From contig JADGNY010000003.1 of assembly GCA_017883235.1 (NCBI GenBank), positions 1 through 64,000 on the forward strand: 64,000 bases of DNA, in the 5' to 3' direction. Made by a program: the position numbers and the translations under genes. Positions 1 to 64,000 of the stretch are shown piece after piece (position 1 is the first letter of the stretch; each line of letters starts with the position of its first letter). The notes beneath the pieces were generated by a model. That model was not told the origin of the DNA, searched no databases, and worked only from the letters and a program-made list of their open reading frames with translations. This DNA comes from Thermoanaerobaculia bacterium (GTDB lineage: Bacteria > Acidobacteriota > Thermoanaerobaculia > Gp7-AA8).

Positions 1-92
1 AGAACATGGACGAGAACTAAAGGAGAGATAAGCATGTAGTAGCCAGGCTTCACTGCTCTCGGACGCGGGTTCAACTCCCGCCGCCTCCACCA
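1..92 (+). ncRNA. ssrA: tmRNA, 3' end (partial)
   Basis: The segment ends in a T-arm and acceptor stem, with GGTTCAACTCCCGCC followed by GCCTCCACCA and an encoded CCA at 90-92. This is the classic tRNA-like 3' end of transfer-messenger RNA. The tag-peptide frame and the 5' half lie outside the window. tmRNA rescues stalled ribosomes together with SmpB. Its 3' end is a frequent integration site for mobile elements, which matters because an accessory gene pair follows at once. The alternative, an ordinary tRNA-Ser, is less likely because no anticodon arm fits the preceding bases. Confidence 0.85.
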
Positions 93-416
93 ACGATTTG
101 CGCGACCTAAACCACTGGTCCATCGTGGTTTAGCAAGTCCGGCTCGTGGGTTTTGGATTCGCGGTCAGCCGCGCAGCGGTGGTGGGCCAGGCCCACGGAT
201 GTACGCTCCGGGCGCAAAGCTACAAGCTACGAATTCTTCTGCTCGCATTCGTCCATTCAACTTACCTCAGCCGTGCGATGCAAGTTTCTCCGGGAGATGT
301 CGAGCGCGGCGCATTTCCGCACGAAGGTGAAGACGGCGTGACGCCATCCGCTCGACGCCGGCTGTCTCGGGGGAGGTCCTCTAGTCTAGTTCCTCCAGAT
401 TGGCCGGAGGCCGCGC
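93..416. other. Intergenic stretch, no gene seen
   Basis: This is 324 bp between tmRNA and the convergent stop codon of the SMC-like gene. Short frames exist on both strands but none has a family signature or a ribosome binding site. No second copy of the tmRNA 3' end and no integrase were seen here. Confidence 0.6.
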
Positions 417-3400
417 TCATCGACGCTCGACGATCGGTCCTTTTTCGGTCATGCCAATGAATTCGTAGAAGATCGCGCCAGACGGCATCCGCGCAAATTT
501 CTTCTGCATCAGATCGAACAGTCTCTGCTCGCACGTGGATACAATGAATTGCCACTCGTTCGGAGATGTAGCAACGATCCCCCGTATCAGCTCAACAAAT
601 GCGTATGCGTTCAAATCGTCGAAATGCGTGACCGGATCGTCTAGCAGAACAGGCGCAAAACCAGACCAATTCTGCCGCAACCCCCCAGCCATGAAGATGC
701 TAAGCATCAGAATCTGTCTTTGGGAATCGCTGAAGAAATCCGTTGGAGGCACGTGGACGCTCTTGCTCCTCCATTCGACACGAACTCTTGCCTCGCCGCC
801 TCGCGCCTCCAACTGAACCCCGCCGAAGCCGTACACAGATCGAAGCCGCTGCTGGATCATCGTGATCATGGGTCCGTACGCGGCGATGTGTATCTCGATT
901 GCCTTCTGCCGTTCGCGCCTCAGAAGTGCCTCGATCGCTGAGCATATAGCCGTTCCTTCCCGCACACGCCGCAGTTGCTCTTCGCGTTCTCCGATACTTG
1001 TCTTTAGCGCATCAAGTTTCTGGCGCGTTTCCAAGAGTCGAAGTCGCGTTTCCCGAGCACGGAGTGCCGTGAGTATTACGAGCGCCTTTGCCGCCAAGGC
1101 GCCGATCGCTTCCGTGTGATCCGTCTCCTGCCTAGTCACCCGAGCCAAACTGTTCGCGTCACCGTCGTCGGAGACGGCTAGCGTCCGAAGCTTCAGACGA
1201 AATGCCGCAACTGATTGATGGAGTGCGCTGAGTTCCGCGAGAAGCTGGGCGCGCGTCTCAGCAAGCCCCAGCCTCCGGGCATGAAGGGCCTGCCCGGCTT
1301 CGATATAGTCCTTGCGTGTAGCCTGCAGTCGTTGAATCGAGGCCGTCACCGCGTCGATCGATTTCTCGATCGACGCGATCTCGGTCGATAGAGAGGGTTC
1401 CAGATCCTTAACGCCAGGGAACACTTGCGAGAAGCGAACGTCGAGTGTATTGATCTGGTCCGCCAGATCCTGAATGGTGCGTTCCAACACGGTGACGCGA
1501 TCCTGAACGCCTTTGCGTTTAGCCGCCTCCTTGATAAGTGACGCCTGGAGGCCCTCCACATGGCGAGCCGCCTTTTCTGCCGCATCCTTGGTTGACGCCA
1601 AGTAATCGTTAAGTTCCTCTTTCCGAGCGGTAAGGCTCGCGCGCAACTCATCAGCGTGCGTACCCGTGATGCGAGCGGTCGTCAGCCGCGCACGAAACTC
1701 TTTAAATCGTTGATCGGCGGCTGTTTGCAGGCCGGCCAGCTCTTCAATCGCCGCCGCCGCCACATTGACGCCGGCCGCTGCGACCCTGAACTGATCGCCG
1801 GCCTGCATTTCGCTTGCTAAGAGCGCCTGATAGGCTGTCGTAACGTCACTGTAGGGTGACACGGATTCGCGCTGACGGCGAATGCTTGCGAGCAACGCTT
1901 CGGCGGACTCGAATCTGGAGCCGCACAATGGGCACGACTCGTCCTGTACGTGCCGTTGGATGCTATCGAGCAGGTTCTCAATGTTTGCCTGCGCCGCAAC
2001 TGCACGCTGATACTCCGGTTCCCGGAGCTCGCGAGCCAGTTTCGCTACCTGCAAGTCCTTGTCGGCCTGCGCGAGACGTTCCTCGGCTTCGCGTAGGTCT
2101 TCTCGCGCAGTGGCGAGGCGGGTCTGTATATCGGCCACAATCACCGCGTCCCGCGCGAACTGGCCAAGCTCCTGGACCAGCAGTTCAATCCTCGTGGCGT
2201 CAGTCTGGACAGACAGTGCCGCGCGCTCGGTTTCGGAAGCCTCGCTGACAGCATTCGACAGCGCCGATTCAGTTACCGCTAAATGCGCGTCGACCTTGGA
2301 CCGCTCAAGGAGCTGCCGGTCCCGCTCGCCGGTCAGCGCGGCCACGCGTTTCATCAAATCATTACGTTCCGACAACTCCTCGGCAAGGGATCGAAGATCC
2401 CGGCGCCTTTGCTGAAGGTGCCGCTCGCTCGCTTCCTCCTCCCTCAAAGCAGCGTCGGCGAACTCGAGGCTCTGCGCATGTGTCTGCTCCTCTTGGTTGA
2501 TCTCCTGAAGTCGCCGATCGATGTCTTCGAGCTGCGCCTGCCCTTCGGAGTGTTCTCGGACTCGACTATGGTGAGTGGGTAATTCGTTGTAGAGTGTCTG
2601 CGCCAATTGGGTCCGGTCTTGGGCCGACCGGCTTTGCGCGAGCGCAACGTCATACCATTCCGTGTACGCCATGACGGTAGAAGCCTCAGGCAGCGGTTCG
2701 AGGGCACTGGGTGAATTGACCATCTCCTTCCGAAGGTCATCGATAGTCGACTCAATAGGCATCAGTTCGGTACTGTGTGGGTCGGCAAGCTCCGGCATCG
2801 ACGTCGTCAACGCGGCGCTCTCGTCACGGAGTTGCGTCAGATCCTTTTCAGTCGTTTCGCCGTGATCCGACAGCTTCGAGAGGACATCCCCGACCTTCGC
2901 AAGCCCTTGCGAATAGTCCTGCAGCGCGAGCATTTCGCTGATGAATGCCTCTGGGATTATTGAGCCTTTCTGAAACTTAGTCAGTAGTTCCTGTTCATCC
3001 TGACTGAAGAGATGTGTGGCGCGGAACAGGCTCTCGAGGGTCTGTTGACGCGGTGTCGTGTCGAGCCAATTCGCTTGCGTGAGTTTGTTGATGACCGTCT
3101 TCCTGTCCGCCTCGTGGCCATCGATCCACGCTGTGCCCCAGTCGCCTGTGCTGCGTTGGACTTTCCACTCGCGCGCCTCGGTGTCATCACCGCGGACAGT
3201 CACTACGACGCTTCCACTCCCGGGAGTCTTGTCGAGATGGGTCGCTATCCGAGCGAAGTCCGACGGGCTACGCCGCGTCCGGCACAATCGGCCAATCCTT
3301 CCGGTCGAGGCGTAGTCGATGGCGTCGAAGACCGACGTCTTTCCCAGACCGTTGGGGCCATATAAGACGACCAGGGATGCGTCAAGATGAAACGTCTGAG

Positions 3401-4073
3401 CCGCTCGATAGGCTCTGAAGCCTTCAACGGTTAGGGATACCAATCGCGAAGTGGAGCGCGGTTTGGTGACCTGCAGTTGGTCGTCGCGGCGCGATTGGGA
3501 CAGGACTGCCGGTAGTGACTCGTGCCCGTCTCGTAGGTCGAGGGCGATGCGTTCGGCGGACCGGTGCCCTGTCTCGATCAGATTCCTCGCGAACGATGCG
3601 GACAGGCCAACAGATTGCAGCAAGTCCTGCGCTGACTGGGGCCTCTGTAGCCCGATTTCACCCTCCGTCGGCAATGGCAGGAATGGCAGCCGAAGTAGCT
3701 CATCGCGCTGTGCCACGACCGTGTTATGCGCACGGATGACATACTTACGACAGAAGAGCGGGTCGGTTTCTAGCGCCGCATAAAACCGATCATCCTCCGC
3801 GTTCTCCGAGGACCGGCAAATCACGAATGAGAGCGTCCGCTCATCCCACTCTTGGCTGTTCTCGCGATAGAGCTGCTTGAAACCGTCATAGGCCTTTGGA
3901 TAGTCGAGGTCTGGATGGCCGTTAAAGACAGCGAATGCCGCGATGTCATTGGGCAAGCGAAGCAACAGCATTCCGGCTGCCGCATCGAGTTCGACGTGGC
4001 GCAATTCGTCGCGAGGCCACAGCGACCTGATCGCGCCGCGGATGGCATCAAATGATGCGTCGGTCGTCGACAT
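417..4073 (-). CDS. Zinc-hook SMC/Rad50-type ATPase with extra N-terminal domain
   Basis: This is a 1218-residue protein. After about 200 extra N-terminal residues comes the Walker A motif GPNGLGKT (239-246). Long charged heptad-rich coiled coils follow, interrupted by a CPLC zinc-hook motif at 714-717 as in Rad50, SbcC and RloC. The signature (SDSQRQ) and Walker B/D-loop (VLLDDPVTHFDD) lie in the last 130 residues. The ATG overlaps the 3' end of the upstream nitrilase-like gene by 26 bp, so the two are probably translationally coupled. The N-terminal block (LSFVICRSSE, DPLFCRKYVI, LPFLPLP) may correspond to a middle component of ABC three-component conflict systems; that is a tentative resemblance. 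The role is likely DNA sensing or structural maintenance that drives an effector. It does not look like housekeeping SbcC, because no SbcD nuclease is adjacent. Confidence 0.8.
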   Translation of the reverse strand: MSTTDASFDAIRGAIRSLWPRDELRHVELDAAAGMLLLRLPNDIAAFAVFNGHPDLDYPKAYDGFKQLYRENSQEWDERTLSFVICRSSENAEDDRFYAALETDPLFCRKYVIRAHNTVVAQRDELLRLPFLPLPTEGEIGLQRPQSAQDLLQSVGLSASFARNLIETGHRSAERIALDLRDGHESLPAVLSQSRRDDQLQVTKPRSTSRLVSLTVEGFRAYRAAQTFHLDASLVVLYGPNGLGKTSVFDAIDYASTGRIGRLCRTRRSPSDFARIATHLDKTPGSGSVVVTVRGDDTEAREWKVQRSTGDWGTAWIDGHEADRKTVINKLTQANWLDTTPRQQTLESLFRATHLFSQDEQELLTKFQKGSIIPEAFISEMLALQDYSQGLAKVGDVLSKLSDHGETTEKDLTQLRDESAALTTSMPELADPHSTELMPIESTIDDLRKEMVNSPSALEPLPEASTVMAYTEWYDVALAQSRSAQDRTQLAQTLYNELPTHHSRVREHSEGQAQLEDIDRRLQEINQEEQTHAQSLEFADAALREEEASERHLQQRRRDLRSLAEELSERNDLMKRVAALTGERDRQLLERSKVDAHLAVTESALSNAVSEASETERAALSVQTDATRIELLVQELGQFARDAVIVADIQTRLATAREDLREAEERLAQADKDLQVAKLARELREPEYQRAVAAQANIENLLDSIQRHVQDESCPLCGSRFESAEALLASIRRQRESVSPYSDVTTAYQALLASEMQAGDQFRVAAAGVNVAAAAIEELAGLQTAADQRFKEFRARLTTARITGTHADELRASLTARKEELNDYLASTKDAAEKAARHVEGLQASLIKEAAKRKGVQDRVTVLERTIQDLADQINTLDVRFSQVFPGVKDLEPSLSTEIASIEKSIDAVTASIQRLQATRKDYIEAGQALHARRLGLAETRAQLLAELSALHQSVAAFRLKLRTLAVSDDGDANSLARVTRQETDHTEAIGALAAKALVILTALRARETRLRLLETRQKLDALKTSIGEREEQLRRVREGTAICSAIEALLRRERQKAIEIHIAAYGPMITMIQQRLRSVYGFGGVQLEARGGEARVRVEWRSKSVHVPPTDFFSDSQRQILMLSIFMAGGLRQNWSGFAPVLLDDPVTHFDDLNAYAFVELIRGIVATSPNEWQFIVSTCEQRLFDLMQKKFARMPSGAIFYEFIGMTEKGPIVERR

Positions 4074-5826
4074 TCAACAGCTCCGCTACAAACTGCGTGT
4101 ACTGGTTCTGTGGCTTCGTCCGCGCTTCAGTTAGCAAAGTCTGTGCATCGGTAAACCTGACGCCGGAGTGGCTCTGTGGATCAGCGAAAGACTCCGCTTC
4201 GCGAGGTAGATGCACAGCATTGTTGGCGTCGCGGGCGACGAACACGATCGGCGAGTGGGTTCGCGCAGCAAATTTCTTGAATGCAGTGAGGCATTCATAG
4301 TGTGTTGCGCCCGCGATCGCGGCAATTTCAACGCCAAGTTCGCTTCGCGCATGCAACTGAGCGTCTACCGGGTCCAGGTTTACAGCACCGCCAACAAGCG
4401 TGAGGGTTTGTATAACGTGATGAAGGCCGAGGCGCTCATTCGCGTCCCATGCGGTGTCGACGTCCGCCGCGGGGTCCGCCCCGCTGTCATCTCTCGCCGC
4501 GCGGCTGGCGCAGGCTCCATCGATCCGTAACGCCAGATCCTGCGAGCGCAGGTAACGGTACCCATCGACCATCTTGGCGTGGGCCCTTCGCAGCGCAGGC
4601 TCGATGGGGTTGTGCGTGAAATACGTTGCACAGAAGTCGGGGATATTATCCAGTTCGTCGTTCACCCACTTCACAACTGCGGGAACTGGTCTCCCCGGGA
4701 TTCTCGGATCTACTACGTCTCCCAAGAGCGGAAGAGCCTGCGCGTCGATAAGCGCTGCCGTCCGATCGGTCGGATCAGCGACCACGAAATTGGGAATGCG
4801 AACGTCGAAGAGATGGATGCATTCCCCCATCTCACGAAATACGACGTCCTTGCATGCGCCAAGGGTGTCCGACTGCCTCAACCGCGATGGCTGTGTCGCA
4901 AACGTCGGTCGACTGCCGCTACTGTCGAAGGGGGCTTGCGGACCGAAAACCAAGCTCGAGAATCCGTAGGGTCCGCTCCGTGCCGGCCTTCGTGAACTTG
5001 CTGTGGAGACCATGATGACCGACGCATCCCGACGCCGTACAAACGGATACGAGGGCTGTGTAAGGAACCGGTATGTCGAGGTCAGGAACGAGGGGTGATT
5101 CGGCGAGCGGTTATGCTGCAGGACGAACACCCACTGAAGATCCTGGGGCGAACCCTTGTCACGACACAGGAGATCGAACGCCTGAAGCACGGCTTCGGGC
5201 ACCGGTAAACCGGTTTCCTGGCCGACCCAATCGAAGCACAGGAGCGACAGAAACCGGCAGGGAACATCATTGTCGAACTGCGCGCGAAAGCTTCGCACCA
5301 GGCTACCTTGGAACATCGCTTGATGGTGGTAGTTCGCTTCGGGCCACGACGGTGACAGCTTCGGCTGTACCCACAAACTCAAGGCACCGTTGTTGTCCTT
5401 GACGAACGTCACCGAAGTATTTACCCACTCGGTGTCCTGTACGCGCGCTGAAGCGTTCTCATCGTCAACCACGGCGACGTTCGGTAGTGCGCACAAGTGT
5501 TCGTATTCAACTTTGGGTAGGCCCGAAACCCCGGCGATAACGATCGTCGGTGATGCCACCGCTTCGGAAGACAGGCGCGTCGCCACTCTTTTGACACCCT
5601 CAACGCCTGGCAACGCGAATTCGGGAAATAGAATCACGTGGGGACGGTGCGCACCGGACGTTTCGAAGACGCTGTCGATCGCGTCCAACAACCGCTGGTT
5701 GCACGCCTGGCTGAGTGGGAAGGGTTCCTGAGTTGGGTCTTCGAACTCCAGAAAGGGCTGGACAACCAGCATCCTGATCGAGGTCGAAGGCAAAGTGACG
5801 ACGATCGGTTGCTCGCGAACTAGCAC
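4048..5826 (-). CDS. Nitrilase-superfamily (CN-hydrolase) domain protein, putative effector
   Basis: This is a 592-residue protein. The N-terminal 300 residues carry the Glu-Lys-Cys triad expected of the carbon-nitrogen hydrolase fold: E69 in LFPEFALP, K156 in VQPKLSPSWPE and C197 in SLLCFDWVGQ. The C-terminal half matches nothing I recognise. The start is GTG at 5826, preceded by a weak AAGG; an ATG at 5772 just before the first beta strand (MLVVQP) is a credible alternative. It is the first gene of a two-gene operon with the zinc-hook ATPase. Typical nitrilases of about 300 residues act in metabolism. Pairing with an SMC-type ATPase next to tmRNA instead suggests a regulated effector that cleaves or condenses an amide or nitrile. 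That function is inferred, not shown. Confidence 0.75.
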   Translation of the reverse strand: MLVREQPIVVTLPSTSIRMLVVQPFLEFEDPTQEPFPLSQACNQRLLDAIDSVFETSGAHRPHVILFPEFALPGVEGVKRVATRLSSEAVASPTIVIAGVSGLPKVEYEHLCALPNVAVVDDENASARVQDTEWVNTSVTFVKDNNGALSLWVQPKLSPSWPEANYHHQAMFQGSLVRSFRAQFDNDVPCRFLSLLCFDWVGQETGLPVPEAVLQAFDLLCRDKGSPQDLQWVFVLQHNRSPNHPSFLTSTYRFLTQPSYPFVRRRDASVIMVSTASSRRPARSGPYGFSSLVFGPQAPFDSSGSRPTFATQPSRLRQSDTLGACKDVVFREMGECIHLFDVRIPNFVVADPTDRTAALIDAQALPLLGDVVDPRIPGRPVPAVVKWVNDELDNIPDFCATYFTHNPIEPALRRAHAKMVDGYRYLRSQDLALRIDGACASRAARDDSGADPAADVDTAWDANERLGLHHVIQTLTLVGGAVNLDPVDAQLHARSELGVEIAAIAGATHYECLTAFKKFAARTHSPIVFVARDANNAVHLPREAESFADPQSHSGVRFTDAQTLLTEARTKPQNQYTQFVAELLNVDDRRII

Positions 5827-6244
5827 AAGTTAGCCTTGCGGCGCCCGCATTGAATGTGGCGAGCCCTCCGTTGACGAGAAGGCAGCTGGGAGAGGACGTC
5901 AGCCTGTACGGTTGAGCTAGGAAGACACATTTGTCAATGCCATCCTGCAGTTGGCGCTTGCTCGGGAAGTGCCGATCCACGGACTGTGGATACGGTCGAA
6001 AACTGGGCAATAGTGGCGTTCATCAGTTCGCTGACCGTCTTCGACGCCCAAGATACGCGCCGGATCTGCCCCGCGTCCAGCCCGATTCGGGCTTCCCGAG
6101 GACAAGGTAGGCGCCGAGAGCGTGCTGCGATCGGTTCCCAGCAGGAGCTCGCGGGATGGGTGCTGGCTACTTCAGCGCGGTCGGGCTTGGGCCACGAAGT
6201 GCATTTGCACAGCAGATCAGGCTCGTTTTGGACTGAAGGCAAGA
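5827..6244. other. Intergenic stretch, no gene seen
   Basis: This holds 418 bp between the start of the nitrilase-like gene and the decayed TPR gene. It must contain the promoter of the two-gene unit, but I see no clear -35/-10 pair or inverted repeat. Confidence 0.5.
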
Positions 6245-7090
6245 TCATACTCCGGGAGAGCGGGCGGTACCGCGGGCGGCGGTGACGTCCACTTTTCCAC
6301 GGGCGGCGGTGAGGGGCGCGCGGCTACACGGCTGCGCTTCGAAGCGCTCGAACGACGCGGCGACGCGCGCGGCAAAGAGCGGCGAGGCTTGCTCGCGCGC
6401 CATCACTTCGGCCTGCTCGAGCGCGAGGCGCGCCGTCTCTCCGTCGCCGCGCGCCAGGAGGAGGTCGGCGCTCATCCGGTACAGCTCCGGGCCGTAGAAG
6501 AAAGAGCGGCTGCGACCGGCGTTCGCGAACGCTTCATCGAGCGCCTCCAGCGCACCCTCCTGGTCGCCTGCGCGATGGAGGCACTCGGCGAGCACAGCCA
6601 GGAACAGTGGCACTTCCATCCGCGCTCCGGCCAGCACGGATGTACGGATCCCCGCCCGCACCTCGCGCAGCGCCTCTTCGTGCGTTCCTTCCCGCGAAAG
6701 ACACCAACCGAGGAGGATGCGCGCAGGAGAGGTGGAACGGGAGCCGGCGCTCGCGCGCGATTGCCTCCGCGGCGGCGGCGAGACGGCGGCACGGCGCCGC
6801 GTCGAGGTAGTGGAAATGGACGAACGCACCATGAACGAGCGCATGCGCCCGTGCCAGCTCGTCGCCTTTTCGTTTCGGCCAGACCGAGAGCGATGGCGGC
6901 GTGGGCGATGGCATCGTCCTGCCGTCCCAGAAAGACCAGCGCGATCGCCATCCAGCCATGGGCCTGCACCCATCCGGAGGTAGCGATGAGCGCCGGCGCA
7001 AGGCGCAAACGAAAGGCGAGCTCGGCGCGATCGCGGGCGGGCGACGGTCTCGTTTCCGTTAGCAGCAGGTCGAGCGCTTCGGCCAGGTGA
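6245..7090 (-). pseudogene. Frameshifted TPR segment of a regulator/cyclase-type ATPase
   Basis: Three minus-strand frames together give one TPR solenoid. From about 7090 one frame reads HLAEALDLLL...WMAIALVFLGRQDDAIAHAA. It shifts near 6870 into GDELARAHALVHGAFVHFHY. It shifts again near 6720 into ILLGWCLSREGTHEEALREV and GPELYRMSADLLLARGD. The last phrases are typical of the C-terminal TPR region of AfsR/LuxR-type ATPase regulators and adenylate-cyclase-associated ATPases. Two frame changes, no N-terminal ATPase or HTH domain, and direct abutment on a tandem array mark it as a decayed 3' fragment. Confidence 0.7.
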
Positions 7091-7107
7091 CGATGTCGAT
7101 GTCGAGG

Positions 7108-7399
7108 GACGACGATTTCGAATAAAGAATGACGTTTTGTCATCGAGCGATGACGATTCCGAATAGACGAATGACGATTCGTCATCCATCGATGACGATT
7201 TCGAATAAAAAATGACGACATCGATATCGAGCGATGACGATTTCGAATAAAAAATGACGATTCGTCATCGAGCGATGACGATTTCGAATAAAAAATGACG
7301 ACGTCGATATCGAGAGATGACGATTTCGAATGAAAAGATGACGATGTCGTCATCCGTGATGACGATTTCGCATGAAAAATGACGACGTTGACATCGAAA
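7108..7399. repeat. Tandem array, seven copies of a 41-42 bp unit
   Basis: Units start at 7108, 7149, 7191, 7233, 7274, 7316 and 7358, giving steps of 41 or 42 bp. Each begins GATGACGATTTCGAATAAAA or a close variant. The second half alternates between two dyads: the 15-bp palindrome ATGACGATTCGTCAT and TCGATATCGA. The two 21-bp halves of a unit resemble each other, so the array can be read as a 21-bp repeat with a higher-order period. It lies between the decayed TPR gene and an orphan gene. Frames that run through it are by-products of the period, not credible proteins. Confidence 0.9.
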
Positions 7400-7511
7400 A
7401 TGACAACGTCGAGACATCCCCATCCCTCATCGTCGAGCGTCACACCCATACTTGTAACGATCTGTGACCTTTTCCGAGCTGATCCGTCCAACCACATATA
7501 GGAGAAAACTC

Positions 7512-8189
7512 GTGGCAGGCGCAGAGGCGGAACGCTTCATCAGGAACGACGCGCGCAAATCGCGGCGGGCGAAGGTGCGTTCGTGCGCGGCGGAGCGCGA
7601 ACGGCGCCGGTCGTGGATGCGGCCGCTCCACCGCACGTGGCAGGCCATCGATCGCTCGCTCAGACTGATCAATGCATCCACGCGCGTCATCGAGAAGTCG
7701 GAGAAGGAAGCGACGGAGCATCCTCTCCGGGCAGCGCGTCATATGCGCTATGCCGGGGTCCGGCTCGACAAAGCCGTGGGCAATCTGGCTCACGCGGAGT
7801 CGGGTCTGCGCAAAACGCTGGACCACGCCGGGCAATTGCCGGAATTGCCAGTCGACCTGGCTTCGATGCTGCTCGAGGTAGTCATTCTTGTGTATGTGGC
7901 GCATGAAAAGCTGGCCGCGCTCACACCCCGCTTTGACGACACCCTGAACTGGTTGTTCGATTCCGTGGTGCGCGGCCTCATTCTTATCCCTCGCGAGGAG
8001 CAAGCGGCGGCGGTGGCTTTCGTCCGGCGGAAGCCGGCGCCCCGCATTCCGCCCGACCTTCTCTCGCTTCGGAGCCGGATTCCATCCGTTCCTGTTCGTC
8101 AACGGTCCGTTGGCGTGACCGTCGTCGAAGGGGCAAGACGGATCTTCAGAGGCCGTGCTCCTCCGTTCGCCTCAACCTGCTCGCTCTGA
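7512..8189 (+). CDS. Uncharacterised 225-residue protein
   Basis: I do not recognise a family. A GTG start at 7512 follows TAGGAG at good spacing and is preferred over an upstream in-frame codon at 7464 that lacks one. The N-terminus is strongly basic (RNDARKSRRAKVRSCAAERERRR). The middle is helix-forming (RLDKAVGNLAHAESGLRKTL) with one hydrophobic stretch (LASMLLEVVILVYVAHEKLAAL) that could be a membrane or buried helix. The C-terminus is proline- and arginine-rich. It lies 30 bp upstream of a second orphan gene on the same strand and probably shares its transcript. Confidence 0.6.
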   Translation: MAGAEAERFIRNDARKSRRAKVRSCAAERERRRSWMRPLHRTWQAIDRSLRLINASTRVIEKSEKEATEHPLRAARHMRYAGVRLDKAVGNLAHAESGLRKTLDHAGQLPELPVDLASMLLEVVILVYVAHEKLAALTPRFDDTLNWLFDSVVRGLILIPREEQAAAVAFVRRKPAPRIPPDLLSLRSRIPSVPVRQRSVGVTVVEGARRIFRGRAPPFASTCSL

Positions 8190-8219
8190 TCACAGCAGTT
8201 GAGAAAGTGGAGGCTATCC

Positions 8220-8798
8220 GTGTCCCAATCGAATGATGTACCGGTAACACCCTCTCAGCCGTCGTATGCCGATTCCGCACTGGCGTTCGTCGAAGAGCTC
8301 CGCGTCATGAGGCAGAAGGTTCCGAATCTCGTGATCCCGGAGACCAGAGACGCACGCCGCCGTCTGGCGAAGGCCGCGTCGGTTCCTCCGGAGTTTGTCG
8401 AACTGACGTCCATGGCGGTCAAGAATCACGCGCCGCTCGTCAGGGGTGGTCAGGATCTGGCGCAGAACAGCGATCTGAAGAGCTATGCCGAGGCTTACGG
8501 TCCGGTGGCGGATGAGTTGGAGGCGCTGACGACCTTTGTCCGGCACAGCGTCACCAAGGCGCTGAACACGGTCGGAAGTGATGCGCTCACGACCTACGCC
8601 CTGGCACGCCGTCTGTCCAAACGTCCCGAGTCGGCCGAGCTCATTCCTTATGTCGACGCCATGGGCAAGGCGCTCAGCAAACGCATTCGGAAGTCCAAAT
8701 CCAAGCCGGCCCCGGCGCCGGTACCCCCGGCTACCGATCCGACGCAGCCCTCGCCGGTGACGCCATCGTCATCAGCGACCGCTTCGAAGACAAAGTGA
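8220..8798 (+). CDS. Uncharacterised 192-residue protein with Pro/Ala/Ser-rich tail
   Basis: A GTG start at 8220 follows GTGGAGG, which is why it is chosen over the frame opening at 8199. The body (residues 1-150) is predicted helical with no known motif (FVEELRVMRQKVPNLVIPETRDARRRLAKA). The last 35 residues form a low-complexity PAPAPVPPATDPTQPSP-type tail. There is no signal peptide or membrane segment. It is the last gene before a strong intrinsic terminator at 8820 and is likely co-transcribed with the gene at 7512. Function unknown. Confidence 0.65.
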   Translation: MSQSNDVPVTPSQPSYADSALAFVEELRVMRQKVPNLVIPETRDARRRLAKAASVPPEFVELTSMAVKNHAPLVRGGQDLAQNSDLKSYAEAYGPVADELEALTTFVRHSVTKALNTVGSDALTTYALARRLSKRPESAELIPYVDAMGKALSKRIRKSKSKPAPAPVPPATDPTQPSPVTPSSSATASKTK

Positions 8799-8819
8799 CC
8801 GGTCTCGTGCAGTAAGCCC

Positions 8820-8859
8820 GCGCGGGCGCGTCCGAAGGCGCGCCCGCGCATTTGTTTTA
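8820..8859 (+). terminator. Rho-independent terminator
   Basis: A perfect 11-bp stem GCGCGGGCGCG / CGCGCCCGCGC with an 8-nt loop is followed by ATTTGTTTTA. It closes the transcript of the two orphan genes and separates them from the 100-residue gene at 9101. Confidence 0.85.
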
Positions 8860-9100
8860 TGGAAGGCTCACCGTCCACCGACGTAACGATCCCATCCACC
8901 AACTCATAACCAGCGACAGCCTCCGCGTGGGCGAACGGCCGGCAGTCGCCCTGACGGAGTCGCGCCGACTTCCTGATTTACATCGCGGCGCACATGCAGA
9001 AGTGATGCGGAGCACCGCTTCCGGCCCCATTTCTGACGCAGCATGGTTTTGTCCGTCGGACGAGTCGTTCGACGGCCCCTGGCTCTTGAAGGAGGAAGAT

Positions 9101-9403
9101 ATGTCGGACAGCAAACCAATCACGTTAGTTCTCACAGAATGGCAGAAGCGCATGGTCTGTGATCATGTCCCAACTCTGCGGACCACCCCGCCTCGCCAGT
9201 TGACGTTGAGCGCGATCGACCGGCTCAAATTCGTCACGTACAGGCTGCCGCCCTCCGCATCGCTGAACACGGGCGCGTGGAATCTCTACTTGACCGACGC
9301 GCAGATCAAGAAGGTGAGCGCGGCGCTGGGCATCGATGTGAAGATCGCGGCATTGACCATCGCGCCGACCCATGTGAAGTCCGGAGCGATCGCTTTCCGT
9401 TAG
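9101..9403 (+). CDS. 100-residue protein, candidate substrate of the adjacent radical SAM enzyme
   Basis: The ATG at 9101 has a very strong Shine-Dalgarno AAGGAGGAAG, which sets this start against a longer frame opening at 8852. The protein (MSDSKPITLVLTEWQKRMVC...) has one Cys, several Thr/Leu-rich strands and a short tail THVKSGAIAFR. No family is recognised. It stands behind a terminator and a 240-bp leader, and a stable stem-loop (9420-9451) separates it from the radical SAM/SPASM gene 63 bp downstream. That is the usual layout for a highly expressed RiPP precursor followed by its maturase. It could equally be a small partner or recognition protein. Confidence 0.65.
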   Translation: MSDSKPITLVLTEWQKRMVCDHVPTLRTTPPRQLTLSAIDRLKFVTYRLPPSASLNTGAWNLYLTDAQIKKVSAALGIDVKIAALTIAPTHVKSGAIAFR

Positions 9404-9419
9404 CCGGCGACACTGACAG

Positions 9420-9451
9420 CGTGGAGACAGGAATCGCTTTCTGTCTCCACG
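9420..9451 (+). promoter_or_regulatory. Stem-loop between small protein and radical SAM gene
   Basis: A perfect 11-bp stem CGTGGAGACAG / CTGTCTCCACG encloses a 10-nt loop. No U-tract follows, so it is more likely an RNA-stability or attenuation hairpin, keeping the 9101 transcript more abundant than the enzyme message, than a full terminator. Confidence 0.7.
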
Positions 9452-9466
9452 TGGAGCACTCATCAA

Positions 9467-10522
9467 ATGGCCCACGAGTCTGCCGCCTATGCGTTGACCG
9501 GCTGCAATTGGGAGTTGACGCTCGGTTGCACGCTGCATTGCCTGCACTGCGGTTCCAGCGCCGGAAAGGCCAGGCCGAACGAGCTGAGCGTCGACGAATG
9601 TCTCTCGGTGGCCGACGAGCTCGTAGCGTTGGGATGCAAAGACCTCACGTTGATCGGCGGAGAGGTCTTCCGTTTTCGAGGATGGGATCGACTCTCCGCC
9701 TACCTCACCGGCAGCGGCATTGCCGTGAACATCGTGACGAACGGCTACAGGATTGGCGAGGCCGAGATCGAGCAGATCAAACGCGCCAAGGTGGTCAACG
9801 TCGGCGTCTCCATCGACGGCATGGAGGCGAACCACAACCGCATGCGCGGACGACGCGACGCCTTCCAGCACGTGCGAAATACGTTCGACCTGCTGAACCG
9901 CGCTGGAGTTGAGACCGGTGCCGTGACCAGCCTGACGAGGTTCAACTGCGCCGATCTGGAAGACCTCTACGTCCTGTTGTTGGATAAGGGCGTGGGCATC
10001 TGGCAACTGCAATTGGTCGTGGCCATGGGCAACATGGCGAAACGTAGCGACGTCGTCGTCAGCCCGGAGCAGGTGCGCGAGGTCATTGAATTCATCCGGG
10101 ATAAGGCCTGCGAGAGGCGAATGGCCGTCATCGCCGCCGACAGCATCGGCTATTTCGACGACAACGAGTCGTACATCAGGGGGAATTCGTCTCCGATCTG
10201 CTTCTGGGGCGGCTGTGGCGCCGGAACGTCGAGCGTCTTCATCGACAGCGTCGGCAACGTGAAGGGATGCGGCGCGCTCTATTCCGATGTCTTCATCGAG
10301 GGCAATGTCCGCGAACGATCGCTAACGGACATCTGGAATGCCCCGGACGGTTTCGCCTACAACAGAAAGTTCACGACCGATCTGCTGTCCGGGGTGTGTC
10401 AGGGATGTACCGTCGGCGAGGCCTGCAGGGGTGGTTGCCGGTCGGCGAATTACTTTTCGACCGGTTCCCTCTACTCGGGTGCCTTCTGCTGCCGGCCGAG
10501 GCGCACGCGCCCGCAACCGTGA
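9467..10522 (+). CDS. Radical SAM/SPASM domain protein
   Basis: This is a 351-residue enzyme. The CxxxCxxC motif for the SAM [4Fe-4S] cluster is C21-TLH-C25-LH-C28. LIGGEVFRF replaces the usual GGEPL motif that binds the SAM amino group. The C-terminal 150 residues carry a SPASM-type Cys set (ICFWGGCGAG, GNVKGCGALY, CQGCTVGEACRGGCRSANY, AFCCRP) that would bind auxiliary clusters, together with the usual EGNVRERSLTDIWN. Enzymes of this architecture modify peptides (thioether, C-C or cyclophane links) or act as sulfatase-type maturases. No sulfatase is near, so the 100-residue protein at 9101 is the natural candidate substrate. The product is unknown. Confidence 0.9.
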   Translation: MAHESAAYALTGCNWELTLGCTLHCLHCGSSAGKARPNELSVDECLSVADELVALGCKDLTLIGGEVFRFRGWDRLSAYLTGSGIAVNIVTNGYRIGEAEIEQIKRAKVVNVGVSIDGMEANHNRMRGRRDAFQHVRNTFDLLNRAGVETGAVTSLTRFNCADLEDLYVLLLDKGVGIWQLQLVVAMGNMAKRSDVVVSPEQVREVIEFIRDKACERRMAVIAADSIGYFDDNESYIRGNSSPICFWGGCGAGTSSVFIDSVGNVKGCGALYSDVFIEGNVRERSLTDIWNAPDGFAYNRKFTTDLLSGVCQGCTVGEACRGGCRSANYFSTGSLYSGAFCCRPRRTRPQP

Positions 10523-10585
10523 CGGCGAGATTGCTTCGAGCGGGTTGCGGCCTCCGTCCCGGTTCGACATACACTCTCGCCCGCC

Positions 10586-12598
10586 ATGACTTTGCGCCGA
10601 TTCCGTCTCTCTTCTCTGATCGCATCGCTGTCCATCTTTGCCTTCGCGACGCTGCCTGCTCAATCGGTCAGGAATCCTTCGCCGCCGCAGCCAGTGCCCA
10701 TGCCGCCGCCGATCGCCGCTCCGGTGGATCAGCCCTATGCCGGGCCGGTGCAGCTCAAGGTCGATCTGACTAACGTCAGGGATCGCGTGGCGCATGTGCG
10801 CGAGGAGATTCCCGTCCCCCCCAACGCAAAGGAGCTCGTGCTGCTGTATCCGCAATGGATCCCGGGCAGCCACTCCCCGGGCGGTCCGATCTCGCGCCTC
10901 GCCGGAATCGTCACCAGTGTCGACGGAAAGCGCGTGCAGTGGATTCGCGACCCGATCAACGTGTACGCCTTCCACGTTCCGCTGGGCGCGGCCGCCAGGA
11001 CCGTATCGCTTCAGTTCGACTACCTGTCGCCCGTCAAGCCGGCGGAAGGCCGAATCGAACGGTCCGACGCCATCGTCGATCTTCAATGGAACGAAGTGGT
11101 CATGTATCCCGCGGGATTCTTTTCGCGCGACATTCCATTCGACGTCACGCTCAACGTCCCGCAAGGCTGGAAATACGCGACGGCGTTGGAGACGGCGTCG
11201 GAGGAAGGCTCCACGCTGAAGTTCAAAAGGACGACCCTGAACACGCTGGTGGATTCGCCGCTTTATGCCGGCATCCATTTCAAGCAGGTCGACCTTTCGC
11301 CCTCGCCGGCCGACACCGTTCGCCTGAACGTGTTCGCCGACGATGAAAAAGATCTCGCCATCTCCGCGGACGCCGTCGAAAAGCACAAGAACCTCGCCAT
11401 CGAGGCCGATAAGTTGTTTCAGTCGCATCACTACGGCCACTACGATTTCCTGCTGCTGCTCAGCAGCACCGTCGGTGGCATAGGACTGGAGCACCATCAG
11501 TCGAGCGAAGACGGCGCGCGTCCGAACTACTTCACAGAGTGGGACCGCGGCGGTCTGCGCAGCGATCTGCTGCCGCACGAATACACGCATTCGTGGAACG
11601 GTAAGTTCCGCCGTCCGGCCGGCCTGTGGACTCCCAATTTCAACGTGGCCATGCGCGACGATCTGCTTTGGATCTACGAGGGCCTGACACAGTACTGGGG
11701 AAGCGTGCTCGCGGCGCGCTCCGGAATCCGGACGCCGGAGCAGGGGCGATATGCGTTTGCGCGGGTGGCTGCGGGATTCGCAGTCAGCCCAGGCCGCGAT
11801 TGGCGTCCGCTGGTCGACACCACCAACCAGCCCACGGTCTCACAACGCCGTCCAGTGAGCTGGGTGAGCTGGCAACGTCCCGAAGACTACTACACCGAAG
11901 GAGCGTTGATCTGGCTGGACGCCGATACGAAGATCCGCGAAGTCACCAACGACCGGAAATCGCTCGACGACTTCGCGGCGGAGTTCTTCAGCCCGTACAA
12001 CGGCAGTTTCGTCACGGACACGTACAATCTCAGTGACATCGTCGACGCCCTGAACAGGATTGCGCCGTATGAGTGGATGAAATTCTTCCAGGAGCGCGTC
12101 TATGCACTGCATCCCGCCGTGCCGGCGGATGGAATCACCCGAGGCGGCTACAGACTCGTTTACAGCGACAAGATGCCTTCGTGGTTGACCAGAGCGGAAA
12201 CGCCCGCCACCGGAGCCGATTTCTCAACCTCACTCGGTTTTTCGGTCGGCGGTTCACGGGCAGGTGCAGCGGAACCGCCGGCGGGCCGGGAATCCAATGA
12301 CCTCGGGAACGTCTGGTGGAACAGTCCAGCGTTCAACGCAGGCATCACGCCCGATATGCAGATCATCTCGGTCAACGGGAAAGCGTACACGGCGAAGGTT
12401 CTGCGCGATGCCATCATGGAAGCCGAACGCACGAAGCAGCCGCTCGAGTTGCAGTTCCGCCGCGGAGAAGAATACAAGTCATTTTCAATCCCGTATTACG
12501 GCGGCCTGCGCGTCCCGTCCCTGGAGCGCGTCGACGGCACGCCCGACCGTCTCGACGAAATCCTCGCGCCCAGCAAACGCCCGCTGCCGGCAATGTAG
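10586..12598 (+). CDS. M61 family (glycyl aminopeptidase-type) metallopeptidase with PDZ domain
   Basis: This is a 670-residue protein. An N-terminal signal peptide (SSLIASLSIFAFATLPAQS) predicts export. The zinc site is HEYTH at 331-335, with the third ligand Glu365 in WIYEGLTQYWG. A PDZ domain (about 540-640, GVxPDMQIISVNGK type) ends the protein, as usual in the M61 family. The length is normal. It starts 64 bp after the radical SAM gene on the same strand. It may be a general periplasmic peptidase, or it may trim a modified peptide made by its neighbours; only the context suggests the second. The stop codon is followed at once by a dispersed 51-bp repeat. Confidence 0.93.
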   Translation: MTLRRFRLSSLIASLSIFAFATLPAQSVRNPSPPQPVPMPPPIAAPVDQPYAGPVQLKVDLTNVRDRVAHVREEIPVPPNAKELVLLYPQWIPGSHSPGGPISRLAGIVTSVDGKRVQWIRDPINVYAFHVPLGAAARTVSLQFDYLSPVKPAEGRIERSDAIVDLQWNEVVMYPAGFFSRDIPFDVTLNVPQGWKYATALETASEEGSTLKFKRTTLNTLVDSPLYAGIHFKQVDLSPSPADTVRLNVFADDEKDLAISADAVEKHKNLAIEADKLFQSHHYGHYDFLLLLSSTVGGIGLEHHQSSEDGARPNYFTEWDRGGLRSDLLPHEYTHSWNGKFRRPAGLWTPNFNVAMRDDLLWIYEGLTQYWGSVLAARSGIRTPEQGRYAFARVAAGFAVSPGRDWRPLVDTTNQPTVSQRRPVSWVSWQRPEDYYTEGALIWLDADTKIREVTNDRKSLDDFAAEFFSPYNGSFVTDTYNLSDIVDALNRIAPYEWMKFFQERVYALHPAVPADGITRGGYRLVYSDKMPSWLTRAETPATGADFSTSLGFSVGGSRAGAAEPPAGRESNDLGNVWWNSPAFNAGITPDMQIISVNGKAYTAKVLRDAIMEAERTKQPLELQFRRGEEYKSFSIPYYGGLRVPSLERVDGTPDRLDEILAPSKRPLPAM

Positions 12599-12649
12599 GC
12601 CGGCACGGCCGGCTGCGCTGGTTGCCCAAGGCTCGGCCAACCATCTTCG
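12599..12649 (+). repeat. Dispersed 51-bp element directly after a stop codon, copy 1
   Basis: It begins GCCGGCACGGCCGGC right after the M61 stop codon and runs on to GCCCAAGGCTCGGCCA and CATCTTCG. A near-identical copy follows the GHMP-kinase stop codon at 29245-29294 in the same orientation relative to its gene. The GCCGGC pairs can form a short hairpin, so it may act in 3'-end formation. Confidence 0.85.
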
Positions 12650-12701
12650 ATCCATCGTTCTGCCGCGCGGACTCCTTGTGCAGTGAGCACCGCATTTGAC
12701 C

Positions 12702-13217
12702 TCATGCAGATAGCCTGGCCGGCGGCGCGTCGAGGCCTTTGATCAGCAGCAACAGGGCCAGCGTCACCTCGAACACCAGCATCGGTAACCAAATGAGCCA
12801 TGTGACCGATGACGACCAACTCCCGGGACCGCCGAGAAGCCCGCCGCGCTGCAGGGGGAGGATCACGACGAGCAGGGCCGACGCGATCACGCCGAGCCAG
12901 GCCAGTGCCACGGGAATCATCCGGCCGCGTAGGAGGAGCCAGGAAAAGAGCGTGCTGCCCACGGCGAAGAAGAATGCACCCTCGCCAGGCATGGCTTCGA
13001 TGACGCGGCAGGTCAGGGCCAGCATCGCGATATCGGGATCTTCCTCGCGCGTAATCGCATAGAGCGTTACGCCCAGCACGAGGGCCGATAGGGAAGTGAA
13101 CAGGGTGAGCACGTCGGTCGCGTGCGCGCGGCCTTTCAAGACCATGCTGGCGATGCCCGCTGCGATGTAGAAGAGGAATGTGAAACCGGCGATTCTGGCG
13201 TTTGTCGTTCGGGTCAT
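12702..13217 (-). CDS. DUF4386-like integral membrane protein
   Basis: This is a 171-residue protein with about five hydrophobic segments. It starts TTNARIAGFTFLFYIAAGIASMVL, and the phrase EAMPGEGAFFFAVGSTLFSWLLLRGRMIP is typical of the DUF4386 family, which is usually 220-240 residues. This copy is somewhat short in the middle. It lies just downstream of the ABC permease on the same strand (31 bp gap) and probably belongs to that transcript. Function unknown. Confidence 0.75.
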   Translation of the reverse strand: MTRTTNARIAGFTFLFYIAAGIASMVLKGRAHATDVLTLFTSLSALVLGVTLYAITREEDPDIAMLALTCRVIEAMPGEGAFFFAVGSTLFSWLLLRGRMIPVALAWLGVIASALLVVILPLQRGGLLGGPGSWSSSVTWLIWLPMLVFEVTLALLLLIKGLDAPPARLSA

Positions 13218-13248
13218 GTCTGCGTCCTTTGATTTCTTGTGACGCGAG

Positions 13249-14184
13249 TCAGATCGGTTCGCGATTGCGGCGCAGCCGGACCGCGGCCGCCAGAAAAACC
13301 GCGGCGAATACCAGCCCGACCCAGAGACCGGGCGCGCTGAGGAACCTTGCGGGATCGAGTTGTGACAGTCGATCGATGTTTCCGCCGTCCTTCGGCTTGA
13401 GAGCGAACGCCTCGACCATAGCTCCCGTCACCCGGTACCCGAGCATGTGCATGAACGACGAGGTGCTGAACACGATCCGCTCGACGGCGGCTACCGCAAG
13501 CGGCGGCAACACGGCCCAGAGAATCGGGCTGCGGCGGGCCCACGCCGAAATCAGCAGCAGCCAGCCGTAGATCGGTGCGAACCACAGCGTATGCACGGCC
13601 AGGCCGTAGAACATGATCAACAGCCCCTGGAAGAATCGAACTTCGCCCCACCATGTGGCTGGGTTTTGACCGCTCCCGAGCAGGGCCATGGTGCCCAGCA
13701 TCAGCAGGAAGATCTGCGCGGCAACGCTCAGCGCGTAGGCGATCAGCGGCAGTACAACGAGAGGAATGCCTGCCTTGGAGAGCACGGTCGTGCCATCGGA
13801 GACCGGCTGCGACTTCCAGAACAGGATGCTGCGATCGCGGCGCTCGCCGTAGAGCGCATCGAGGCAGTAGAAGAAGCCGACGATGAACGCAGCCAGCATG
13901 ATCGGAGCCGGCGCCATGCTGAAATGCATGACGATCGATGCGTGCCCCTTCGCCGGGTCGAGCGTCGGGAAAGCCCTCATCCTTCTCGGCAGACCAATCA
14001 TGGCGAGAGAGGTCGCGAACAGGACGACCGCGGCGACCACCAGCGGCGCGATATAGATCGAACGGTTCTCCCACAGTTCCCGCCGCACTGACCAGTACAT
14101 CGGGCGGGTCACCGGCATGGGGACGGGCGCGGCCGGCTGCGGGCCGGCGGGATACGGCGTTGATAGGCCGGATTGAGTGTTCAC
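13249..14184 (-). CDS. ABC-2 type transporter permease
   Basis: This is a 311-residue protein with six hydrophobic segments (IAPLVVAAVVLFATSLAMIG; APIMLAAFIVGFFYCLDALY; VLPLIAYALSVAAQIFLLML; LWFAPIYGWLLLISAW; the region before IVFSTSSFMHMLGY; and GLVFAAVFLAAAVRL near the C-terminus). The ERRDRSILFWKSQPVSD phrase is typical of permeases paired with YtrB-like ATPases. The start overlaps the ATPase stop (14181-14184, ATGA), which implies tight coupling. It likely forms an exporter acting on the cell envelope or on an antimicrobial. The substrate is unknown. Confidence 0.88.
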   Translation of the reverse strand: MNTQSGLSTPYPAGPQPAAPVPMPVTRPMYWSVRRELWENRSIYIAPLVVAAVVLFATSLAMIGLPRRMRAFPTLDPAKGHASIVMHFSMAPAPIMLAAFIVGFFYCLDALYGERRDRSILFWKSQPVSDGTTVLSKAGIPLVVLPLIAYALSVAAQIFLLMLGTMALLGSGQNPATWWGEVRFFQGLLIMFYGLAVHTLWFAPIYGWLLLISAWARRSPILWAVLPPLAVAAVERIVFSTSSFMHMLGYRVTGAMVEAFALKPKDGGNIDRLSQLDPARFLSAPGLWVGLVFAAVFLAAAVRLRRNREPI

Positions 14185-15056
14185 GAAGCCGCTCCTTGCG
14201 CCTGATTGGCGCTATTGCCCATCACCGCAACGAATAGATCGGCGATGCCTGGCGTACGCACGTCGCCGAGGGCGGCGAGCTGCTGGCGGTCAACGCGGTC
14301 GTACAGCAGGATGCTGCGTCCGAACACCTGGCGCTCGTGAATCGGCCGGAGCGCCCTCGCGGCAGCGACGTGCTCGGGCGTCACCATCACTTCCACGAAA
14401 CGGGTCTCGAAGTCTTCCATGCTGCAATCGAAGACGATGCGGCCGTGATTGATGAACATGACGTCGGTCAGGACGTCCTGAATCTCTTCGACCTGATGCG
14501 TCGTCACGACGATGGTGCGGTTGCGATCGAAGTAGTCGTTGAGCAGCGCGTCGTAGAACTGCTTGCGAACCAGGATGTCGAGGCCAAGCGTCGGTTCGTC
14601 CAGCACCAGCAGCTTCGCGTCAAGGGCCATGACCAGCGCCAGGTGCAGTTGGGTCACCATGCCCTTCGACAGCTCCCTGACCTTGCTGGTTCGCTTGATC
14701 GAGGTCTTCGCAAGAAAACTCAGCGCCTTCGCGCGATCGAATCGCGGATGGACGCCGGCCGCGTAGTCGAGCAGCTGCGAAACACGGATCCAACGTGGAA
14801 GGACGGCGACGTCTGCGATGAAGGCGACGTCCCGCGTGAGCTGATCGCGCTCGACCCAGGGATCGCGTCCGAGCACCCTCAGCTCTCCCTGGTATGGTGT
14901 AAGCCCGAGGATCGCGTTGAGGGCGGTGCTCTTGCCTGCTCCGTTGGGACCGATGAGCCCGAGGATGCGGCCCTCTTCGACATGCAGATCGATGCCGTCC
15001 AGCGCGATCGTTGCTCCGAAGGACTTGCGGAGGCCGCGTGCTTCTATGCATGCCAT
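14181..15056 (-). CDS. ABC transporter ATP-binding protein (YtrB-like)
   Basis: This is a 291-residue nucleotide-binding subunit. Walker A is GPNGAGKS (36-43), the signature helix is VRELSKGMV, Walker B is LLVLDEPTLGLD, and the switch His lies in IVVTTHQVEEI. The last 70 residues form the extension common in ABC-2 exporter ATPases. It sits between a GntR regulator (4 bp upstream) and its permease (4 bp overlap), the standard YtrA-type operon for envelope stress or antibiotic response. Confidence 0.93.
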   Translation of the reverse strand: MACIEARGLRKSFGATIALDGIDLHVEEGRILGLIGPNGAGKSTALNAILGLTPYQGELRVLGRDPWVERDQLTRDVAFIADVAVLPRWIRVSQLLDYAAGVHPRFDRAKALSFLAKTSIKRTSKVRELSKGMVTQLHLALVMALDAKLLVLDEPTLGLDILVRKQFYDALLNDYFDRNRTIVVTTHQVEEIQDVLTDVMFINHGRIVFDCSMEDFETRFVEVMVTPEHVAAARALRPIHERQVFGRSILLYDRVDRQQLAALGDVRTPGIADLFVAVMGNSANQAQGAAS

Positions 15057-15060
15057 GGCT

Positions 15061-15456
15061 TCAGCGCTCCTTCTCGGTAGGATCCGGCGGCGATGGCTGG
15101 CGGGGTGCGGCGGCCTCCAGCAGCTCTTCCGGTGTCAGGCCGAGCCGCTGAATCGTTGCCGAGATACGAGGCCACTGTTCCGCGAGAAACTTCTGACGTT
15201 CGGCCTGAAGCAGCAGATTGCGCGCGCCGGCGTTGATGAACATTCCGCGCCCCCGCTTCGTCTCGACAAGCTGCTCGTCGACCAATTCCTGATAAGCCTT
15301 TAGAACCGTGATCGGGTTGAGCCGGTATTCGGCCGCGACCGTGCGCACGGACGGCAGCGGGTCGCCTTCGTTGAGAGCTCCGTCGAGGATCAAAGCGACG
15401 ACACGGTCGCGAAGCTGGCGGTAGATCGGCTGACTGTCGTTCCATTCGCGGTCCAT
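15061..15456 (-). CDS. GntR family regulator, YtrA subfamily
   Basis: This is a 131-residue protein. The winged helix (QPIYRQLRDRVVALILDGAL...LPSVRTVAAEYRLNPITVLKAYQELVDEQLVETKRGRGMFI) fills residues 8-75, followed by a short two-helix dimerisation tail. The small size and ABC-transporter partners place it in the YtrA subfamily, whose members repress their own operon. It is the first gene of the minus-strand operon 15456-13249, with the DUF4386 gene probably last. Confidence 0.93.
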   Translation of the reverse strand: MDREWNDSQPIYRQLRDRVVALILDGALNEGDPLPSVRTVAAEYRLNPITVLKAYQELVDEQLVETKRGRGMFINAGARNLLLQAERQKFLAEQWPRISATIQRLGLTPEELLEAAAPRQPSPPDPTEKER

Positions 15457-15496
15457 TCTGAGTTCCGATAGGTGCGCGCTGCGAGCGCTTAGAGCT

Positions 15497-15525
15497 TAGT
15501 GATATAGTGAACTACACCACCTACT
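15497..15525 (-). promoter_or_regulatory. Candidate promoter/operator of the GntR-ABC operon
   Basis: An AT-rich island lies 40-70 bp upstream of the GntR start. On the minus strand it reads GTAGTTCACTATATCACTAA, containing a direct repeat TCACT-ATA-TCACT over a TATATC -10-like hexamer. YtrA-type regulators bind operators overlapping their own promoter, so this is the most likely site. No clear -35 is seen. Confidence 0.35.
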
Positions 15526-15584
15526 CACATACAAGCGCTTTCTTTGATTCGCCCGGCCAGGCGAGCAGAACTGTCCACTTTCGG

Positions 15585-15818
15585 CTACAGAAACGTACCG
15601 GGGCCGAGCGCCAATTCGGGGTTGCTAAGACGGAGATCGAGCGCCTCGCCACCGGCCAGATCGAGCCGGTAGTTGCTGTTGACCAATCCCCCTGACAAAA
15701 GCTCGGCGCTCCGAACCGAATCGTGAAGCCCTGAAACGGCGAGAATCTCGCCGAGCTGTGCGGCCGTCACCGCAGTCGCCGGACTGCGTCGCCGCCAGGA
15801 GGCCTTCTCTTCCCGCAT
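15585..15818 (-). pseudogene. Truncated aminoglycoside-phosphotransferase-like gene
   Basis: A 77-residue frame reads VTAAQLGEILAVSG and LLSGGLVNSNYRLDL, then GGEALDLRL. This is the first glycine-rich strand pair of APH/choline-kinase-fold proteins. It stops before the lysine, Brenner (HxDxxxxN) and DFE motifs of the roughly 300-residue family. It is therefore an N-terminal remnant left by a deletion. Confidence 0.65.
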
Positions 15819-15856
15819 GACGTTGATTCTGACTCATGGCGCGATCAGGACCGCCG

Positions 15857-16444
15857 CTACTTGTCCTCTTCGACCTTGCCCGTATTCGACGTGCGGTGCT
15901 CGATCACCTGAAATCGGAGAAAGTCGTGAATCGCGTCGAGTGCCTCGGGGTTCGTCGTGGTCATCCGGATTCGGGCGCCGGAGTCGACGTCTTCGTATCG
16001 ATAGGTGATTGAAGCATGCAGCCGTTCCATCTGCTTGACGCCATCGGGTGTGTAACCGTGTACGAACGTTGGAGTCTTGAAATCCTTCTTCGTGAACTCC
16101 GAGGCGATGGAGTGGAGGTGAGCGCGAACGGAGTCGATCGTCGCCGAGTCGGCGGCATCGTTCGCGCGCAGCTCGATTGCGCCGCCGTCGGCAAAAAGGC
16201 GGAACGAATGGTGCGTGGTCTCATGTGACATCACCAGGGAATCATGCCGGCTGTCCACGGCTGCGCCGTGCTTTGCGTCTCCACTGGCGACGACATGATC
16301 CGAGTGGCTCTTCCCTGCCCCTTCCGACGCCGCGGCAGCCTTCATATGTTCCGCGTGCATCGGACACGTTGCTGGATCAGGACTCTGCGCGTGGACAGCA
16401 ACTCCCAGAAACAATGTGGTGGTCAATGCGATGGTCTTGAACAT
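15857..16444 (-). CDS. Exported His/Met-rich protein under MerR control
   Basis: This is a 195-residue protein with signal peptide MFKTIALTTTLFLGVAVHAQ. The mature N-terminus is rich in potential metal ligands (CPMHAEHMKAAA, KSHSDHVV, DAKHGAAVDSRHD, SHETTHHSF). The C-terminal 100 residues look globular (VRAHLHSIASEFTKKDFKTPTFVHGYTPDGVKQMERL). It is transcribed divergently from a MerR regulator, and a MerR-type promoter lies 36 bp upstream of its ATG. A periplasmic metal-binding or metal-stress role is likely but not proven. Related proteins often carry unreliable database names. Confidence 0.85.
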   Translation of the reverse strand: MFKTIALTTTLFLGVAVHAQSPDPATCPMHAEHMKAAAASEGAGKSHSDHVVASGDAKHGAAVDSRHDSLVMSHETTHHSFRLFADGGAIELRANDAADSATIDSVRAHLHSIASEFTKKDFKTPTFVHGYTPDGVKQMERLHASITYRYEDVDSGARIRMTTTNPEALDAIHDFLRFQVIEHRTSNTGKVEEDK

Positions 16445-16479
16445 GAATCCTCCGTCAATCAGTCAACTCACTGACTGCA

Positions 16480-16510
16480 GCGTAAGGTCTGGAACCAGTG
16501 CGAGGGTCAA
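16480..16510 (-). promoter_or_regulatory. MerR-type promoter with 19-bp spacer
   Basis: On the minus strand TTGACC (16510-16505) and TTACGC (16485-16480) are separated by exactly 19 bp. The spacer is centred on the dyad CTGG-TT-CCAG. An overlong spacer with a central operator is the hallmark of promoters untwisted by MerR-family activators. It points at the exported protein at 16444 and sits beside the merR-like gene. Confidence 0.85.
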
Positions 16511-16609
16511 GGGGAGAATTGGAGTGTTCGCCGGAACGTAACGCCAGAGCAGGTGAACTTCCTGAACTCCTTGAAACCGGAGGTGGTTGGAAGGTGTACG
16601 TTAGCGATC

Positions 16610-17026
16610 GTGAATTCCGACCTTCTATTCATCGGCAGCGTCGCCAGCCAGACCGGCGTGAGCGTCGACACGGTGCGTCACTACGAGCGCAAGGGTCTGT
16701 TGCCCGACGTCACTCGCGACGCGAGCGGCTACCGGCGCTACCCTGCTGGCACGATCGACCGCATCCGCGTAATCCGCGCCGCTCTGGCTGTCGGGTTCAC
16801 GATCGACGAACTTGCCCGCATCTTCCGGCAGCGCGCGTCAGGGAAACCGCCGTGCGCGCATGTTCTCGATCTGGCGACCCGAAAACTCGCGGAGCTCGAC
16901 GCGCGCATCGCTGCCATGATCGCTGTGCGCGCCGTTCTCGCCGAAACCGCGACGTCGTGGAAGCAACGGCTCGAGACGACGCCCGATGGCGGCTTCGCGC
17001 ATCTACTCGAGTCCCTGCCTCACTGA
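16610..17026 (+). CDS. MerR family transcriptional regulator
   Basis: This is a 138-residue protein from GTG 16610, chosen because the MerR HTH normally starts within a few residues (VNSDLLFIGSVASQTGVSVDTVRHYERKGLL). RDASGYRRYPAGTIDRIRVIRAALAVGFTIDEL follows, then the dimerisation helix. There is a single metal-site-like Cys in GKPPCAHVLDLATRKL. The classic Cys pair of Cu/Hg sensors is not complete, so the effector is uncertain. It is divergent from the His-rich exported protein, with the shared 19-bp-spacer promoter between them. It ends 7 bp into the convergent GGDEF gene. Confidence 0.9.
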   Translation: MNSDLLFIGSVASQTGVSVDTVRHYERKGLLPDVTRDASGYRRYPAGTIDRIRVIRAALAVGFTIDELARIFRQRASGKPPCAHVLDLATRKLAELDARIAAMIAVRAVLAETATSWKQRLETTPDGGFAHLLESLPH

Positions 17027-18366
17027 CTGGTTTCTTCGGCGGTACTCGAAGAGCGTTGGTGTTTGCGGCGATACATGAGCGAATCCGCGACCTCGATGGC
17101 CCGTTCGAGAGGGATTTCGCCGTCAAACGGAGCGAAGCCTAGCGAGACGGTCAGTGGCTGGGGAGCCGATTCAGACGTCGTCAGGAGCTCGTCGAGATTC
17201 TCGAACCTCCTGCTTGCGTCCGGTCCGCTGATGTTCCAGAGGATTGCCAGAAACTCGTCGCCACCCCAGCGGAAGAGCAGATCGTCGGCACGGATCACGG
17301 AACGAAGCGCCGAGGCCACGCGACGAATCGCGGCGTCGCCGGCGGTGTGTCCGAGCCTGTCGTTGATCTGCTTGAGGCGGTCGACGTCGGCGATGACGAC
17401 GCAGCCGCTCACGGTTGCGCTGTGGGCGTCCGAACCATCGCCGACCAGCGCGTGGTATGCGTGACGGTTGAGTGCATTCGTCAGAGGGTCGGTGCGCGCC
17501 AGGACTTCCAGACGTTCCATGGCCACGGCGAGCTTGACGTTCGCTGATTCCGCCTCCCGGCGAAGTGTGTCGAGGATCGACATGACCATGCCGAATCCGA
17601 GCAGAATCTCGAGAACCATGTCGACCACGGACGTGTAGGAGAGGTACGGGAAGCGGTTGGCGGGACCCGCTTTCACCGCGATCGCGAAGACGGCAACGTA
17701 GTGCAGGAAGTCGATGCCAAGCAGTACAAGCGCTGCCGACATGACGGTGACGCCAACGCCGCTCCTCCGCCTGCGCGCGGGTCGCAGCGCCCGGAACGCG
17801 GCGAGGAAGCAGATGCCCATGATCGCGGCGTGCGGGATGATCTGGACGTTGAAGTCGGTCGAGAGCAACGACAGAACCACGGCGGCGGCAAGGCCGGCGG
17901 GCAGCCATGCCATCGACAGACGGGCGATCGCTTCCGGCTCAACGACCTGACGGCAGCCACTGATCAGGCAGAACGCGAAGACATATTCGCCAAAGAAATA
18001 GATCGCTTCGAGCGGGACCTGGTACGCGGGTCGACTGAACGCTACTGCAAGCGCGCCGAGTGAGACGACGAGCGCCAGCCATCCGGCCGACCGGCGGATT
18101 CGCCTTTGAAACTCACCGCCGATATCTGATTTCGTCTCCCAACTCTCCCACCGCGCACGGCGGGACCGCTCGACGTGTGTCCCGCGAACGATGGAGACGA
18201 AATGACTACCAACGATTGGGTCCACGACTTTTTTCACGGCCTTGCCATTGATTTCTGGTTGGCCGTAGCACCGCCTCCCGATGCCGATCTGCCGCTTCTC
18301 GAGAAGGTATTCGGCGCACATGACGGCAAGGCGATTCTCGATGTCGCCTGCGGCGCCGGACGGCAC
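17020..18366 (-). CDS. Membrane-bound diguanylate cyclase (GGDEF)
   Basis: The N-terminal half has about six membrane segments (GWLALVVSLGALAVAF, IYFFGEYVFAFCLISGC, LPAGLAAAVVLSLL, AAIMGICFLAAF, VMSAALVLLGIDFLHY, MVLEILLGFGMVMSI). A short coiled linker leads to the GGDEF domain: DPLTNALNR, active site RWGGDEF and an inhibitory RADD motif five residues before it. It should make cyclic di-GMP. The start is uncertain: the ATG at 18366 would overlap the divergent methyltransferase by 165 bp and no GTG or ATG lies between 18202 and the first membrane helix, so a rarer codon near 18150 may be used. Confidence 0.88.
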   Translation of the reverse strand: MPSGAAGDIENRLAVMCAEYLLEKRQIGIGRRCYGQPEINGKAVKKVVDPIVGSHFVSIVRGTHVERSRRARWESWETKSDIGGEFQRRIRRSAGWLALVVSLGALAVAFSRPAYQVPLEAIYFFGEYVFAFCLISGCRQVVEPEAIARLSMAWLPAGLAAAVVLSLLSTDFNVQIIPHAAIMGICFLAAFRALRPARRRRSGVGVTVMSAALVLLGIDFLHYVAVFAIAVKAGPANRFPYLSYTSVVDMVLEILLGFGMVMSILDTLRREAESANVKLAVAMERLEVLARTDPLTNALNRHAYHALVGDGSDAHSATVSGCVVIADVDRLKQINDRLGHTAGDAAIRRVASALRSVIRADDLLFRWGGDEFLAILWNISGPDASRRFENLDELLTTSESAPQPLTVSLGFAPFDGEIPLERAIEVADSLMYRRKHQRSSSTAEETSQ

Positions 18367-18936
18367 AGCATCCCTCTTGCGCGCCGGGGCTACGCCGTCA
18401 CCGGCGTCGATCAGTCAGCGACGTGCCTGTCCGAGGCGCGACGCCGTGCGGATGTGCCTATCGAATGGCATCACGGCGATATGCGCGATCTTCCATGGCG
18501 TGACCGTTTCGACGGTGCGCTCTGCTTCGGCAACAGCTTCGGCTATTGCGATCGCGACGGAACACGGACGTTCCTCCGGACGCTTTCGGCATCGCTGAAA
18601 CCAGGCGCCGCATTCGTCCTCGAGAGCGGTGCGATCGCGGAGTCGCTCCTTCCAACGCTGCAGACGCGCCGGTGGATGGAAGTCGGCGATATCCTCTTTT
18701 TCTCCAGCGCCACGTACGACACCTCGGCCAGCCGGCTCGACGTCGAATACTCGTTCGTGCGCGGGTCAGTACGGGAAACGCGCACGGCGCACACCTGGAT
18801 CTTCACCATCGGCGAGCTTCGCGAGTTGTTCGCCAGCGCCGGTCTCGTCGTCGAACAACTCAGTTCGACCCCGGCAGGCGATCCATTCCGACTCGGCGAC
18901 CCGCGGTTGTTGCTCGTGGCGAGGAAAGGAGGCTAA
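18202..18936 (+). CDS. Class I SAM-dependent methyltransferase
   Basis: This is a 244-residue protein from ATG 18202, preceded by ATGGAGACGAA. Motif I is ILDVACGAGRHSIPLA, with GVDQSATCLSEARRR as the acidic second strand, HHGDMRDLPW and FDGALCFGNSFGYC following. The C-terminal beta strands (HTWIFTIGELRELFASAGLVVEQL) are typical of small-molecule methyltransferases. The substrate cannot be told from sequence. It is divergent from the diguanylate cyclase and followed by a palindromic repeat element. Confidence 0.9.
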   Translation: MTTNDWVHDFFHGLAIDFWLAVAPPPDADLPLLEKVFGAHDGKAILDVACGAGRHSIPLARRGYAVTGVDQSATCLSEARRRADVPIEWHHGDMRDLPWRDRFDGALCFGNSFGYCDRDGTRTFLRTLSASLKPGAAFVLESGAIAESLLPTLQTRRWMEVGDILFFSSATYDTSASRLDVEYSFVRGSVRETRTAHTWIFTIGELRELFASAGLVVEQLSSTPAGDPFRLGDPRLLLVARKGG

Positions 18937-18967
18937 CTGGAATGCCCTGAGCGCAAGCGCTCACGGC

Positions 18968-19171
18968 CGGAGCGCTGGCGTCTCGCCGGCTGGCCCGGCG
19001 CGCGTCCCGCCGCCGCGGTTAACGCAAATGTCTGGAGTCTTGCTGGGTGGGCGGCGGTGGTTTCCGGAGCCCACAGCGTTACTCCACCAAACCGGCAAGA
19101 CTCTCAAACTTTGCTGGTAACCACGGCGGCGGGACGCACGCCGAGCCAGCCGACGAGACGCCAGCGCTCCG
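18968..19171. repeat. Palindromic element with 53-bp imperfect inverted arms
   Basis: The left arm 18968-19020 (CGGAGCGCTGGCGTCTCG...) is matched in reverse complement by 19119-19171 (...CGAGACGCCAGCGCTCCG) with about five mismatches. The 98-bp interior is itself partly self-complementary (GTCTTGC against GCAAGAC). No frame inside encodes anything recognisable. It resembles a MITE or a large REP-type element in the gap behind the methyltransferase. Confidence 0.85.
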
Positions 19172-19261
19172 ACTGTGAACCCCTTAAGTTCAGGCCATTG
19201 ACGGCTAACCGGAATTTCTCACAGTCTGCTTGAACCACTTGCGACTCCCTTCATCGAGAGA

Positions 19262-19293
19262 GCCTGCCCTGAGCGAGCGAAGCGAGTCGAAGG
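19262..19293. repeat. Short GC-rich intergenic repeat core
   Basis: CCTGAGCGAGCGAAGCGAGT followed by CGAAGGGTTC belongs to the same sequence family as the arms at 47204-47265 and the core at 21085-21110. The run of GAGCGA/GCGAAG is partly self-complementary. Confidence 0.5.
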
Positions 19294-19479
19294 GTTCCGG
19301 AGGCGGATGAGTTGGTTCTTGCCGAACATTGAACTATTTTCAGGAACGGGGGTGGGAAACTCATGAAAACACACAACTTCAGCGCGAGAACCGCCCGATC
19401 GCAGGCGCGAGTGACGCATTTTCGGCGACGGGACGAACGGGAACGGCCAAAACTGGTAAGTCGCGGCGGACCCCGGGAG

Positions 19480-19710
19480 TCAAATCATCGACTCCACGAG
19501 GCAAATCATTGCCTCCACGAGTCAAATCATTGCCTCCGCGAGGCAAATCATTGCCTCCACGAGCCAAATCATTGCCTCCGCAAGGCAAATCATTGCCTCC
19601 GCAAGTCAAATCATTGCCTCCACGAGTCAAATCATTGCCTCCACGAGTCAAATCATTGCCTCCACGAGTCAAATCATCGACTCCACGAGTCAAATCGTGG
19701 ACTCCAGGGG
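19480..19710. repeat. Tandem array, eleven exact-length 21-bp units
   Basis: Eleven units of exactly 21 bp, consensus TCAAATCATTGCCTCCACGA plus G. Adjacent units form hairpins: GAGGCAA-ATCA-TTGCCTC is a perfect 7-bp stem, and the first and last complete units pair as GAGTC/GACTC instead. Frames through the array give heptapeptide strings such as PRVKSLP. They start in unrelated DNA and lack domains, so I treat the array as non-coding. Confidence 0.95.
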
Positions 19711-19778
19711 TGCTGTTACGGGTTCGGCGTCGGCGGAATCGACGCCAGGGAATGACCGCCACGTCCCAACTCGCTCCG

Positions 19779-21083
19779 TCACGAGGTCTTCTGCTCAATC
19801 GCCGCAAGTGCCTTGGCTACCTGCTTATCCCTTTTCTCGATCTTCCTGCATCGCCCGATGACGTCCTCGATCAACGCCCACGTCACATTCGACGGCTGGT
19901 AGCGATCGGGATTTGACTCGGCCACGTGGCGGCCGAGGGCGCCGAGGGCGGTGTGGTACGGGAGAGGAGTTGCGGGAGCGTTGCGGGACAGCGCGTCGAT
20001 GTAGCGAGCAACCAGGAGACCGACGGCGGAGGACTCCACGTAGCCTTCGACGCCGGTGATCTGGCCGGCGAAGAAGATGCGGTCGTCGGTCTTCGCTTGA
20101 AAGGTTGGCCGAAGATGCCGCGGGCCGTTGATGAAGGTGTTGCGGTGCATGGAACCGAAGCGCGCGAAGACCGCGTTCTCAAGTCCGGGGATCATCTGGA
20201 TGACGCGCTTCTGCTCCGGCACCCGCATCTTCGTCTGGAATCCGACGATGTTGAAGTAGTCATCGGAGAGATCTTCTTTGCGGAGCTGAACGACCGCGTG
20301 CGGCCGCTCGCCGGTGACCGGATGCTCGAGTCCTACCGGCTTCATCGGACCGAAGCGGAGCGTTTCGATCCCGCGCGAGGCGATCTCCTCGACCGGCAGG
20401 CATCCTTCGAAGTGCGCCGCCTTTTCGAAGTCATGCGGAGCGAAGACCTCGGCCGACAGCAGCGCGGCGACGAACGCTTCGTACTGAACCTGCGTCATCG
20501 GCGCATTGAGGTAATCGGTCGACGAGCCCTTGCCGTAACGCGATTTCCAGTACAACTTCGACATGTCCAGCGAGTCAGCCGCGAGGATCGGCGCGATGGC
20601 GTCGTAGAAGTACAAACCGTCACGCCCGAGGAACTCGCTAATGGCATCGAAGAGCGGCTGGGATGTCAGCGGGCCGGTAGCGACGACGAGGAAGTCGTAA
20701 TCGCCGCGATCAAGCGATGTGACCTCGTCGCGCCGCAGCGTGATGTTCGGCTCTGCGGCGATGGCGCTCGTGACCGCGGCGGAGAAGCGCTCCCGATCGA
20801 CGGCGAAGGCGTCGCCGGCAGGAACCCGCGCCTCGGTGCCGCAGCGGATGACGAGCGAGTCGAGCATCGCCATCTCCGCCTTGAGCAGGCCGACGGCGTT
20901 GGTGATGTTCGAGGAACGGAAGGAGTTCGAGCAGACGAGCTCCGCGAGATTGGATGTCTGATGCGCCGCCGTCGACTTCAAGGGCCGCATCTCGAACAGA
21001 TCGACCTGATGCCCTCGGCGCGCCAGCCCGAACGCGCATTCCGAGCCGGCCAGTCCGGCACCGATGATCTTGACGCGGGTCAT
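19779..21083 (-). CDS. trmFO: Methylenetetrahydrofolate-tRNA-(uracil-5-)-methyltransferase TrmFO
   Basis: This 434-residue protein is the family length. It opens with the FAD dinucleotide-binding motif KIIGAGLAGSECAFGLARRGHQ, followed by EMRP and the conserved LVCSNSFRSSN with C51. The downstream blocks GPLTSQPL, FEGCLPVEEIASRG with the second conserved Cys, RFGPMKPVGL, GFQTKMRVPEQKRV and FAGQITGVEGYVES are all present. It methylates U54 of tRNAs using folate and FADH2 in the cytoplasm. Its start lies 42 bp downstream of a DUF3467 gene on the same strand. Confidence 0.98.
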   Translation of the reverse strand: MTRVKIIGAGLAGSECAFGLARRGHQVDLFEMRPLKSTAAHQTSNLAELVCSNSFRSSNITNAVGLLKAEMAMLDSLVIRCGTEARVPAGDAFAVDRERFSAAVTSAIAAEPNITLRRDEVTSLDRGDYDFLVVATGPLTSQPLFDAISEFLGRDGLYFYDAIAPILAADSLDMSKLYWKSRYGKGSSTDYLNAPMTQVQYEAFVAALLSAEVFAPHDFEKAAHFEGCLPVEEIASRGIETLRFGPMKPVGLEHPVTGERPHAVVQLRKEDLSDDYFNIVGFQTKMRVPEQKRVIQMIPGLENAVFARFGSMHRNTFINGPRHLRPTFQAKTDDRIFFAGQITGVEGYVESSAVGLLVARYIDALSRNAPATPLPYHTALGALGRHVAESNPDRYQPSNVTWALIEDVIGRCRKIEKRDKQVAKALAAIEQKTS

Positions 21084-21084
21084 T

Positions 21085-21110
21085 AGATCCTTCGCTTCGC
21101 TCAGGATGAC
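21085..21110. repeat. Minimal copy of the GTCATCCTGAG/CGAAGGATC repeat
   Basis: The minus strand reads GTCATCCTGAGCGAAGCGAA then GGATCT, the core of a very common bacterial intergenic repeat. Extended forms are the two arms at 47200-47490. It fills the gap between trmFO and the DUF3467 gene. Confidence 0.6.
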
Positions 21111-21125
21111 GACGTCTTCGCGTCG

Positions 21126-21437
21126 TCAGTTCGACGGTTCGTTGGACGAGAACACCGACGCCCCGTCCGCGCGGATCTCGCCGAACTTCTGCTCGAAGAT
21201 CGAGATGTTCTGCGCCAGCGCCTCGAGCAACTGCTTGGCATGAAGCGGCGTCATGATCACCCGGCTGTAGATCTTCACATCGGCCCGCCCCGGCACGATC
21301 CTCCCGAGGTCGATCACGAACTCGCTCGGCGAATGAATGATGTTGGCGAAGTTGATGTACTCCCCCTGGGCGACGGCGTCGTCAAGGGTGATGCGGATGG
21401 TTGGTTGCTGTGCTTGCTCGTCCATACGCGCGAGCAT
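21126..21437 (-). CDS. DUF3467 family protein
   Basis: This is a 103-residue protein. The body, IRITLDDAVAQGEYINFANIIHSPSEFVIDLGRIVPG, then VKIYSRVIMTPLHAKQLLEALAQNISIFEQKFG, is a full match to the short DUF3467 family, found in many Gram-negatives as a small single-domain protein of unknown function. The start may be ATG 21437 or ATG 21425; neither has a good ribosome binding site. It lies upstream of trmFO on the same strand. Confidence 0.9.
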   Translation of the reverse strand: MLARMDEQAQQPTIRITLDDAVAQGEYINFANIIHSPSEFVIDLGRIVPGRADVKIYSRVIMTPLHAKQLLEALAQNISIFEQKFGEIRADGASVFSSNEPSN

Positions 21438-21519
21438 ACCGCGGTCAACTGAGTGAAATTCCCCGCGCGTACCTTACGTGTAGTTCGAGCATGCCGAACT
21501 GAAATCGTCCGTGATACGG

Positions 21520-21950
21520 GGGTCACTCGGCCCTTCGCAGGGAGACAAACCTGCGGGAGTCGCTGGGGATCGTGGGCTCAGCGGGCATGTCCTTGCAGAC
21601 TCTGAAGTTGAGCAGGTAGTCGTTATCGTTGTCTTCGCCGCCAACGGCAAGGTTGGTGATCGTGAGCCTTACCGTATCCTCATCGAGGAACGCCAGATCC
21701 GTCGCGGTCGATGCACTTCAGGTGGAGTTTCGGAGGACCGAACGTCTCGACTTGCATCGTCGGGATGACCGCCCTTCCACTGTTCACGCAGGCGACAGCA
21801 CGCCTGCGTCGATATCGAAAACAGGTGCCCACCGGCTCCTGGACATCCATGATGACGCTGGCATTGCCTACGCCGGCGCCGAGCTCCGTCAGAGAATCTG
21901 CACGCAAGAGACCCTGTCAATGACCAATTGATCCGCAAGGGACGCTCGCG
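21520..21950 (-). pseudogene. Decayed gene remnant, family unknown
   Basis: Two minus-strand frames read like one broken protein: SLTELGAGVGNASVIMDVQE ... VIPTMQVETFGPPKLHLKCI, then after a frame change near 21700 FLDEDTVRLTITNLAVGGED ... YLLNFRVCKDMPAEPTIP. Composition and codon bias look coding, but no start, domain or intact frame remains. The rest of 21438-22135 shows nothing else. Confidence 0.35.
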
Positions 21951-22135
21951 CACCAAAAGGCGGTTGCGCGAAACGACAGTTGACGCACTCTTCAGAAGTA
22001 CGACACGCCGCCCGCATGGTCCTTGGTGCTCGACCCCATGGATCGTCGCTGCGGAAACGGCGGCATTGCCGCGGTGACCGTCCAGAGCTTATACTACCAG
22101 CCGGACGGCCTTTCACGGCGTTCCCTTTCCTCACC

Positions 22136-22936
22136 ATGGCGCACGTCTTCGAACCCAAGCTTCCGTTCTGGAAGACCGTGATCTTCGTAGACTGGAACGG
22201 TGTCCTCTCGCGTGATCCTTTCTGGGTTTCCATTCTCGCCAAGAAACATCATCCGGCCCGAGCGACGCTTCTGAAGGAAGCCAGCCGCCTGTTTCGCGAC
22301 GGTAAGCTAGTCGACCGCTGGATGCGGGGCGAAATTTCTTCACGGGAAATCGTTGATGGCATGGAGCTTCGATCACACCGCTTCGGGCGCCAGTTTATCG
22401 GCCGGCGTCTATTCGAAGATTGCGAGCTGATGGAGGTCAATCAAGGGCTTGTAGCGCTCCTGGCGGGGATCGCCGGTCGCGCATTCATAGTTATCGCCAC
22501 CGATAATATGGACTGCTTCTACGAGCAGTTACTACTGTTGCGCTCTAAACGTCCAAATGCGCGCGACGATGGAGAGTTCAGCAATTTGGCTCAAGTCGCA
22601 CGTCATTTCGATGATGTGCTGTGTTCGAGCGCATTGGGAGTATTGAAGAGTGAGCGGCCCGACGAGTTTTTTGGGCGATGGCTAGACCTTCATAAACTGA
22701 CGTTCGCGCGCAGCCTTCTGCTGGACGACAACGCAACAAACTGCGCGGCCTTTCGGACAATGGGCGGCGTTGCGCTTCGCGTGACGGACGGCGATTTCAG
22801 CGACGGGTACGCAGAAGTTGCGCATACCATAACTGAATGGTTGGACCGCACTGTTCCAGTCACACCCGACCGTGTTGGAAGCGACGCCGACAGCTTTCCT
22901 TATTCACAACGACGCCAGCTAAAACTACCCATCTAA
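22136..22936 (+). CDS. HAD-like hydrolase-fold protein with DxN motif
   Basis: This is a 266-residue protein from ATG 22136. Motif I is VIFVDWNGVLSRDPFW, with D19 as the nucleophile position; the usual general acid Asp two residues on is Asn21. VIATDNM supplies motif II (Thr), a Lys lies near LGVLKSERPDEF and LLLDDNATNCAAFRTMG is motif IV. The last 30 residues are disordered. The missing acid suggests altered chemistry or a non-catalytic role. It runs convergently towards the glycosyltransferase operon (12-bp gap) and probably belongs to the same accessory block. Confidence 0.78.
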   Translation: MAHVFEPKLPFWKTVIFVDWNGVLSRDPFWVSILAKKHHPARATLLKEASRLFRDGKLVDRWMRGEISSREIVDGMELRSHRFGRQFIGRRLFEDCELMEVNQGLVALLAGIAGRAFIVIATDNMDCFYEQLLLLRSKRPNARDDGEFSNLAQVARHFDDVLCSSALGVLKSERPDEFFGRWLDLHKLTFARSLLLDDNATNCAAFRTMGGVALRVTDGDFSDGYAEVAHTITEWLDRTVPVTPDRVGSDADSFPYSQRRQLKLPI

Positions 22937-22948
22937 CTAACACCAACT

Positions 22949-23857
22949 TTAAGGCCTCCGCGCCTGCACGCGGCGTCGTCTGCGGCGAACACGAGATCCA
23001 AAAGTGCGGAGCCGGCAGTCCCACAGCGCTACATCACGCTTCGCGACTAGGCGCGCATAAATCCATCCGTTCATCGCATGAAAAGCCTGCAATCCGAGCA
23101 ACACGGCTTGATCTGAATCGATTTCACCATACCCCGACAGGAGAGCCGCTGAGTCTACATCGTCGCCTGTACCGCATACGACGATGCTCTTGGCCACATC
23201 GACGATCGCCGGAGCGAAGAGCGTGGACTCAAAGTCAACGATTCCAAACGCCTTTGCCCTCAGAGAACTGCTGCGGTTGGGTAGCACGATGTTCTCTGGA
23301 TGTAGATCACCGTGACATAGAACCGTGAGCCCTTGCCCTATACCGTGCAGATCGATCCAGCGGCGGATCGCTCGAGCGAGTGACGAGGCGGTCACTTCTC
23401 CGTATTCGGCCGCGATCCGCTCGTGCCTTTCGCAGGAGCGCAATATGCAGCCCAGCACTTCGTCAACAGCCAACGATTCGGGAGTGGGCGTTTGATGGAA
23501 ACAACGAAGAAGTCGGCCGACCGTGCCTAAGATTACGTCGCGGTCCAGGTGGTGAATTCGCGCGAATGTCCCCAACGAGTACCGGCCAATAACATCCGTA
23601 ACGATGAAGGCGCCGCGGTTCTGTGGCAATTGGCCGACGCCTATTACGCGAGGATGCCGGAAAGGGACGACGGTATCGCGCAAACGCTCGAGAGCGCTCA
23701 CCTCACGGGTTAACCCGCGGGAATTCGCGTATCTCTTAACAAATAGGCGCGCCTTGCGCCACTTCAAGAGCCAACTGCGAATACCGACACGCACTGCGGT
23801 CGGCTCCGCGCTGCCCTCACACAGTCCTGTTATTGTTTCGACGAGTTCTGGACTCAT
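22949..23857 (-). CDS. Aminoglycoside/choline-type phosphotransferase
   Basis: This is a 302-residue protein if ATG 23857 is used; ATG 23905 is possible but overlaps the GT8 gene more. It has the Brenner motif LCHGDLHPENIVLPN and the metal-binding GIVDFEST of the APH kinase fold, with the N-lobe Lys in ARLFVKRYA. It would phosphorylate a small hydroxylated or sugar substrate with ATP. As the last gene of an operon with three glycosyltransferases and a PIG-L deacetylase, it may phosphorylate the assembled glycoside or confer self-protection. The C-terminus is Arg-rich. Confidence 0.83.
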   Translation of the reverse strand: MSPELVETITGLCEGSAEPTAVRVGIRSWLLKWRKARLFVKRYANSRGLTREVSALERLRDTVVPFRHPRVIGVGQLPQNRGAFIVTDVIGRYSLGTFARIHHLDRDVILGTVGRLLRCFHQTPTPESLAVDEVLGCILRSCERHERIAAEYGEVTASSLARAIRRWIDLHGIGQGLTVLCHGDLHPENIVLPNRSSSLRAKAFGIVDFESTLFAPAIVDVAKSIVVCGTGDDVDSAALLSGYGEIDSDQAVLLGLQAFHAMNGWIYARLVAKRDVALWDCRLRTFGSRVRRRRRRVQARRP

Positions 23858-24737
23858 TTCGCAGCTCACGAGGAAAGGCCAATGACGCGTCGCGGGTACG
23901 GGCAATCAGTCGTTGCGTCGCTCGCATTACAACACCATAAAGTCGGACGGCGGGTGTTTGCGGACAGGTCCTCAGCCAAGGCTTCAGCGGGCCTATAAAG
24001 TGAAGTGCAGCAGCACTGTCGCGGTTACGTGTAGGGCGAATGACGCGATCGACCCAATCGCTCGTTTCCCGGAAACGGTCTAGTTCAAATCGATTGAATT
24101 GTCCATCCACTTCCGAGAAAGCGCCTGTCGTGTGAAGCCAAAGGTTTAATGCGTCTTGGTCATTAAAATAAATGTATTGCCGTTGTGAGAGAGCCGCATG
24201 CGCGCCACGGTTAAGCGATGGCAAAACACCAAGTGATGTCCATAAGATGCCCGCGTTAAAATATGGACGCCCGCGAAATTCGGGCCGGTCATCGGTTAAC
24301 CGCGGTAATGCGGGTCCCACACCGATCGTGTGGTTAAACTCGTCTCTGACCACCGCGACTTTCGCCCGATGAAGTTTGTCGAAGGGCGCCAGGATATCAC
24401 CAACAACTAGTATGTCGGCGTCTATATAGAGGAGGAACGGCTCCGAAACGAACCCACCGTCAAAGCAAAAGCGTAAATACGTCGTACGTGAAATGTACGA
24501 ACTATGCACGATTGGATACTGCGGGATCGGTAACCGTCGAAGAAGGCATCGTCGGTAGCCCAGACGAGCGACGACCGACCGAACGGTATCGGCCTCGCTG
24601 CGATTGATGTCGGGCGAGAGCAGATATACGGTCGTCTGCCGAGTTGCTACCACGCCATGTGAATCGGCGAGTGAGGCCAGCGTCACCAGGGCGGGCGCGA
24701 GATACTGACTGTCTACGCACAGACCGATCCCGATCAT
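23817..24737 (-). CDS. Glycosyltransferase family 8
   Basis: This is a 306-residue protein from ATG 24737, which overlaps the upstream gene stop by 4 bp (ATGA). It opens IGIGLCVDSQYLAPALVTLASL. The metal and donor-binding DxD is in LLYIDADILVVGD, the FNAGILWTSL block follows, and HFIGPLKPW is the GT8 C-terminal His motif. It should transfer a sugar with retention from a UDP-sugar. It is part of the minus-strand operon 28751-22949. Confidence 0.9.
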   Translation of the reverse strand: MIGIGLCVDSQYLAPALVTLASLADSHGVVATRQTTVYLLSPDINRSEADTVRSVVARLGYRRCLLRRLPIPQYPIVHSSYISRTTYLRFCFDGGFVSEPFLLYIDADILVVGDILAPFDKLHRAKVAVVRDEFNHTIGVGPALPRLTDDRPEFRGRPYFNAGILWTSLGVLPSLNRGAHAALSQRQYIYFNDQDALNLWLHTTGAFSEVDGQFNRFELDRFRETSDWVDRVIRPTRNRDSAAALHFIGPLKPWLRTCPQTPAVRLYGVVMRATQRLIARTRDASLAFPRELRNESRTRRNNNRTV

Positions 24738-25786
24738 TCGAGTGCCCTCAAGATGCCGACCCGACTCAGCGCTTCCGCCGGATCCACCAGCAGTGACAGC
24801 GTGTGTTGCCGCTGCGCGGAAGCAGCGCATGCCCACGAACGGTCGCACTCAAGCAATTTTGCGATTCGGCGAAACCACTGGCCGACGCTCCACGGAGGAA
24901 GACAGTTTGCTTCGGGATGTGCGACGAGCTCGGGAATCCCGCCGCGGTTCGATCCAATAACTGGCACTCCGAAGAACGCCGCTTCCGAAATGACGCGCGG
25001 TGCGGCATCGGCGATAACCGACGGCACCAGCAGCACGCGCGCCCGGGCGTAAAGATCATCGAGACTTTGTCGGCGGGGTAACAACCGGACATTGGGGGGC
25101 AAACGAACGGATTCGATGTCGCACGACCGCCACGCTTCTATGAAGCAAAACTGCTCTGACGGAAATGTGCGAGCGAGCGCAACCGCGAGAGCCACGCCTT
25201 TCTCGCGGATCGGATTGACAAATAACAGCGCATCCCGCCGCTGTTCCGCATCCCTTGGAGGGCTAATAGCAGGTCTAAGAAGCGAACTCCGGCATCCCTC
25301 CTGCGATAAAAGGACGGTCTGGACGAAGATCGAAGGGGCGAGGACGAACTCCGCGCCGATTCGCGCCGACAGAACACCGACGCGGCTAACGGAATGAGCG
25401 TAACTCACCAACAGCGTCTCCCTGCTTCGTAAAGATGCGATCTCATCGCAGTGTTCTTGAGATGTCCACAACATGCGAGGCCGTCGAGCCAGAATCGTTT
25501 TGGCCGTCGATTCCAGCTCACGGCGCGACACGCATATACAGCGGACCTTTCGCCATGTGTACTCCAGATGGTCGCCGCGTATCTCGACAGCGATCCCGTG
25601 ATGTCGAAGCAACTCGATTAGTCCTGGCAGATGCGACACCTGATGATTCCGAGGGTCCGTGTGGCAACCTACAAACAGAACCTCATGTCCAAGTGCGGCG
25701 AGCGCAGTTGCCCACGCCGCCTCGGTGAGCTCGGCGCCGCCGATGAAGCCGGGCGGCGGCTGTCGGAACCAAATGAAGACGATCAC
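24734..25786 (-). CDS. Glycosyltransferase family 4 (GT-B fold)
   Basis: This is a 350-residue protein. The acceptor loop GFIGGAELTEAAWATALAALGHEVLFVG opens the N-lobe. The C-lobe has LLFVNPIREKGVALAVAL, then DLYARARVLLVPSVIADAAPRVISEAAFFGVPVIGSNRGGIPELV, the EX7E-type nucleotide-sugar site. The start overlaps the kinase stop by 4 bp and the stop overlaps the GT8 start, so translation is coupled throughout. Confidence 0.92.
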   Translation of the reverse strand: MIVFIWFRQPPPGFIGGAELTEAAWATALAALGHEVLFVGCHTDPRNHQVSHLPGLIELLRHHGIAVEIRGDHLEYTWRKVRCICVSRRELESTAKTILARRPRMLWTSQEHCDEIASLRSRETLLVSYAHSVSRVGVLSARIGAEFVLAPSIFVQTVLLSQEGCRSSLLRPAISPPRDAEQRRDALLFVNPIREKGVALAVALARTFPSEQFCFIEAWRSCDIESVRLPPNVRLLPRRQSLDDLYARARVLLVPSVIADAAPRVISEAAFFGVPVIGSNRGGIPELVAHPEANCLPPWSVGQWFRRIAKLLECDRSWACAASAQRQHTLSLLVDPAEALSRVGILRALE

Positions 25787-26385
25787 GATTTACCTCTGCC
25801 AGTCATCGCGGCCATGACGTACGCCTCACCAGCTCTGGTGATGTCTGCCACAGAATTAGTCGCGTCCACCCATAGGGCGTTATGAACATGCCGCGTTCGC
25901 CAGAAGTACGAGCGGAAGCGCGAATTGAACTCAGCATCCAGAAATGGAGGCGGAAGAGGCGGTCGTGACCGCGCTCGAAGGAGCTGTTCAGCGATCGGGA
26001 CATCCAAGTACACCATGTAGTCCGGTGACAGCGGCTTCAGGTTTGCCGCACGACGAATACCTCGAAGCATCACCGCGCAGTTATTAAGCGAGGCGGTATG
26101 GGCGAGAAGCGTCCAGCAGGTGCGGTCGAATAGTGCGACATCAACCGCGCCGTCGTGTCGGCGCAAACGATCGATCTCCGCATAAAATTGCACGGCCCGC
26201 AACCGCATGTCGAAGGATGGTGTCACGGCGTCGGGAAGTGAAAGATGATGCTCTCGCGCAGTGTCCACAAAGCACGGCACGACCCTGCACGCTATCCCTT
26301 CCGCTTGAAGCCTTTGGGCCAGCTTCGATGCAAGCGTGCTTTTCCCAGCAAGTACGGGACCTTCGATGCCCACGGAAAGCGTCAT
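25783..26385 (-). CDS. P-loop kinase of the thymidylate/deoxynucleoside kinase type
   Basis: This is a 200-residue protein. The P-loop is GPVLAGKST (9-17). DVALFDRTCWTLLAH is the DR(S/T)-type catalytic segment, and PDYMVYLDVPIAEQLLRARSR the second-strand plus lid region. The length is close to bacterial dNMP/deoxynucleoside kinases. Its place inside a glycosyltransferase operon, with ATGA overlaps on both sides, suggests a substrate other than dTMP, perhaps a nucleoside-like or sugar intermediate. That is inferred from context only. Confidence 0.8.
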   Translation of the reverse strand: MTLSVGIEGPVLAGKSTLASKLAQRLQAEGIACRVVPCFVDTAREHHLSLPDAVTPSFDMRLRAVQFYAEIDRLRRHDGAVDVALFDRTCWTLLAHTASLNNCAVMLRGIRRAANLKPLSPDYMVYLDVPIAEQLLRARSRPPLPPPFLDAEFNSRFRSYFWRTRHVHNALWVDATNSVADITRAGEAYVMAAMTGRGKS

Positions 26386-27230
26386 CGTAGATACGCCGCC
26401 CTGAGCGCAGCGTTACCATATGGAACTGAGCGCAAAAATGTGATTTGGCCGTCGAGAAGCGCTTCGAATTGTGCAACGGCGTCGAAGTGAACGAAGAATC
26501 GCTCGCAGTAATCAAACGGGAGGTGTAGCTCGCGTGCCGCCGTCCAGGCATATCGGAGCGGTCGCCACACCGCATCACTTTGAGAACGATAGAGACGAAG
26601 CATTGCCGCCTTAACAGGAAGAAGAGAACTGATATCGACGGCCACTAAGTAGTGTCGGCGCAGATCAATCTCGCCTCTCTCCGTGAACATAATCCGGTCG
26701 TCCACGGAGCTCGCGTATATCCCCCAAAATGCTACGTCCTCCCAGAAGATTCGGCAGCCAATATCCCGCGCGAGAAGGTGGACGATCCGGTGATCGGGAT
26801 GGTGGGATACAGCGGCGGGAGCAACGACCGTTTCCATTTGCGCCGGCCGCTCCGCGTCAACGCTCGTTCGCGCCCGATCAACGATGGACGGCGAGATGGT
26901 GCTTCCACTGACGTGCTCGACGAATCCGAGGGGGACGACTGTTCCACCGCAGGCGCGCGAAAACGCCGCGTCCTCGGCCTTTCTCGTCTCGGACGTACTG
27001 GACTCAGAAAAAACGGTGATTAGGGTCGGTGATGCGTTCATTCGCGCGAGTGACGCGGCCATGGACAATGCTGCGTCGTCAGCATGCGGCTGCAGCAAGG
27101 TGATGCGCCTGTCGGTCGAGGGGTGCAGTAATATAGGCTGTTTGAATGATGCTGTGTTACACGCCGCCATTAAATCGATCAGCGCCTCATCCCCTGCCCG
27201 ACTCGAACTACTATCGCGGAGGGTTGTCAT
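26382..27230 (-). CDS. PIG-L family deacetylase
   Basis: This is a 282-residue protein. LLQPHADDAALSMA is the PHxDD zinc motif, and AVSHHPDHRIVH supplies the second His site of LmbE/PIG-L enzymes. These hydrolyse N-acetyl groups of N-acetylglucosamine-linked metabolites (mycothiol, bacillithiol, teicoplanin-type glycosides). Its neighbours are a GT2 upstream (20-bp overlap) and a kinase downstream, so a glycosylate-then-deacetylate route is plausible. Confidence 0.88.
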   Translation of the reverse strand: MTTLRDSSSSRAGDEALIDLMAACNTASFKQPILLHPSTDRRITLLQPHADDAALSMAASLARMNASPTLITVFSESSTSETRKAEDAAFSRACGGTVVPLGFVEHVSGSTISPSIVDRARTSVDAERPAQMETVVAPAAVSHHPDHRIVHLLARDIGCRIFWEDVAFWGIYASSVDDRIMFTERGEIDLRRHYLVAVDISSLLPVKAAMLRLYRSQSDAVWRPLRYAWTAARELHLPFDYCERFFVHFDAVAQFEALLDGQITFLRSVPYGNAALRAAYLR

Positions 27231-27963
27231 ACCAGTGTCTCCACAGGGTGCGTGACCAACGCGCGCATTTTGTTAGCCAGGGGTTCGTCCAAAACAGGAC
27301 TCGCCACGTGGGCCAACTTTCGAAGCGACGAAGCGACGGTGAGACTAGGGAAGAGATAACGATGCAGCGATGCGCCTCGCCCACTGTTCTCAGCCGTACA
27401 AGCGCGCGATGATAAAAGTCGGTATCTTCCGCCATGTAAAGATCCGATCGGTAGCCGCCGAGTTCGGCAAACAGCTCGCGATCGATGAATTGGCAAACAC
27501 CCTGTGTCATTTGATGGCGCCGCGCGTACCATCGCCAAAAAGCAAAGTGTGCCCGCAGCAGAAACCGATCGCTCGTGTAATACGGCGCAAGCGCGCCCAC
27601 GCGTGCCCCGGCCTCCCAGGCAGAATGAATCGTCACGAGCGCAGACGGATGAACGATCGTATCGGCGTCGATAAACACTAGGAGACCACCGGCGGCCGTA
27701 CCGGCTCCGCGATTACGCGCAGTTCCGATGCCGCTGCGGGAGCCGGTCACAACCGCGTCGGCGAGCGACGTGGCAATTGCGGCGGTGTTGTCGATACTGC
27801 CGTCGTCTACCACGATAATCTCTGCGTGCACCTCACGCACGGCTGCGAGATTTTCAGCAGCAGACCGTATCGATAGAAGGGTGGGACGAAGATAGTTCTC
27901 TTCGTTGTAAGCCGGAACGATGACCGAGATCAAAGCTGAATTGCAGGCGCCACGCAAGAGCAT
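27211..27963 (-). CDS. Glycosyltransferase family 2
   Basis: This is a 250-residue protein. ISVIVPAYNEENYLRPTLLSI, EIIVVDDGSIDNTAAIA and LLVFIDADTIVHPSAL are the GT-A fold blocks with DDG and DAD metal motifs. The later GYRSDLYMAEDTDFYHRAL holds the catalytic ED. No C-terminal membrane helices are seen, so it is probably soluble or peripheral. It is the second gene of the minus-strand operon, 8 bp after the membrane protein. Confidence 0.93.
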   Translation of the reverse strand: MLLRGACNSALISVIVPAYNEENYLRPTLLSIRSAAENLAAVREVHAEIIVVDDGSIDNTAAIATSLADAVVTGSRSGIGTARNRGAGTAAGGLLVFIDADTIVHPSALVTIHSAWEAGARVGALAPYYTSDRFLLRAHFAFWRWYARRHQMTQGVCQFIDRELFAELGGYRSDLYMAEDTDFYHRALVRLRTVGEAHRCIVISSLVSPSLRRFESWPTWRVLFWTNPWLTKCARWSRTLWRHWYDNPPR

Positions 27964-27971
27964 AAGCCAGT

Positions 27972-28751
27972 CTATTCTCGTGGCAGCGACCGGGCATCGG
28001 GATTGGCACCAGCCTGGAAGCCAGCGCTCAGAAGCGTATAGACGTAGGCATAATCGACCTCACGAACACGCGCCCTGCAGAATGAGTCGGCTAGGAAGAC
28101 GAACATAATCGCAGATATGAACAACCAAACCAGAGCGGAAACGGCGTGAACATGAAGAACAAACTGAGCGCGGAGTATTTCAGTCACGGCAAGGGCAATA
28201 CTGGCCAAGGCTGCCGTGAGCATGCCCGCGAACAGTCGTACCTCTGCTTCGATGCGTTCGAGATCAGCCCATAGCGGTGGAGAAGCCAGGCGGAGAAACC
28301 GCTTGGCGGTCGTGAAGGGTTGATTCCCGGGGAGGAGACCAACGTCCACTCCAGTGACCCGGCTGAGGAAAGCGACGACGACCGCGTGGTAGGCGGTCTT
28401 CGAATGAAGGGCGAGGTATGGAAAATATGTGTCTTCCGATGCGATGGACACAAAGCGCTTCTGCCGTCGAAGAAGTGGACGCGACAATATCGACGCGAAG
28501 TGGGTAGCTCGGCCTTGTAACGCATAGCCAATAGAGGCGACCACTGCGATCAGGGCTCCGGAGGCCAGCCAACTACCGCCGCTCGTCGAAGCGGTGAGTT
28601 GTGTCCATTCATCGACAGGAGTGACCGCGGTCGCAGCACCGGTGGCCATTTGTGCCGCCGTGGCTAACAGGAGAAACCACGCTAGACCGGGGATCAGTGT
28701 CCCGAGCAAGTCGATGGCCGAGAGGTTGAATGAACCAGGCTTTGATTCCAT
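27972..28751 (-). CDS. Uncharacterised integral membrane protein
   Basis: This is a 259-residue protein. It has four likely membrane segments: LLGTLIPGLAWFLLLATAAQMA, WLASGALIAVVASIGYAL, LFAGMLTAALASIALAVTEIL and VSALVWLFISAIMFVFLAD. A 90-residue soluble loop lies between the second and third. No family recognised. As first gene of the glycosyltransferase operon it could anchor the pathway at the membrane or move the product, but nothing in the sequence proves this. Confidence 0.7.
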   Translation of the reverse strand: MESKPGSFNLSAIDLLGTLIPGLAWFLLLATAAQMATGAATAVTPVDEWTQLTASTSGGSWLASGALIAVVASIGYALQGRATHFASILSRPLLRRQKRFVSIASEDTYFPYLALHSKTAYHAVVVAFLSRVTGVDVGLLPGNQPFTTAKRFLRLASPPLWADLERIEAEVRLFAGMLTAALASIALAVTEILRAQFVLHVHAVSALVWLFISAIMFVFLADSFCRARVREVDYAYVYTLLSAGFQAGANPDARSLPRE

Positions 28752-29093
28752 GTTCTTTAATGAGGAGTGACGCCACAGCCCCTTTCCCTACCTAGGTGCT
28801 AGACCGGTCGCGGTTGCGCAACTCGCTGACAGTATGGAGCAAAAGAACCGAAGGCGTGCACACTTCTCATCCCGCCGAGTTGACGTTGTGCCGAGCGACG
28901 AATTGGCTCATCGGAAACCTCCGATGAAATCGTCGCAGGAGGATTGTGCGTGCTATCCGGCTCGGGCGAAGTCGATGGGAGTTCGCCTGTGGTAGTGACA
29001 CTACTAGGCGCAAAACTAGGCGCGCGGCCTGTTTCGGCGGGTTGGTGGGTGCTGCAGTCGCCGCGAAGTTGTTGTGGGGGTTGGGGTTGCGGT
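28752..29093. other. Intergenic stretch between tRNA-Pro and the glycosyltransferase operon
   Basis: No convincing gene in these 342 bp; frames through it run on into the tRNA and are artefacts. It must hold the promoter for the minus-strand operon starting at 28751. I looked for a repeat of the tRNA 3' end as a junction of an inserted island and saw none. Confidence 0.5.
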
Positions 29094-29170
29094 TGGTCGG
29101 GCAGGGGGGATTTGAACCCCCGACCACCTGAACCCCATTCAGGTACGCTACCAGGCTGCGCTACTGCCCG
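29094..29170 (-). tRNA. tRNA-Pro (GGG)
   Basis: A complete cloverleaf: acceptor CGGGCAG pairs with CTGCCCG, the discriminator is A and CCA is encoded (29096-29094). The anticodon stem CCTGA/TCAGG holds the loop ATGGGGT, giving anticodon GGG. The T-arm is GGGGGTTCAAATCCCCC. It lies between the GHMP-kinase fusion gene and the glycosyltransferase block. Confidence 0.97.
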
Positions 29171-29244
29171 ACTCGGGTCCATCCTAACACGGGGACCGAG
29201 GGGGTATTCCGGTGGCTAGGAGTCTGCGCGGCAGAACGATCGAG

Positions 29245-29294
29245 CGGAGATGGTGGCCGAGCCTTGGGCAACCAGCGCTGCCGGCCGTGCCGGC
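29245..29294 (-). repeat. Dispersed 50-bp element directly after a stop codon, copy 2
   Basis: In the sense of the upstream gene this reads GCCGGCACGGCCGGC immediately after the TAA, then the same 35 bp as copy 1 at 12599-12649 with only about three differences. Both copies start at the base after a stop codon. Confidence 0.85.
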
Positions 29295-31151
29295 TTAGAG
29301 GCCGGCGGCCCAGAGGATCAGGTACTTCGTGATCTCGATGTTCTTCGTCGTTGGCGTGATCACGATTTCTTCGATCTCGCGGGCTTTGGACTGCATCTCG
29401 TCGCGGATGACATCCAGCTCCCGTTCCCAGGCGCGCTGGATCTGGCGGATCTTGGTGAGGTAGTCGTCCTCGCGCAGGGAGTGGGGGGCGTCGGTGAGGG
29501 AGGCGGGCTTGCCGCTGGTGATGTTGTAGATGGTCTGGCCCCAGGCCACATTCACGTCCGGGCCGCGCTCGTTGGAGGGGCCCTCGTCGCTGGCGTCGCG
29601 CTCGCGCTGGTCGCGTTCGGAAAGTTCCTTCACCTGATCGATACGGCGGCGGAAGGTACCCTCCAGGCGCTCCTGCTCGCCGCCGATGCGGCGTTTCGCT
29701 TCTTCGTTGCAGCGGGTGAGGAAGTCGCGGCGCGATTCACCCAACTGCGAGTACATCGCGAATTCGGGGTTGTGAAAAACGGTCAGTTTCGCCGTCCCGG
29801 CCACGTATTGCCGGAAGGCATCCTCGGATTGCAGGGCGCCCTGCATCAGGATCTCCGGCTTCAGGGCATCATCGACGTCGTGATTCGGATCGGGGACGGC
29901 GCGGATGTCGAGTTTCTCCGGATCGATGGCCCTGGCATCGCTCCACTGAACCGAGCCGTCGCCCGTGCGCATGGGGGCAACGAAGCTTTTGACTGTGTCG
30001 ACGTGGACGCCGCTTCTCGGCTCGTTCTGCGTGATGATCGCTTCGGCGAGCAGGTGAGGCCGGTAGGCGCCGCGTCCGCCGAAGACGTAGAGCTGTTCCA
30101 GCGAAGGTGAACTGCGCATCGTGAAGCGCGGGCGGCGTACCGACGGCGCGTCGTCGCTCCGCTCGACAGTCAGCCCGTGTGCGACCGGATGGGCATCGAT
30201 GACCTGGCCCGGAACATTGGCCAGAGCAGCGCGGACGGCCTCGCGACGTTCGGGCGGCATGAGGAAGACGATGCATCCTCCGCCACCGGCACCGCAGACT
30301 TTTCCTGCCCACGCGCCGGCGCCGGTGGCTGCCTCGATTGCTGCTTCGATCTCGGGCGTGGAGATGCCGTCGATGAGCGCCTTGCGATTCTGCCACTCGT
30401 GATTCAGAGCCACGCCGGCCGCTTCGAGATCCCCGCTTTCCAGCGCTTTCTCCATCTCGATGGCGCTTTCAGCAATTTTGGCGAGCCCGTTGTGGACTTT
30501 CTTCTTGCCGTCGATCTGGCGTTTGTAGATGTCCCAGTTGTTCGTGCCGGAAAAATGGGCCACGCCGGTGTAGTGCAGCAGCATGTGCTCGGCAAGCCGG
30601 TCGACCGGCAGCGCAATCTGATGGCGGACCACCAGCCCCGGATTGAGGTGGATGGCCATGAGACCGCCGTAGACGGGAGGGTAATAATCCTGGATCCCGG
30701 CGGGGACGCGGATGAGGCGCGTCTCCAGGTCGCGGACGAGCGCGATGAGGTCGTCACCTTCCACCGGCGCGCCGGCGACCTCGGAGAGCGCGCGGACGAG
30801 CGTGATCGTCAGCGCCGAGGAGCCGCCGAGGCCCGAGCCGCGGGGGGCGTCGGTACGGGTGGTGATGCGGATGCCGGTGAGACGGAAATGCTCGAGGGCG
30901 CGATGAATCAACGCCGCTTTCGGATCGGCGGCCAACTCGTGCAGCGAGGCATAGGTTTGTTCGTACTGCTGATCGGTGAGATTGATCTCGATAGAGTCCG
31001 TGCCCGTCTCAGCGACTTCCGACTCCGCGTGATACGAGATGGCGACGTTGATGGTGCGCGAGCCGGGGTGGAAAAGGTAGAGGGGCCAGAGGTCGAGAGT
31101 ACCGCCAGCGAGATCGGCGCGCACCGGCGCGCGGGCAATGACCTTTTTCAT
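29295..31151 (-). CDS. GHMP sugar kinase fused to a HerA-ATPase-type C-terminal tail
   Basis: This is a 618-residue protein. Residues 1-330 are a full GHMP kinase of the heptose/fucose-kinase type: RAPVRADLAGGTLDLWP, the ATP loop APRGSGLGGSSAL (102-114) and KVCGAGGGGCIVFL (284-296). Residues about 345-618 are different. PHLLAEAIITQNEPRSGV, VQWSDARAI, FRQYVAGTAKLTVFHNPE, a long coiled coil and the closing IEEIVITPTTKNIEITKYLI resemble the tail of large HerA/FtsK-type ATP-binding proteins. No ATPase core accompanies it. The fusion is in frame without breaks. The kinase part probably phosphorylates a sugar for envelope glycan synthesis; the role of the tail is unknown. Confidence 0.85.
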   Translation of the reverse strand: MKKVIARAPVRADLAGGTLDLWPLYLFHPGSRTINVAISYHAESEVAETGTDSIEINLTDQQYEQTYASLHELAADPKAALIHRALEHFRLTGIRITTRTDAPRGSGLGGSSALTITLVRALSEVAGAPVEGDDLIALVRDLETRLIRVPAGIQDYYPPVYGGLMAIHLNPGLVVRHQIALPVDRLAEHMLLHYTGVAHFSGTNNWDIYKRQIDGKKKVHNGLAKIAESAIEMEKALESGDLEAAGVALNHEWQNRKALIDGISTPEIEAAIEAATGAGAWAGKVCGAGGGGCIVFLMPPERREAVRAALANVPGQVIDAHPVAHGLTVERSDDAPSVRRPRFTMRSSPSLEQLYVFGGRGAYRPHLLAEAIITQNEPRSGVHVDTVKSFVAPMRTGDGSVQWSDARAIDPEKLDIRAVPDPNHDVDDALKPEILMQGALQSEDAFRQYVAGTAKLTVFHNPEFAMYSQLGESRRDFLTRCNEEAKRRIGGEQERLEGTFRRRIDQVKELSERDQRERDASDEGPSNERGPDVNVAWGQTIYNITSGKPASLTDAPHSLREDDYLTKIRQIQRAWERELDVIRDEMQSKAREIEEIVITPTTKNIEITKYLILWAAGL

Positions 31152-31187
31152 GAGGTTGGGATGCGTCCGATGGAAAGCGTATGACTG

Positions 31188-32528
31188 CTAGAAGAGTGCC
31201 CGCCGTTTCGTCGCGAAGGCGGCCAGTTGCTGAGCCGGCGTGGCCAGTTTGGGACTGAAGGCCGCGACGCTGCTGCGAAAGGCCGCCAGCGAGTCGCCGC
31301 GCAGCGGGTCGGGCGTGATCGACCTGAGCTTGAGCGGATCGAGCCACGTGCCGTTGTCGGAGATGCGGTAATCGAGATGCGGCCCGGTGGCGAGGCCGGT
31401 CATGCCTACGTAACCGATCACCTCGCCTTGCGTGACGTTCTTTCCGGGCTTGATCCCCTTGGCGAAGCGGGAGAGATGGAGGTACGACGTTTCGACGCGG
31501 GAACCGTGGCGGATGCGGATGTAGTTGCCTTCGCCATGGTTGTAGGTCGCATCCACGACCACGCCGTCGGCCGTCGTCATTACCGGTGTGCCAACCGGGG
31601 CGCCGTAATCAACGCCGTGGTGAGGCCGGAAGTAGTGAAGAAGTGGGTGATAGCGGCTCTTCGAGAATCCTGAAGTGATGCGGCTGAACTGCAGCGGTGC
31701 GCGTAGGAACTGCTTGCGAAGCGGGCTGCCGTTGCGAGCGTAGTAGCCGGCGCGGCCGTCGGGCGTCTCGCAGCGGAAGGCCTCGTACGTCTGACCACCG
31801 TGGACGAAGCGTGCCGCTACGATCGGGCCATACCCGACGAGATCGGCGCCGGCGAACTTCTTCTTCGTGACCAGACTGAAAGAGTCGCCCTTCTGCAGCG
31901 CGAAAAAGTCGATGTCCCACTGGAAGACGTCGACGAGCTCCTGCACGAGCTGCGGTCCTTCGCCGGCGTTGCGCAGAGCTTCCCACAGTGAGGAGTCGAT
32001 CTGAGCGGAAACGGCGGTTTCGATCTCCGTCTGATGCGCCTGGTAGGGGGTGATGGCGAAGCCGGTATTGCCGCGGACGGCGTCGATCTCTCCCCAGCCG
32101 GTCACTTTCATCTCGACGCTGTCGACCGTCCCTCGGGTGTCGTAATGGAAGCGGAGAAGGTGGCCGGGGCGGAGGCGGCGGAGATCGACGGTCTTGCCGA
32201 ATTCGTTGTTGAGGATGGCCGCGTCGGAGCGGCCAAGGCCGCCGGCCAGGAAGACGGAATCGAGCGTATCCCCATCTTCCAGCGTCAGCACGACGGAGTG
32301 TTCGGGAAGCGTGGCCGATGTCGGCGCGGCCAGGGCGTCGTAGCGAATCTGCGGAGGGACGATCATGGCGGCGCTGGAGACCGCCATTGTGGGCTGAGTG
32401 AGGGCGTCGTTATTGCTGACGGCGGCGAGGATGAAGGGAATCGCCAGCGGCAGCGCCACGGCCACATACACTCGAGGCTGGCGGGCGAGACGTCGCAGAA
32501 ACTCACCGATTGCGAACTGTCGTTTCAT
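31188..32528 (-). CDS. M23 family (LytM-type) metallopeptidase
   Basis: This is a 446-residue protein from ATG 32528 (MKRQFAIGEFLRRL). One N-terminal membrane helix (VYVAVALPLAIPFILAA) anchors it in the periplasm. A LysM/OapA-like segment (LTLEDGDTLDSVFLAGGLG...LRPGHLLRF) precedes the catalytic domain, with PHHGVDYGAPVGTPV, SYLHLSRFAKGIKPGKNV and GLATGPHLDYRI. The usual second His of the HxH motif is Asp here. It should cut peptidoglycan cross-links. Its downstream neighbour is the GHMP fusion, 36 bp away. Confidence 0.92.
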   Translation of the reverse strand: MKRQFAIGEFLRRLARQPRVYVAVALPLAIPFILAAVSNNDALTQPTMAVSSAAMIVPPQIRYDALAAPTSATLPEHSVVLTLEDGDTLDSVFLAGGLGRSDAAILNNEFGKTVDLRRLRPGHLLRFHYDTRGTVDSVEMKVTGWGEIDAVRGNTGFAITPYQAHQTEIETAVSAQIDSSLWEALRNAGEGPQLVQELVDVFQWDIDFFALQKGDSFSLVTKKKFAGADLVGYGPIVAARFVHGGQTYEAFRCETPDGRAGYYARNGSPLRKQFLRAPLQFSRITSGFSKSRYHPLLHYFRPHHGVDYGAPVGTPVMTTADGVVVDATYNHGEGNYIRIRHGSRVETSYLHLSRFAKGIKPGKNVTQGEVIGYVGMTGLATGPHLDYRISDNGTWLDPLKLRSITPDPLRGDSLAAFRSSVAAFSPKLATPAQQLAAFATKRRALF

Positions 32529-32614
32529 CGATCTGGAACCGGTACCGGGGACGAATCGACGGGATCGTACCATGTGCCCCACCCTCCCTACCTCCGTGGT
32601 TACCAGATTAGCGG

Positions 32615-32677
32615 ATTAGTGGATTCGTAGATCAGGGGCTGGTTGAGCCCCGTCTGCCTGATCAACTAATCCACTGA
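32615..32677 (-). terminator. Long imperfect hairpin behind the DUF4412-like gene
   Basis: TTAGTGGATT, GATCAGG and GGGGCT on the left pair with AGCCCC, CCTGATC and AATCCACTGA on the right, around a short GGTTG loop. It lies directly after the stop codon of the minus-strand exported protein and so probably ends or protects that message. No U-tract. Confidence 0.6.
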
Positions 32678-32678
32678 C

Positions 32679-33536
32679 CTACTGCTTCTCCCCCGAGGGC
32701 TCCATCGAAAGCACCTGCATCGGCGCTTTCTCCGTGTCATCGCGAACCGGACCGGCTTTGTGGAAGGTCAGCGGGACGGTGAACGTCGCCAGGCCGATTT
32801 GGGCAACCGGTTGAATCGACGTCACCAGCAACTCCCTGGTCTGCGTGACGGTGCGGTTTACCTTCAACTGGGTCTCGCCGTTCACCGGGGCGCGGTTGTT
32901 GATCGTCGTGACGTTGACGATCTGTCTGAGGGCAAAGCCTTTAATGTTCGAGTTCTCGGCGGAGATCAGGTCGTCCAGGTCGGGATTGCCGGTGTGCAGC
33001 GCGCCGCTTGCCAGGAACGTGTCGCCGATGTCGCCGAAGGCGCTCGTGGTCCATTTGTCGATGGTCGTCTTCACCGTCTGGGTCAGCGGCAGGTTGCCGA
33101 AGGCGACGGTGATGTCGTAGCTCATGATCAGGCGGTAGTGCTCGGTCGGAATGCCGGCCACGGTGGGCTGGTCCGGCATTTTCGTGACGTCGATCTTTTT
33201 GTTGGCGATGGTGATCTTCCGGGCGCCGATGGAGGTGGCCACGCTGGCGGCGTTCACCTCCACGAACGATTTCCGGCTCGGGTCGATGAAGGTCATCGAC
33301 CGCGATCCGTTCGTGGCGATGATGTAGGTTCCGGCGGGATAGGCATTACCGGAGAGGAACTCGACCCGGGAGCGGTCGCCATCGATGATGGCACGGCCGA
33401 CGCAATCAGTTGCCGGGATCGATTCGAGGTCGGAAGAGGTCGTCTGCCGGAACTCGTACTGGATCCCTGCCGAGGCAGATGGGGCGGTGATGACGAGCAG
33501 CATGACTGCAAATGCCAGCAAGTTCTTTTTCATCAA
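32679..33536 (-). CDS. Exported DUF4412-like protein
   Basis: This is a 285-residue protein with signal peptide MMKKNLLAFAVMLLVITAPSASA. It then has a beta-rich body (IQYEFRQTTSSDLESIPATDC, RSMTFIDPSRKSFVEVN, TVAGIPTEHYRLIMSYDI). The pattern of a stress-bearing exported barrel-like domain with a YRL/EHY core matches DUF4412-type proteins. Substrate and partners unknown. It is divergent from lolA with a 73-bp gap, so the two may share a promoter region. Confidence 0.75.
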   Translation of the reverse strand: MMKKNLLAFAVMLLVITAPSASAGIQYEFRQTTSSDLESIPATDCVGRAIIDGDRSRVEFLSGNAYPAGTYIIATNGSRSMTFIDPSRKSFVEVNAASVATSIGARKITIANKKIDVTKMPDQPTVAGIPTEHYRLIMSYDITVAFGNLPLTQTVKTTIDKWTTSAFGDIGDTFLASGALHTGNPDLDDLISAENSNIKGFALRQIVNVTTINNRAPVNGETQLKVNRTVTQTRELLVTSIQPVAQIGLATFTVPLTFHKAGPVRDDTEKAPMQVLSMEPSGEKQ

Positions 33537-33609
33537 TAACCTCAGTTTTGACTGAGTATAACTCGCTCACCGGGAAATACGACTTTCCGGTGCGGCGTTG
33601 GGGCAGCCC

Positions 33610-34284
33610 ATGTTGATCAGGAAGTTTTTCGCTCTGTCGCTGTGTGCGGCAGCGCTGTCGGTTCCGGCCGTCGCCAAGACCAATCCGGACTCGCTGGATG
33701 AGGTGATCAAGAAGGTCCAGCTTGCGCAGGCCCAAACGACCACGATTGAAGCGGACTTTCGCCAGGAGAAAACGCTGGCGCTGCTGGCCAAGCCGGAAGT
33801 CTCGACCGGCCGTTTTGTCTATTCGAAGCCGAACAACGTCCTCTGGTCCTACGACGCCCCGAAGCGGGTCACGATGCTGATCGCCGACGGCATGCTGACC
33901 ACGTACTACCCCGACCTCAACAAAGCGGAGCGGATCGAGGTGAAGCGTTACCAGGACCGTATCTTCAGGTACATGGGAGCGAGCGGAGCGATCGACGAGC
34001 TCGGCGCCTGGTTCAACTTCACCTTCACGAACACGTCCGACAAGCCATACTTCGTTCTCGATCTCGACCCGAAGAACAAGGCCGTCGCGAAGCGGGTGCG
34101 TCACATCAAGATCTTCATCGACAGGAAGACCTACCTGACGACGCAGTTCGAGTACACCGAGGGCGACGGCGACAAAACGCGCTACGAGTTCCTGAACGTG
34201 AAGATCAACGCGCCGGTGGAGCAAAGCCGCTTCGTCCTGACGCTGCCGAGCAGCGTGCGCGTCGAGCAGATGAAGCTGCAATAG
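33610..34284 (+). CDS. lolA: Outer-membrane lipoprotein carrier protein LolA
   Basis: This is a 224-residue protein from ATG 33610, chosen because the signal peptide begins there (MLIRKFFALSLCAAALSVPAVA). The LolA core is clear: TIEADFRQEKTLALLAKPEVSTGRFVYSKPNNVLWSYDAPK, then a concave beta half-barrel ending VKINAPVEQSRFVLTLP. LolA ferries lipoproteins across the periplasm to the outer membrane. It is followed by a repeat array that fills the whole gap to tgt. Confidence 0.9.
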   Translation: MLIRKFFALSLCAAALSVPAVAKTNPDSLDEVIKKVQLAQAQTTTIEADFRQEKTLALLAKPEVSTGRFVYSKPNNVLWSYDAPKRVTMLIADGMLTTYYPDLNKAERIEVKRYQDRIFRYMGASGAIDELGAWFNFTFTNTSDKPYFVLDLDPKNKAVAKRVRHIKIFIDRKTYLTTQFEYTEGDGDKTRYEFLNVKINAPVEQSRFVLTLPSSVRVEQMKLQ

Positions 34285-34285
34285 C

Positions 34286-34470
34286 TGCGCTTCGCGCGTT
34301 GACTGCGCTACCGCGCGTTGTCTGCGGCTTCGCCGCGTTGTTTGCGCTTCGCGCGTTGGGTGAGCATTCTCGCGCTCGCCAATGTTGATGTTGACCTGAA
34401 CGCGCGAAGCGCAGATAACGCGCGGTAGCGCAGACAACGCGGCGGAGCCGCAGACAACGCGCGAAGCGCA
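34286..34470. repeat. Inverted clusters of an 18-20 bp hairpin unit, abutting the tgt start codon
   Basis: Four forward units (for example TGCGCTTCGCGCGTTGAC, 34286-34360) are followed after a 39-bp spacer by four units in reverse complement (34400-34470). Each unit is itself a hairpin (GCGC-TTCG-CGC types), and the whole array can fold as one large palindrome. The last unit ends at 34470 and tgt starts at 34471, so no Shine-Dalgarno sequence is left. Confidence 0.92.
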
Positions 34471-35589
34471 ATGAACAGACTGACATTCAGCCTTCTCGGC
34501 ACCGATGGCTCCGCCCGGCGTGGCGAGATCGTGACGGCGCATGGGACGATCCAGACTCCCGTGTTCATGCCGGTTGGGACTCTGGCGTCGGTGAAGGCGC
34601 TGACGACGGAGCAACTGCGGCAGCTCGGGCCGGAGATCATCCTCAATAACACCTATCACCTCATGCTTCGGCCGGGCGTCGATCTGCTCGAGCGCATGGG
34701 TGGCGTCCACCGCTTCATGAACTGGGACCGGGCGGTGCTTTCGGACTCGGGCGGGTTTCAGGTCTTTTCGCTGGCGTCGATCCGCAAGGTTCGGGAGGAG
34801 GGGGTCGAGTTCCGGAGCCATATCGACGGCTCGGCGCACTTTCTCTCGCCGGAAACGTCGATCGACATCCAGCAGCGGATGGGAGTCGACATCGCCATGG
34901 CTTTCGATGAATGCCCGGCCTACGGGATCGCCCATGCCGAGGTGGAGAGGTCAATGGAGCTGACCCACCGCTGGGCGCGGCGCTCGCTGGCGGCGCGAAC
35001 AGGGGCATCGGCGCTTTTCGGCATCGTGCAGGGAGGCATCCATCACGATCTGCGCAAGCGAAGCGCCGAGGAGATCGGGGCCATCGCCTTCGACGGGGTT
35101 GCCATCGGCGGCGTCTCGGTCGGTGAGCCGAAAGAGGAAATGCTCGACGTGATGCGATTCACCGCGCCGCTGCTGCCGGCAGACAAGCCGCGGTATCTGA
35201 TGGGCGTGGGTACCCCCGAGGATCTGCTCGACGGCGTGGCCGCGGGGATCGACATGTTCGACTGCGTGATGCCGACGCGAAACGCCCGGAACGGCTCGCT
35301 CTTTACCAGCTTCGGCAAGGTGGCGATCAAGAACGCGCGCTTCGCCGATGACCCGCGGCCGCTCGATCCGAACTGCTCCTGTGTGACCTGCCGGACGGTG
35401 TCGCGGGCCTACCTTCGACACCTCTACGTCACCGGCGAAATCGCGGCGATGGTTTACAACACCATCCACAACGTCTCGTTTTACCTTGACTTGATGAGGG
35501 GTATTCGGCAATCTATCGCGTCCAACTCTTTGCAGGCTTTTCGCGATGCGTTCCTCTCGCGGGTCGTGAGCGGCGAAGTTGACGCCTGA
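34471..35589 (+). CDS. tgt: tRNA-guanine transglycosylase
   Basis: This is a 372-residue protein, the family norm. It has MPVGTLASVKAL, LNNTYHLMLRPG, DSGGFQVFSL (substrate base site), GGVSVGEPKEEM, the nucleophile region DMFDCVMPTRNARNG and the zinc site CSCVTC followed by the distal His. It inserts preQ1 at the wobble position of GUN-anticodon tRNAs for queuosine. It leads the conserved tgt-yajC-secD-secF block. There is no ribosome binding site because a repeat unit occupies the bases up to the ATG. Confidence 0.98.
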   Translation: MNRLTFSLLGTDGSARRGEIVTAHGTIQTPVFMPVGTLASVKALTTEQLRQLGPEIILNNTYHLMLRPGVDLLERMGGVHRFMNWDRAVLSDSGGFQVFSLASIRKVREEGVEFRSHIDGSAHFLSPETSIDIQQRMGVDIAMAFDECPAYGIAHAEVERSMELTHRWARRSLAARTGASALFGIVQGGIHHDLRKRSAEEIGAIAFDGVAIGGVSVGEPKEEMLDVMRFTAPLLPADKPRYLMGVGTPEDLLDGVAAGIDMFDCVMPTRNARNGSLFTSFGKVAIKNARFADDPRPLDPNCSCVTCRTVSRAYLRHLYVTGEIAAMVYNTIHNVSFYLDLMRGIRQSIASNSLQAFRDAFLSRVVSGEVDA

Positions 35590-35632
35590 CGACAAAGAGC
35601 CCCCGATCAACGAATCAGACAGAAAAGACGAT

Positions 35633-35950
35633 ATGACAGCAATTGCTCTGCTTCTCCAAGCGACCTCCGGCGGCACCGCCGCCTTCCTCATCAACATCCT
35701 GCCGATCGCGGCGATTTTTCTCGTCTTCTACTTCCTGGTCATCGCCCCGGCGAACAAACAGCGGCGAAAGACGGCCGAAATGCTCAGTACGCTCAAAAAG
35801 GGCGACCGCGTCCTGACCTCGGGCGGGATTTACGGGACGGTGCAGGGTGTTGAGGCCGAAGTTGTCTACCTGAAAATCGCCGAGAATGTGAAGGTCAAGG
35901 TTACACGTTCTGCGGTCACCGGAATCATCTCGGGCGATGCGGCGGAGTAA
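35633..35950 (+). CDS. yajC: Preprotein translocase subunit YajC
   Basis: This is a 105-residue protein from ATG 35633; the frame opens earlier inside tgt but those residues are not family-like. One membrane helix (FLINILPIAAIFLVFYFLVI) is followed by APANKQRRKTAEMLSTLKKGDRVLTSGGIYGTV, the YajC signature. It is an accessory part of the SecDF-YajC complex in the inner membrane, between tgt and secD as in most Gram-negatives. Confidence 0.96.
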   Translation: MTAIALLLQATSGGTAAFLINILPIAAIFLVFYFLVIAPANKQRRKTAEMLSTLKKGDRVLTSGGIYGTVQGVEAEVVYLKIAENVKVKVTRSAVTGIISGDAAE

Positions 35951-35976
35951 CCGCTTCCCTTTTTCCTGGAGGAAAC

Positions 35977-37545
35977 TTGACTAGAGGTCTGTTGTGGAAA
36001 GTCATCCTGATCCTGGTTGTCCTCGTCGGCTTCGCCGCCGCGATCATCCCGACCAAAGATAACCCCGAGCCGATCCGCCGCGGCCTTGACCTGAAGGGCG
36101 GTACGCATCTGGTCATGCTCGTGAACGTCGGCGATGCCGTGCGCCTCGAGACCGATCAGGCGTCGGAGATGCTCAAAGCCCAGGCGAAAAAGGGCAACCT
36201 GCCGATCCCGACCACGAAGCGCGTGAATGACACGACGTTCGTCGCCGTCCTTCCCGCCGAGACGCCGACGAACGGGTACGAGACGATCGCCAAGGACTAC
36301 ATCCCGTCGTTCGACGTGAGCCGCACGCCCGAGGGGGCCATGCAGTTCAAGATGAAGACGGCGTCGCAGACGGCCATCGAGCGCGACACGATGACGCACA
36401 CGGTCGAGACAATCGACAACCGCGTCAACGCCCTCGGCGTCACCGAGCCCTACATCGCGCCCGAGGGCAACAACCGCATCGTCATCCAGCTCCCCGGCGT
36501 CGACGATCCGGCGCGCGTGAAGGACATCATCCAGACGACGGCGCAGCTTCAGTTCCGTCTCGTCGAAGGCGAGCCTGCCTCCGACCCGACGGCGGCGCTC
36601 AACAGCGTCGCGCCGAACATGAAGACCGAGGTCGACATCCTGCCTGGCACGCGCGAAGACGCGCTCGGCCGTGCGTCGGGCGTCGAGTATTACGCCGTCC
36701 GCAAAACGGTCCCGGTCACCGGCACGGATCTGAAAAACGCCCGCGTGCAGAAGGGCCAGCTCGGCCAGCCGAATGTCGGCTTCTCGCTCACCCCGGACGG
36801 CGCTCGCAAGTTCGGCGACCTGACGGGTGCGAACATCAAGCGGCGCCTGGCCATCGTTCTCGACAAGAAGGTCGTTTCCGCTCCGGTCATCAACAGCCAG
36901 ATCAACGAGTCGGGTATCATCGAAGGGACCTTCACGCAGCAGCAGGCGGCCGATCTTTCGCTCGTCCTGCGCAGCGGCTCGCTGCCGGCGTCACTGACGC
37001 CGCTGGAAGAGCGCACCGTCGGTCCGTCGCTCGGACGCGATTCGATCCGCCAGGGCGTGCTGGCCTCGCTGGTCGGCTTCATCGCCCTGATCCTGGCCGT
37101 GCTGCTCTACTACAAAGGCGCCGGCATCAACGCGGTGCTGGCGCTGCTTCTGAACCTGGTCATCCTGCTGGGCATGATGTCGATCTTCCACGCGACGCTG
37201 ACACTGCCCGGCATCGCCGGCATCATCCTGACGCTGGGTATGGCCATCGACTCGAACGTCCTCGTCTTCGAGCGCATCCGCGAGGAATTGCGCGATGGCA
37301 AGGTGGTTCGCGCGGCCATCGAGAACGGCTTCTCCCGCGCCTTCGGCACCATCATCGACACGCATATGACGACGATCATCTCGGCGCTCTTCCTCTTCCA
37401 GTTCGGAACGGGGCCGATCAAGGGATTCGCCGTCACGCTGCTCATCGGTCTGTTCGCGTCGGTCTTCACGGCGTTCTTCGTCTCGCGCGTGATCTTCGAC
37501 GTCATCTACAAAGCGCAGAATCGCCCGACCGAGATCAGCATCTAG
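35977..37545 (+). CDS. secD: Protein translocase subunit SecD
   Basis: This is a 522-residue protein with a TTG start at 35977, behind GGAGGAAA. It has an N-terminal helix, then RRGLDLKGGTHLVM (first conserved motif), a periplasmic P1 domain with TIDNRVNALGVTEPYI, and the C-terminal five-helix RND-like block containing GMAIDSNVLVFERIREELRDGK. It uses the proton gradient to help pull preproteins out of SecYEG. It is co-transcribed with yajC and secF. Confidence 0.97.
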   Translation: MTRGLLWKVILILVVLVGFAAAIIPTKDNPEPIRRGLDLKGGTHLVMLVNVGDAVRLETDQASEMLKAQAKKGNLPIPTTKRVNDTTFVAVLPAETPTNGYETIAKDYIPSFDVSRTPEGAMQFKMKTASQTAIERDTMTHTVETIDNRVNALGVTEPYIAPEGNNRIVIQLPGVDDPARVKDIIQTTAQLQFRLVEGEPASDPTAALNSVAPNMKTEVDILPGTREDALGRASGVEYYAVRKTVPVTGTDLKNARVQKGQLGQPNVGFSLTPDGARKFGDLTGANIKRRLAIVLDKKVVSAPVINSQINESGIIEGTFTQQQAADLSLVLRSGSLPASLTPLEERTVGPSLGRDSIRQGVLASLVGFIALILAVLLYYKGAGINAVLALLLNLVILLGMMSIFHATLTLPGIAGIILTLGMAIDSNVLVFERIREELRDGKVVRAAIENGFSRAFGTIIDTHMTTIISALFLFQFGTGPIKGFAVTLLIGLFASVFTAFFVSRVIFDVIYKAQNRPTEISI

Positions 37546-37566
37546 GAAAGGCGAGGAGAGATACCC

Positions 37567-38790
37567 ATGCAGATATTCGTCAATTCCAAGTTCGACTTCG
37601 TACGCTGGCGTTTTTACGCCGTGTCGTTCTCCCTTCTTTTCATGCTCCTCGGGCTGGCGATGTTCCTGAAGCACGGCGTCAACTGGGGAATCGACTTCGC
37701 CGGCGGCGCCACCGTGACCCTGAAGTTCCGCGACGCGGTTGTTCCGATGGACCGTCTTCGCGCCGACCTCGCGGACGCCTCGATCCAGCAGTACGGCAAG
37801 GCTGATGACCGCGCCGTGTTGATCCGGCTTCCGGAGCTGAAGAAGGAAGTCGACTACGCCGGTCTGGTCGTGGCGAAGTTGAATGCCGATCTGAACCCCC
37901 AGTCGACCACGAAGCTCGATCTGAACTTCAACGGCGGCGACCGGCTGGCTGAGCTTCTCTCCTCGATCGATCCGGAGGCGAAAGGAACGGTTCCAACCGC
38001 CAAGGACTACTACCGGGACGTCGCCCAGAACGTCATCAACAAGCGCTCGGAAGTCGGTATCTTCACGAACATGGCACAGGTGACTTCGGCTCCCGGCGTG
38101 ACGACGAGAATCGCCGGCGTGCTGAACGAAAAGACCTTCCTCGGTGCCTTCAACGTGCTCAATCAGGAGACGGTCGGACCGCAGGTTGGCCATGACCTGC
38201 AGCAGAAGGCCATCTGGGCCGTCGTCCTCTCGACGCTGGCCATGGGCCTCTACCTCTGGCTTCGCTTCGATCTGATGTTCGGCGCCTCAGCCATCGTCTG
38301 CATCGTTCATGACGTGCTGATGTCGCTGGCCTTCCTGATGATGATCAACGGCGAGTTCTCGCTGAATATCGTCGCGGCGCTGCTGCTCATCGTCGGTTTC
38401 TCGATCAACGACACGGTGGTCATGTACGACCGCGTCCGCGAGAACAAGCGGAAGCTGAAGACGCGCATGACGCTGGATGAACAGCTCAATCTGGCCATGA
38501 ACCAGACGCTGTCACGGACGATCCTGACCTCCGGCTCAGTGGTCATCGTCCTGGTGGCACTGCTCCTCTTCGGCGGCAAGGTGATCCACGAGTTCGCCTG
38601 GATCCTGCTCATCGGTGTTCTGGCCGGTACGTACTCGACGGTTACGATCGTCCCCGCGGTCGCCATCGCTTGGAACAATCTGACCGGCCGCACGCACGAC
38701 CTTTCCGGCCCGGTGGCGCGGACGCGTACCGACAATCCGCCGCGCCAGGAGACGCCTACGCCGCAGCAGCGGAAACGCAAGGCGGGTTAA
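37567..38790 (+). CDS. secF: Protein translocase subunit SecF
   Basis: This is a 407-residue protein. It has the N-terminal helix, GINWGIDFAGGA-type motif (here GVNWGIDFAGGATVTLKF), a periplasmic loop longer than in E. coli SecF, and the C-terminal helices with VGFSINDTVVMYDRVRENKRK and TLSRTILTSGSVVIVL. The last 40 residues are a polar Arg/Pro/Gln-rich extension. It is the partner of SecD, 21 bp downstream, and is followed by an intrinsic terminator. Confidence 0.97.
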   Translation: MQIFVNSKFDFVRWRFYAVSFSLLFMLLGLAMFLKHGVNWGIDFAGGATVTLKFRDAVVPMDRLRADLADASIQQYGKADDRAVLIRLPELKKEVDYAGLVVAKLNADLNPQSTTKLDLNFNGGDRLAELLSSIDPEAKGTVPTAKDYYRDVAQNVINKRSEVGIFTNMAQVTSAPGVTTRIAGVLNEKTFLGAFNVLNQETVGPQVGHDLQQKAIWAVVLSTLAMGLYLWLRFDLMFGASAIVCIVHDVLMSLAFLMMINGEFSLNIVAALLLIVGFSINDTVVMYDRVRENKRKLKTRMTLDEQLNLAMNQTLSRTILTSGSVVIVLVALLLFGGKVIHEFAWILLIGVLAGTYSTVTIVPAVAIAWNNLTGRTHDLSGPVARTRTDNPPRQETPTPQQRKRKAG

Positions 38791-38816
38791 GGGATCAACG
38801 AAGATTCAACAAAAGA

Positions 38817-38843
38817 CGCCGCCGGTTTCGGCGGCGTTTCCTT
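38817..38843 (+). terminator. Rho-independent terminator after secF
   Basis: The stem CGCCGCCG / CGGCGGCG around a short loop is followed by TTTCCTTTT. It ends the tgt-yajC-secD-secF transcript. Confidence 0.85.
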
Positions 38844-38915
38844 TTGGTCGTGGAAACGCGACTCGTACGAATCACTCTCGCTCTACTCGGGTGACTCGGG
38901 GTTAGAATCAACGCT

Positions 38916-39170
38916 ATGAGAATCTCATCGGGCAAGGTTGTCGACGGCCAGATCGTGTATGAGGGCGAGTTTCCGGAAGGAGCCGAAGTCACCGTGATCG
39001 CGCGCGATGACGAGGAGACGTTCGACGTCAGTCCAGAACTGCGCGCCGTTCTCTTGCAATCGATCGCAGAATGCGAACGGGGAGAGACCATTTCGGGCGA
39101 CGATCTGATCCGCGAGATGCGCAGCCGCGAAGGCAGCGTTTTGCGTCCTCTTACAAGGGGTGATGTTTAG
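38916..39170 (+). CDS. Small antitoxin-like protein
   Basis: This is an 84-residue protein. The N-terminal beta hairpin MRISSGKVVDGQIVYEGEFPEGAEVTVIARDDEE and the helical half (SPELRAVLLQSIAECERGETISGDDLIREM) match a widespread family of short proteins often found beside RelE/ParE-type toxins. No toxin gene follows here, so it may be an orphan antitoxin. Resemblance is by pattern only. Confidence 0.72.
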   Translation: MRISSGKVVDGQIVYEGEFPEGAEVTVIARDDEETFDVSPELRAVLLQSIAECERGETISGDDLIREMRSREGSVLRPLTRGDV

Positions 39171-39267
39171 AATCGGCGAGAGCGAGTTGAAACCGGCATG
39201 AACCGCTGCGCTGCTGTATGGCCCGCCGGTGATCTGTATATCGGAAGGGACTCATCGAGGGATAGCC

Positions 39268-39447
39268 ATGTGGGAAGACCCAATCGTGAAGGAAACCCGC
39301 GCCGCGCGCGAGGAACTACTGGAGCGCTTCAACTACGACCTAGATGCGCTTTGTGACTACCTCAATGAAATCGGCCACCAGAGCGGGAAGAAGGCCGTAA
39401 CTCTCGAACCACGCCGTCCCGCGGAAGCATCGCGCAAGGTGTCATAG
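39268..39447 (+). CDS. Small protein of the MWEDPIVKE family, copy 1
   Basis: This is a 59-residue protein from ATG 39268, preceded by GAGGGA. It begins MWEDPIVKETRAAREELLER, followed by FNYDLDALCDYLNE and a basic tail. A second copy stands at 46674 and a third decayed one at 47605. Such proteins are common in Acidobacteriota and cyanobacteria, usually in toxin-antitoxin-like contexts. No catalytic motif. Function unknown. Confidence 0.75.
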   Translation: MWEDPIVKETRAAREELLERFNYDLDALCDYLNEIGHQSGKKAVTLEPRRPAEASRKVS

Positions 39448-39514
39448 TGGCAGGCATATTCTAGTTCACGTCGCACCCCAGTCGTCACGCAGATTGGACG
39501 CGACACATCACGCA

Positions 39515-40351
39515 ATGTTCACTTGCTTCTATTATTGGCTCATTCAGCCGCTTCGTGCTGCGTATGACGATACAGCCTCCTCCGTTCCCCTGATGTCAAC
39601 TACACTATCCACCTCTGACTTCGCCGAAATCACGCTTGGGATATTCGGCGACGGCATCGGCCCAAGTTACGCCCGCCTCGTCGTGCCAAATCTCGTAAGC
39701 GAGACGATCCCACCTGAATTGCTACCGCTACTTCAGGCTGTCCGCGAGCACCTGTTGTCAACGCTACGGCTCACTCTCCATCCTGAAGCAGCGTTGTGGG
39801 AACGGCCTCTTTGGACGTTCTGGACGGGCCCAGCGGCGAATCGACTAGCCTTCACTCTCACACAACACTTTGCCAACCCCTCATTCGACGCCGAACGCGC
39901 GCGGAGGGTCTTCGATAGTACCTTCGATATGCGCGACGAAGTACGCCTCTTCGTGGACGGTGGCGACACTCACATCCCACTTCAATACAGATACTTATCG
40001 CTGTACAAGATCATCGAACTACACTTTAAAACCCGTGGCCAGTGGCGCCAGCAAGAAGTGGAAGAGTTTTTCAGTAGCTTCGCCGAACGCTTTCGTGAGA
40101 GAGGCATTCACGCGAAGCCATTCACCTATCTTACGGGAGTTCGCGATCGCTGTGCTCACGTCAAGACTGGTCGAACGCACGAGCGAATTGGTGTAACGCA
40201 TCTTAGCCAGAAAGATCTTGCGAGAGTAAACGATGTCATGCCGCTGGCCGGCGACATCGCCATAGCCATCCTGAACATGCGTGGCAAAGGCAAAGCTACG
40301 GTTGAGCGTCGATCGGAATCGTGGCTCCAGTGGCAGTATCCGAAAGGTTGA
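39515..40351 (+). CDS. Putative HEPN-domain protein
   Basis: This is about 278 residues if ATG 39515 is used; ATG 39593 is also possible and no start has a clear ribosome binding site. The C-terminal helical region has RYLSLYKIIELHFKTRGQW and then LTGVRDRCAHVKTG. The RDRCAH string fits the RX4H motif of HEPN ribonucleases. The DNA is less GC-rich than its surroundings. A second orphan gene follows 7 bp later, as expected for a toxin-antitoxin or defence pair. The HEPN assignment rests on this one motif and the helical context. Confidence 0.6.
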   Translation: MFTCFYYWLIQPLRAAYDDTASSVPLMSTTLSTSDFAEITLGIFGDGIGPSYARLVVPNLVSETIPPELLPLLQAVREHLLSTLRLTLHPEAALWERPLWTFWTGPAANRLAFTLTQHFANPSFDAERARRVFDSTFDMRDEVRLFVDGGDTHIPLQYRYLSLYKIIELHFKTRGQWRQQEVEEFFSSFAERFRERGIHAKPFTYLTGVRDRCAHVKTGRTHERIGVTHLSQKDLARVNDVMPLAGDIAIAILNMRGKGKATVERRSESWLQWQYPKG

Positions 40352-40358
40352 CCACGCT

Positions 40359-41117
40359 ATGACCTTGACTTCCATTAGCCTCGGCTACGACCTCATCTGC
40401 GACGAGGACACGTCATTTGAGTCTGCTCCTCCTTTGCAATTCTCTTCAGCAGTCTGCGATATCGAAGTTGCAGACGGCAAACTTGAAGCGCACTTGAAGG
40501 GTGCCTACTCGTCCGTTGAGGAGGCGCGGGCGGTAGTTGAGCCTCTGCTCCGAGCCTGGATAATCCGGAATGGAGTTTCGGTCGGCCGATCGGAGTTTCG
40601 AGTTAAGTCCACCTTCGCTTCTTACTTTTTAGATCGGCCCCCCGACAGTCTCTTGACGCTGGGCACGCCAACGATCACATTTTTAGCGGCGGGGCGCCTC
40701 CAAATTACTTTGCGCAACAAGTATCCCGACTTCCCTGCAGATTTCATCGCGTCTCCGCTCGTTGAGACGCTCTGGCATCGATATCGCGGTCATCTGTTGG
40801 GGCGCGAGCCGCTACTTTCCATGGCCTATTTTTGTTTGACTGCAGTCCAGATAGAAGCCGGAGGGAGACACCAAGCCTATGCTCAGTTCGGGGTTGAGGA
40901 GGGGGTCCTCAGAAAGATCGGCGAGCTTACATCCAGACACGGGGATGATCGGTCAGCACGTAAAGTCGTGCGAAACCAGCTACCGCTAACCGGGCAAGAA
41001 CAGAGATGGCTAGAAGCAGCTGTTAAGGCGTTGATTCTTCGCATCGGCGGGGCATCCGCAAATGTGTTGGCGACATTACGATTGACAGACTTGCCGCTCA
41101 TCGTAGGCAGCGCATGA
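40359..41117 (+). CDS. Uncharacterised protein paired with the HEPN-like gene
   Basis: This is a 252-residue protein from ATG 40359. It has a beta-rich N-terminal half (SISLGYDLICDEDTSFESAP, FSSAVCDIEVADGKLEAHLK) and a helical C-terminal half (LLSMAYFCLTAVQIEAGGRH, EGVLRKIGELTSRHG). No family is recognised. The tight spacing to the upstream gene and the shared lower GC content indicate that they moved together. It could be the regulator or antitoxin of the pair. Confidence 0.6.
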   Translation: MTLTSISLGYDLICDEDTSFESAPPLQFSSAVCDIEVADGKLEAHLKGAYSSVEEARAVVEPLLRAWIIRNGVSVGRSEFRVKSTFASYFLDRPPDSLLTLGTPTITFLAAGRLQITLRNKYPDFPADFIASPLVETLWHRYRGHLLGREPLLSMAYFCLTAVQIEAGGRHQAYAQFGVEEGVLRKIGELTSRHGDDRSARKVVRNQLPLTGQEQRWLEAAVKALILRIGGASANVLATLRLTDLPLIVGSA

Positions 41118-41152
41118 TTGAGAAACAGAAGCGCGGTTAGGGTAGGTGCGGC

Positions 41153-42020
41153 TTAAATGGCACTGAGCAAGCGATACCATAATAGGAGAGCAGGCTCCGA
41201 TCGTGGCACGGTGTCGGTGATCGCAGTGTGGCCCGAGGGATTCACGACTCGATCAGCGGACGCGATCTGGTGATCGCCTCTCATCAAATTCGGCACCTTC
41301 ACGCGAACGCCGCTGGCTTGATCGAAGGCCTCGCCTTCGCTGACGAAGGCGACCAATGGCGACGGCACCCCATTGCCGCCGAAGTTCCGTAGCGTGCCTT
41401 CGTCGGCACACTGGAAACGAAGGCGCTCTTTACTAGCCGTGGTCTCGATCTCCACGAACGTGGCCGTCCCGCCTTCTGGATCCAACCACATCGGACCGGT
41501 CCCGTGACGCGTGCCGAGCGCGGCGGCTTGCGCGTCCACCATCCGGGCAGCGTGCGCGTCAGGGGCGGGGTTAGCAGGCTCGCGACCTCAGCCTGATTGC
41601 CATCGCGCAGCAATTCGACCAGATGCGAGACCTTCGCGTTGTGCTCTGCCACGCGCGGCACAGCGCCGGCCATCGCATTGATCCGCTCCCCTTCGACCCG
41701 GAACCACGAACGGCCTTGCGAATCGCGCTCCACACTGCGTGGCAGATCGAGGGTCACGGTCCGCGGAGCATCGACCTGCAGGATCGCGCGCAGGCGATGC
41801 GCGGCGATCGACGCGAATGGCTGTCCGGCGAATTCGTTCGCGTTCGTGGCCACGACGAGAGTGCGGTCGTTCTCGCGGTCATGGAACATCATCGCGCCGT
41901 GGCCGACGGCATCGTCATCGCCGCCGTGGCCGGTGAAGGGGCCCGTCGCCTCCAACGCGATCGTAGCGTGCTCACCGAACGGCTTGCGGCAGCGATCACG
42001 ATAACGGCGCTTGCCGCCCC
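41153..42020 (-). pseudogene. Broken serine hydrolase (beta-lactamase-fold) gene
   Basis: Two minus-strand frames make up the C-terminal half of a class-C-like serine hydrolase. ATIALEATGPFTGHGGDDDAVGHGAMMFHDRENDRTLVVATN contains the HGG third box. After a frameshift near 41540 the rest reads LDPEGGTATFVEIETTASKERLRF and so on. The domain with the SxxK and YxN motifs is missing. It is therefore both truncated and frameshifted. Confidence 0.7.
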
Positions 42021-42234
42021 CGAAGTCGATGCCGTCGTCTGCGCCGCTCTCACCATCGGGGCGCTCGCCACCGCAAGTCTGGAGCGTGTGGTGGCGAGGC
42101 ACGGTTGGATGGGGTTAGGTAGATAGGGGAAAGGAGGCATTATCCGCGTGACTCACAGGATAAGGTGATCGACGACGGAGGGACGACCGATACAACTTGA
42201 TAGACTCAGCGTTCCGACAGGAGAAACCCTATCC

Positions 42235-44499
42235 ATGGCTGACAACGACCACGACGACGCTCTCGAATACCACTCGGGGGGACGTCCGGGAAAAACCGAA
42301 GTCGTTCCTACGAAGCCGACCGCGACGCAGCGCGATCTGGCGCTTGCCTACACACCGGGGGTGGCCAAGCCCTGCCTCGAGATCGCCCGCGAGCCGGGCG
42401 ACGTCTACAAGTACACGAACAAAGGGAACCTGGTCGCCGTCATTTCGAACGGCACGGCAGTCCTGGGCCTTGGCAACATCGGCCCCGCCGCCGGCAAGCC
42501 GGTGATGGAAGGGAAAGCCGTTCTCTTCAAGCGTTTCGCGGACATCGACGTCTTCGATCTCGAGCTCGACACACACGACACCGAGGCGTTCATCAACGCC
42601 GTCAGGATCATGGAGCCGACGTTCGGAGGCATCAACCTCGAAGACATCGCCGCGCCGGAGTGCTTTGAAATCGAGGAGCGTCTCAAGGCGGTGATGAAGA
42701 TCCCCGTCTTTCACGACGACCAGCACGGCACGGCCATCATCTCCGCCGCCGCGCTGAAAAACGCGCTCGAAGTGGTCGGCAAGAAGATCGAAGAAGTGCG
42801 CATCGTCATCTCCGGCGCCGGTGCCGCGGCCATGGCCTGCCTGCGCCTCTACATCAAGATGGGATTGCGCAAAGAGAACGTGATCCTGACCGACAGCAAG
42901 GGCGTGATCTTCAAGGGGCGCACGATCGACATGACGCCGTACAAGGAGGAGTTCGCGGCCGAAACCTCCCGGCGGACCCTGACGGAAGCGTTGGTGGGCG
43001 CGGACGTCCTCGTCGGCCTCTCCATCGGCGGCATCGTCAAGCCACACATGATCCAGTCGATGGCCAAAGATCCGATCGTTTTCGCGATGGCCAATCCCGA
43101 TCCGGAGATCCCCTACGACGACGCGGTCGCCGCGCGGCCCGACGTGATCATGGCCACCGGCCGCTCCGATTACCCGAATCAGGTCAACAACGTCCTCGGA
43201 TTTCCCTTCATCTTCCGGGGCGCGCTCGACTGCCGCGCCACGACCATCAACGACGAGATGAAGCTGGCCGCCTCTCTTGCCCTGGCCGAGCTGGCGAAGG
43301 AAGAAGTGCCGGACGCGGTACTGCGCGCGTACGGCGGCGGCGCGAAATTCACCTTCGGACGCCACTATCTGATCCCGAAGCCGTTCGACTCCCGCGTGCT
43401 CCTCAACGTGCCGGTGGCTGTGGCGCGGGCGGCGGCCGAGAGCGGCGTGGCGCAGGAGCCGATCACCGATTACGACGCCTATCGCCGCCGCCTCGAGCAG
43501 CTTCTCGGACGCGCGCGCGGGATGATGCACGGCGTCTACGACCGCGCCAAACGCGATCCAAAACGGATCGTCTTCCCCGAGGGCGACCAGGAAAAGATCA
43601 TTCGAGCCGCCAAGATCCTCATCGATGAAGGGCTCGCCCATCCCATCCTGCTGGTCAAACGCGAGGTCGTCGCACCACTGCTGGAGAAGCATCACATCGA
43701 CGAATCGAAAGTCACGATCATCGACATCGAGCACTGCGAACAGCTCGATCAGTATGTTCGCCGCTTCGCCGAGATCCGGCGGCGGCATGGCATCACCGTC
43801 GCTGATGCGTACCGGATTTTGAACAGCCGCAACTACTTCGCCATGATGATGGTCGAGGCAGGCGATGCCGACGGCGTGATCGCCGGCTTGCGCACCTACT
43901 ACCCGGCCACGATCAAACCGGCGCTGCAGATCGTCAAGACGCGGCCCGGTGTGAAGAGGGTTTCCGGTGCGTATCTGCTGATGTTCAAGAGCCGGATGCT
44001 GATCCTCGCGGACACGACCGTGACGATCGAGCCGTCGGCCGAGGATCTCGCGGAGATCGCCATTCTCACGGCGGAAACGGCGCGGCGGTTCAATATCGAG
44101 CCGCGCATCGCCATGATCTCGTTCTCCAACTTTGGCTCGACGAAGCATCCGGATGCGGAGAAGGCGGCCAGGGCCGTGGCGATCGTGAAGCAACTGCGGC
44201 CCGATCTCATCATCGAAGGGGAGATGCAGGCCGACGCCGCGGTCGAGCCGGGCATCGCCCACGCCGACTATCCGTGGAGCGCGATTCAGGGCGACGCCAA
44301 TGTGCTGATCTTCCCGAGCCTCGACGCCGCAAATGCCGCCTATAAACTTCTCTGGCGCCTCGGGGGCGCCGAGGCAATCGGTCCCATTCTTCAGGGAATG
44401 GCCAAGCCGGTGCACGTGCTCCAGCGCGGCGTCGATGTCAGCGACATCGTCAACATGGCCGCCATCGCCGTCGTCGACGCGCAGGAAGCGGGTTCCTAG
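42235..44499 (+). CDS. maeB: NADP-dependent malic enzyme, MaeB type with phosphotransacetylase-like domain
   Basis: This 754-residue protein is the MaeB length. The malic domain (1-430) has [45 protein letters not shown], and the NAD(P) loop [16 protein letters not shown]. The C-terminal 320 residues ([19 protein letters not shown]...YLLMFK...ISFSNFGS) form the Pta-like regulatory domain. It decarboxylates malate to pyruvate, making NADPH, and in enterobacteria responds to acetyl-CoA. Confidence 0.97.
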
Positions 44500-44513
44500 A
44501 AGGAGATCCCATC

Positions 44514-44849
44514 GTGTCCGATCACTACTACGCGCCCGAACACCTGAAAGCGTTCGGATCGATTTCTGAAGGCGCTCCCGAGCTGGGCAAGAAGTTTTTC
44601 GAGTACTACTCCGCGGTCTTCGCGCCGGGAGCGCTCACCGAGCGCGAGAAGGCGTTGATCGCGCTCGCCGTGGCGCACACGGTGCAATGCCCGTACTGCA
44701 TCGACGCGTATACGACCGAGAGTCTGCAGAAGGGAGCCGACCTCGAGCAGATGACCGAGGCGGTGCATGTGGCTTGTGCAATCCGCGGCGGTGCGTCGCT
44801 TGTTCACGGGATGCAGATGAAGGAACACGCCGAAAAGGTGGGTATGTGA
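44514..44849 (+). CDS. Carboxymuconolactone decarboxylase-family peroxidase, ArsS-associated
   Basis: This is a 111-residue protein. It starts after GAAGGAGATCCC and carries the AhpD/CMD fold with the redox pair CPYCIDAYT. The distal residues (MTEAVHVACAIRGGASLVHGMQM) match the small subgroup found next to ArsS radical SAM genes. It overlaps arsS by 4 bp (GTGA), so the two are translated together. It likely protects or assists the arsenosugar step. The exact reaction is not established. Confidence 0.88.
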   Translation: MSDHYYAPEHLKAFGSISEGAPELGKKFFEYYSAVFAPGALTEREKALIALAVAHTVQCPYCIDAYTTESLQKGADLEQMTEAVHVACAIRGGASLVHGMQMKEHAEKVGM

Positions 44850-45907
44850 CCATATCTCTGCCGGCGTCGACGTTGTCGTCGCGCCGTGCACCCCTGGCCG
44901 ATCCACGCGAACAATTGGCAAGGCTCGAAGCCAGCACCGCAGGCCGGGCCAGCTTTCAGGAGACGCTTCGCGCCGCCGGTTGGCCCGACCTGACTCCGGC
45001 CAGTCTCGAGATCTTCCAGATCAACCTCGGCAAGTTGTGCAACATGACCTGCCGCCACTGCCACGTCGACGCCGGTCCCGACCGCTCCGACGCCATGATG
45101 ACCCGCGAGATGGTCGACGCCTGCCTGCGCGCTCTCGATCAGACCCCCGCGCACACGGTCGACATCACCGGTGGCGCACCGGAGCTGCATCCCGAGTTTC
45201 GCTATCTCGCGGACGCGGCGCATGCGAGGGGAAAGCACGTCATCGACCGCTGCAACCTGTCGGTGCTCCTGCTCCCGCGCAACGCCGGCCTCGCGGAATG
45301 GCTGGCCGATCGAGAGGTCGAGGTCGTCGCCTCGCTGCCGCATTACCGTCAGCGGAGCACCGATGCGCAACGCGGCGACGGAGCCTTCGAGAAATCGATC
45401 GCGGCGCTCCGCCTGCTCAACACCGTCGGATATGGCCACGGAAACCCGCGCCGGATCCTGTCACTGATGACGAACCCCGCCGGGGCCTTCCTGGCCGCAC
45501 CGCAGTCGAGCGCCGAGAGCGAGTGGAAGACCGCGCTGCACCGCGATTTCGGCATCACGTTCGACCGCCTCCTGGCGCTGAACAACATGCCGATCTCCCG
45601 CTTCCTGGAGTGGCTGATCGAATCGGACAATCTCGACTCCTACATGTCCCGCTTGATCGACGGCTTCAACCCCGTCGCCGTTTCGGGCGTGATGTGCCGC
45701 AACACCCTCTCCGTCTCCTGGGACGGCCGCCTCTTCGACTGCGACTTCAACCAGATGCTCGATCTCGACGCGGAAACGGCTGTCGGAACGATGACCATCG
45801 AGAGCTTCGACTTCGAGCAGTGGCAGAAGCGGAGCGTCGTAACACGCACGCACTGCTTCGGCTGCACCGCCGGCGCGGGTAGTTCGTGCGGTGGGTCGAC
45901 TACGTAG
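44846..45907 (+). CDS. arsS: Arsenosugar biosynthesis radical SAM protein ArsS
   Basis: This is a 353-residue protein from GTG 44846, which overlaps the upstream stop. The cluster motif is CNMTCRHCHVDAGP, the SAM-binding segment VDITGGAPEL. Signature blocks HVIDRCNLSVLL and LPHYRQRSTD are typical of ArsS, and the C-terminal Cys set VMCRNTLSVSWDGRLFDCDF ends in CFGCTAGAGSSCGG. It adds a 5'-deoxyadenosyl group to methylated arsenicals. No arsM methyltransferase lies nearby; it may be elsewhere in the genome. Confidence 0.93.
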   Translation: MTISLPASTLSSRRAPLADPREQLARLEASTAGRASFQETLRAAGWPDLTPASLEIFQINLGKLCNMTCRHCHVDAGPDRSDAMMTREMVDACLRALDQTPAHTVDITGGAPELHPEFRYLADAAHARGKHVIDRCNLSVLLLPRNAGLAEWLADREVEVVASLPHYRQRSTDAQRGDGAFEKSIAALRLLNTVGYGHGNPRRILSLMTNPAGAFLAAPQSSAESEWKTALHRDFGITFDRLLALNNMPISRFLEWLIESDNLDSYMSRLIDGFNPVAVSGVMCRNTLSVSWDGRLFDCDFNQMLDLDAETAVGTMTIESFDFEQWQKRSVVTRTHCFGCTAGAGSSCGGSTT

Positions 45908-45919
45908 CAGCGCAGACGA

Positions 45920-46333
45920 CTTGAACGACACACTGTGGTCAGTCGATGACGCACTGCGATCAGTCGATGATACACCGTGATCAGTTGATGACACACCGTG
46001 ATCAGTTAATAGCACACCGTGATCAGTTAATGGCACACCGCGATCTGATCACGACGCACCACGATGAACTAATGACACATCTGTATCAATCAACGACAGA
46101 CGATGATCAGCTAGTGACATACCGTTCTCGGTTAATGAAACACCGTGATCAGTTAATGAAACACCGTGATCAGTTAATGAAACACTGTTCTCAGTTAGTG
46201 AAACACTGTTCTCAGTTAATGAAACACTGTTCTCAGTTAATGAAACACTGTTCTCGGTTAACGACACACCGTGATCAGTTAGCGACATTCTAGAGGCAGA
46301 TAATGACATTCTAAAGGCAGTTAATGTGAGGTC
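45920..46333. repeat. Tandem array, nineteen 21-bp units without indels
   Basis: Nineteen units (45920-46318) plus a partial one keep an exact 21-bp register although some share little sequence. A typical unit core is TTAATGAAACACCGTGATCA, alternating with ...ACACTGTTCTCAG. Both strands stay open and give heptapeptide strings (KHRDQLM; SLTDHGV), without a start site or domain. The array begins just behind arsS and ends inside a truncated gene. Confidence 0.95.
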
Positions 46334-46669
46334 GTGCCAAAGGAGCACGACAACCCGACGGCAACCTACGAAGGCGTCCCGCTCGGATCGATCCTCGAAC
46401 GCGCCGGCGTCCCTCGCGGCGAGAAGCTCCGCGGCAAGGCGCTTCGGGCGATCGTCGTCATCACGGCATTCGATGGATACGAGGTCGTGTTCACCCTTCC
46501 CGACACCGATCCGGCGTTCACCGACCGGCTCATCATCCTCGTGGAGAAGAAGGACGGTAAGCCGTTGCCCGAGAAGGAAGGGCCGTTCCGCATCGTTGCG
46601 CCCGCGGAGAAGCGGCCGGCGCGGTGGATACGGAATGTGAAGACAATTGCAGTCAAGAATGTGGAGTGA
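46334..46669 (+). pseudogene. 5'-truncated molybdopterin-binding (sulfite-oxidase-like) domain gene
   Basis: The frame from 46334 reads TATYEGVPLGSILERAGVPR, then KLRGKALRAIVVITAFDGYEVVF and DPAFTDRLIILVEKKDGKPLPEKEGPFRIVAP. This is the central part of small exported Moco-binding-domain proteins, which normally carry a signal peptide and about 60 further N-terminal residues. Upstream the frame hits a TAA at 46322 within the 21-bp array. The 5' end has therefore been replaced by repeat DNA. The 3' end is complete. Confidence 0.75.
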
Positions 46670-46673
46670 CCAA

Positions 46674-46847
46674 ATGTGGGAAGACCCGATCGTGAAGGAA
46701 ACACGTGAGCTCCGCGAAGAGATGGTTGCTGAGTTCGACGGCGATCTCGACGCGCTGTGGCAGCACCTTCAGAAGGTTCAGGACCAGTATCGAGATCGCG
46801 TTGTTACCGGGCAACCGAAGCCGGTTGTCGACGACCGCGAGAAATAA
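46674..46847 (+). CDS. Small protein of the MWEDPIVKE family, copy 2
   Basis: This is a 57-residue protein from ATG 46674, begun just 4 bp after the truncated gene. It shares MWEDPIVKETR and the DGDLDALWQHL block with the copy at 39268 but has a different tail (VVTGQPKPVVDDREK). Probably a mobile accessory gene of antitoxin size. Function unknown. Confidence 0.72.
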   Translation: MWEDPIVKETRELREEMVAEFDGDLDALWQHLQKVQDQYRDRVVTGQPKPVVDDREK

Positions 46848-46879
46848 CGACGCGATGCCGCGTCAAACGTAGATTGGAC

Positions 46880-46993
46880 TACGTAGGTCGGACTCTCCAG
46901 TCCGACCGATGCTCGCGCTGGTGGTAGTTCTAGCTCTAGCTCTAGCTAGAACGCGTTTTTCAAGAGGGGTCAGACTGGAGAGGCCCACCTACG
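46880..46993. repeat. Pair of inverted CGTAGGT...CTCTCCAGT motifs
   Basis: GGTCGGACT-CTCC-AGTCCGACC (46886-46907) is a perfect hairpin. A diverged, inverted relative (GACTGGAGAGGCCCACCTACG, given in two parts: GACTGGAGAG then GCCCACCTACG) ends at 46993. Between them lies a CTAGCT microsatellite (about 46931-46949). This looks like a REP-type element pair. Confidence 0.65.
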
Positions 46994-47142
46994 TTTTCGG
47001 CGCTGCGCTCGGCGTCCAGCTCTGTCCGCGACTTTGACGGCGGTACGAAGATAGGCTCTTCCCAAGCCGAGGGATCATCAAGATCTGCGATGACCTCAGC
47101 TTCGATCTGATCGTCAAGGAGCTTCTGTTTGCGTGAAGTCAT
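46960..47142 (-). CDS. Small antitoxin-like protein
   Basis: This is a 60-residue protein. MTSRKQKLLDDQIEAEVIAD then LDDPSAWEEPIFVPPSKS is a phrase seen in many short acidic proteins of soil bacteria, with no catalytic residues. The last residues run into the neighbouring repeat (stop at 46960), so the C-terminus may be modified by that insertion. A toxin partner is not visible. Confidence 0.55.
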   Translation of the reverse strand: MTSRKQKLLDDQIEAEVIADLDDPSAWEEPIFVPPSKSRTELDAERSAENVGGPLQSDPS

Positions 47143-47163
47143 AGGTTCTAGTGTCGTCTCAAG

Positions 47164-47533
47164 ATTGAAATCGGAGGTTAAGCACCTCTCAATTCACTGT
47201 CATCCTGAGCCTGCCGGAGCCGCTGAGCGAGCGTAGCGAGCGAAGGGCGGCGGAGGACGGCGAAGGATCTCCAGGTGCGCTGCTTGGGACAGGAGCGAAA
47301 CTGTGATTTCTGTAACGAAGGTCCTACCGTCGAAGGGATAGGCTCGCAAACGAAAATCGAGCTGATCTGGATGAATGACAAACCCCTGCTGCGCTTCTGC
47401 CCCAGTCTTCGCATCTTGAGATCCTTCGCCGTCCTCCGCCGCTTTTCGCTCGCTACGCTCGCTCAGCGGCTTCGGCAGTCTCAGGATGACAATTTGGACG
47501 CCAGCGCGACCATCGTCCACCCCTGATTTCAAT
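47164..47533. repeat. MITE-like palindromic element, about 370 bp
   Basis: Terminal inverted repeats ATTGAAATC (47164-47172) and GATTTCAAT (47525-47533) enclose two 70-85-bp inner arms that are near-perfect reverse complements. Each reads GTCATCCTGAG, then CTGAGCGAGCGTAGCGAGCG, then GGCGGAGGACGGCGAAGGAT, at about 47200-47270 and 47410-47490. No transposase inside. It interrupts the region between a small gene and a decayed paralogue. Confidence 0.85.
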
Positions 47534-47604
47534 GCTGACAGGGCACTAGCCGGTGACGAATCGCAGTCGTGCGTTCGGCCCCGTACACGGTAGCGATTTT
47601 GGTG

Positions 47605-47655
47605 CGTTTCGTCACTGGGAAACTGAAGAGGGTTGTCGACGACCGCAAACGCTAA
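47605..47655 (+). pseudogene. 3' fragment of a third MWEDPIVKE-family gene
   Basis: The 16 codons RFVTGKLKRVVDDRKR and a TAA match the end of copy 2 (RVVTGQPKPVVDDREK) base for base at most positions. The 5' part is missing, replaced by DNA next to the MITE-like element. Confidence 0.7.
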
Positions 47656-47673
47656 CGTAGCGACAGACCAGAC

Positions 47674-47937
47674 TCATCCGAGTCGGATTTTCCTAACTGT
47701 CTCGCTGGGAAATGCTCCGAGAAGAGTCGGTACGTCGATGGCAAATGCCCGAGCTAAACGCACGATCACGTGCAGGCTTGGTCCCTGCTCGCCGCGTTCC
47801 AGATTTCCGACGTAGTTGAGCGAGATGCCCGCCGTTTCCGCGAGCCGTTCCTGCGACCATCCCCGTTCCGATCGCAGTTGCCGAAGAGACTCGCCAAACA
47901 AAACCGCCTCCGGTGCTTTCTTGCGTGAAGCAGTCAT
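47674..47937 (-). CDS. XRE-family helix-turn-helix regulator
   Basis: This is an 87-residue protein from ATG 47937 (an upstream ATG at 47958 is possible). The HTH is LRQLRSERGWSQERLAETAGISLNYVGNLERGEQGPSLHVIVRLARAFAI. No effector domain, so it is likely a small repressor. It is divergent from the small gene at 48013, whose start is 76 bp away, and may control it. Confidence 0.9.
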   Translation of the reverse strand: MTASRKKAPEAVLFGESLRQLRSERGWSQERLAETAGISLNYVGNLERGEQGPSLHVIVRLARAFAIDVPTLLGAFPSETVRKIRLG

Positions 47938-48012
47938 CGCTCTCTTGACATTCCACACGATCGTTGGTAGTTTGCCTACCCACGATCATGGGTATCAACG
48001 TTCGGAGATGAT

Positions 48013-48282
48013 ATGGCCAAGATTGCAAGGATCGGCACACGCCGAGCGCTCAACAGCAGGAGAGCCATCACCGTCGAGTTGCCCGAGTTTCTTCTTCAGG
48101 CGCTCGAAGTCCGTGTCGCAGAGGCAAACATCGGCTCAGAACACGACGACGACGTGACGCTGGATCACCTCCTCGAGCTTGAGCTCGCGGAGAGGCTTTC
48201 GATCGGAGAGGTCGCGCTTCTTGAGCAAAAGGTGCCGGGGATCGGCGCGGCGGTATCGATGTGGTTGCGCGAGATCGATTGA
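48013..48282 (+). CDS. Uncharacterised 89-residue protein
   Basis: The ATG lies behind GGAGATGAT. The N-terminus is basic (MAKIARIGTRRALNSRRAIT), then VELPEFLLQALEVRVAEAN could be a ribbon-helix-helix strand and helix. The rest is acidic and helical. It is divergent from an XRE regulator, an arrangement common for mobile regulatory pairs. No firm family. Confidence 0.6.
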   Translation: MAKIARIGTRRALNSRRAITVELPEFLLQALEVRVAEANIGSEHDDDVTLDHLLELELAERLSIGEVALLEQKVPGIGAAVSMWLREID

Positions 48283-48505
48283 GTTAGAAGGCCGGTGTTG
48301 ATAGCGTCCCAGCCGCGGCAGATTTGGCATCGGTCGAGGAGTGTTGAGTCGCGACCGTTTCACTCTACGATACGTAGATGGTGTCCTTCCCCTTCGAGGG
48401 AGTCGCCTCGAAGATTGGGTCGAAGTGTCGTGAAAGTTTAGTATTTGCGAGGATCGCCGACCAGCCAGAAGCTTGGAAACGTGATCATGAACGGGGAGGC
48501 GAAAC

Positions 48506-48889
48506 ATGGACATTCAATCCACTCTAGGCGATGTATACCGAACGGCGCTGGCCGAGCACGGCGATGGCAGCATGTGGACGCACGACGCGCAAAACGCCTT
48601 CTCATTGGATGAATGGTGGGATGACGCGCAGCGGTCCGAGGCATCAGATCAGCGCATTTTCTCGTATGACGGCATACGTATCGTTCGGCATGGTGCAGAT
48701 GTGCAAGACCAAAAAACCGTTATCTACCTCGCAGCTATCCGCTGCGCGTCTTGCAAGCGGTTTGTGCAGGAGGAGCCCGAACAGTTCAACCGTCGCCGTC
48801 TGGGCGAGCCGCAAAACAACATACCGATTTATTGCATAAGGTGCGTGTCCGGAGGAGTAATCGGACCGCATCTGTTTCGTGGAGCTTGA
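48506..48889 (+). CDS. Uncharacterised protein with two CxxC motifs
   Basis: This is a 127-residue protein preceded by GGGGAGG. The N-terminal half is acidic and rich in Trp (DEWWDDAQRSE). The C-terminal half has IRCASCKRFV and YCIRCVSGG, a likely four-Cys zinc ribbon. No known family. Its DNA is less GC-rich than neighbouring housekeeping genes, consistent with an acquired gene. Confidence 0.65.
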   Translation: MDIQSTLGDVYRTALAEHGDGSMWTHDAQNAFSLDEWWDDAQRSEASDQRIFSYDGIRIVRHGADVQDQKTVIYLAAIRCASCKRFVQEEPEQFNRRRLGEPQNNIPIYCIRCVSGGVIGPHLFRGA

Positions 48890-48938
48890 TTAACCGACTC
48901 GTCAGTTTCGCCACGGCTCGTGAGTGTAGGATGCCAGG

Positions 48939-49121
48939 ATGCGGACACTGTTGGGATGGGTGTTTCTCATTTGGTCCGCGTGGCTCATGATGGTGGTCTA
49001 TGGCTACCTCCGGCACCCTAAGCAGACGAACAAGGCGACGACCGCAGTTCTAGTGCTGCTGGGGTTTATCTTGTTCGCGGGATTGCTCGGCGGGATCGGC
49101 CTGTGGCTCGTGTTTCGATGA
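48939..49121 (+). CDS. Small membrane protein, 60 residues
   Basis: Two membrane helices (LLGWVFLIWSAWLMMVVYGYL and TAVLVLLGFILFAGLLGGIGLWLVF) are joined by a basic linker RHPKQTNKAT. It matches no named family that I recognise. It is convergent with purD. Confidence 0.65.
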   Translation: MRTLLGWVFLIWSAWLMMVVYGYLRHPKQTNKATTAVLVLLGFILFAGLLGGIGLWLVFR

Positions 49122-49152
49122 ATGACTTTCGAGTGGACCCCACTACAGAGTC

Positions 49153-50427
49153 TTAGTTCTTCCGCTGCTCCAGCGCCCGGTACCCGATATCCGTCCGGTA
49201 CCTTGCTCCCTCGAATCGCACCTTCGGCGCGGCCTCGTACGCCTTCGCAAGCGCCTCGGAGAGCGTGGCGGCGCGAGCGCAGACGCTGGCGACGCGGCCG
49301 GCTACGTTGACCATTCGGCCGCCGCGGGGGATCGTTCCGGCGTGGAAGACCGTCACGGCCGGGTCGTCGATCGGATCGATGACGACTTCCTGCCCTTTCG
49401 GGAAATCGTTGGGATAGCCGTCGACGGCGATGACGACGCAGGCGGCGGCCTCCTTGAGCCAGTTCAGCTTCGTGTCGCCGAGGTTGCCGCGGGCGACTTT
49501 GAGGCAGACGTCGGCCAGATCGTCTTCGAGGCGGAGCATCTGCACCTGCGTTTCGGGGTCGCCGAAGCGGCAGTTGTACTCCAGCACCTTCGGGCCCTTC
49601 GCCGTCAGCATCACACCGGCGTAGAGGCAGCCGGTGTATGGGCGTCCCTCGGCGGCCATCCCCTGAATCGTCGGCATGATGATCGTCTTCACGATCTCCG
49701 CCGCGGTCTCGCCGTTCAGGACCACGGCCGGTGAGTGCGCCCCCATCCCGCCGGTGTTGGGCCCCGTCTCGCCGTCGAAAGCCTTCTTGTAGTCTTTGGC
49801 CGGCGCCAGCGAGACGAACTTCGTCCCGTCGGTGAGGGCCATGAACGACACCTCCTCGCCGGTCAGGAACTCCTCGACGAGGATGCGGTTGGCGGCGTTG
49901 CCGAACTTCTTCTCCTCGAAGACGAGCCGGAGATACTCCTCCGCTTCCCTCTTCGAACCGACGATGACGACGCCCTTGCCAGACGCCAGCCCGTCGACCT
50001 TGAGGACCGAGGGATAGCCGAACTCCTTCAGCGCCGCTTTGGCCTCATCGATCGACGAGCAGACCCTGGCGTCGGCGGTCGGGATGGCGTACTTGCGCAT
50101 GAACTCTTTGGAGAACGCCTTCGACCCTTCCAGCTCGGCAGCCAGGCGCGTCGGGCCGAAGATGGCCAGATCGCGCTTCTGGAACTCGTCGACGATGCCG
50201 AGGGTCAAGGGGAGCTCCGGACCGACGATGGTCAGGTCCATCTTCAGCTTCTCGGCGAAATCGGCGAGCTCGATGATGTCGGCCACGCCGATGTTCACAC
50301 AGTCAGCGATGGCTGCGATCCCGGCGTTTCCCGGAGCCGCGTAGACCTCCTTGACGAGAGGAGACTGGCGGAGTTTCCACGCGATCGCATGCTCGCGTGC
50401 CCCTTGCCCAACGACCAGAACGCGCAT
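49153..50427 (-). CDS. purD: Phosphoribosylamine-glycine ligase
   Basis: This is a 424-residue protein of normal length. It opens MRVLVVGQGAREHAIAWKL (family MKVLVIGxGGREHAL), with APGNAGIA, VGPELPLTLGIVDEF, FMRKYAIPTA, KVDGLASGKGVVI and NTGGMGAHSPA. The C-terminal block ends ALAKAYEAAPKVRFEGARYRTDIGYRAL. It catalyses the second step of purine synthesis (GAR formation). It stands alone, divergent from the sigma factor operon. Confidence 0.97.
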   Translation of the reverse strand: MRVLVVGQGAREHAIAWKLRQSPLVKEVYAAPGNAGIAAIADCVNIGVADIIELADFAEKLKMDLTIVGPELPLTLGIVDEFQKRDLAIFGPTRLAAELEGSKAFSKEFMRKYAIPTADARVCSSIDEAKAALKEFGYPSVLKVDGLASGKGVVIVGSKREAEEYLRLVFEEKKFGNAANRILVEEFLTGEEVSFMALTDGTKFVSLAPAKDYKKAFDGETGPNTGGMGAHSPAVVLNGETAAEIVKTIIMPTIQGMAAEGRPYTGCLYAGVMLTAKGPKVLEYNCRFGDPETQVQMLRLEDDLADVCLKVARGNLGDTKLNWLKEAAACVVIAVDGYPNDFPKGQEVVIDPIDDPAVTVFHAGTIPRGGRMVNVAGRVASVCARAATLSEALAKAYEAAPKVRFEGARYRTDIGYRALEQRKN

Positions 50428-50503
50428 GTGGTGGTGTTTGGGATTCTAGCACCAGAAATCCAACGCCCCCCATAGACGTTCCCAATCCCACCGCCGTACA
50501 TGT

Positions 50504-51130
50504 GTGACGATGGCCGCGGTAGTCCTCCAAATGATCCCGACGAACGTGTCTGTGGAGCCCGACGATCGCCAGCTGGTCGAACAGATCCGGCAGGGCGACG
50601 ATGGGGCCTTTGAGATGCTCGTTCGCCGGAAGACCTCCAAGGTCTACAGCCTTTGCTATCGCGTCATCGGCAACGGCGAAGACGCCAAGGACATCTCCCA
50701 GCTCGTCTTCCTCAAGCTTTGGGAGAACATCGAGAAATATGATCCGACGTACGCCTTCGACACCTGGCTCTACCGGATGGTGACCAACGTCGCCATCGAC
50801 TTCATGCGCAACAAACAGTCGCGCGACAACGCCGTCAACTCCAACCTGCGGCTGGTGAAGACGTCGGTCGACCCGGAACAGAGCGTGACCGTTGCCCGCA
50901 AAGAGGTCGAATCGGTCTTCAACGCCGTCTCGAACGTCCTCTCCCCGAAGCAGAAGACCATCTTCGTGATGAGCGAGATGGAAGACCTTCGCTCTTCCGA
51001 GATCGCCAAAATCCTCGGATGCCGGGAGTCGACGGTGCGCAATCACCTCTTCAACGCCCGCAAGCTGATGCAGGCGCAGTTGAAGAAGCGGTTCCCCGAA
51101 TACGCGCGGCTCTGGGAGGAATCACGATGA
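50504..51130 (+). CDS. ECF-type RNA polymerase sigma factor
   Basis: This is a 208-residue protein from GTG 50504; the ATG 6 bp later is an alternative. Region 2 is DDGAFEMLVRRKTSKVYSLCYRVIGNGEDAKDISQLVFLKLWENI with FDTWLYRMVTNVAIDFMR. Region 4 is VLSPKQKTIFVMSEMEDLRSSEIAKILGCRESTVRNHLFNARKLM. It overlaps the next gene by 4 bp (ATGA), as is usual for a sigma/anti-sigma pair. Confidence 0.95.
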   Translation: MTMAAVVLQMIPTNVSVEPDDRQLVEQIRQGDDGAFEMLVRRKTSKVYSLCYRVIGNGEDAKDISQLVFLKLWENIEKYDPTYAFDTWLYRMVTNVAIDFMRNKQSRDNAVNSNLRLVKTSVDPEQSVTVARKEVESVFNAVSNVLSPKQKTIFVMSEMEDLRSSEIAKILGCRESTVRNHLFNARKLMQAQLKKRFPEYARLWEESR

Positions 51131-51654
51131 TGACCTGCCGGCAGTTCCGCGCGAACCTGCAGCCCGGCACGGCGGACGCCGCTCTGCTCGAGCATCTCCG
51201 GCATTGCGATGCCTGCCTCGACTACGCGATGGGCATCGATCCCGATCTCTTCTTCCGCTCCATCGGCGGCGAAGAGCTCGTTCCGCCCGGCGGCGTCGAT
51301 GCCTTCGTGGGCGATGTGATGTCGCAGGTTCGGGTACGCAGCGCCGAGACGTCGCTGGCGCCGCGCCATGCTTCCAGCGTGTGGCGCCGGCTGGCCATCG
51401 CCGCGACGATCGTTGCCGGCGTCACCGGCACCTCGCTCGTCTATCGCCTCGAACGAAGCGCCCCGGCCCCGCAACATGTGGCACAGACACTCCTGTCTGT
51501 GCAGCGCGCGAAGCCTCATCCCACGGCTCTTGCGACGAAATCGTTCGTGGAAACGTATTCATCTCACAACGCGACGATCGTCGAGATGCCGAACGACGGC
51601 AGCGACGCCAAAGTCGTGATGATCTTCGACGATACGTTGCCGGCGGATTTATGA
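51127..51654 (+). CDS. Putative anti-sigma factor with one membrane helix
   Basis: This is a 175-residue protein from ATG 51127. The N-terminal segment CRQFRANLQPG...LLEHLRHCDACLDYAMG holds the HxxxCxxC-like ligands of zinc-binding anti-sigma domains (here HLRHCDAC). One membrane helix (LAIAATIVAGVTGTSLVY) and a short extracytoplasmic tail follow. It lies between the ECF sigma gene and an exported secretin-like protein, with 4-bp overlaps on both sides. Confidence 0.85.
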   Translation: MMTCRQFRANLQPGTADAALLEHLRHCDACLDYAMGIDPDLFFRSIGGEELVPPGGVDAFVGDVMSQVRVRSAETSLAPRHASSVWRRLAIAATIVAGVTGTSLVYRLERSAPAPQHVAQTLLSVQRAKPHPTALATKSFVETYSSHNATIVEMPNDGSDAKVVMIFDDTLPADL

Positions 51655-52352
51655 ATCTGAAACGCGTTCTCCTGATGATCTCGATGATGGCCGCCCTCTC
51701 CGGCGCCGCATTCGCGGAACCGCCCGCCGCAGCCGCAGCCGACAGTAAGCCCGGGCTGGCCGTTCATACCTTCACCTTCAAGTTCAAGCAGGCCGACAAG
51801 GCCGCCGCGGCCATCAAACTGCTGCTCAGCACCGACGGCTCGATGTCGATCCAGCCCTCGACGAACTCGCTCGTCGTCACCGACCGTGCCGAGAACATGA
51901 AGAACGTCGCCAGGATGATCGGCGACTTCGACAAGGAGCCGCAGAGCTTCCGCCTCTACGTCCGCATCGTGGGCGCGTCACGCGTCGCCGGAACGCCAAA
52001 GATCCCCGATGACCTGAAAGACGTGGCCCGGAAACTGGCCATCCTCCCGTACAACTCCTACGAGGCGGTCGGTGAAGCGACGGTTCAGGGCAAAGAAGGC
52101 GATCCCGGTCTCGTCGACATGCAGACCGGCTACCGCGCCGACTTCAAGTTCGGCGAATACGACCCGGCCAGCGATTCGATCGCGGTCAAGGACCTGCAGA
52201 TCTCCAGACTCACCGGCGCACAGAAGGATCAGCTCACGTCGCTGCTCAAGACGACGCTGAACCTCGCCATCGGTCAGACGTACATACTCGGCGCGTCGAA
52301 GGCTCCGCAAAGCCAGCGCGCGTTGATGATCGTCCTCGTCGCTCGACGGTAA
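51651..52352 (+). CDS. Exported protein with secretin N-domain (NolW-like)
   Basis: This is a 233-residue protein with signal peptide MNLKRVLLMISMMAALSGAAFA. The first 90 mature residues (FTFKFKQADKAAAAIKLLLSTDGSMSIQPSTNSLVVTDRAENMKNVARMIGDFD) are a secretin N0/N1-type short domain. There is no secretin pore domain. The rest is beta-rich. It is the last gene of the sigma/anti-sigma operon and ends before a strong terminator. It might be the regulated envelope target or part of the sensing system. Confidence 0.85.
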   Translation: MNLKRVLLMISMMAALSGAAFAEPPAAAAADSKPGLAVHTFTFKFKQADKAAAAIKLLLSTDGSMSIQPSTNSLVVTDRAENMKNVARMIGDFDKEPQSFRLYVRIVGASRVAGTPKIPDDLKDVARKLAILPYNSYEAVGEATVQGKEGDPGLVDMQTGYRADFKFGEYDPASDSIAVKDLQISRLTGAQKDQLTSLLKTTLNLAIGQTYILGASKAPQSQRALMIVLVARR

Positions 52353-52375
52353 GAGCGACCTCCCTCCTACTCATC

Positions 52376-52412
52376 GGGCGCGGCGACTCACCCTCCGCCG
52401 CGCCCATTTTTT
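52376..52412 (+). terminator. Rho-independent terminator of the sigma-factor operon
   Basis: A perfect 10-bp stem GGGCGCGGCG / CGCCGCGCCC with a 10-nt loop is followed by ATTTTTT. Confidence 0.9.
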
Positions 52413-52451
52413 GCGGTTGCGCGGTCTCGCGGTGTGGATTTGCAACGATCG

Positions 52452-53009
52452 TCAACGCTGCTCGATGCGAAAGCGGTTGACGCCGGCCCGGATCTCGTCG
52501 CCGCTGTGAACTTTCGTGTTCTGGGCGGGCAAGGTGTTGAGGAAGGTTCCATTCCGGCTGCCGAGATCGCGGACGCGTATCGTGCCGTCAGGATCGGGAC
52601 CAACCTCAAAATGACGGCGTGAGAGAAACTCGTCCGGAACACGGACATGTCCTTCGCGGCCGACCACGAGGCCGCTCGACGGAATCTCGAATTCCTGCCC
52701 ATTGAGCGGACCGCCGATGCAGATCAGTACAGGACGTGGAATGGACCGCGGCCGCCCCAGCGTCTGCGCCTCGTGCGGATCGACGGCGGACGACGGCGGC
52801 GGGGTATCTCCGCCGCGATCGACCTTGTACGGTTTCATGTCGATCTCTTTGATGTCCTCCGGATCCATGAGCCGCGCGAGAAGCGCGGCTTTGCTCCCGG
52901 AAAGCCACTCGCCACAGTCGCACGTGGCGATCGAGTTCGGGAGGCGAACGGCGATCACTCCCGGCACGTCGTACGCCTGCCCGCATTTTGCGCAGCGCAT
53001 GAGGGGCAT
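52452..53009 (-). CDS. FHA domain protein with N-terminal zinc ribbon
   Basis: This is a 185-residue protein. The N-terminus CAKCGQAYDVPG...ATCDCGEWL carries CxxC and CxC ligands for a small zinc ribbon. A proline-rich linker leads to the FHA domain: GLVVGREGHVRVPDEFLSRRHFEV, then RDLGSRNGTFLN, which binds phosphothreonine. It is divergent from the chemoreceptor gene with a 46-bp gap. Its Ser/Thr kinase partner is not in the window. Confidence 0.92.
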   Translation of the reverse strand: MPLMRCAKCGQAYDVPGVIAVRLPNSIATCDCGEWLSGSKAALLARLMDPEDIKEIDMKPYKVDRGGDTPPPSSAVDPHEAQTLGRPRSIPRPVLICIGGPLNGQEFEIPSSGLVVGREGHVRVPDEFLSRRHFEVGPDPDGTIRVRDLGSRNGTFLNTLPAQNTKVHSGDEIRAGVNRFRIEQR

Positions 53010-53055
53010 TCACGGATGATAGCGCAGCGCCATACGCTACACTTCGGTCACCTAC

Positions 53056-55113
53056 ATGCCTTCCCGCCCCCCTTCGGACATCTCTACTCATGGCATCGGC
53101 CTCCGGCCGAAATTCGTTCTTGCGTTCGTCCTGCAGACGATCGTCGTAGCCTTGCTGATCGTCGGCCTGGAACAATGGCGTGTCCGCGGCACGGTTCAGG
53201 ACGAGCTTCTTGCGAAGGCCGATGGACTTGCCAGGACCGTGGCACTGGCGTCCGACAACGCCGTGAAGAACGACCGGACTGCTGAGCTCCGCGCGATCGC
53301 GGACGACGTGAAATCGCGGCCCTGGATTGACTATGCCGACTTCGTCGCCGCGGATGGCCGGATAATGGCCGCGTCGCAAGGTGTCCCCCCGCAGGGCATT
53401 ACGCTTACCGCGGGCCGCACCGATCTCCGGGACGCGAATGACAATGCACTTCACCTCTTCGTCGTTCCATTTGCGGGCGGCGGCTCGTCCTTCCGTCTCG
53501 TAGCCAACGAACGGGAAGCGGTCTCCGTTCTCCGTCAGTTGCGATGGTCGAACCTCGGCGTGGCGCTTCTGGCGCTCGCCGTTGCGATCGTCCTGGCGTG
53601 GATTGGTTCCCGCTTCATCATCCGTCCTATCCTCGAGCTGGCGGACAACGCGCGCCGGCTCGCTGACGGCGATCTGACGCAACGGACCGAGGTCAAATCC
53701 GGCGATGAAATTGGCGATCTCGCAGCCGCTTTCAACACCATGGCGGCCAACCTGGAGAAAACGGTATCCAAGCTCGTTCGCTCGCAGACGCAGCTCAAGT
53801 CGGTCGTGGACAACGTCGGCTCGCGCTCGCGAACCGTCGCCGAAGCCGTCGACGAACAACGAGCGATGATCGACGGCACGTACCACTCCATTGACCAGCT
53901 CAACAACGGTTTCCGCAAGATCACCGACAACGTCGAGGCGCTCTCGGCATCATCGGAAGAGACGTCATCTTCGATGCTGCAAATGGTGGCCTCGATCGAG
54001 GAAGTCAGCCGCCATACGGACACGCTCTTCAACTCGGTCGAAGACACCGCCTCGGCCACCGGAGAGATGGTCACGTCGATCAATGAAGTCGATCAGAACG
54101 TCGACTTTCTCTCGAACTTCGTCACCGACACTTCCTCGTCAATGGTGCAGATGAGCGCCTCGATCGCGCAGGTGGAGGCCAATGCGGCCCGGTCATACGA
54201 CCTCGCGCTCGCCGTGGCCGACGCGGCCGAATCCGGTATGAAGGCCGTGCGCGAGACGATCGACGGAATGGAACAGATTCGCCACTCCGTCGCCGAGTCA
54301 AACGCTGTGATCGCCCGCCTTGGCGATCGCTCCGCCGCCATCGGCAAGATTCTCAACGTCATCGAGGACATCGCCGAGCAGACGAATCTGCTCGCGCTCA
54401 ATGCCGCAATCCTCGCGGCCGCGGCCGGCGAGCACGGCAAGGGCTTCTCCGTCGTCGCGGCGGAGATCCGCGATCTATCGGAGCGCACGGCCTCCTCGAC
54501 CCGTGAGATCGCGAACCTCATTCGTTCGGTGCAGGACGAAGTCGGCAACGCGCTACGTTCCATGTCCGCCGGCACGAAGCTCGTCGAGGACGGCGTTTCG
54601 CTTTCCCACGAAGCTGGCAAGGCGCTCAACAACATCCTCGAGTCGTCGACGAAGGCCTCGGAGATGGGCAAAGAGATCGCCGCGGCCACACGGGAGCAGG
54701 CGTCGGGAAGCGAGAACGTGACCCAATCCATCGGCCGGCTGCAGGAGCTCGTCAGCCAGATCAACGGGGCCACGACCCAGCAGGCTCAAGGCTCCGAGCA
54801 CATCATGAAAGCCGTCGAGTCGATGCGCGAGGTGACGAAGTACGTGCGCCAGGCGATGGTCGAACAGCGTTCCGGGTCGACGATGATCTCGTCCGCGGCC
54901 GAACGGATGATCGACATGATCCATGAGATTTTCCAGGTGGCCACCAGTCAGGCCAGCGAGAGCGAAAAGATCGTCCGCACGATGGAGCAGGTACGAGCGA
55001 TCGCCGAGGGGAACCGGAACTATGCCGTGGAGATGGGCGAGTCACTGGCGCTTCTTTCGGCGGCCATCCACGGTCTCGACGAAGAAATCCGCCGCTTTCG
55101 CGTGCGCGGATGA
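53056..55113 (+). CDS. Methyl-accepting chemotaxis protein
   Basis: This is a 685-residue protein. The first helix is [19 protein letters not shown], followed by a 130-residue periplasmic sensor, a second helix ([19 protein letters not shown]), then a HAMP domain ([30 protein letters not shown]). The long cytoplasmic coiled coil has the hairpin tip [40 protein letters not shown]; the E-A-A/A variant AAILAAAAG is slightly unusual. It forms an operon with the next two genes by 4-bp overlaps. CheA is not in the window. Confidence 0.95.
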
Positions 55114-55592
55114 TGGTGCTGCGCGGCCGGTTTACGAGGCGGGGCGGTGGCGCGATCGTACACTTCGAACATCCTCCGATTCCGGACGTGATCCGTTTCG
55201 CCGGCGCGGACTGGCGGGCCAAGCGGGAGTTCCACGTGACGCTCGCCGGAACCACGACCATGCGCGCGCTCACCGCCGATCCGGACGAAATGATCAAACG
55301 CGCGGCGCGGCGGTTGGCGTTCACCATCGCTCCGCGCCAGGAGCTGTGGCATGTGCGCGAGAACGAGACGCGCGCGATCATCCGCATGTGTGACGTTGAA
55401 GGAGCGGAGGAATTCTTCGTGCGCATGGAGAGGGAAATGCAAATCGTCATCGCACGTCCGCCGTATCACGTCACGCTTTACACCATCGGTACGCTGCGCG
55501 GAATCGGTCTGCCGACGCGCGCGGAGTTGGAGCGGCTCGGAGAGGAAATCGCGGGTCCCGACCGGGCCGCGATCATGTCAGTCATACAATGA
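55110..55592 (+). CDS. Putative 2H-phosphoesterase-like protein
   Basis: This is a 160-residue protein between an MCP and a CheW with 4-bp overlaps on each side. Two HxTx-like motifs, EFHVTLAG near residue 42 and YHVTLYT near residue 117, are spaced as in small 2H phosphoesterases, and the length fits. The rest ([26 protein letters not shown]) gives no firmer assignment. If correct, it could hydrolyse a cyclic phosphate or nucleotide linked to the chemosensory array; this is inference. Confidence 0.65.
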
Positions 55593-56071
55593 GCGCCATG
55601 CCTGAAGTGGCCACGGAACTGCGGCTCATCACCTTCACCGTTGGGCCCGAGACGTTTGTGCTCGACATCATGGCCGTGCGGCAGATCATCCCGTACACCG
55701 GCTCGACCTCGCTGCCGACTGCGCCGGCGTTCGTCGAGGGGATCGTCATCCTCCGGAGCGAGGTGATTCCGATCATCGATCTGCGCACGCGGCTCTACCC
55801 CGATCTGAGCGAGCGTGCCGGCGAGCCGCTCATCCTCATCACACATAGCAGCGCCGGCATCATCGGCCTGAAGGTCGACGCCGTGCGCCGGATCGTCAAT
55901 GTCGGGAGCGACTCGCTTCTGCCACCACCACCCATCGCGCGCGGAATCCGCGGCGATCTTCTGATCGCCGTCGTTCCACACGACGACGATGTGTATCTGC
56001 TCATCGACGTCGAGAACGTTCTGAGCGGTGATGAGAAGCGAGAGCTCGCGGCAGCCGAGTTGCGGCCCTGA
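55589..56071 (+). CDS. cheW: Chemotaxis coupling protein CheW
   Basis: This is a 160-residue single-domain CheW. LITFTVGPETFVLDIMAVRQII, VEGIVILRSEVIPIIDLRTRLY, ILITHSSAGIIGLKVDAVRRIV and VYLLIDVENVLS give the two five-strand beta barrels. It links receptors such as the upstream MCP to CheA. The ATG overlaps the previous stop. Confidence 0.95.
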   Translation: MSAMPEVATELRLITFTVGPETFVLDIMAVRQIIPYTGSTSLPTAPAFVEGIVILRSEVIPIIDLRTRLYPDLSERAGEPLILITHSSAGIIGLKVDAVRRIVNVGSDSLLPPPPIARGIRGDLLIAVVPHDDDVYLLIDVENVLSGDEKRELAAAELRP

Positions 56072-56251
56072 TCACCGATCCAACGTCTCATCATCAACCG
56101 GCGCATCCGTCCGCTGCTTTTTGCGAAACCCGTACGGGCAATGCCGGCAGCCTGATTCGCAACAGTAGCCGCGCTCGCGGAGGAACTTCTCGGTGAAAAC
56201 CATGAAGCCGCCTTCGTAGTAGAAGTCGACCCCTTCGATCAGCGCGGTCAT
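56072..56251 (-). CDS. DUF5522-like small Cys-rich protein
   Basis: This is a 59-residue frame on the minus strand, convergent with cheW. It reads MTALIEGVDFYYEGGFMVFT, then EKFLRERGYCCESGCRHCPYG and a basic, acidic tail. The CC-x3-C-x2-C-PYGF motif is the DUF5522 signature, likely a metal site. Its promoter must lie in the 30 bp shared with the divergent rfaE1-like gene. Easy to miss because it is shorter than 60 residues. Confidence 0.85.
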   Translation of the reverse strand: MTALIEGVDFYYEGGFMVFTEKFLRERGYCCESGCRHCPYGFRKKQRTDAPVDDETLDR

Positions 56252-56281
56252 CGGGGAACGATATTCCGATATCCTTCACGC

Positions 56282-57301
56282 GTGTTTGCGCGGACACGTC
56301 TGCTGCACATCGCCGAGGGGATGAAGGCGCGGCGGATCGTCGTCTATGGCGACATCGTGGCCGACCGTTTCATCTACGGCACGCCGAAGCGCATCTCCCG
56401 CGAAGCGCCGGTGCTGATCCTGCGCCAGTATCGCGACGATGTGCTCCTCGGCGCGGCCGGCAACGCCATCAACAATATTTCTTCGCTCGGAGGCATCCCG
56501 GTTCCCGTCTCCGTTCTGGGTGACGATGCTCAGGGGACCCAACTCCTTGATGCAATGGCCGGCCAGGGCATCGACTGCAGCGGCGTTCTGCGCGCGAGCC
56601 GTTACAACACGCCGACGAAGGTCCGCATCCTCGGCGGAATGCCGCACGCCAGCCGCCAGCAGATCGTCCGCTACGACATCGAGGATCACTGCGATCTCAC
56701 CGAAAGCGAGGCCGCCCGCCTCGCCGGCGTGCTCCGCGAGCAGATGGCGGCCGCGCATGCGGGACTGATCAGCGACTACGGATATGGCGCCGTGACGCAG
56801 CCGCTTGCGAAGACGCTGACCGGAACCGCGGCAGGCAAGCCGGTCACGCTCGACTCACGGTATGACCTCCTTCGCTTTTCCGGCGTCACGGCGGCGACAC
56901 CAAACGAGGAAGAAGCGGCGGCGGCAGCCGGCACATCGCTCTTTGACGGCGACGACGATGTGCAACTGCAGCAGGCCGGCGAGGCGTTGCGGCAAAAACT
57001 CGGCAGCAAGGCGCTTCTGATCACGCGCGGGAGTCGCGGCATGGCACTTTTCGAAGGGGCCGGACGCGGTGCGCTCCTGATCCCGGTCTACGGCACCGAC
57101 CAGGTAGCCGACGTCACCGGCGCGGGAGACACGGTGATTGCCACCTTCACGTTATCGCTCGCCGCCGGCGCGTCGTTCGCCGAGGCAGCGACGATCGCCA
57201 ACTATGCCGGCGGTATCGTCGTCATGAAGATGGGGACGGCTACCGTGTCAAACGACGAGCTGCGCAGGGCGATCGAGCGCGACGAGGCGCTGCGCGAGTG
57301 A
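56282..57301 (+). CDS. rfaE1: D-glycero-beta-D-manno-heptose-7-phosphate kinase (RfaE1/HldE-type, PfkB fold)
   Basis: This is a 339-residue protein. [31 protein letters not shown] opens the family, followed by [16 protein letters not shown] and the ATP/catalytic motif [15 protein letters not shown]. It phosphorylates heptose 7-phosphate at C1 for LPS inner core precursor synthesis. It is the first of three genes joined by 4-bp overlaps; kinase and adenylyltransferase are separate genes rather than the fused HldE. Confidence 0.94.
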
Positions 57302-57774
57302 ACGCACCGGTCCTGAACGGGCGCGATCTGGCGGATGCGATCGCTCGCGAGCGCGCCGCGGGACGAACCATCGCCTTCGCCAACGGCTGCTTCGATGTGC
57401 TGCACGTGGGTCACATCCGCTACCTGCAGGGGGCGGCGAAAGAAGCTGACGTTCTCGTCGTCGGCGTCAACGGCGATGAATCGGTATGCGAACTGAAAGG
57501 AACGGGACGGCCGGTGATGAATGAGGCCGAACGGGCGGAGATCATCGCCGCCATTCGCGGCGTCTCATACGTGACGATCTTCAGCGAGCGGAGCCCAGGA
57601 CGTCTCATCGGCGATCTGAAGCCAGACGTCCACTGCAAAGGAACGGACTACACGCCGGATAGCGTTCCCGAGGCGGATATCGTGCGGTCCTATGGCGGAC
57701 GGATCGCGATCGTTGGCGATCCGAAAGACCACTCGACGACAGAGCTCTTGAAAAGGATGAAGGCGAAAGGATGA
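57298..57774 (+). CDS. rfaE2: D-glycero-beta-D-manno-heptose 1-phosphate adenylyltransferase
   Basis: This is a 158-residue protein. The nucleotidyltransferase motif [20 protein letters not shown], with the HxGH-type signature, is followed by [10 protein letters not shown] and [28 protein letters not shown]. It activates heptose 1-phosphate to ADP-heptose. The start is GTG, overlapping the kinase stop by 4 bp. Confidence 0.95.
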
Positions 57775-58688
57775 AGCATGAATCTCTGCTCATCATTCGT
57801 CTCTCGGCCTTCGGCGACATAATCCACACGATCCCCGCTGTCGCGGCCTTACGCGACGCGCTCCCAGGGACCGAGATCGCGTGGGCCGTCGAACCTGCAT
57901 ATGCCGAGTTGGTCGAGATCGTCGCGAAGGTCAAGACCATCCGCGTGGCGCTCAAACATTGGTCAATTCCACGTATCGCGGCGGCGCGGAAGGACGTGCG
58001 CGGCTTCGGGACCGCAATCGACTTTCAGGGTCTCATCAAATCGTCGTTGATCGCGCGCGCCAGCGGGGCCGCCGAACGCTTTGGTTTCGCGCGCGATGTT
58101 ATCCGCGAGAAGCCGGCGGCATGGTTCGTCAACCGGCCGGTAGCGATCGATCGATCGAGTCATGTCGTCGAATGGAACGTCGACCTGGCACGCGCCTTCG
58201 CACCGTCGATCACTGGTGTGCCGAAGGTTGACTTCGCTCCGTTCGCCGCCGATCGTTCAGGCAAACTCGATGGATTCGACAACCGCGTCGTTCTCCTGCC
58301 TGGAGCAGGGAAGCAGGAAAAGCAATGGCCGATCGAGTGCTTTGCCGAGCTGGCTCGCCGCATCGGGAGCGATGTTCTCGTCGCCTGGGGACCGGGTGAA
58401 GAATCGCTCGCGCGTGCGATCGGCGCCCCGATTGCGCCGGCAACAAACTTTCGCGAGCTGGCCTCGCTCGTCGGACGAGCCCGGCTCGTCGTTGGCGCCG
58501 ACACAGGGCCCCTGCACCTTGCGGCAGCACTCGGCACCCCCGTCATCGGCATCTACGGTCCGACGAATCCCGCTCGAAACGGACCATACGGTCAGCTCGA
58601 TCATGTCGTCGAATCGTTTTCGACGACAAAGTCGATGCAAGAGATCGCAGTCGACGACGTCATGCGCATGGTACTCAAAATAAGGTAG
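57771..58688 (+). CDS. Glycosyltransferase family 9 (heptosyltransferase)
   Basis: This is a 305-residue protein. [23 protein letters not shown] opens it; the donor-binding C-lobe has [26 protein letters not shown] and [35 protein letters not shown]. It transfers L,D-heptose from ADP-heptose to the lipid A-Kdo core; WaaC-like, though WaaF cannot be excluded. It is the last gene of the heptose operon. The stop codon lies inside a perfect hairpin. Confidence 0.92.
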
Positions 58689-58708
58689 TGTCCTATCAGG
58701 ACACTACC
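58684..58708. terminator. Bidirectional hairpin between convergent genes
   Basis: GGTAGTGTCCT and AGGACACTACC form a nearly perfect stem around a short loop. It overlaps the stop codon of the heptosyltransferase and faces the end of the convergent APC permease gene. No long U-tract on either side. Confidence 0.7.
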
Positions 58709-58741
58709 CGGTGGTTAATCGGGTACGCCAGCCGAGCCCGC

Positions 58742-60745
58742 CTACTCCACATCAGACTCCGGCAACTGCGACTCGGGATTGAAGTCGTGAGGCAACGTTG
58801 CGCGAACACGCGGAGTCGGGCGCGTTTCAGACCCTCCATCGAAGCGATTGGGACCGTCAGTCCCGGCTTGGAATAGCAGAACGCCCAGGAAGTAGATGTT
58901 GTAGAGCGGAAGCCAGAGCCACCAGTAGTCGTGGCCCGGTCGATCGAGGTCGTGCAGACGGCGCACTACTGTTATGCCGAGAGCCACCAGGGTCCCCGCG
59001 ACGATCGCGACCATCGCGAAAATCGGGGTCTGCATGTTCGCCCAATAGTGCCAGTCGAGCGCAAAGAGCAGAGGGCCGAGCAGCAGCGTGGCCACCAGAA
59101 TCACCGCGAACATCGCTCGACGCAACCGGCCGCGGTAGACCAGGGCACGCAAACCGTAGGCCGCGTAGAGCTCGAGTCCGAAGACGAGCCATACGACAAA
59201 CCGCATCCACGAGCTCGGCGGCAGGTAGTACGCAAGGCCCAGGCACGACAGAACACCCAGAATCGGCAGGAGGTACGTCCGCAAAATGTAGGCAAGGCAA
59301 AGCCCAAGGCCAACGATCAGCCAGACGACGATCCGCTGCCAGGAGGTCGGTGGCAGGTATTTCGTCAGGACGATCAACGACACGATCCCCAGGATCGGCA
59401 CGAGGTAGATCCCACTGGGAACGCGGAACGGGCGCGCGCGGCCAGGATCCTTGACGCGAAGGACCATGATTCCCATGCAGACAAGGATGAACGCGAACAG
59501 AGTGCCGACGTTGGTCAGATCGACCATCTCGTCGAGCGAGGTGAACATGGCTGTGACGCCAACCCCGACGCCGGTGATGATCGTGCCGATGTGCGGTGTC
59601 TGGAAGCGGCGATGGACGCGGGAGAAGAAGGGCGGAAGCAGACCGTCGCGCGACATGGCGAAGAAGATGCGCGGCTGGCCGAGCTGGAACACGAGCAACA
59701 CAGCGGTGTGGGCCACGACCGATCCAAAGGCAACGACGCCCACCATCCAGACCGGCATGGTGGCGTACTTCATGGCCATTGTCAGCGGCTCGGCCTGCTC
59801 GGAGGAAAGCTTCTTCACCAGGTCGCCGTACGGAATCATCCCGGTGAAGACCGCGGCGATGATGGCGTAGATGATCGTGCAGATGATCAGCGATCCGATG
59901 ATCCCGATCGGCATATCCCTCTTCGGGTTCTTCGCCTCCTCCGCCGTCGTCGACACGGCATCAAAACCGATGTAGGCGAAAAAGACGATCGCCGCGCCGG
60001 TAATGACTCCGTGGATTCCGTTCGGCGCGAAGGGGTGCCAGTGCGCCGGCTTCACGAACTTGAAACTGACCAGGACAAAAAATCCGAGCACCACCAGCTT
60101 GATGGCAACCATCCCGAAATTGAAGCTGGCTGACTCGCGGATGCCCCACACAAGCACGACCGTGATGGCGGCCACGATGGCGCCGGCCAGGATGTTGAAA
60201 ACGATCGGGATGCCGAAGATGTGCGGCGCAGCGGCCACGAGCTGCGGCATCTTCGCCGCCGCGGTTGTGTAATCGATCGTCAACCACAAGGGGAGCTTGA
60301 TGCCGAAACCCTCCAGGAGGGTGTTCATGTAGTTGGCCCAGGAGATGGCCACGGCCACGTTGCCGATGGCGTATTCGATGATCAGATCCCAGCCGATGAT
60401 CCATGCGATCAATTCGCCGAGCGTGGCGAAGGAGTAGGTGTAGGCACTGCCGGCCACCGGCACCATCGATGCGAATTCGGCGTAGCAGAGTGCCGAGAAT
60501 CCGCATACGACCGCCGTGAGGACGAACGAGAGCATGAGCGCCGGACCGGCACCAGGCCGGTGCGCGTCGCCCGCTGCCGCGGTCCCGATCGTGGCAAAGA
60601 TGCCGGCTCCGATGATGGCGCCGATGCCGAGGGCGATGAGATTCCATGGCCCGAGCGTTTTCTTGAGCTGATGCCCTTCTTCTTTTGTTCCGGCAATGAG
60701 CTCATCAAGAGACTTGGTGGCGAACAACCGGCTCATCAATGACAT
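58742..60745 (-). CDS. APC superfamily amino acid permease with C-terminal repeat and DUF805-like tail
   Basis: This is a 667-residue protein. The first 445 residues are a full cationic-amino-acid-transporter-type permease: LGPWNLIALGIGAIIGAGIFATIG, then GPALMLSFVLTAVVCGFSALCYAEFASMVPVAGSAYTYSF and FDAVSTTAEEAKNPKRDMP. Two similar membrane pairs follow (449-489 and 493-533, each PILG...YLPP(T/S)SW...VVWL...G). The last part (RRLHDLDRPGHDYWWLWLPLYNIYFLGVLLFQ) is DUF805-like. It imports amino acids by proton symport; the added tail is unusual and its role is unknown. Confidence 0.9.
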   Translation of the reverse strand: MSLMSRLFATKSLDELIAGTKEEGHQLKKTLGPWNLIALGIGAIIGAGIFATIGTAAAGDAHRPGAGPALMLSFVLTAVVCGFSALCYAEFASMVPVAGSAYTYSFATLGELIAWIIGWDLIIEYAIGNVAVAISWANYMNTLLEGFGIKLPLWLTIDYTTAAAKMPQLVAAAPHIFGIPIVFNILAGAIVAAITVVLVWGIRESASFNFGMVAIKLVVLGFFVLVSFKFVKPAHWHPFAPNGIHGVITGAAIVFFAYIGFDAVSTTAEEAKNPKRDMPIGIIGSLIICTIIYAIIAAVFTGMIPYGDLVKKLSSEQAEPLTMAMKYATMPVWMVGVVAFGSVVAHTAVLLVFQLGQPRIFFAMSRDGLLPPFFSRVHRRFQTPHIGTIITGVGVGVTAMFTSLDEMVDLTNVGTLFAFILVCMGIMVLRVKDPGRARPFRVPSGIYLVPILGIVSLIVLTKYLPPTSWQRIVVWLIVGLGLCLAYILRTYLLPILGVLSCLGLAYYLPPSSWMRFVVWLVFGLELYAAYGLRALVYRGRLRRAMFAVILVATLLLGPLLFALDWHYWANMQTPIFAMVAIVAGTLVALGITVVRRLHDLDRPGHDYWWLWLPLYNIYFLGVLLFQAGTDGPNRFDGGSETRPTPRVRATLPHDFNPESQLPESDVE

Positions 60746-60795
60746 GTGCCGCGAATGATGGCCGCGGCCCGGCGAGTGGTCAAGTGTCGCGGCGT

Positions 60796-61305
60796 ATGAT
60801 TCCCGCGATGCGGATGGTCACGGCACTCCTGGCGGCGGCGGCACTGACGTGCGCGTCGCGGCCGCCGTCGCCGGTCTGCATCGATCTCTCCGGCACCTAC
60901 AAACTGGCAGGCCAGCCGGTCCGCAAGGGGACGGGATCGACCGCGTTCGTCTTCAGCGAACTGGCGGTTTTGAACCGAGTGGAGACGCTGACGATCACGC
61001 AGCCGGGCTGCCGCATCGAGATCCACGCCACGGGCGACGGCGGCAAGATCCACGACGCCATTCTCGAGAACGACCTCGCCTGGACCGACGACGGCGTCTC
61101 CGCCTCCTGGTCGCCGAAGAAGATGGGTGCATCGATCCTCAGCGGTGCCTCCAGCCGCGTCCGCACGCTCACCTTCCATCTCTCCCCCGAGCGCGACACG
61201 CTCACGATCTCCTCCGAGTTCGACGAGCGCGGCCTGGCCCTGCTTTTCATGCCCTTCCACGACCACGGCGCCGCAACCTGCGTGATGAAGCGCGTAAAAA
61301 GCTGA
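60796..61305 (+). CDS. Exported, probably lipoprotein, uncharacterised
   Basis: This is a 169-residue protein from ATG 60796; ATGs at 60808 and 60814 also fit. The N-terminus MRMVTALLAAAALTCASRPP has a lipobox-like LTCAS, so the Cys may be lipidated. The mature part is beta-rich (CIDLSGTYKLAG, AVLNRVETLTITQPGCRIEIHATGDGGKIHDA) and resembles small lipocalin-like sensor domains, but no family is certain. It is divergent from the permease and upstream of the CHAT gene. Confidence 0.7.
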   Translation: MIPAMRMVTALLAAAALTCASRPPSPVCIDLSGTYKLAGQPVRKGTGSTAFVFSELAVLNRVETLTITQPGCRIEIHATGDGGKIHDAILENDLAWTDDGVSASWSPKKMGASILSGASSRVRTLTFHLSPERDTLTISSEFDERGLALLFMPFHDHGAATCVMKRVKS

Positions 61306-61384
61306 GCGGCTCGGGGCGGTGCTGGAGTACATTACTCCGCACATCAGCAGAATGCGTGGACGGGGTCCGTCCAACAAATAGAGA

Positions 61385-64000
61385 ATGGCCATGGCGAATC
61401 CAAGGCGGCGCTTTGCTCCGGGCTTGTTCGTGCGGCCGGCGTTGGCGCTTATCGCGCTCGCCGGAAGCATCGCCCTTGTTCTGTGGGCATGGCCTCGGTT
61501 TTCAAAACCGCCGCTGGAGCGATTTCGGCGAGCGGCTCTCGCACTATCGGCACGACCGACCGACGGCCGGCTGAGTGGCTGGCCGCACTTGAAGGCCAAA
61601 GCCGTCACCCGGTCGGCCGCGGATTCTCCGTCTCCGCCGGCGTTGCTGCGTCTTCGCGGCATCGCGGGCGATACGCTCCTGACCTCGCACGATCCTCATG
61701 CCCGCGCGGTCGCCCATCTCGTCGCCGGCGATACGACCGCCGCAATCGAGGAGTTTCGCCGGGCTTCCGCTCAGTCGAACGATGCAGATTTCTGGAATGA
61801 CTACGCGGTTGCTTGCCTGACCCGCTCCGACGAGCTCGACGATCCGACGCTGGCTATCGACGCTGTGGCCGCTTGCGACCATGCCCTGACGATCAATGCC
61901 ACACACGCCGCCGCCCATTTCAATCGCGGTCTGGCCCTCAATCGCCTCGGTCTCCTCACCTCGGCTGCCGACGAGTGGAAGCGGGCGGCCGCGGAGGATC
62001 CCGGATCGGAGTGGGCCGCCGAGGCTCTGCAGCGCGCTCACGACGTCCCCCCGAACACGCTCGAAGCCTGGACCCACGCCCTCCCCCACATCGGGGAACT
62101 CGACCCAAAGCAGCTCGACGCGCTCGTGCGCGCCTATCCGCAGCAGGCCCGCGCCTACGGCGAGACGATCTGCATGTCTGAATGGGCGGATGCGGTCCTT
62201 GCTCGAGACGTTACCCACGCCGATCGGCAGCTTACCCTCGCGCGCCGGATTGGCGGCACGTTGTACTCGTTTTCCGGTGAGACACTGTTACACGACGCCG
62301 TAATCGCCGCCGATAACTCAACACGCAACGGAACCGCGATGACGCTGGCAACGGCGTACACGATCTACCGAAGCGGACGGATCGCACACAGCAAACAGGA
62401 TGGCGTGAAGGCGGAAGGCGAGTTGCGTCAGGCCGAGCAGATCTTCGTCCAGGAGCGTAGCTCGATGGCGCTCGTTGCTCGCTATTACACCGCGAGCGTG
62501 TTGTACGCCCAAACACGGACGGAGGAGAGTGAGGCGGTTCTCAACGAACTTGTGGCCCAACCGCTCGAAGGCCGTGGCTATATGGCTTTGGCTGCACAAA
62601 TCGGATGGGAACGCGGTCTTTGCGCGCTGGCTCGAGGATCAGTGTCCGACGCTGTCGATGTCTTCACCCGTTCGCGAGCGCTATTCGAGCGGATCGGTGA
62701 AATGCAATTCGCGGCGTCAATGAGCTCGCTGATCGCCGCCGCCTACGATTTCACCTCAGCATATTCGAATGCTTGGCGGGCCCGAAGAGACGCATTCCGA
62801 GCTCTTTCAACGATCGGTGACACATCGCGCTTTGCGGTCGCACTAACCTCCTCAGCGACCATCGCGGCACGCGACGGAAATATCGCGCGTGCCCTGCCAC
62901 TCTATGAGATGGCGGCAGAGGCGGCAGAGCGGAGCGGCAATGAGCAACTCATATCGATCGCGTACGCTAGAAGGTCGGCCCTGTTCAGCGATATAGGCGA
63001 TCGCGCAGCAGCGATGCGTGACCTTCAGAGTGCACGGAAATGGCTAGATGCGGTGCGTGGTCCAGCGCCCCAGACGCAAGCCGACATTGCGTTCGCCGAG
63101 GGAAAAGCTTCGATGCGTGGAAACCCCGCTGGGGCGGTGGCTCAATTTGCACGAGCTTCGGCATTTTACGAACAGGCGTCCTATCGCGTCGAGATCCCGC
63201 GCATACAACTTGAGTCCGCACGCGCCGAAGTCGCTCTCGGTCATGTCGCCGCAGCACGAAAGCACCTGGCAATCGGCATCGATATCCTCGAGGTTGAGCG
63301 TCGCCGGGCGAACGTTGATCAACGTGCAACTCTGTTCGCCGGCGCTAACGAACTCTTCCAGATGGCAATTGATCTGGCGTTGGTGGATGGCGATGAAGCA
63401 GGCGCTTTTAACCTCGCGGAGCAGCAGCGCGCTCGGTCGATTCTCGACGAATTCTCAAAGGGACCTATATCGGAAGACAAATTCGCCTCACCGTTAACAA
63501 CGTATGAGATTCGGGGTTCGCTTGCAAAGGACAGCGCGATCATCGAATACGCCGTCCTTCCTAATCGACTGGTCGCATTCATCGTGCGCGCTGACCGTCT
63601 GCGTGTGGTGACGTTCGCAGTGACTGCCGATTCGATTGTGCAAGCAGGCAAACGCCTGGCTGATGCGGTAGAGCACGACGAAGACTTGGTCTCTCCTGGA
63701 ACAGCGGCGTACGTGGCACTACTGCAGCCGCTGTGGCCGGAAATCAGTGATGCGCGACGCTTGGTCTTCGTAGCGACAGGGGATCTCGCCGCGCTTCCGT
63801 TCGCGGCGCTGTATGACCCGATCAGCGAACGCTTCCTGATCGAGCGAACCTCGATTTTGGAAGCACCTAGTGCGACACTGGCAATTAGCGCAGCGCAGCG
63901 AGCCAAACCGCTGTCCCAGGAACGTGTTCTGGCGATCGGTGCCAGCCGCTTCGATTCTGAGTCGTTTCCGAATGCGCAACTCCTGCCGAACGTGGAAGAA
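61385..64000 (+). CDS. TPR-CHAT domain protein (3' end beyond window)
   Basis: An uninterrupted frame of 872 codons from ATG 61385 runs past the window edge. The N-terminus has one membrane anchor (ALALIALAGSIALVLWAW). TPR units fill about residues 120-660 (AIEEFRRASAQSNDADFWND, HAAAHFNRGLALNRLGL, ALPLYEMAAEAAERSGNE, LFSDIGDRAAAMRDLQSARK). The beginning of a CHAT protease domain follows (DSAIIEYAVLPNRLVAFIV...LVFVATGDLAALPFAALYDPISERFLIERTSI), ending before its catalytic His and Cys. Such proteins are membrane-bound, caspase-like proteases; here probably a signalling or conflict-response protease. Confidence 0.9.
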   Translation, partial: MAMANPRRRFAPGLFVRPALALIALAGSIALVLWAWPRFSKPPLERFRRAALALSARPTDGRLSGWPHLKAKAVTRSAADSPSPPALLRLRGIAGDTLLTSHDPHARAVAHLVAGDTTAAIEEFRRASAQSNDADFWNDYAVACLTRSDELDDPTLAIDAVAACDHALTINATHAAAHFNRGLALNRLGLLTSAADEWKRAAAEDPGSEWAAEALQRAHDVPPNTLEAWTHALPHIGELDPKQLDALVRAYPQQARAYGETICMSEWADAVLARDVTHADRQLTLARRIGGTLYSFSGETLLHDAVIAADNSTRNGTAMTLATAYTIYRSGRIAHSKQDGVKAEGELRQAEQIFVQERSSMALVARYYTASVLYAQTRTEESEAVLNELVAQPLEGRGYMALAAQIGWERGLCALARGSVSDAVDVFTRSRALFERIGEMQFAASMSSLIAAAYDFTSAYSNAWRARRDAFRALSTIGDTSRFAVALTSSATIAARDGNIARALPLYEMAAEAAERSGNEQLISIAYARRSALFSDIGDRAAAMRDLQSARKWLDAVRGPAPQTQADIAFAEGKASMRGNPAGAVAQFARASAFYEQASYRVEIPRIQLESARAEVALGHVAAARKHLAIGIDILEVERRRANVDQRATLFAGANELFQMAIDLALVDGDEAGAFNLAEQQRARSILDEFSKGPISEDKFASPLTTYEIRGSLAKDSAIIEYAVLPNRLVAFIVRADRLRVVTFAVTADSIVQAGKRLADAVEHDEDLVSPGTAAYVALLQPLWPEISDARRLVFVATGDLAALPFAALYDPISERFLIERTSILEAPSATLAISAAQRAKPLSQERVLAIGASRFDSESFPNAQLLPNVEE

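Follow-up and report, generated by a model that had tools for sequence, protein, structure and literature searches.

Radical SAM enzymes that mature RiPPs act mostly on short, exposed cores, and their clusters commonly, though not obligatorily, contain a conserved protease or exporter. Some of these enzymes are served by accessory proteins, as MftC is by MftB and PlpX by PlpY, and PlpX itself we take to be a member of TIGR04103. PlpX is a radical SAM splicease that excises tyramine (-135.08 Da) at XYG (PMC10533398), and MftC acts on Tyr (PMC9062424). Here we describe a locus from a window of 64,000 nucleotides (the whole stretch of DNA that was analyzed), which a first-pass annotation had read as a possible cluster of precursor, maturase and protease in the order small ORF, stem-loop, radical SAM/SPASM enzyme and M61 peptidase. 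Every one of these elements lies where it had been placed (Table 1), and small gene and enzyme gene proved to be a conserved pair among RiPP maturases, but the peptidase does not belong with them.

Table 1. Features of the locus and of its upstream flank, in window coordinates.
Feature	Coordinates	Strand	Remarks
Tandem-repeat ORFs (short peptide units IRNRHRSM, FYSKSSSLDD)	6245-7497	-	just upstream of the multi-copy unit
Multi-copy unit	7464-8853		two adjacent ORFs (241 aa, 192 aa) and a terminator-like hairpin
Terminator-like hairpin	8820-8849		assigned to the gene upstream of the small gene
Shine-Dalgarno AAGGAGG of the small gene	9089-9095	+	5 nt before the ATG
Gene for the 100-aa partner protein	9101-9403	+	ORF; homologs in G126, G111 and G390
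Perfect 11-bp stem with 9-nt loop, between small gene and enzyme gene	9420-9450	+	arms CGTGGAGACAG (9420-9430) and CTGTCTCCACG (9440-9450), 11 perfect pairs
Radical SAM/SPASM enzyme, 351 aa	9467-10522	+	Radical_SAM and SPASM domains
M61 peptidase, apparent signal peptide	10586-12598	+	judged a neighbor, outside the unit

Organization of the locus

The ribosome binding site claimed for the small gene is indeed present, and its three homologs (3/3) have purine-rich sites of the GGAGG/GGAG type. The unit does not begin at position 8820, as had been proposed, since a terminator-like hairpin that goes with the preceding gene lies there, outside the unit. Neither ORF of that upstream unit belongs to a Pfam or NCBIfam family. 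The unit has about eight more dispersed matches (67-73% identical) in the window genome and more than 10 in the sister species G002, some of them at contig ends; eight copies were read, one of them the window's, and in each the GC-rich 30-bp hairpin is almost unchanged, while several copies adjoin ORFs of low-complexity peptide repeats.

The perfect 11-bp stem-loop between the small gene and the enzyme gene is also present as described. Its arms were taken from the sequence together with a computed fold of the intergenic RNA, in which A-U and G-U pairs lengthen the stem to 15 pairs. This fold is stronger than expected by chance, as none of 200 shuffles was as good (-25.9 kcal/mol, where shuffled sequences average -16.0; z -3.56). 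The stem-loop has no T-run, and terminator scoring makes no call on it. At the G111 locus the intergenic fold is weaker than that of the window (z -2.26), and the hairpin is absent in G390 (z +1.25) and in G126, where the gap between the genes measures 13 nt. A conserved regulatory hairpin was therefore rejected, and the suggestion that the hairpin is a general expression device fails at two of the four loci (G390 and G126).

The small gene and the enzyme gene form a conserved two-gene unit

The pair is present in four distantly related genomes: those of the window, G126 and G111, which represent one class and three families, and that of G390, from another class of the same phylum. At all four loci the small gene lies on the same strand as the enzyme gene, 13-92 nt upstream of it. 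The four enzymes are 50-63% identical to one another and the other three 50-60% identical to the window's, the window enzyme being closest to that of G390 (59.7%, other class) and 50.0% identical to that of G111 from its own class. When 149 genomes of the window's class were searched with a profile of the small protein, three carriers were recovered (the window genome, G126 and G111), and a single-sequence search with the enzyme in 148 of the same 149 genomes returned clade enzymes from these same carriers. Among 142 genomes of G390's class, G390 alone has the small gene. An enzyme profile run against a phylum sample of 396 genomes scored G390 at 600 bits and the window at 592, well ahead of the next best sequence at 319, and both clade enzymes of this sample have the small gene. 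A second phylum sample, largely overlapping the first, yielded no new pair, and a search of plasmids and viral contigs found no copy of the small gene.

Across about 600 genomes, by a rough count, neither gene was found alone. The first-pass annotation had named as a refutation of its reading an enzyme that is common in genomes lacking the small gene, or that stands next to sulfatases, and neither was observed: four of four clade enzymes have the small gene, and no sulfatase was seen beside the pair at the four loci, whose neighbors were judged largely by eye. Joint conservation of a small gene and a modifying enzyme, as expected of a RiPP pair, is found at 4/4 loci. We conclude that the small gene and the enzyme gene are a conserved two-gene unit. 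The small number of carriers, together with the finding that the closest relative of the window enzyme resides in another class, suggests that the pair may have spread horizontally or been lost repeatedly.

The surroundings of the pair include a convergent gamma-glutamyltransferase-like gene in G126; in G111 a patatin-like ORF stands farther downstream, and G390 has an MBL-fold-like ORF, both of these identified by eye. When all ORFs within 6 kb of the four pairs were compared with one another, no third gene proved to be shared, nor did we find, within the same distance, a recurring hidden Y[G/A] peptide ORF; no conserved protease, transporter or recognition domain accompanies the four pairs. 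It is very improbable that the two genes are adjacent without a functional connection and that the enzyme has a small-molecule substrate: such an accident is easier to imagine with only four loci known, but adjacency has been kept in four genomes, four families and two classes amid unrelated surroundings, and the sole similarity between the flanks of different loci is one 28-residue match (E 0.002).

The M61 peptidase is a chance neighbor

The peptidase has an M61 catalytic domain (2.1e-32) and an M61 N-terminal domain (2.8e-30), and its gene follows the enzyme gene after 63 nt. This short gap and the gene order speak for a full three-gene cluster in which the M61 enzyme is the leader protease of the precursor and its maturase, a reading to which we nevertheless give almost no credence. 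No M61 peptidase lies beside the pairs of G126, G111 and G390, and G002, which lacks the pair, has an M61 ortholog that is 82% identical; the DNA homology between the window and G002 begins at window position 10560, just before the peptidase ATG. M61 peptidases of this type occur in 9 of the 21 genomes searched (the window's own and near relatives), only one of which has the pair. On the context at the other loci and in G002 we reject M61 as the protease of the pathway, the processing role first assigned to it, and regard the peptidase as a chance neighbor outside the unit.

The enzyme is a relative of RiPP maturases found beside Tyr-Gly/Ala peptides

The enzyme contains Radical_SAM (1.1e-20) and SPASM (5.3e-8) domains and no additional Pfam domain above the cut-off. 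Its CX3CX2C triad is formed by C21, C25 and C28, and the SPASM cysteines expected of a family member are present. The GGEVF motif, previously noted as a variant of GGEPL, does occur in the enzyme but is not diagnostic; GGE[V/M][F/R] is usual across its clade. The best named model is TIGR04103 (237.1 bits, cut-off 725) and the second best TIGR03913 (222.4 bits, cut-off 591.75); because these scores fall far below the cut-offs, the enzyme is a relative, and not a member, of both groups of maturases. The models for the mycofactocin maturase (TIGR03962; 137.9 bits, cut-off 265) and for sulfatase-maturating enzymes (TIGR03942; 78 bits, cut-off 349.45) also score below threshold.

In a maximum-likelihood tree of 26 enzymes, those of the four loci form one clade (support 100/99), which groups with three clostridial enzymes (84/96). 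These clostridial enzymes (L028-L030), at 42-44% identity the nearest outside the clade, directly follow proteins with repeated VYAGPEYF-like motifs. The repeat proteins themselves, of Clostridial/Lachnospiraceae type (L028:5408-6007, L029:25-750 and L030:5023-5844), have zinc-ribbon-like C-terminal cysteines, and searching an open-access library for the motif retrieved no paper on them.

On the surrounding branches of the tree, the enzymes are flanked by Tyr-Gly/Ala peptides. A Nostoc Nif11 peptide ending in ALYGLPPELF adjoins an enzyme assigned to the TIGR04103 type by its record annotation, DUF1843 peptides beside related enzymes carry YG, YA or YM near the N-terminus, and peptides bearing three YG sites apiece lie immediately downstream of the enzymes in two genomes of the same phylum (G162 and G187). 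The enzyme's position among splicease-like, GDL and YAGP-repeat relatives makes tyrosine the most likely target, by analogy.

The G162 and G187 loci (L079:1474-3236 and L080:1477-3190) are candidate spliceotide systems in their own right, with the sites LRYGVILPAP, PMYGVALPP, MRYGISIPP; LVYGLISPSG, LKYGITPAAEP, MKYGVLPHG. At Zixibacteria-type loci (L031-L034), two SPASM enzymes stand side by side, one related to the window's and the other Clo7bot-like, together with an ABC transporter-like ORF. DUF1842 is a companion of related enzymes in Chromobacterium; a search for it in 61 relatives gave no match, but the control likewise matched nowhere, so that this absence carries no weight.

The partner protein is conserved along its length and predicted to be folded

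Searches of Pfam (E up to 10), NCBIfam, PHROGs and PADLOC returned nothing for the small protein, and PDB sequences gave no meaningful match either, in agreement with the earlier impression that it belongs to no known family; an alignment to the DUF1843 profile received an hhalign probability of 0.5%. The partners of the four loci are 27-39% identical, and invariant in all of them are W14-Q15-K16-R17, Y47, Y63-L-T-D and Q68, so that two tyrosines are invariant, Y47 within [S/T]Y[K/R] and Y63 within YLTD. The dipeptides YG and YA are missing from all four. Residues 11-17 and 64-70 are copies of an internal repeat, L-T-x-x-Q-x-K/R, whose first copy has L-A and whose second ends in N in the G390 partner. 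In the four-row alignment, conservation is spread over the whole length with no division into leader and core, and the C-terminal GAI is missing in G390.

A first structural model of the partner was poor (pLDDT 59.9) and its structural matches were meaningless. The G126-led model (pLDDT 76.2, pTM 0.67) is a compact alpha/beta structure in which each copy of the repeat is predicted to open a helix after a strand. It matched neither PDB structures (best E 2.6; every Z below 2) nor viral structures, but a new fold cannot be claimed, because the alignment behind the model has four rows only.

W14-Q15-K16-R17, near the N-terminus, ranks among the two longest runs of invariant residues in the partner, and the enzyme might accordingly join the Trp and Lys/Arg side chains of W-Q-K-R, as other systems that cross-link side chains do, leaving tyrosine untouched. 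We consider this quite unlikely, since the enzyme matches the WgkB model weakly (73 bits, cut-off 650) and groups in the tree with Tyr-core systems, and since the repeat suggests a structural role at the start of the two predicted helices.

Discussion

On balance, and with modest confidence, we favor a two-gene RiPP-like unit in which the radical SAM/SPASM enzyme modifies a folded substrate protein, about 100 residues long, whose gene lies immediately upstream of its own, with tyrosine as the likeliest target. Every genome in which one of the two genes was found has the other as well, so the small protein is probably the substrate. Judging from its relatives, the enzyme would direct a 5'-deoxyadenosyl radical at a tyrosine of the partner, Y47 or Y63, and the outcome could be excision, cross-linking or another Tyr-derived change. 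Against a substrate modified at tyrosine stand the want of YG or YA and the compact predicted structure, as cores are usually short and exposed; conservation along the entire partner, with no leader/core split and with GAI lost in G390, also argues against a substrate, as does the fact that only four pairs are known, with no transporter, recognition domain or protease conserved beside them.

The main rival, which we regard as possible but doubtful, makes the partner an obligate accessory, a chaperone or recognition protein, and places the gene for the true substrate elsewhere in the genome. It would suit a partner that is predicted to be folded and is conserved along its length, as well as an enzyme whose Pfam domains include no obvious recognition domain, and mycofactocin systems have a separate protein of this sort between precursor and enzyme. 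However, no second conserved small gene lies within 6 kb of any pair, the partner model matches no PDB fold, solved recognition domains included, and the nearest relatives examined have a small gene of peptide-substrate type directly upstream of the enzyme.

A bolder form of this preferred reading, which strikes us as rather unlikely, is that a splicease-like branch moved from short X-Tyr-Gly cores to a dedicated folded protein of 100 residues with an unmatched fold, and that the enzyme acts there at an invariant non-YG tyrosine, leaving a functional protein with a Tyr-derived group and releasing no peptide. If the partner is the substrate, the two would constitute a clear enzyme/substrate pair outside the known substrate families. 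It would show whether Tyr-directed radical SAM chemistry reaches past the X-Tyr-Gly rule and onto folded proteins, and the YAGP-repeat systems would gain a point of comparison.

Comparison with known systems

The anaerobic sulfatase-maturating enzyme (TIGR03942) shares the SPASM domain with the window enzyme, beside which no sulfatase was found. Mycofactocin MftC (TIGR03962) is likewise a compact SPASM enzyme, with a small-peptide substrate and tyrosine chemistry, whereas the window enzyme is distant from it in the tree, and the locus has neither MftA/MftB neighbors nor a C-terminal Val-Tyr.

In PlpX-type spliceases (nif11-class radical SAM maturase 3, TIGR04103), a SPASM enzyme lies directly downstream of a small gene, as it does here, but the window enzyme belongs to a separate clade, its partner has no Nif11 leader and no XYG site, and the pair has no conserved downstream gene in the place of PlpY. 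GDL-motif maturases (TIGR03913) also have their small genes, which encode DUF1843 peptides, directly upstream; unlike them, the window enzyme has no C-terminal extension, and its partner does not resemble DUF1843 (no Pfam match). The window genome (G000) has, in addition, a true GDL-type maturase on contig C56 (L037:9462-10883; 641 bits, above the TIGR03913 cut-off), upstream of which lies a 56-aa DUF1843-like ORF (MGFTTLYAPSIRDAI..., L037:9240-9410). In the Clostridial/Lachnospiraceae VYAGPEYF systems, the neighboring protein, with its multiple repeats and zinc-ribbon-like end, is unrelated to the window partner, but the enzymes share a FIEGN...FAYNR signature with those of the four-locus clade.

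Follow-up and report, generated by a model that had tools for sequence, protein, structure and literature searches.

A tandem array of 19 units, each of exactly 21 bp, was characterized in a 64,000-bp stretch of DNA (hereafter the window; positions 1 to 64,000 of contig JADGNY010000003.1) from the genome of a soil-dwelling Thermoanaerobaculia bacterium (Acidobacteriota; G000). With a probability of roughly 0.77, this focus array represents a non-coding, dispersing bacterial minisatellite that has grown by tandem duplication and has been copied between intergenic sites. Units have been duplicated in tandem, families of arrays have dispersed within the genome and have been amplified privately in one species, and the arrays are located between genes with no sign of coding constraint. 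Arrays of one unit size and diverse sequence, which are abundant in one species and were not found in a congener, constitute a natural contrast that can serve to ask what sets the length of bacterial repeat units and how arrays spread.

Structure and surroundings of the focus array

The focus array covers 399 bp in a single 21-bp register with no insertions or deletions, and its limits (Table 1) lie slightly inside the region (45920–46333) assigned to it in a previous sequence-only reading. Identity at lag 21 was 0.77 compared to 0.255 ± 0.022 (maximum 0.33) for shuffled sequences, and it was 0.17–0.18 at lags 20 and 22. The units differed from each other on average at 6.9 out of 21 bases, and a minimum spanning tree contained at least 58 substitutions (40 transitions and 18 transversions). 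This confirmed the earlier description of 19 diverged 21-bp units without indels. The stretch at 46046–46108, previously reported to match the consensus poorly, was shown to be the most diverged part of the main unit type. Neighbouring units showed 4.8 differences compared to 6.9 for distant units, a value not reached in any of 5000 shuffles, and units 11 and 12 as well as units 14 and 15 were identical. The closer similarity of neighbours shows that the units arose by local duplication. They are arranged head to tail and fall within the unit size of 10–100 bp by which VNTR-type minisatellites are recognized.

The terminal GACATTCTAAAGGCAGTTAAT units and the GACACACCGTGATCAGTTAAT-type units have a CAGTTAAT...GACA part in common, and the register is continuous across the switch between types. 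Identity at lag 7 inside the units was not raised, which gave no indication of an internal 7-bp period as the source of the 21-bp unit. An Rfam search of region 44500–47500 revealed no match up to E = 1.

Table 1. Features in and around the focus array and other tandem arrays in the window (window coordinates).
Feature	Position	Strand	Remarks
arsS, arsenosugar biosynthesis radical SAM protein	44846–45907	+	TIGR04167, 397.9 bits (cut-off 300)
3.2-kb arsS–purD segment	45908–49152		Contains array, gene fragment, helix-turn-helix gene and small ORFs
Focus array (19 × 21 bp)	45927–46325		Unit alignment and lag identity
17 units of type GACACACCGTGATCAGTTAAT	45927–46283	+	
Sub-type GAAACACTGTTCTCAGTTAAT, units 13–16	46179–46262	+	Within the GACACACCGTGATCAGTTAAT-type block
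Two terminal units GACATTCTAAAGGCAGTTAAT	46284–46325	+	Same register; related to the dispersed GGAGGCAGTTAA family
Oxidored_molyb-domain gene, 3′ fragment	46326–46669	+	PF00174; open from 46334; homologues L126/L127
purD	49153–50427	−	
Second array, 21-bp unit GAGTCAAATCATTGCCTCCAC	19477–19696		Zero indels; matches the GGAGGCAGTTAA family, minus strand
Third array, 42-bp composite unit	7088–7404		Unit lengths 41–43 bp

The stop codon of arsS is located 20 bp upstream of the array. On the other side, the homology of two intact relatives of the Oxidored_molyb-domain gene (L126 and L127) to the window starts exactly at the array end, and these relatives encode a signal peptide and approximately 46 more N-terminal residues than the fragment. 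In the congener G001, arsS and purD are separated by approximately 95 bp, compared to 3.2 kb in the window, where the array forms the left edge of the segment. The start of the homology at the array end, together with the short gap in G001, places the array on what appears to be a rearrangement junction, which would have removed the corresponding N-terminal codons, i.e., the start of the Oxidored_molyb gene. In G001 (L068), an intergenic inverted repeat (CACCACAGAGACACAGAGATCACAGAGG / CCTCTGTGCCTCTGTGGTG) is present just after arsS, at the site of the 3.2-kb segment in the window.

Association of arrays with truncated genes was rejected as a general rule, as most array-flanking genes looked intact by eye. 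One other cut gene was observed in the congener G002 (L167, 2854–3517), in which a gene encoding a 437-aa membrane protein was cut after residue 66. Its orthologues were intact in G000 and G001, and arrays of 22- and 21/22-bp units begin 85 bp beyond the cut.

Reading frames and unit length

The focus array is non-coding, and no reading frame is involved in it. The sequence-only reading had attributed the constant unit length either to helical phase or to a reading frame of heptapeptides, with the array encoding KHRDQLM (plus strand) or SLTDHGV (minus strand) repeats and the frame holding the units at 21 bp. A 115-aa plus-strand ORF and a 99-aa minus-strand ORF do cover most of the array. However, two stops were found inside the array in the KHRDQLM frame and one in the SLTDHGV frame, the ORFs showed no family match above cut-off, and the pN/pS values of the two frames (0.85 and 0.67, respectively) were inside the column-shuffle null (5–95% range 0.55–1.20). 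Over all six frames, pN/pS between units was 0.64–0.97, and compared to the column shuffle neither purifying selection nor a synonymous excess was detected in any of them. A coding repeat would need a frame that stays open from end to end and units that are multiples of three; instead, stops interrupt both frames, and frame-breaking units of 20 and 22 bp recur often in sister arrays of G000. A constraint by reading frame is thus not supported, and a coding origin of the unit length is extremely improbable. Since such arrays give rise to spurious ORFs, as the two mentioned above, caution is advised in annotation.

The absence of indels had in addition been taken as evidence that unit length is constrained. 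The focus array was compared to 15 other arrays of the same genome that do not have the mixed 21/22-bp pattern. These arrays contained approximately 4 indels per 100 mismatches, and 9 of the 15 contained none. At this rate, 2.4–3.4 indels are expected in the focus array and the probability of finding none is 0.03–0.09, or 0.13–0.23 once one indel-rich comparison array is dropped. With a probability of approximately 0.03–0.23 and zero indels also in 9 out of 15 comparable arrays, the absence of indels is by itself weak evidence of constraint, and the earlier inference weakens accordingly. Frequent units of other lengths had been named as the observation that would speak against constrained length, and such units do occur elsewhere in the genome, where the other arrays comprised 57 units of 22 bp, 10 of 20 bp and 1 of 19 bp besides 204 of 21 bp, i.e., about one quarter were 20 or 22 bp. 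Only arrays near 21 bp or multiples thereof passed the filter of this count, which therefore shows variation inside arrays and not the spread of periods.

Sister arrays and their distribution

A census with TRF of 613 kb of the 6.92-Mb G000 genome revealed 34 arrays with a length of 100 bp or more, of which 27 consisted of 20–22-bp units or composites (42–43 and 64 bp). The density of the 20–22-bp type was about 44 arrays per Mb, a lower bound as several contigs end in arrays, and the whole genome is estimated to contain a few hundred similar arrays. All 27 arrays were intergenic although approximately 80% of the sequence is coding, according to a gene prediction based on a dicodon score trained in this analysis. 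Like VNTR-type minisatellites, they are thus located outside genes, and the focus array shows no coding constraint. Mismatch in arrays other than the focus array was 3–29%, and the unit consensus sequences formed many groups, with 25 out of 630 pairs above the 99% null.

Predicted proteins sharing the C-terminus RGRAPPxxSTCSL were found in the window (7464–8189) and in L048 (13257–13937), each adjoining a 21-bp-type array, and part of window region 7549–8853 matched many places in G002. Rows of heptanucleotide repeats were present at 88 per Mb in G000, 164 in G002, 140 in G010, and 24 in G001.

Array density was 46 per Mb in the congener G002, 31 in G009, and 10 in G016; all genomes compared are metagenome assemblies, and array counts may vary with assembly quality. 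No array was detected in 333 kb of the congener G001 (P = 4e-7 at the G000 density). In G003, G004, G005, G010, G012, and G013, arrays were likewise not detected in samples smaller than that of G001. Loci from other phyla (1.0 Mb) contained 3.9 arrays per Mb, mostly of other kinds.

In G000, the GGAGGCAGTTAA family was found at approximately 40 loci, whereas none of 17 further genomes from the same bacterial family contained it. Its members have a 64-bp (21+21+22) higher-order unit in common, which shows that blocks of several units were copied. The homology common to the members comprised the array and short dispersed intergenic repeats, and most loci had no longer flank in common. The CGCATCAAATTGGATCGATAC family was present at approximately 15 places in G000 and at up to 4 in G002. 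Only C147 and C74 contained relatives of the focus array, all of them weaker, and the 17 family-member genomes yielded no match. At three out of three array sites with resolvable flanks the array was absent in G001, and one of these sites was also empty in G002. Array presence therefore differs between congeners, including the focus site, where G001 contains no array.

Several candidates were rejected as correlates of the arrays. Reverse transcriptase was shared by G000, G002, and G009, yet G016 lacked it and the array-free G010 and G012 carried it. Y1 transposase (PF01797) showed 8 matches in the array-free G001 and 1 in the array-rich G009, and Ku likewise did not distinguish genomes rich in arrays from those free of them. 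In viral contigs, two unit patterns were searched for and both were absent.

Part of the census is compatible with arrays that form ladders of sites on one helix face for a nucleoid or regulatory protein, the two-turn spacing being held by selection. Units are 20–22 bp long whatever their sequence, which fits two helical turns, and the arrays are solely intergenic, some of them filling entire gaps between divergent gene starts (e.g., the L014 array, with distances of 27 and 18 bp to the adjacent genes). Dyads were detected in some unit families (8 out of 36 at p ≤ 0.05, compared to 1.8 expected), a proportion at which dyad or hairpin units were rejected as a general rule; the focus unit contains no dyad (p = 0.82). 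However, the unit sequences are too varied for a single sequence-specific protein, the array-bearing gaps showed no promoter bias (10 co-directional, 8 divergent, and 3 convergent), and the congener G001 does without arrays in 333 kb. Furthermore, no TRF array of at least 100 bp had units of 10–11 or 31–32 bp, which phase alone would equally permit. Selected binding-site ladders are therefore considered unlikely. What stands of the earlier alternative between helical phase and reading frame is that the clustering of unrelated units at 20–22 bp fits two turns.

Alternatively, the arrays might form the interior of a non-autonomous, MITE-like element that carries inverted repeats and inserts into intergenic DNA. 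An array in L008 (13051–13404) is located between 39-bp inverted repeats that are 97% alike (12921–13562), and array and repeats lie in a segment of approximately 700 bp missing from both congeners. The inverted-repeat motif of L008 was found within 250 bp of 13 out of 53 arrays compared to 2.8% of random segments, an excess that partly reflects that both features are intergenic, as the random segments include coding DNA. However, only 2 of the 53 arrays were bracketed in this way, and the focus array does not carry the inverted repeats at both ends that characterize MITEs. No target-site duplication was established, and for the arrays in general no transposase, common terminal repeat, target duplication, or common flanking element was found. 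Transport of the arrays as such cargo is considered even less probable than site ladders.

Beside the L008 segment, a 365-bp duplication of the 3′ end of the neighbouring aminotransferase gene brackets a gene encoding a 1031-aa NACHT-like protein. An inverted repeat with arms of approximately 50 bp (GAGCGCTGGCGTCTCGCCGGC type), is present in the window at 18965–19172; it is dispersed and MITE-like, with tens of matches in G001 and G002. Its core motif was found at 78 copies per Mb in G000, 24 in G001, 66 in G002, 102 in G009, and 10 in G010.

Proposed mechanism and comparison with known repeats

For a dispersing minisatellite, the preferred explanation, units would be multiplied by replication slippage or unequal recombination, and since these processes copy whole units, unit length would be preserved. 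Array segments would then reach other intergenic sites as copies, with ectopic recombination or repeat-primed break repair as the probable routes. Within each family, the unit of near 21 bp may be kept partly by descent. Whereas descent accounts for unit size among members of one family, it leaves the agreement between families with no detectable similarity unexplained, and slippage alone fails to explain the 20–22-bp unit common to arrays of many sequences. That unrelated families share one unit size suggests a preference for approximately two helical turns in the process of duplication itself. More tentatively, and with considerable doubt, some soil Thermoanaerobaculia might possess a lineage-specific process that makes and spreads the arrays, with an enzyme or DNA geometry, and not the sequence, setting the unit at 21 ± 1 bp.

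Bacterial intergenic minisatellites (VNTR loci), whose copy number is expected to vary, similarly consist of head-to-tail units of tens of bp located between genes, formed by local duplication and without coding role. Compared to VNTR loci, the present arrays show a high density per Mb and many different sequences with one unit size, and they form families at tens of loci that are private to one species. REP/BIME elements are also short, dispersed, clustered intergenic repeats that are sometimes palindromic. Unlike these, the arrays are direct repeats in constant phase, with tens of copies and many unrelated units, and Y1 transposase does not follow their abundance. For lake Planctomycetota, tandem repeats between genes have likewise been reported to show high structural variation (PMC9426551). 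A description of such arrays in Acidobacteriota or Thermoanaerobaculia was not found in the open-access literature searched, which does not include most subscription journals.

The closest described case is that of the Borg tandem repeats (PMC9879509). These are genome-wide, mostly locus-specific, recent, and lineage-specific, with example units of 18, 20, 21, and 36 nt, and 14–38% of their intergenic unit lengths are divisible by three. They are near-perfect and A-rich, about half of them are located in genes, and they are found on linear archaeal extrachromosomal elements (PMC9879509). The arrays of this study resemble them in abundance, locality, lineage restriction, and units of approximately 20 nt. 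Borg-type repeats are recognized by units repeated perfectly, without SNPs, and by their occurrence both within and between genes, whereas the units described here are diverged, in the focus array as well as elsewhere, and were exclusively intergenic in the census; moreover, they are located on a bacterial chromosome, and their families recur at many loci.
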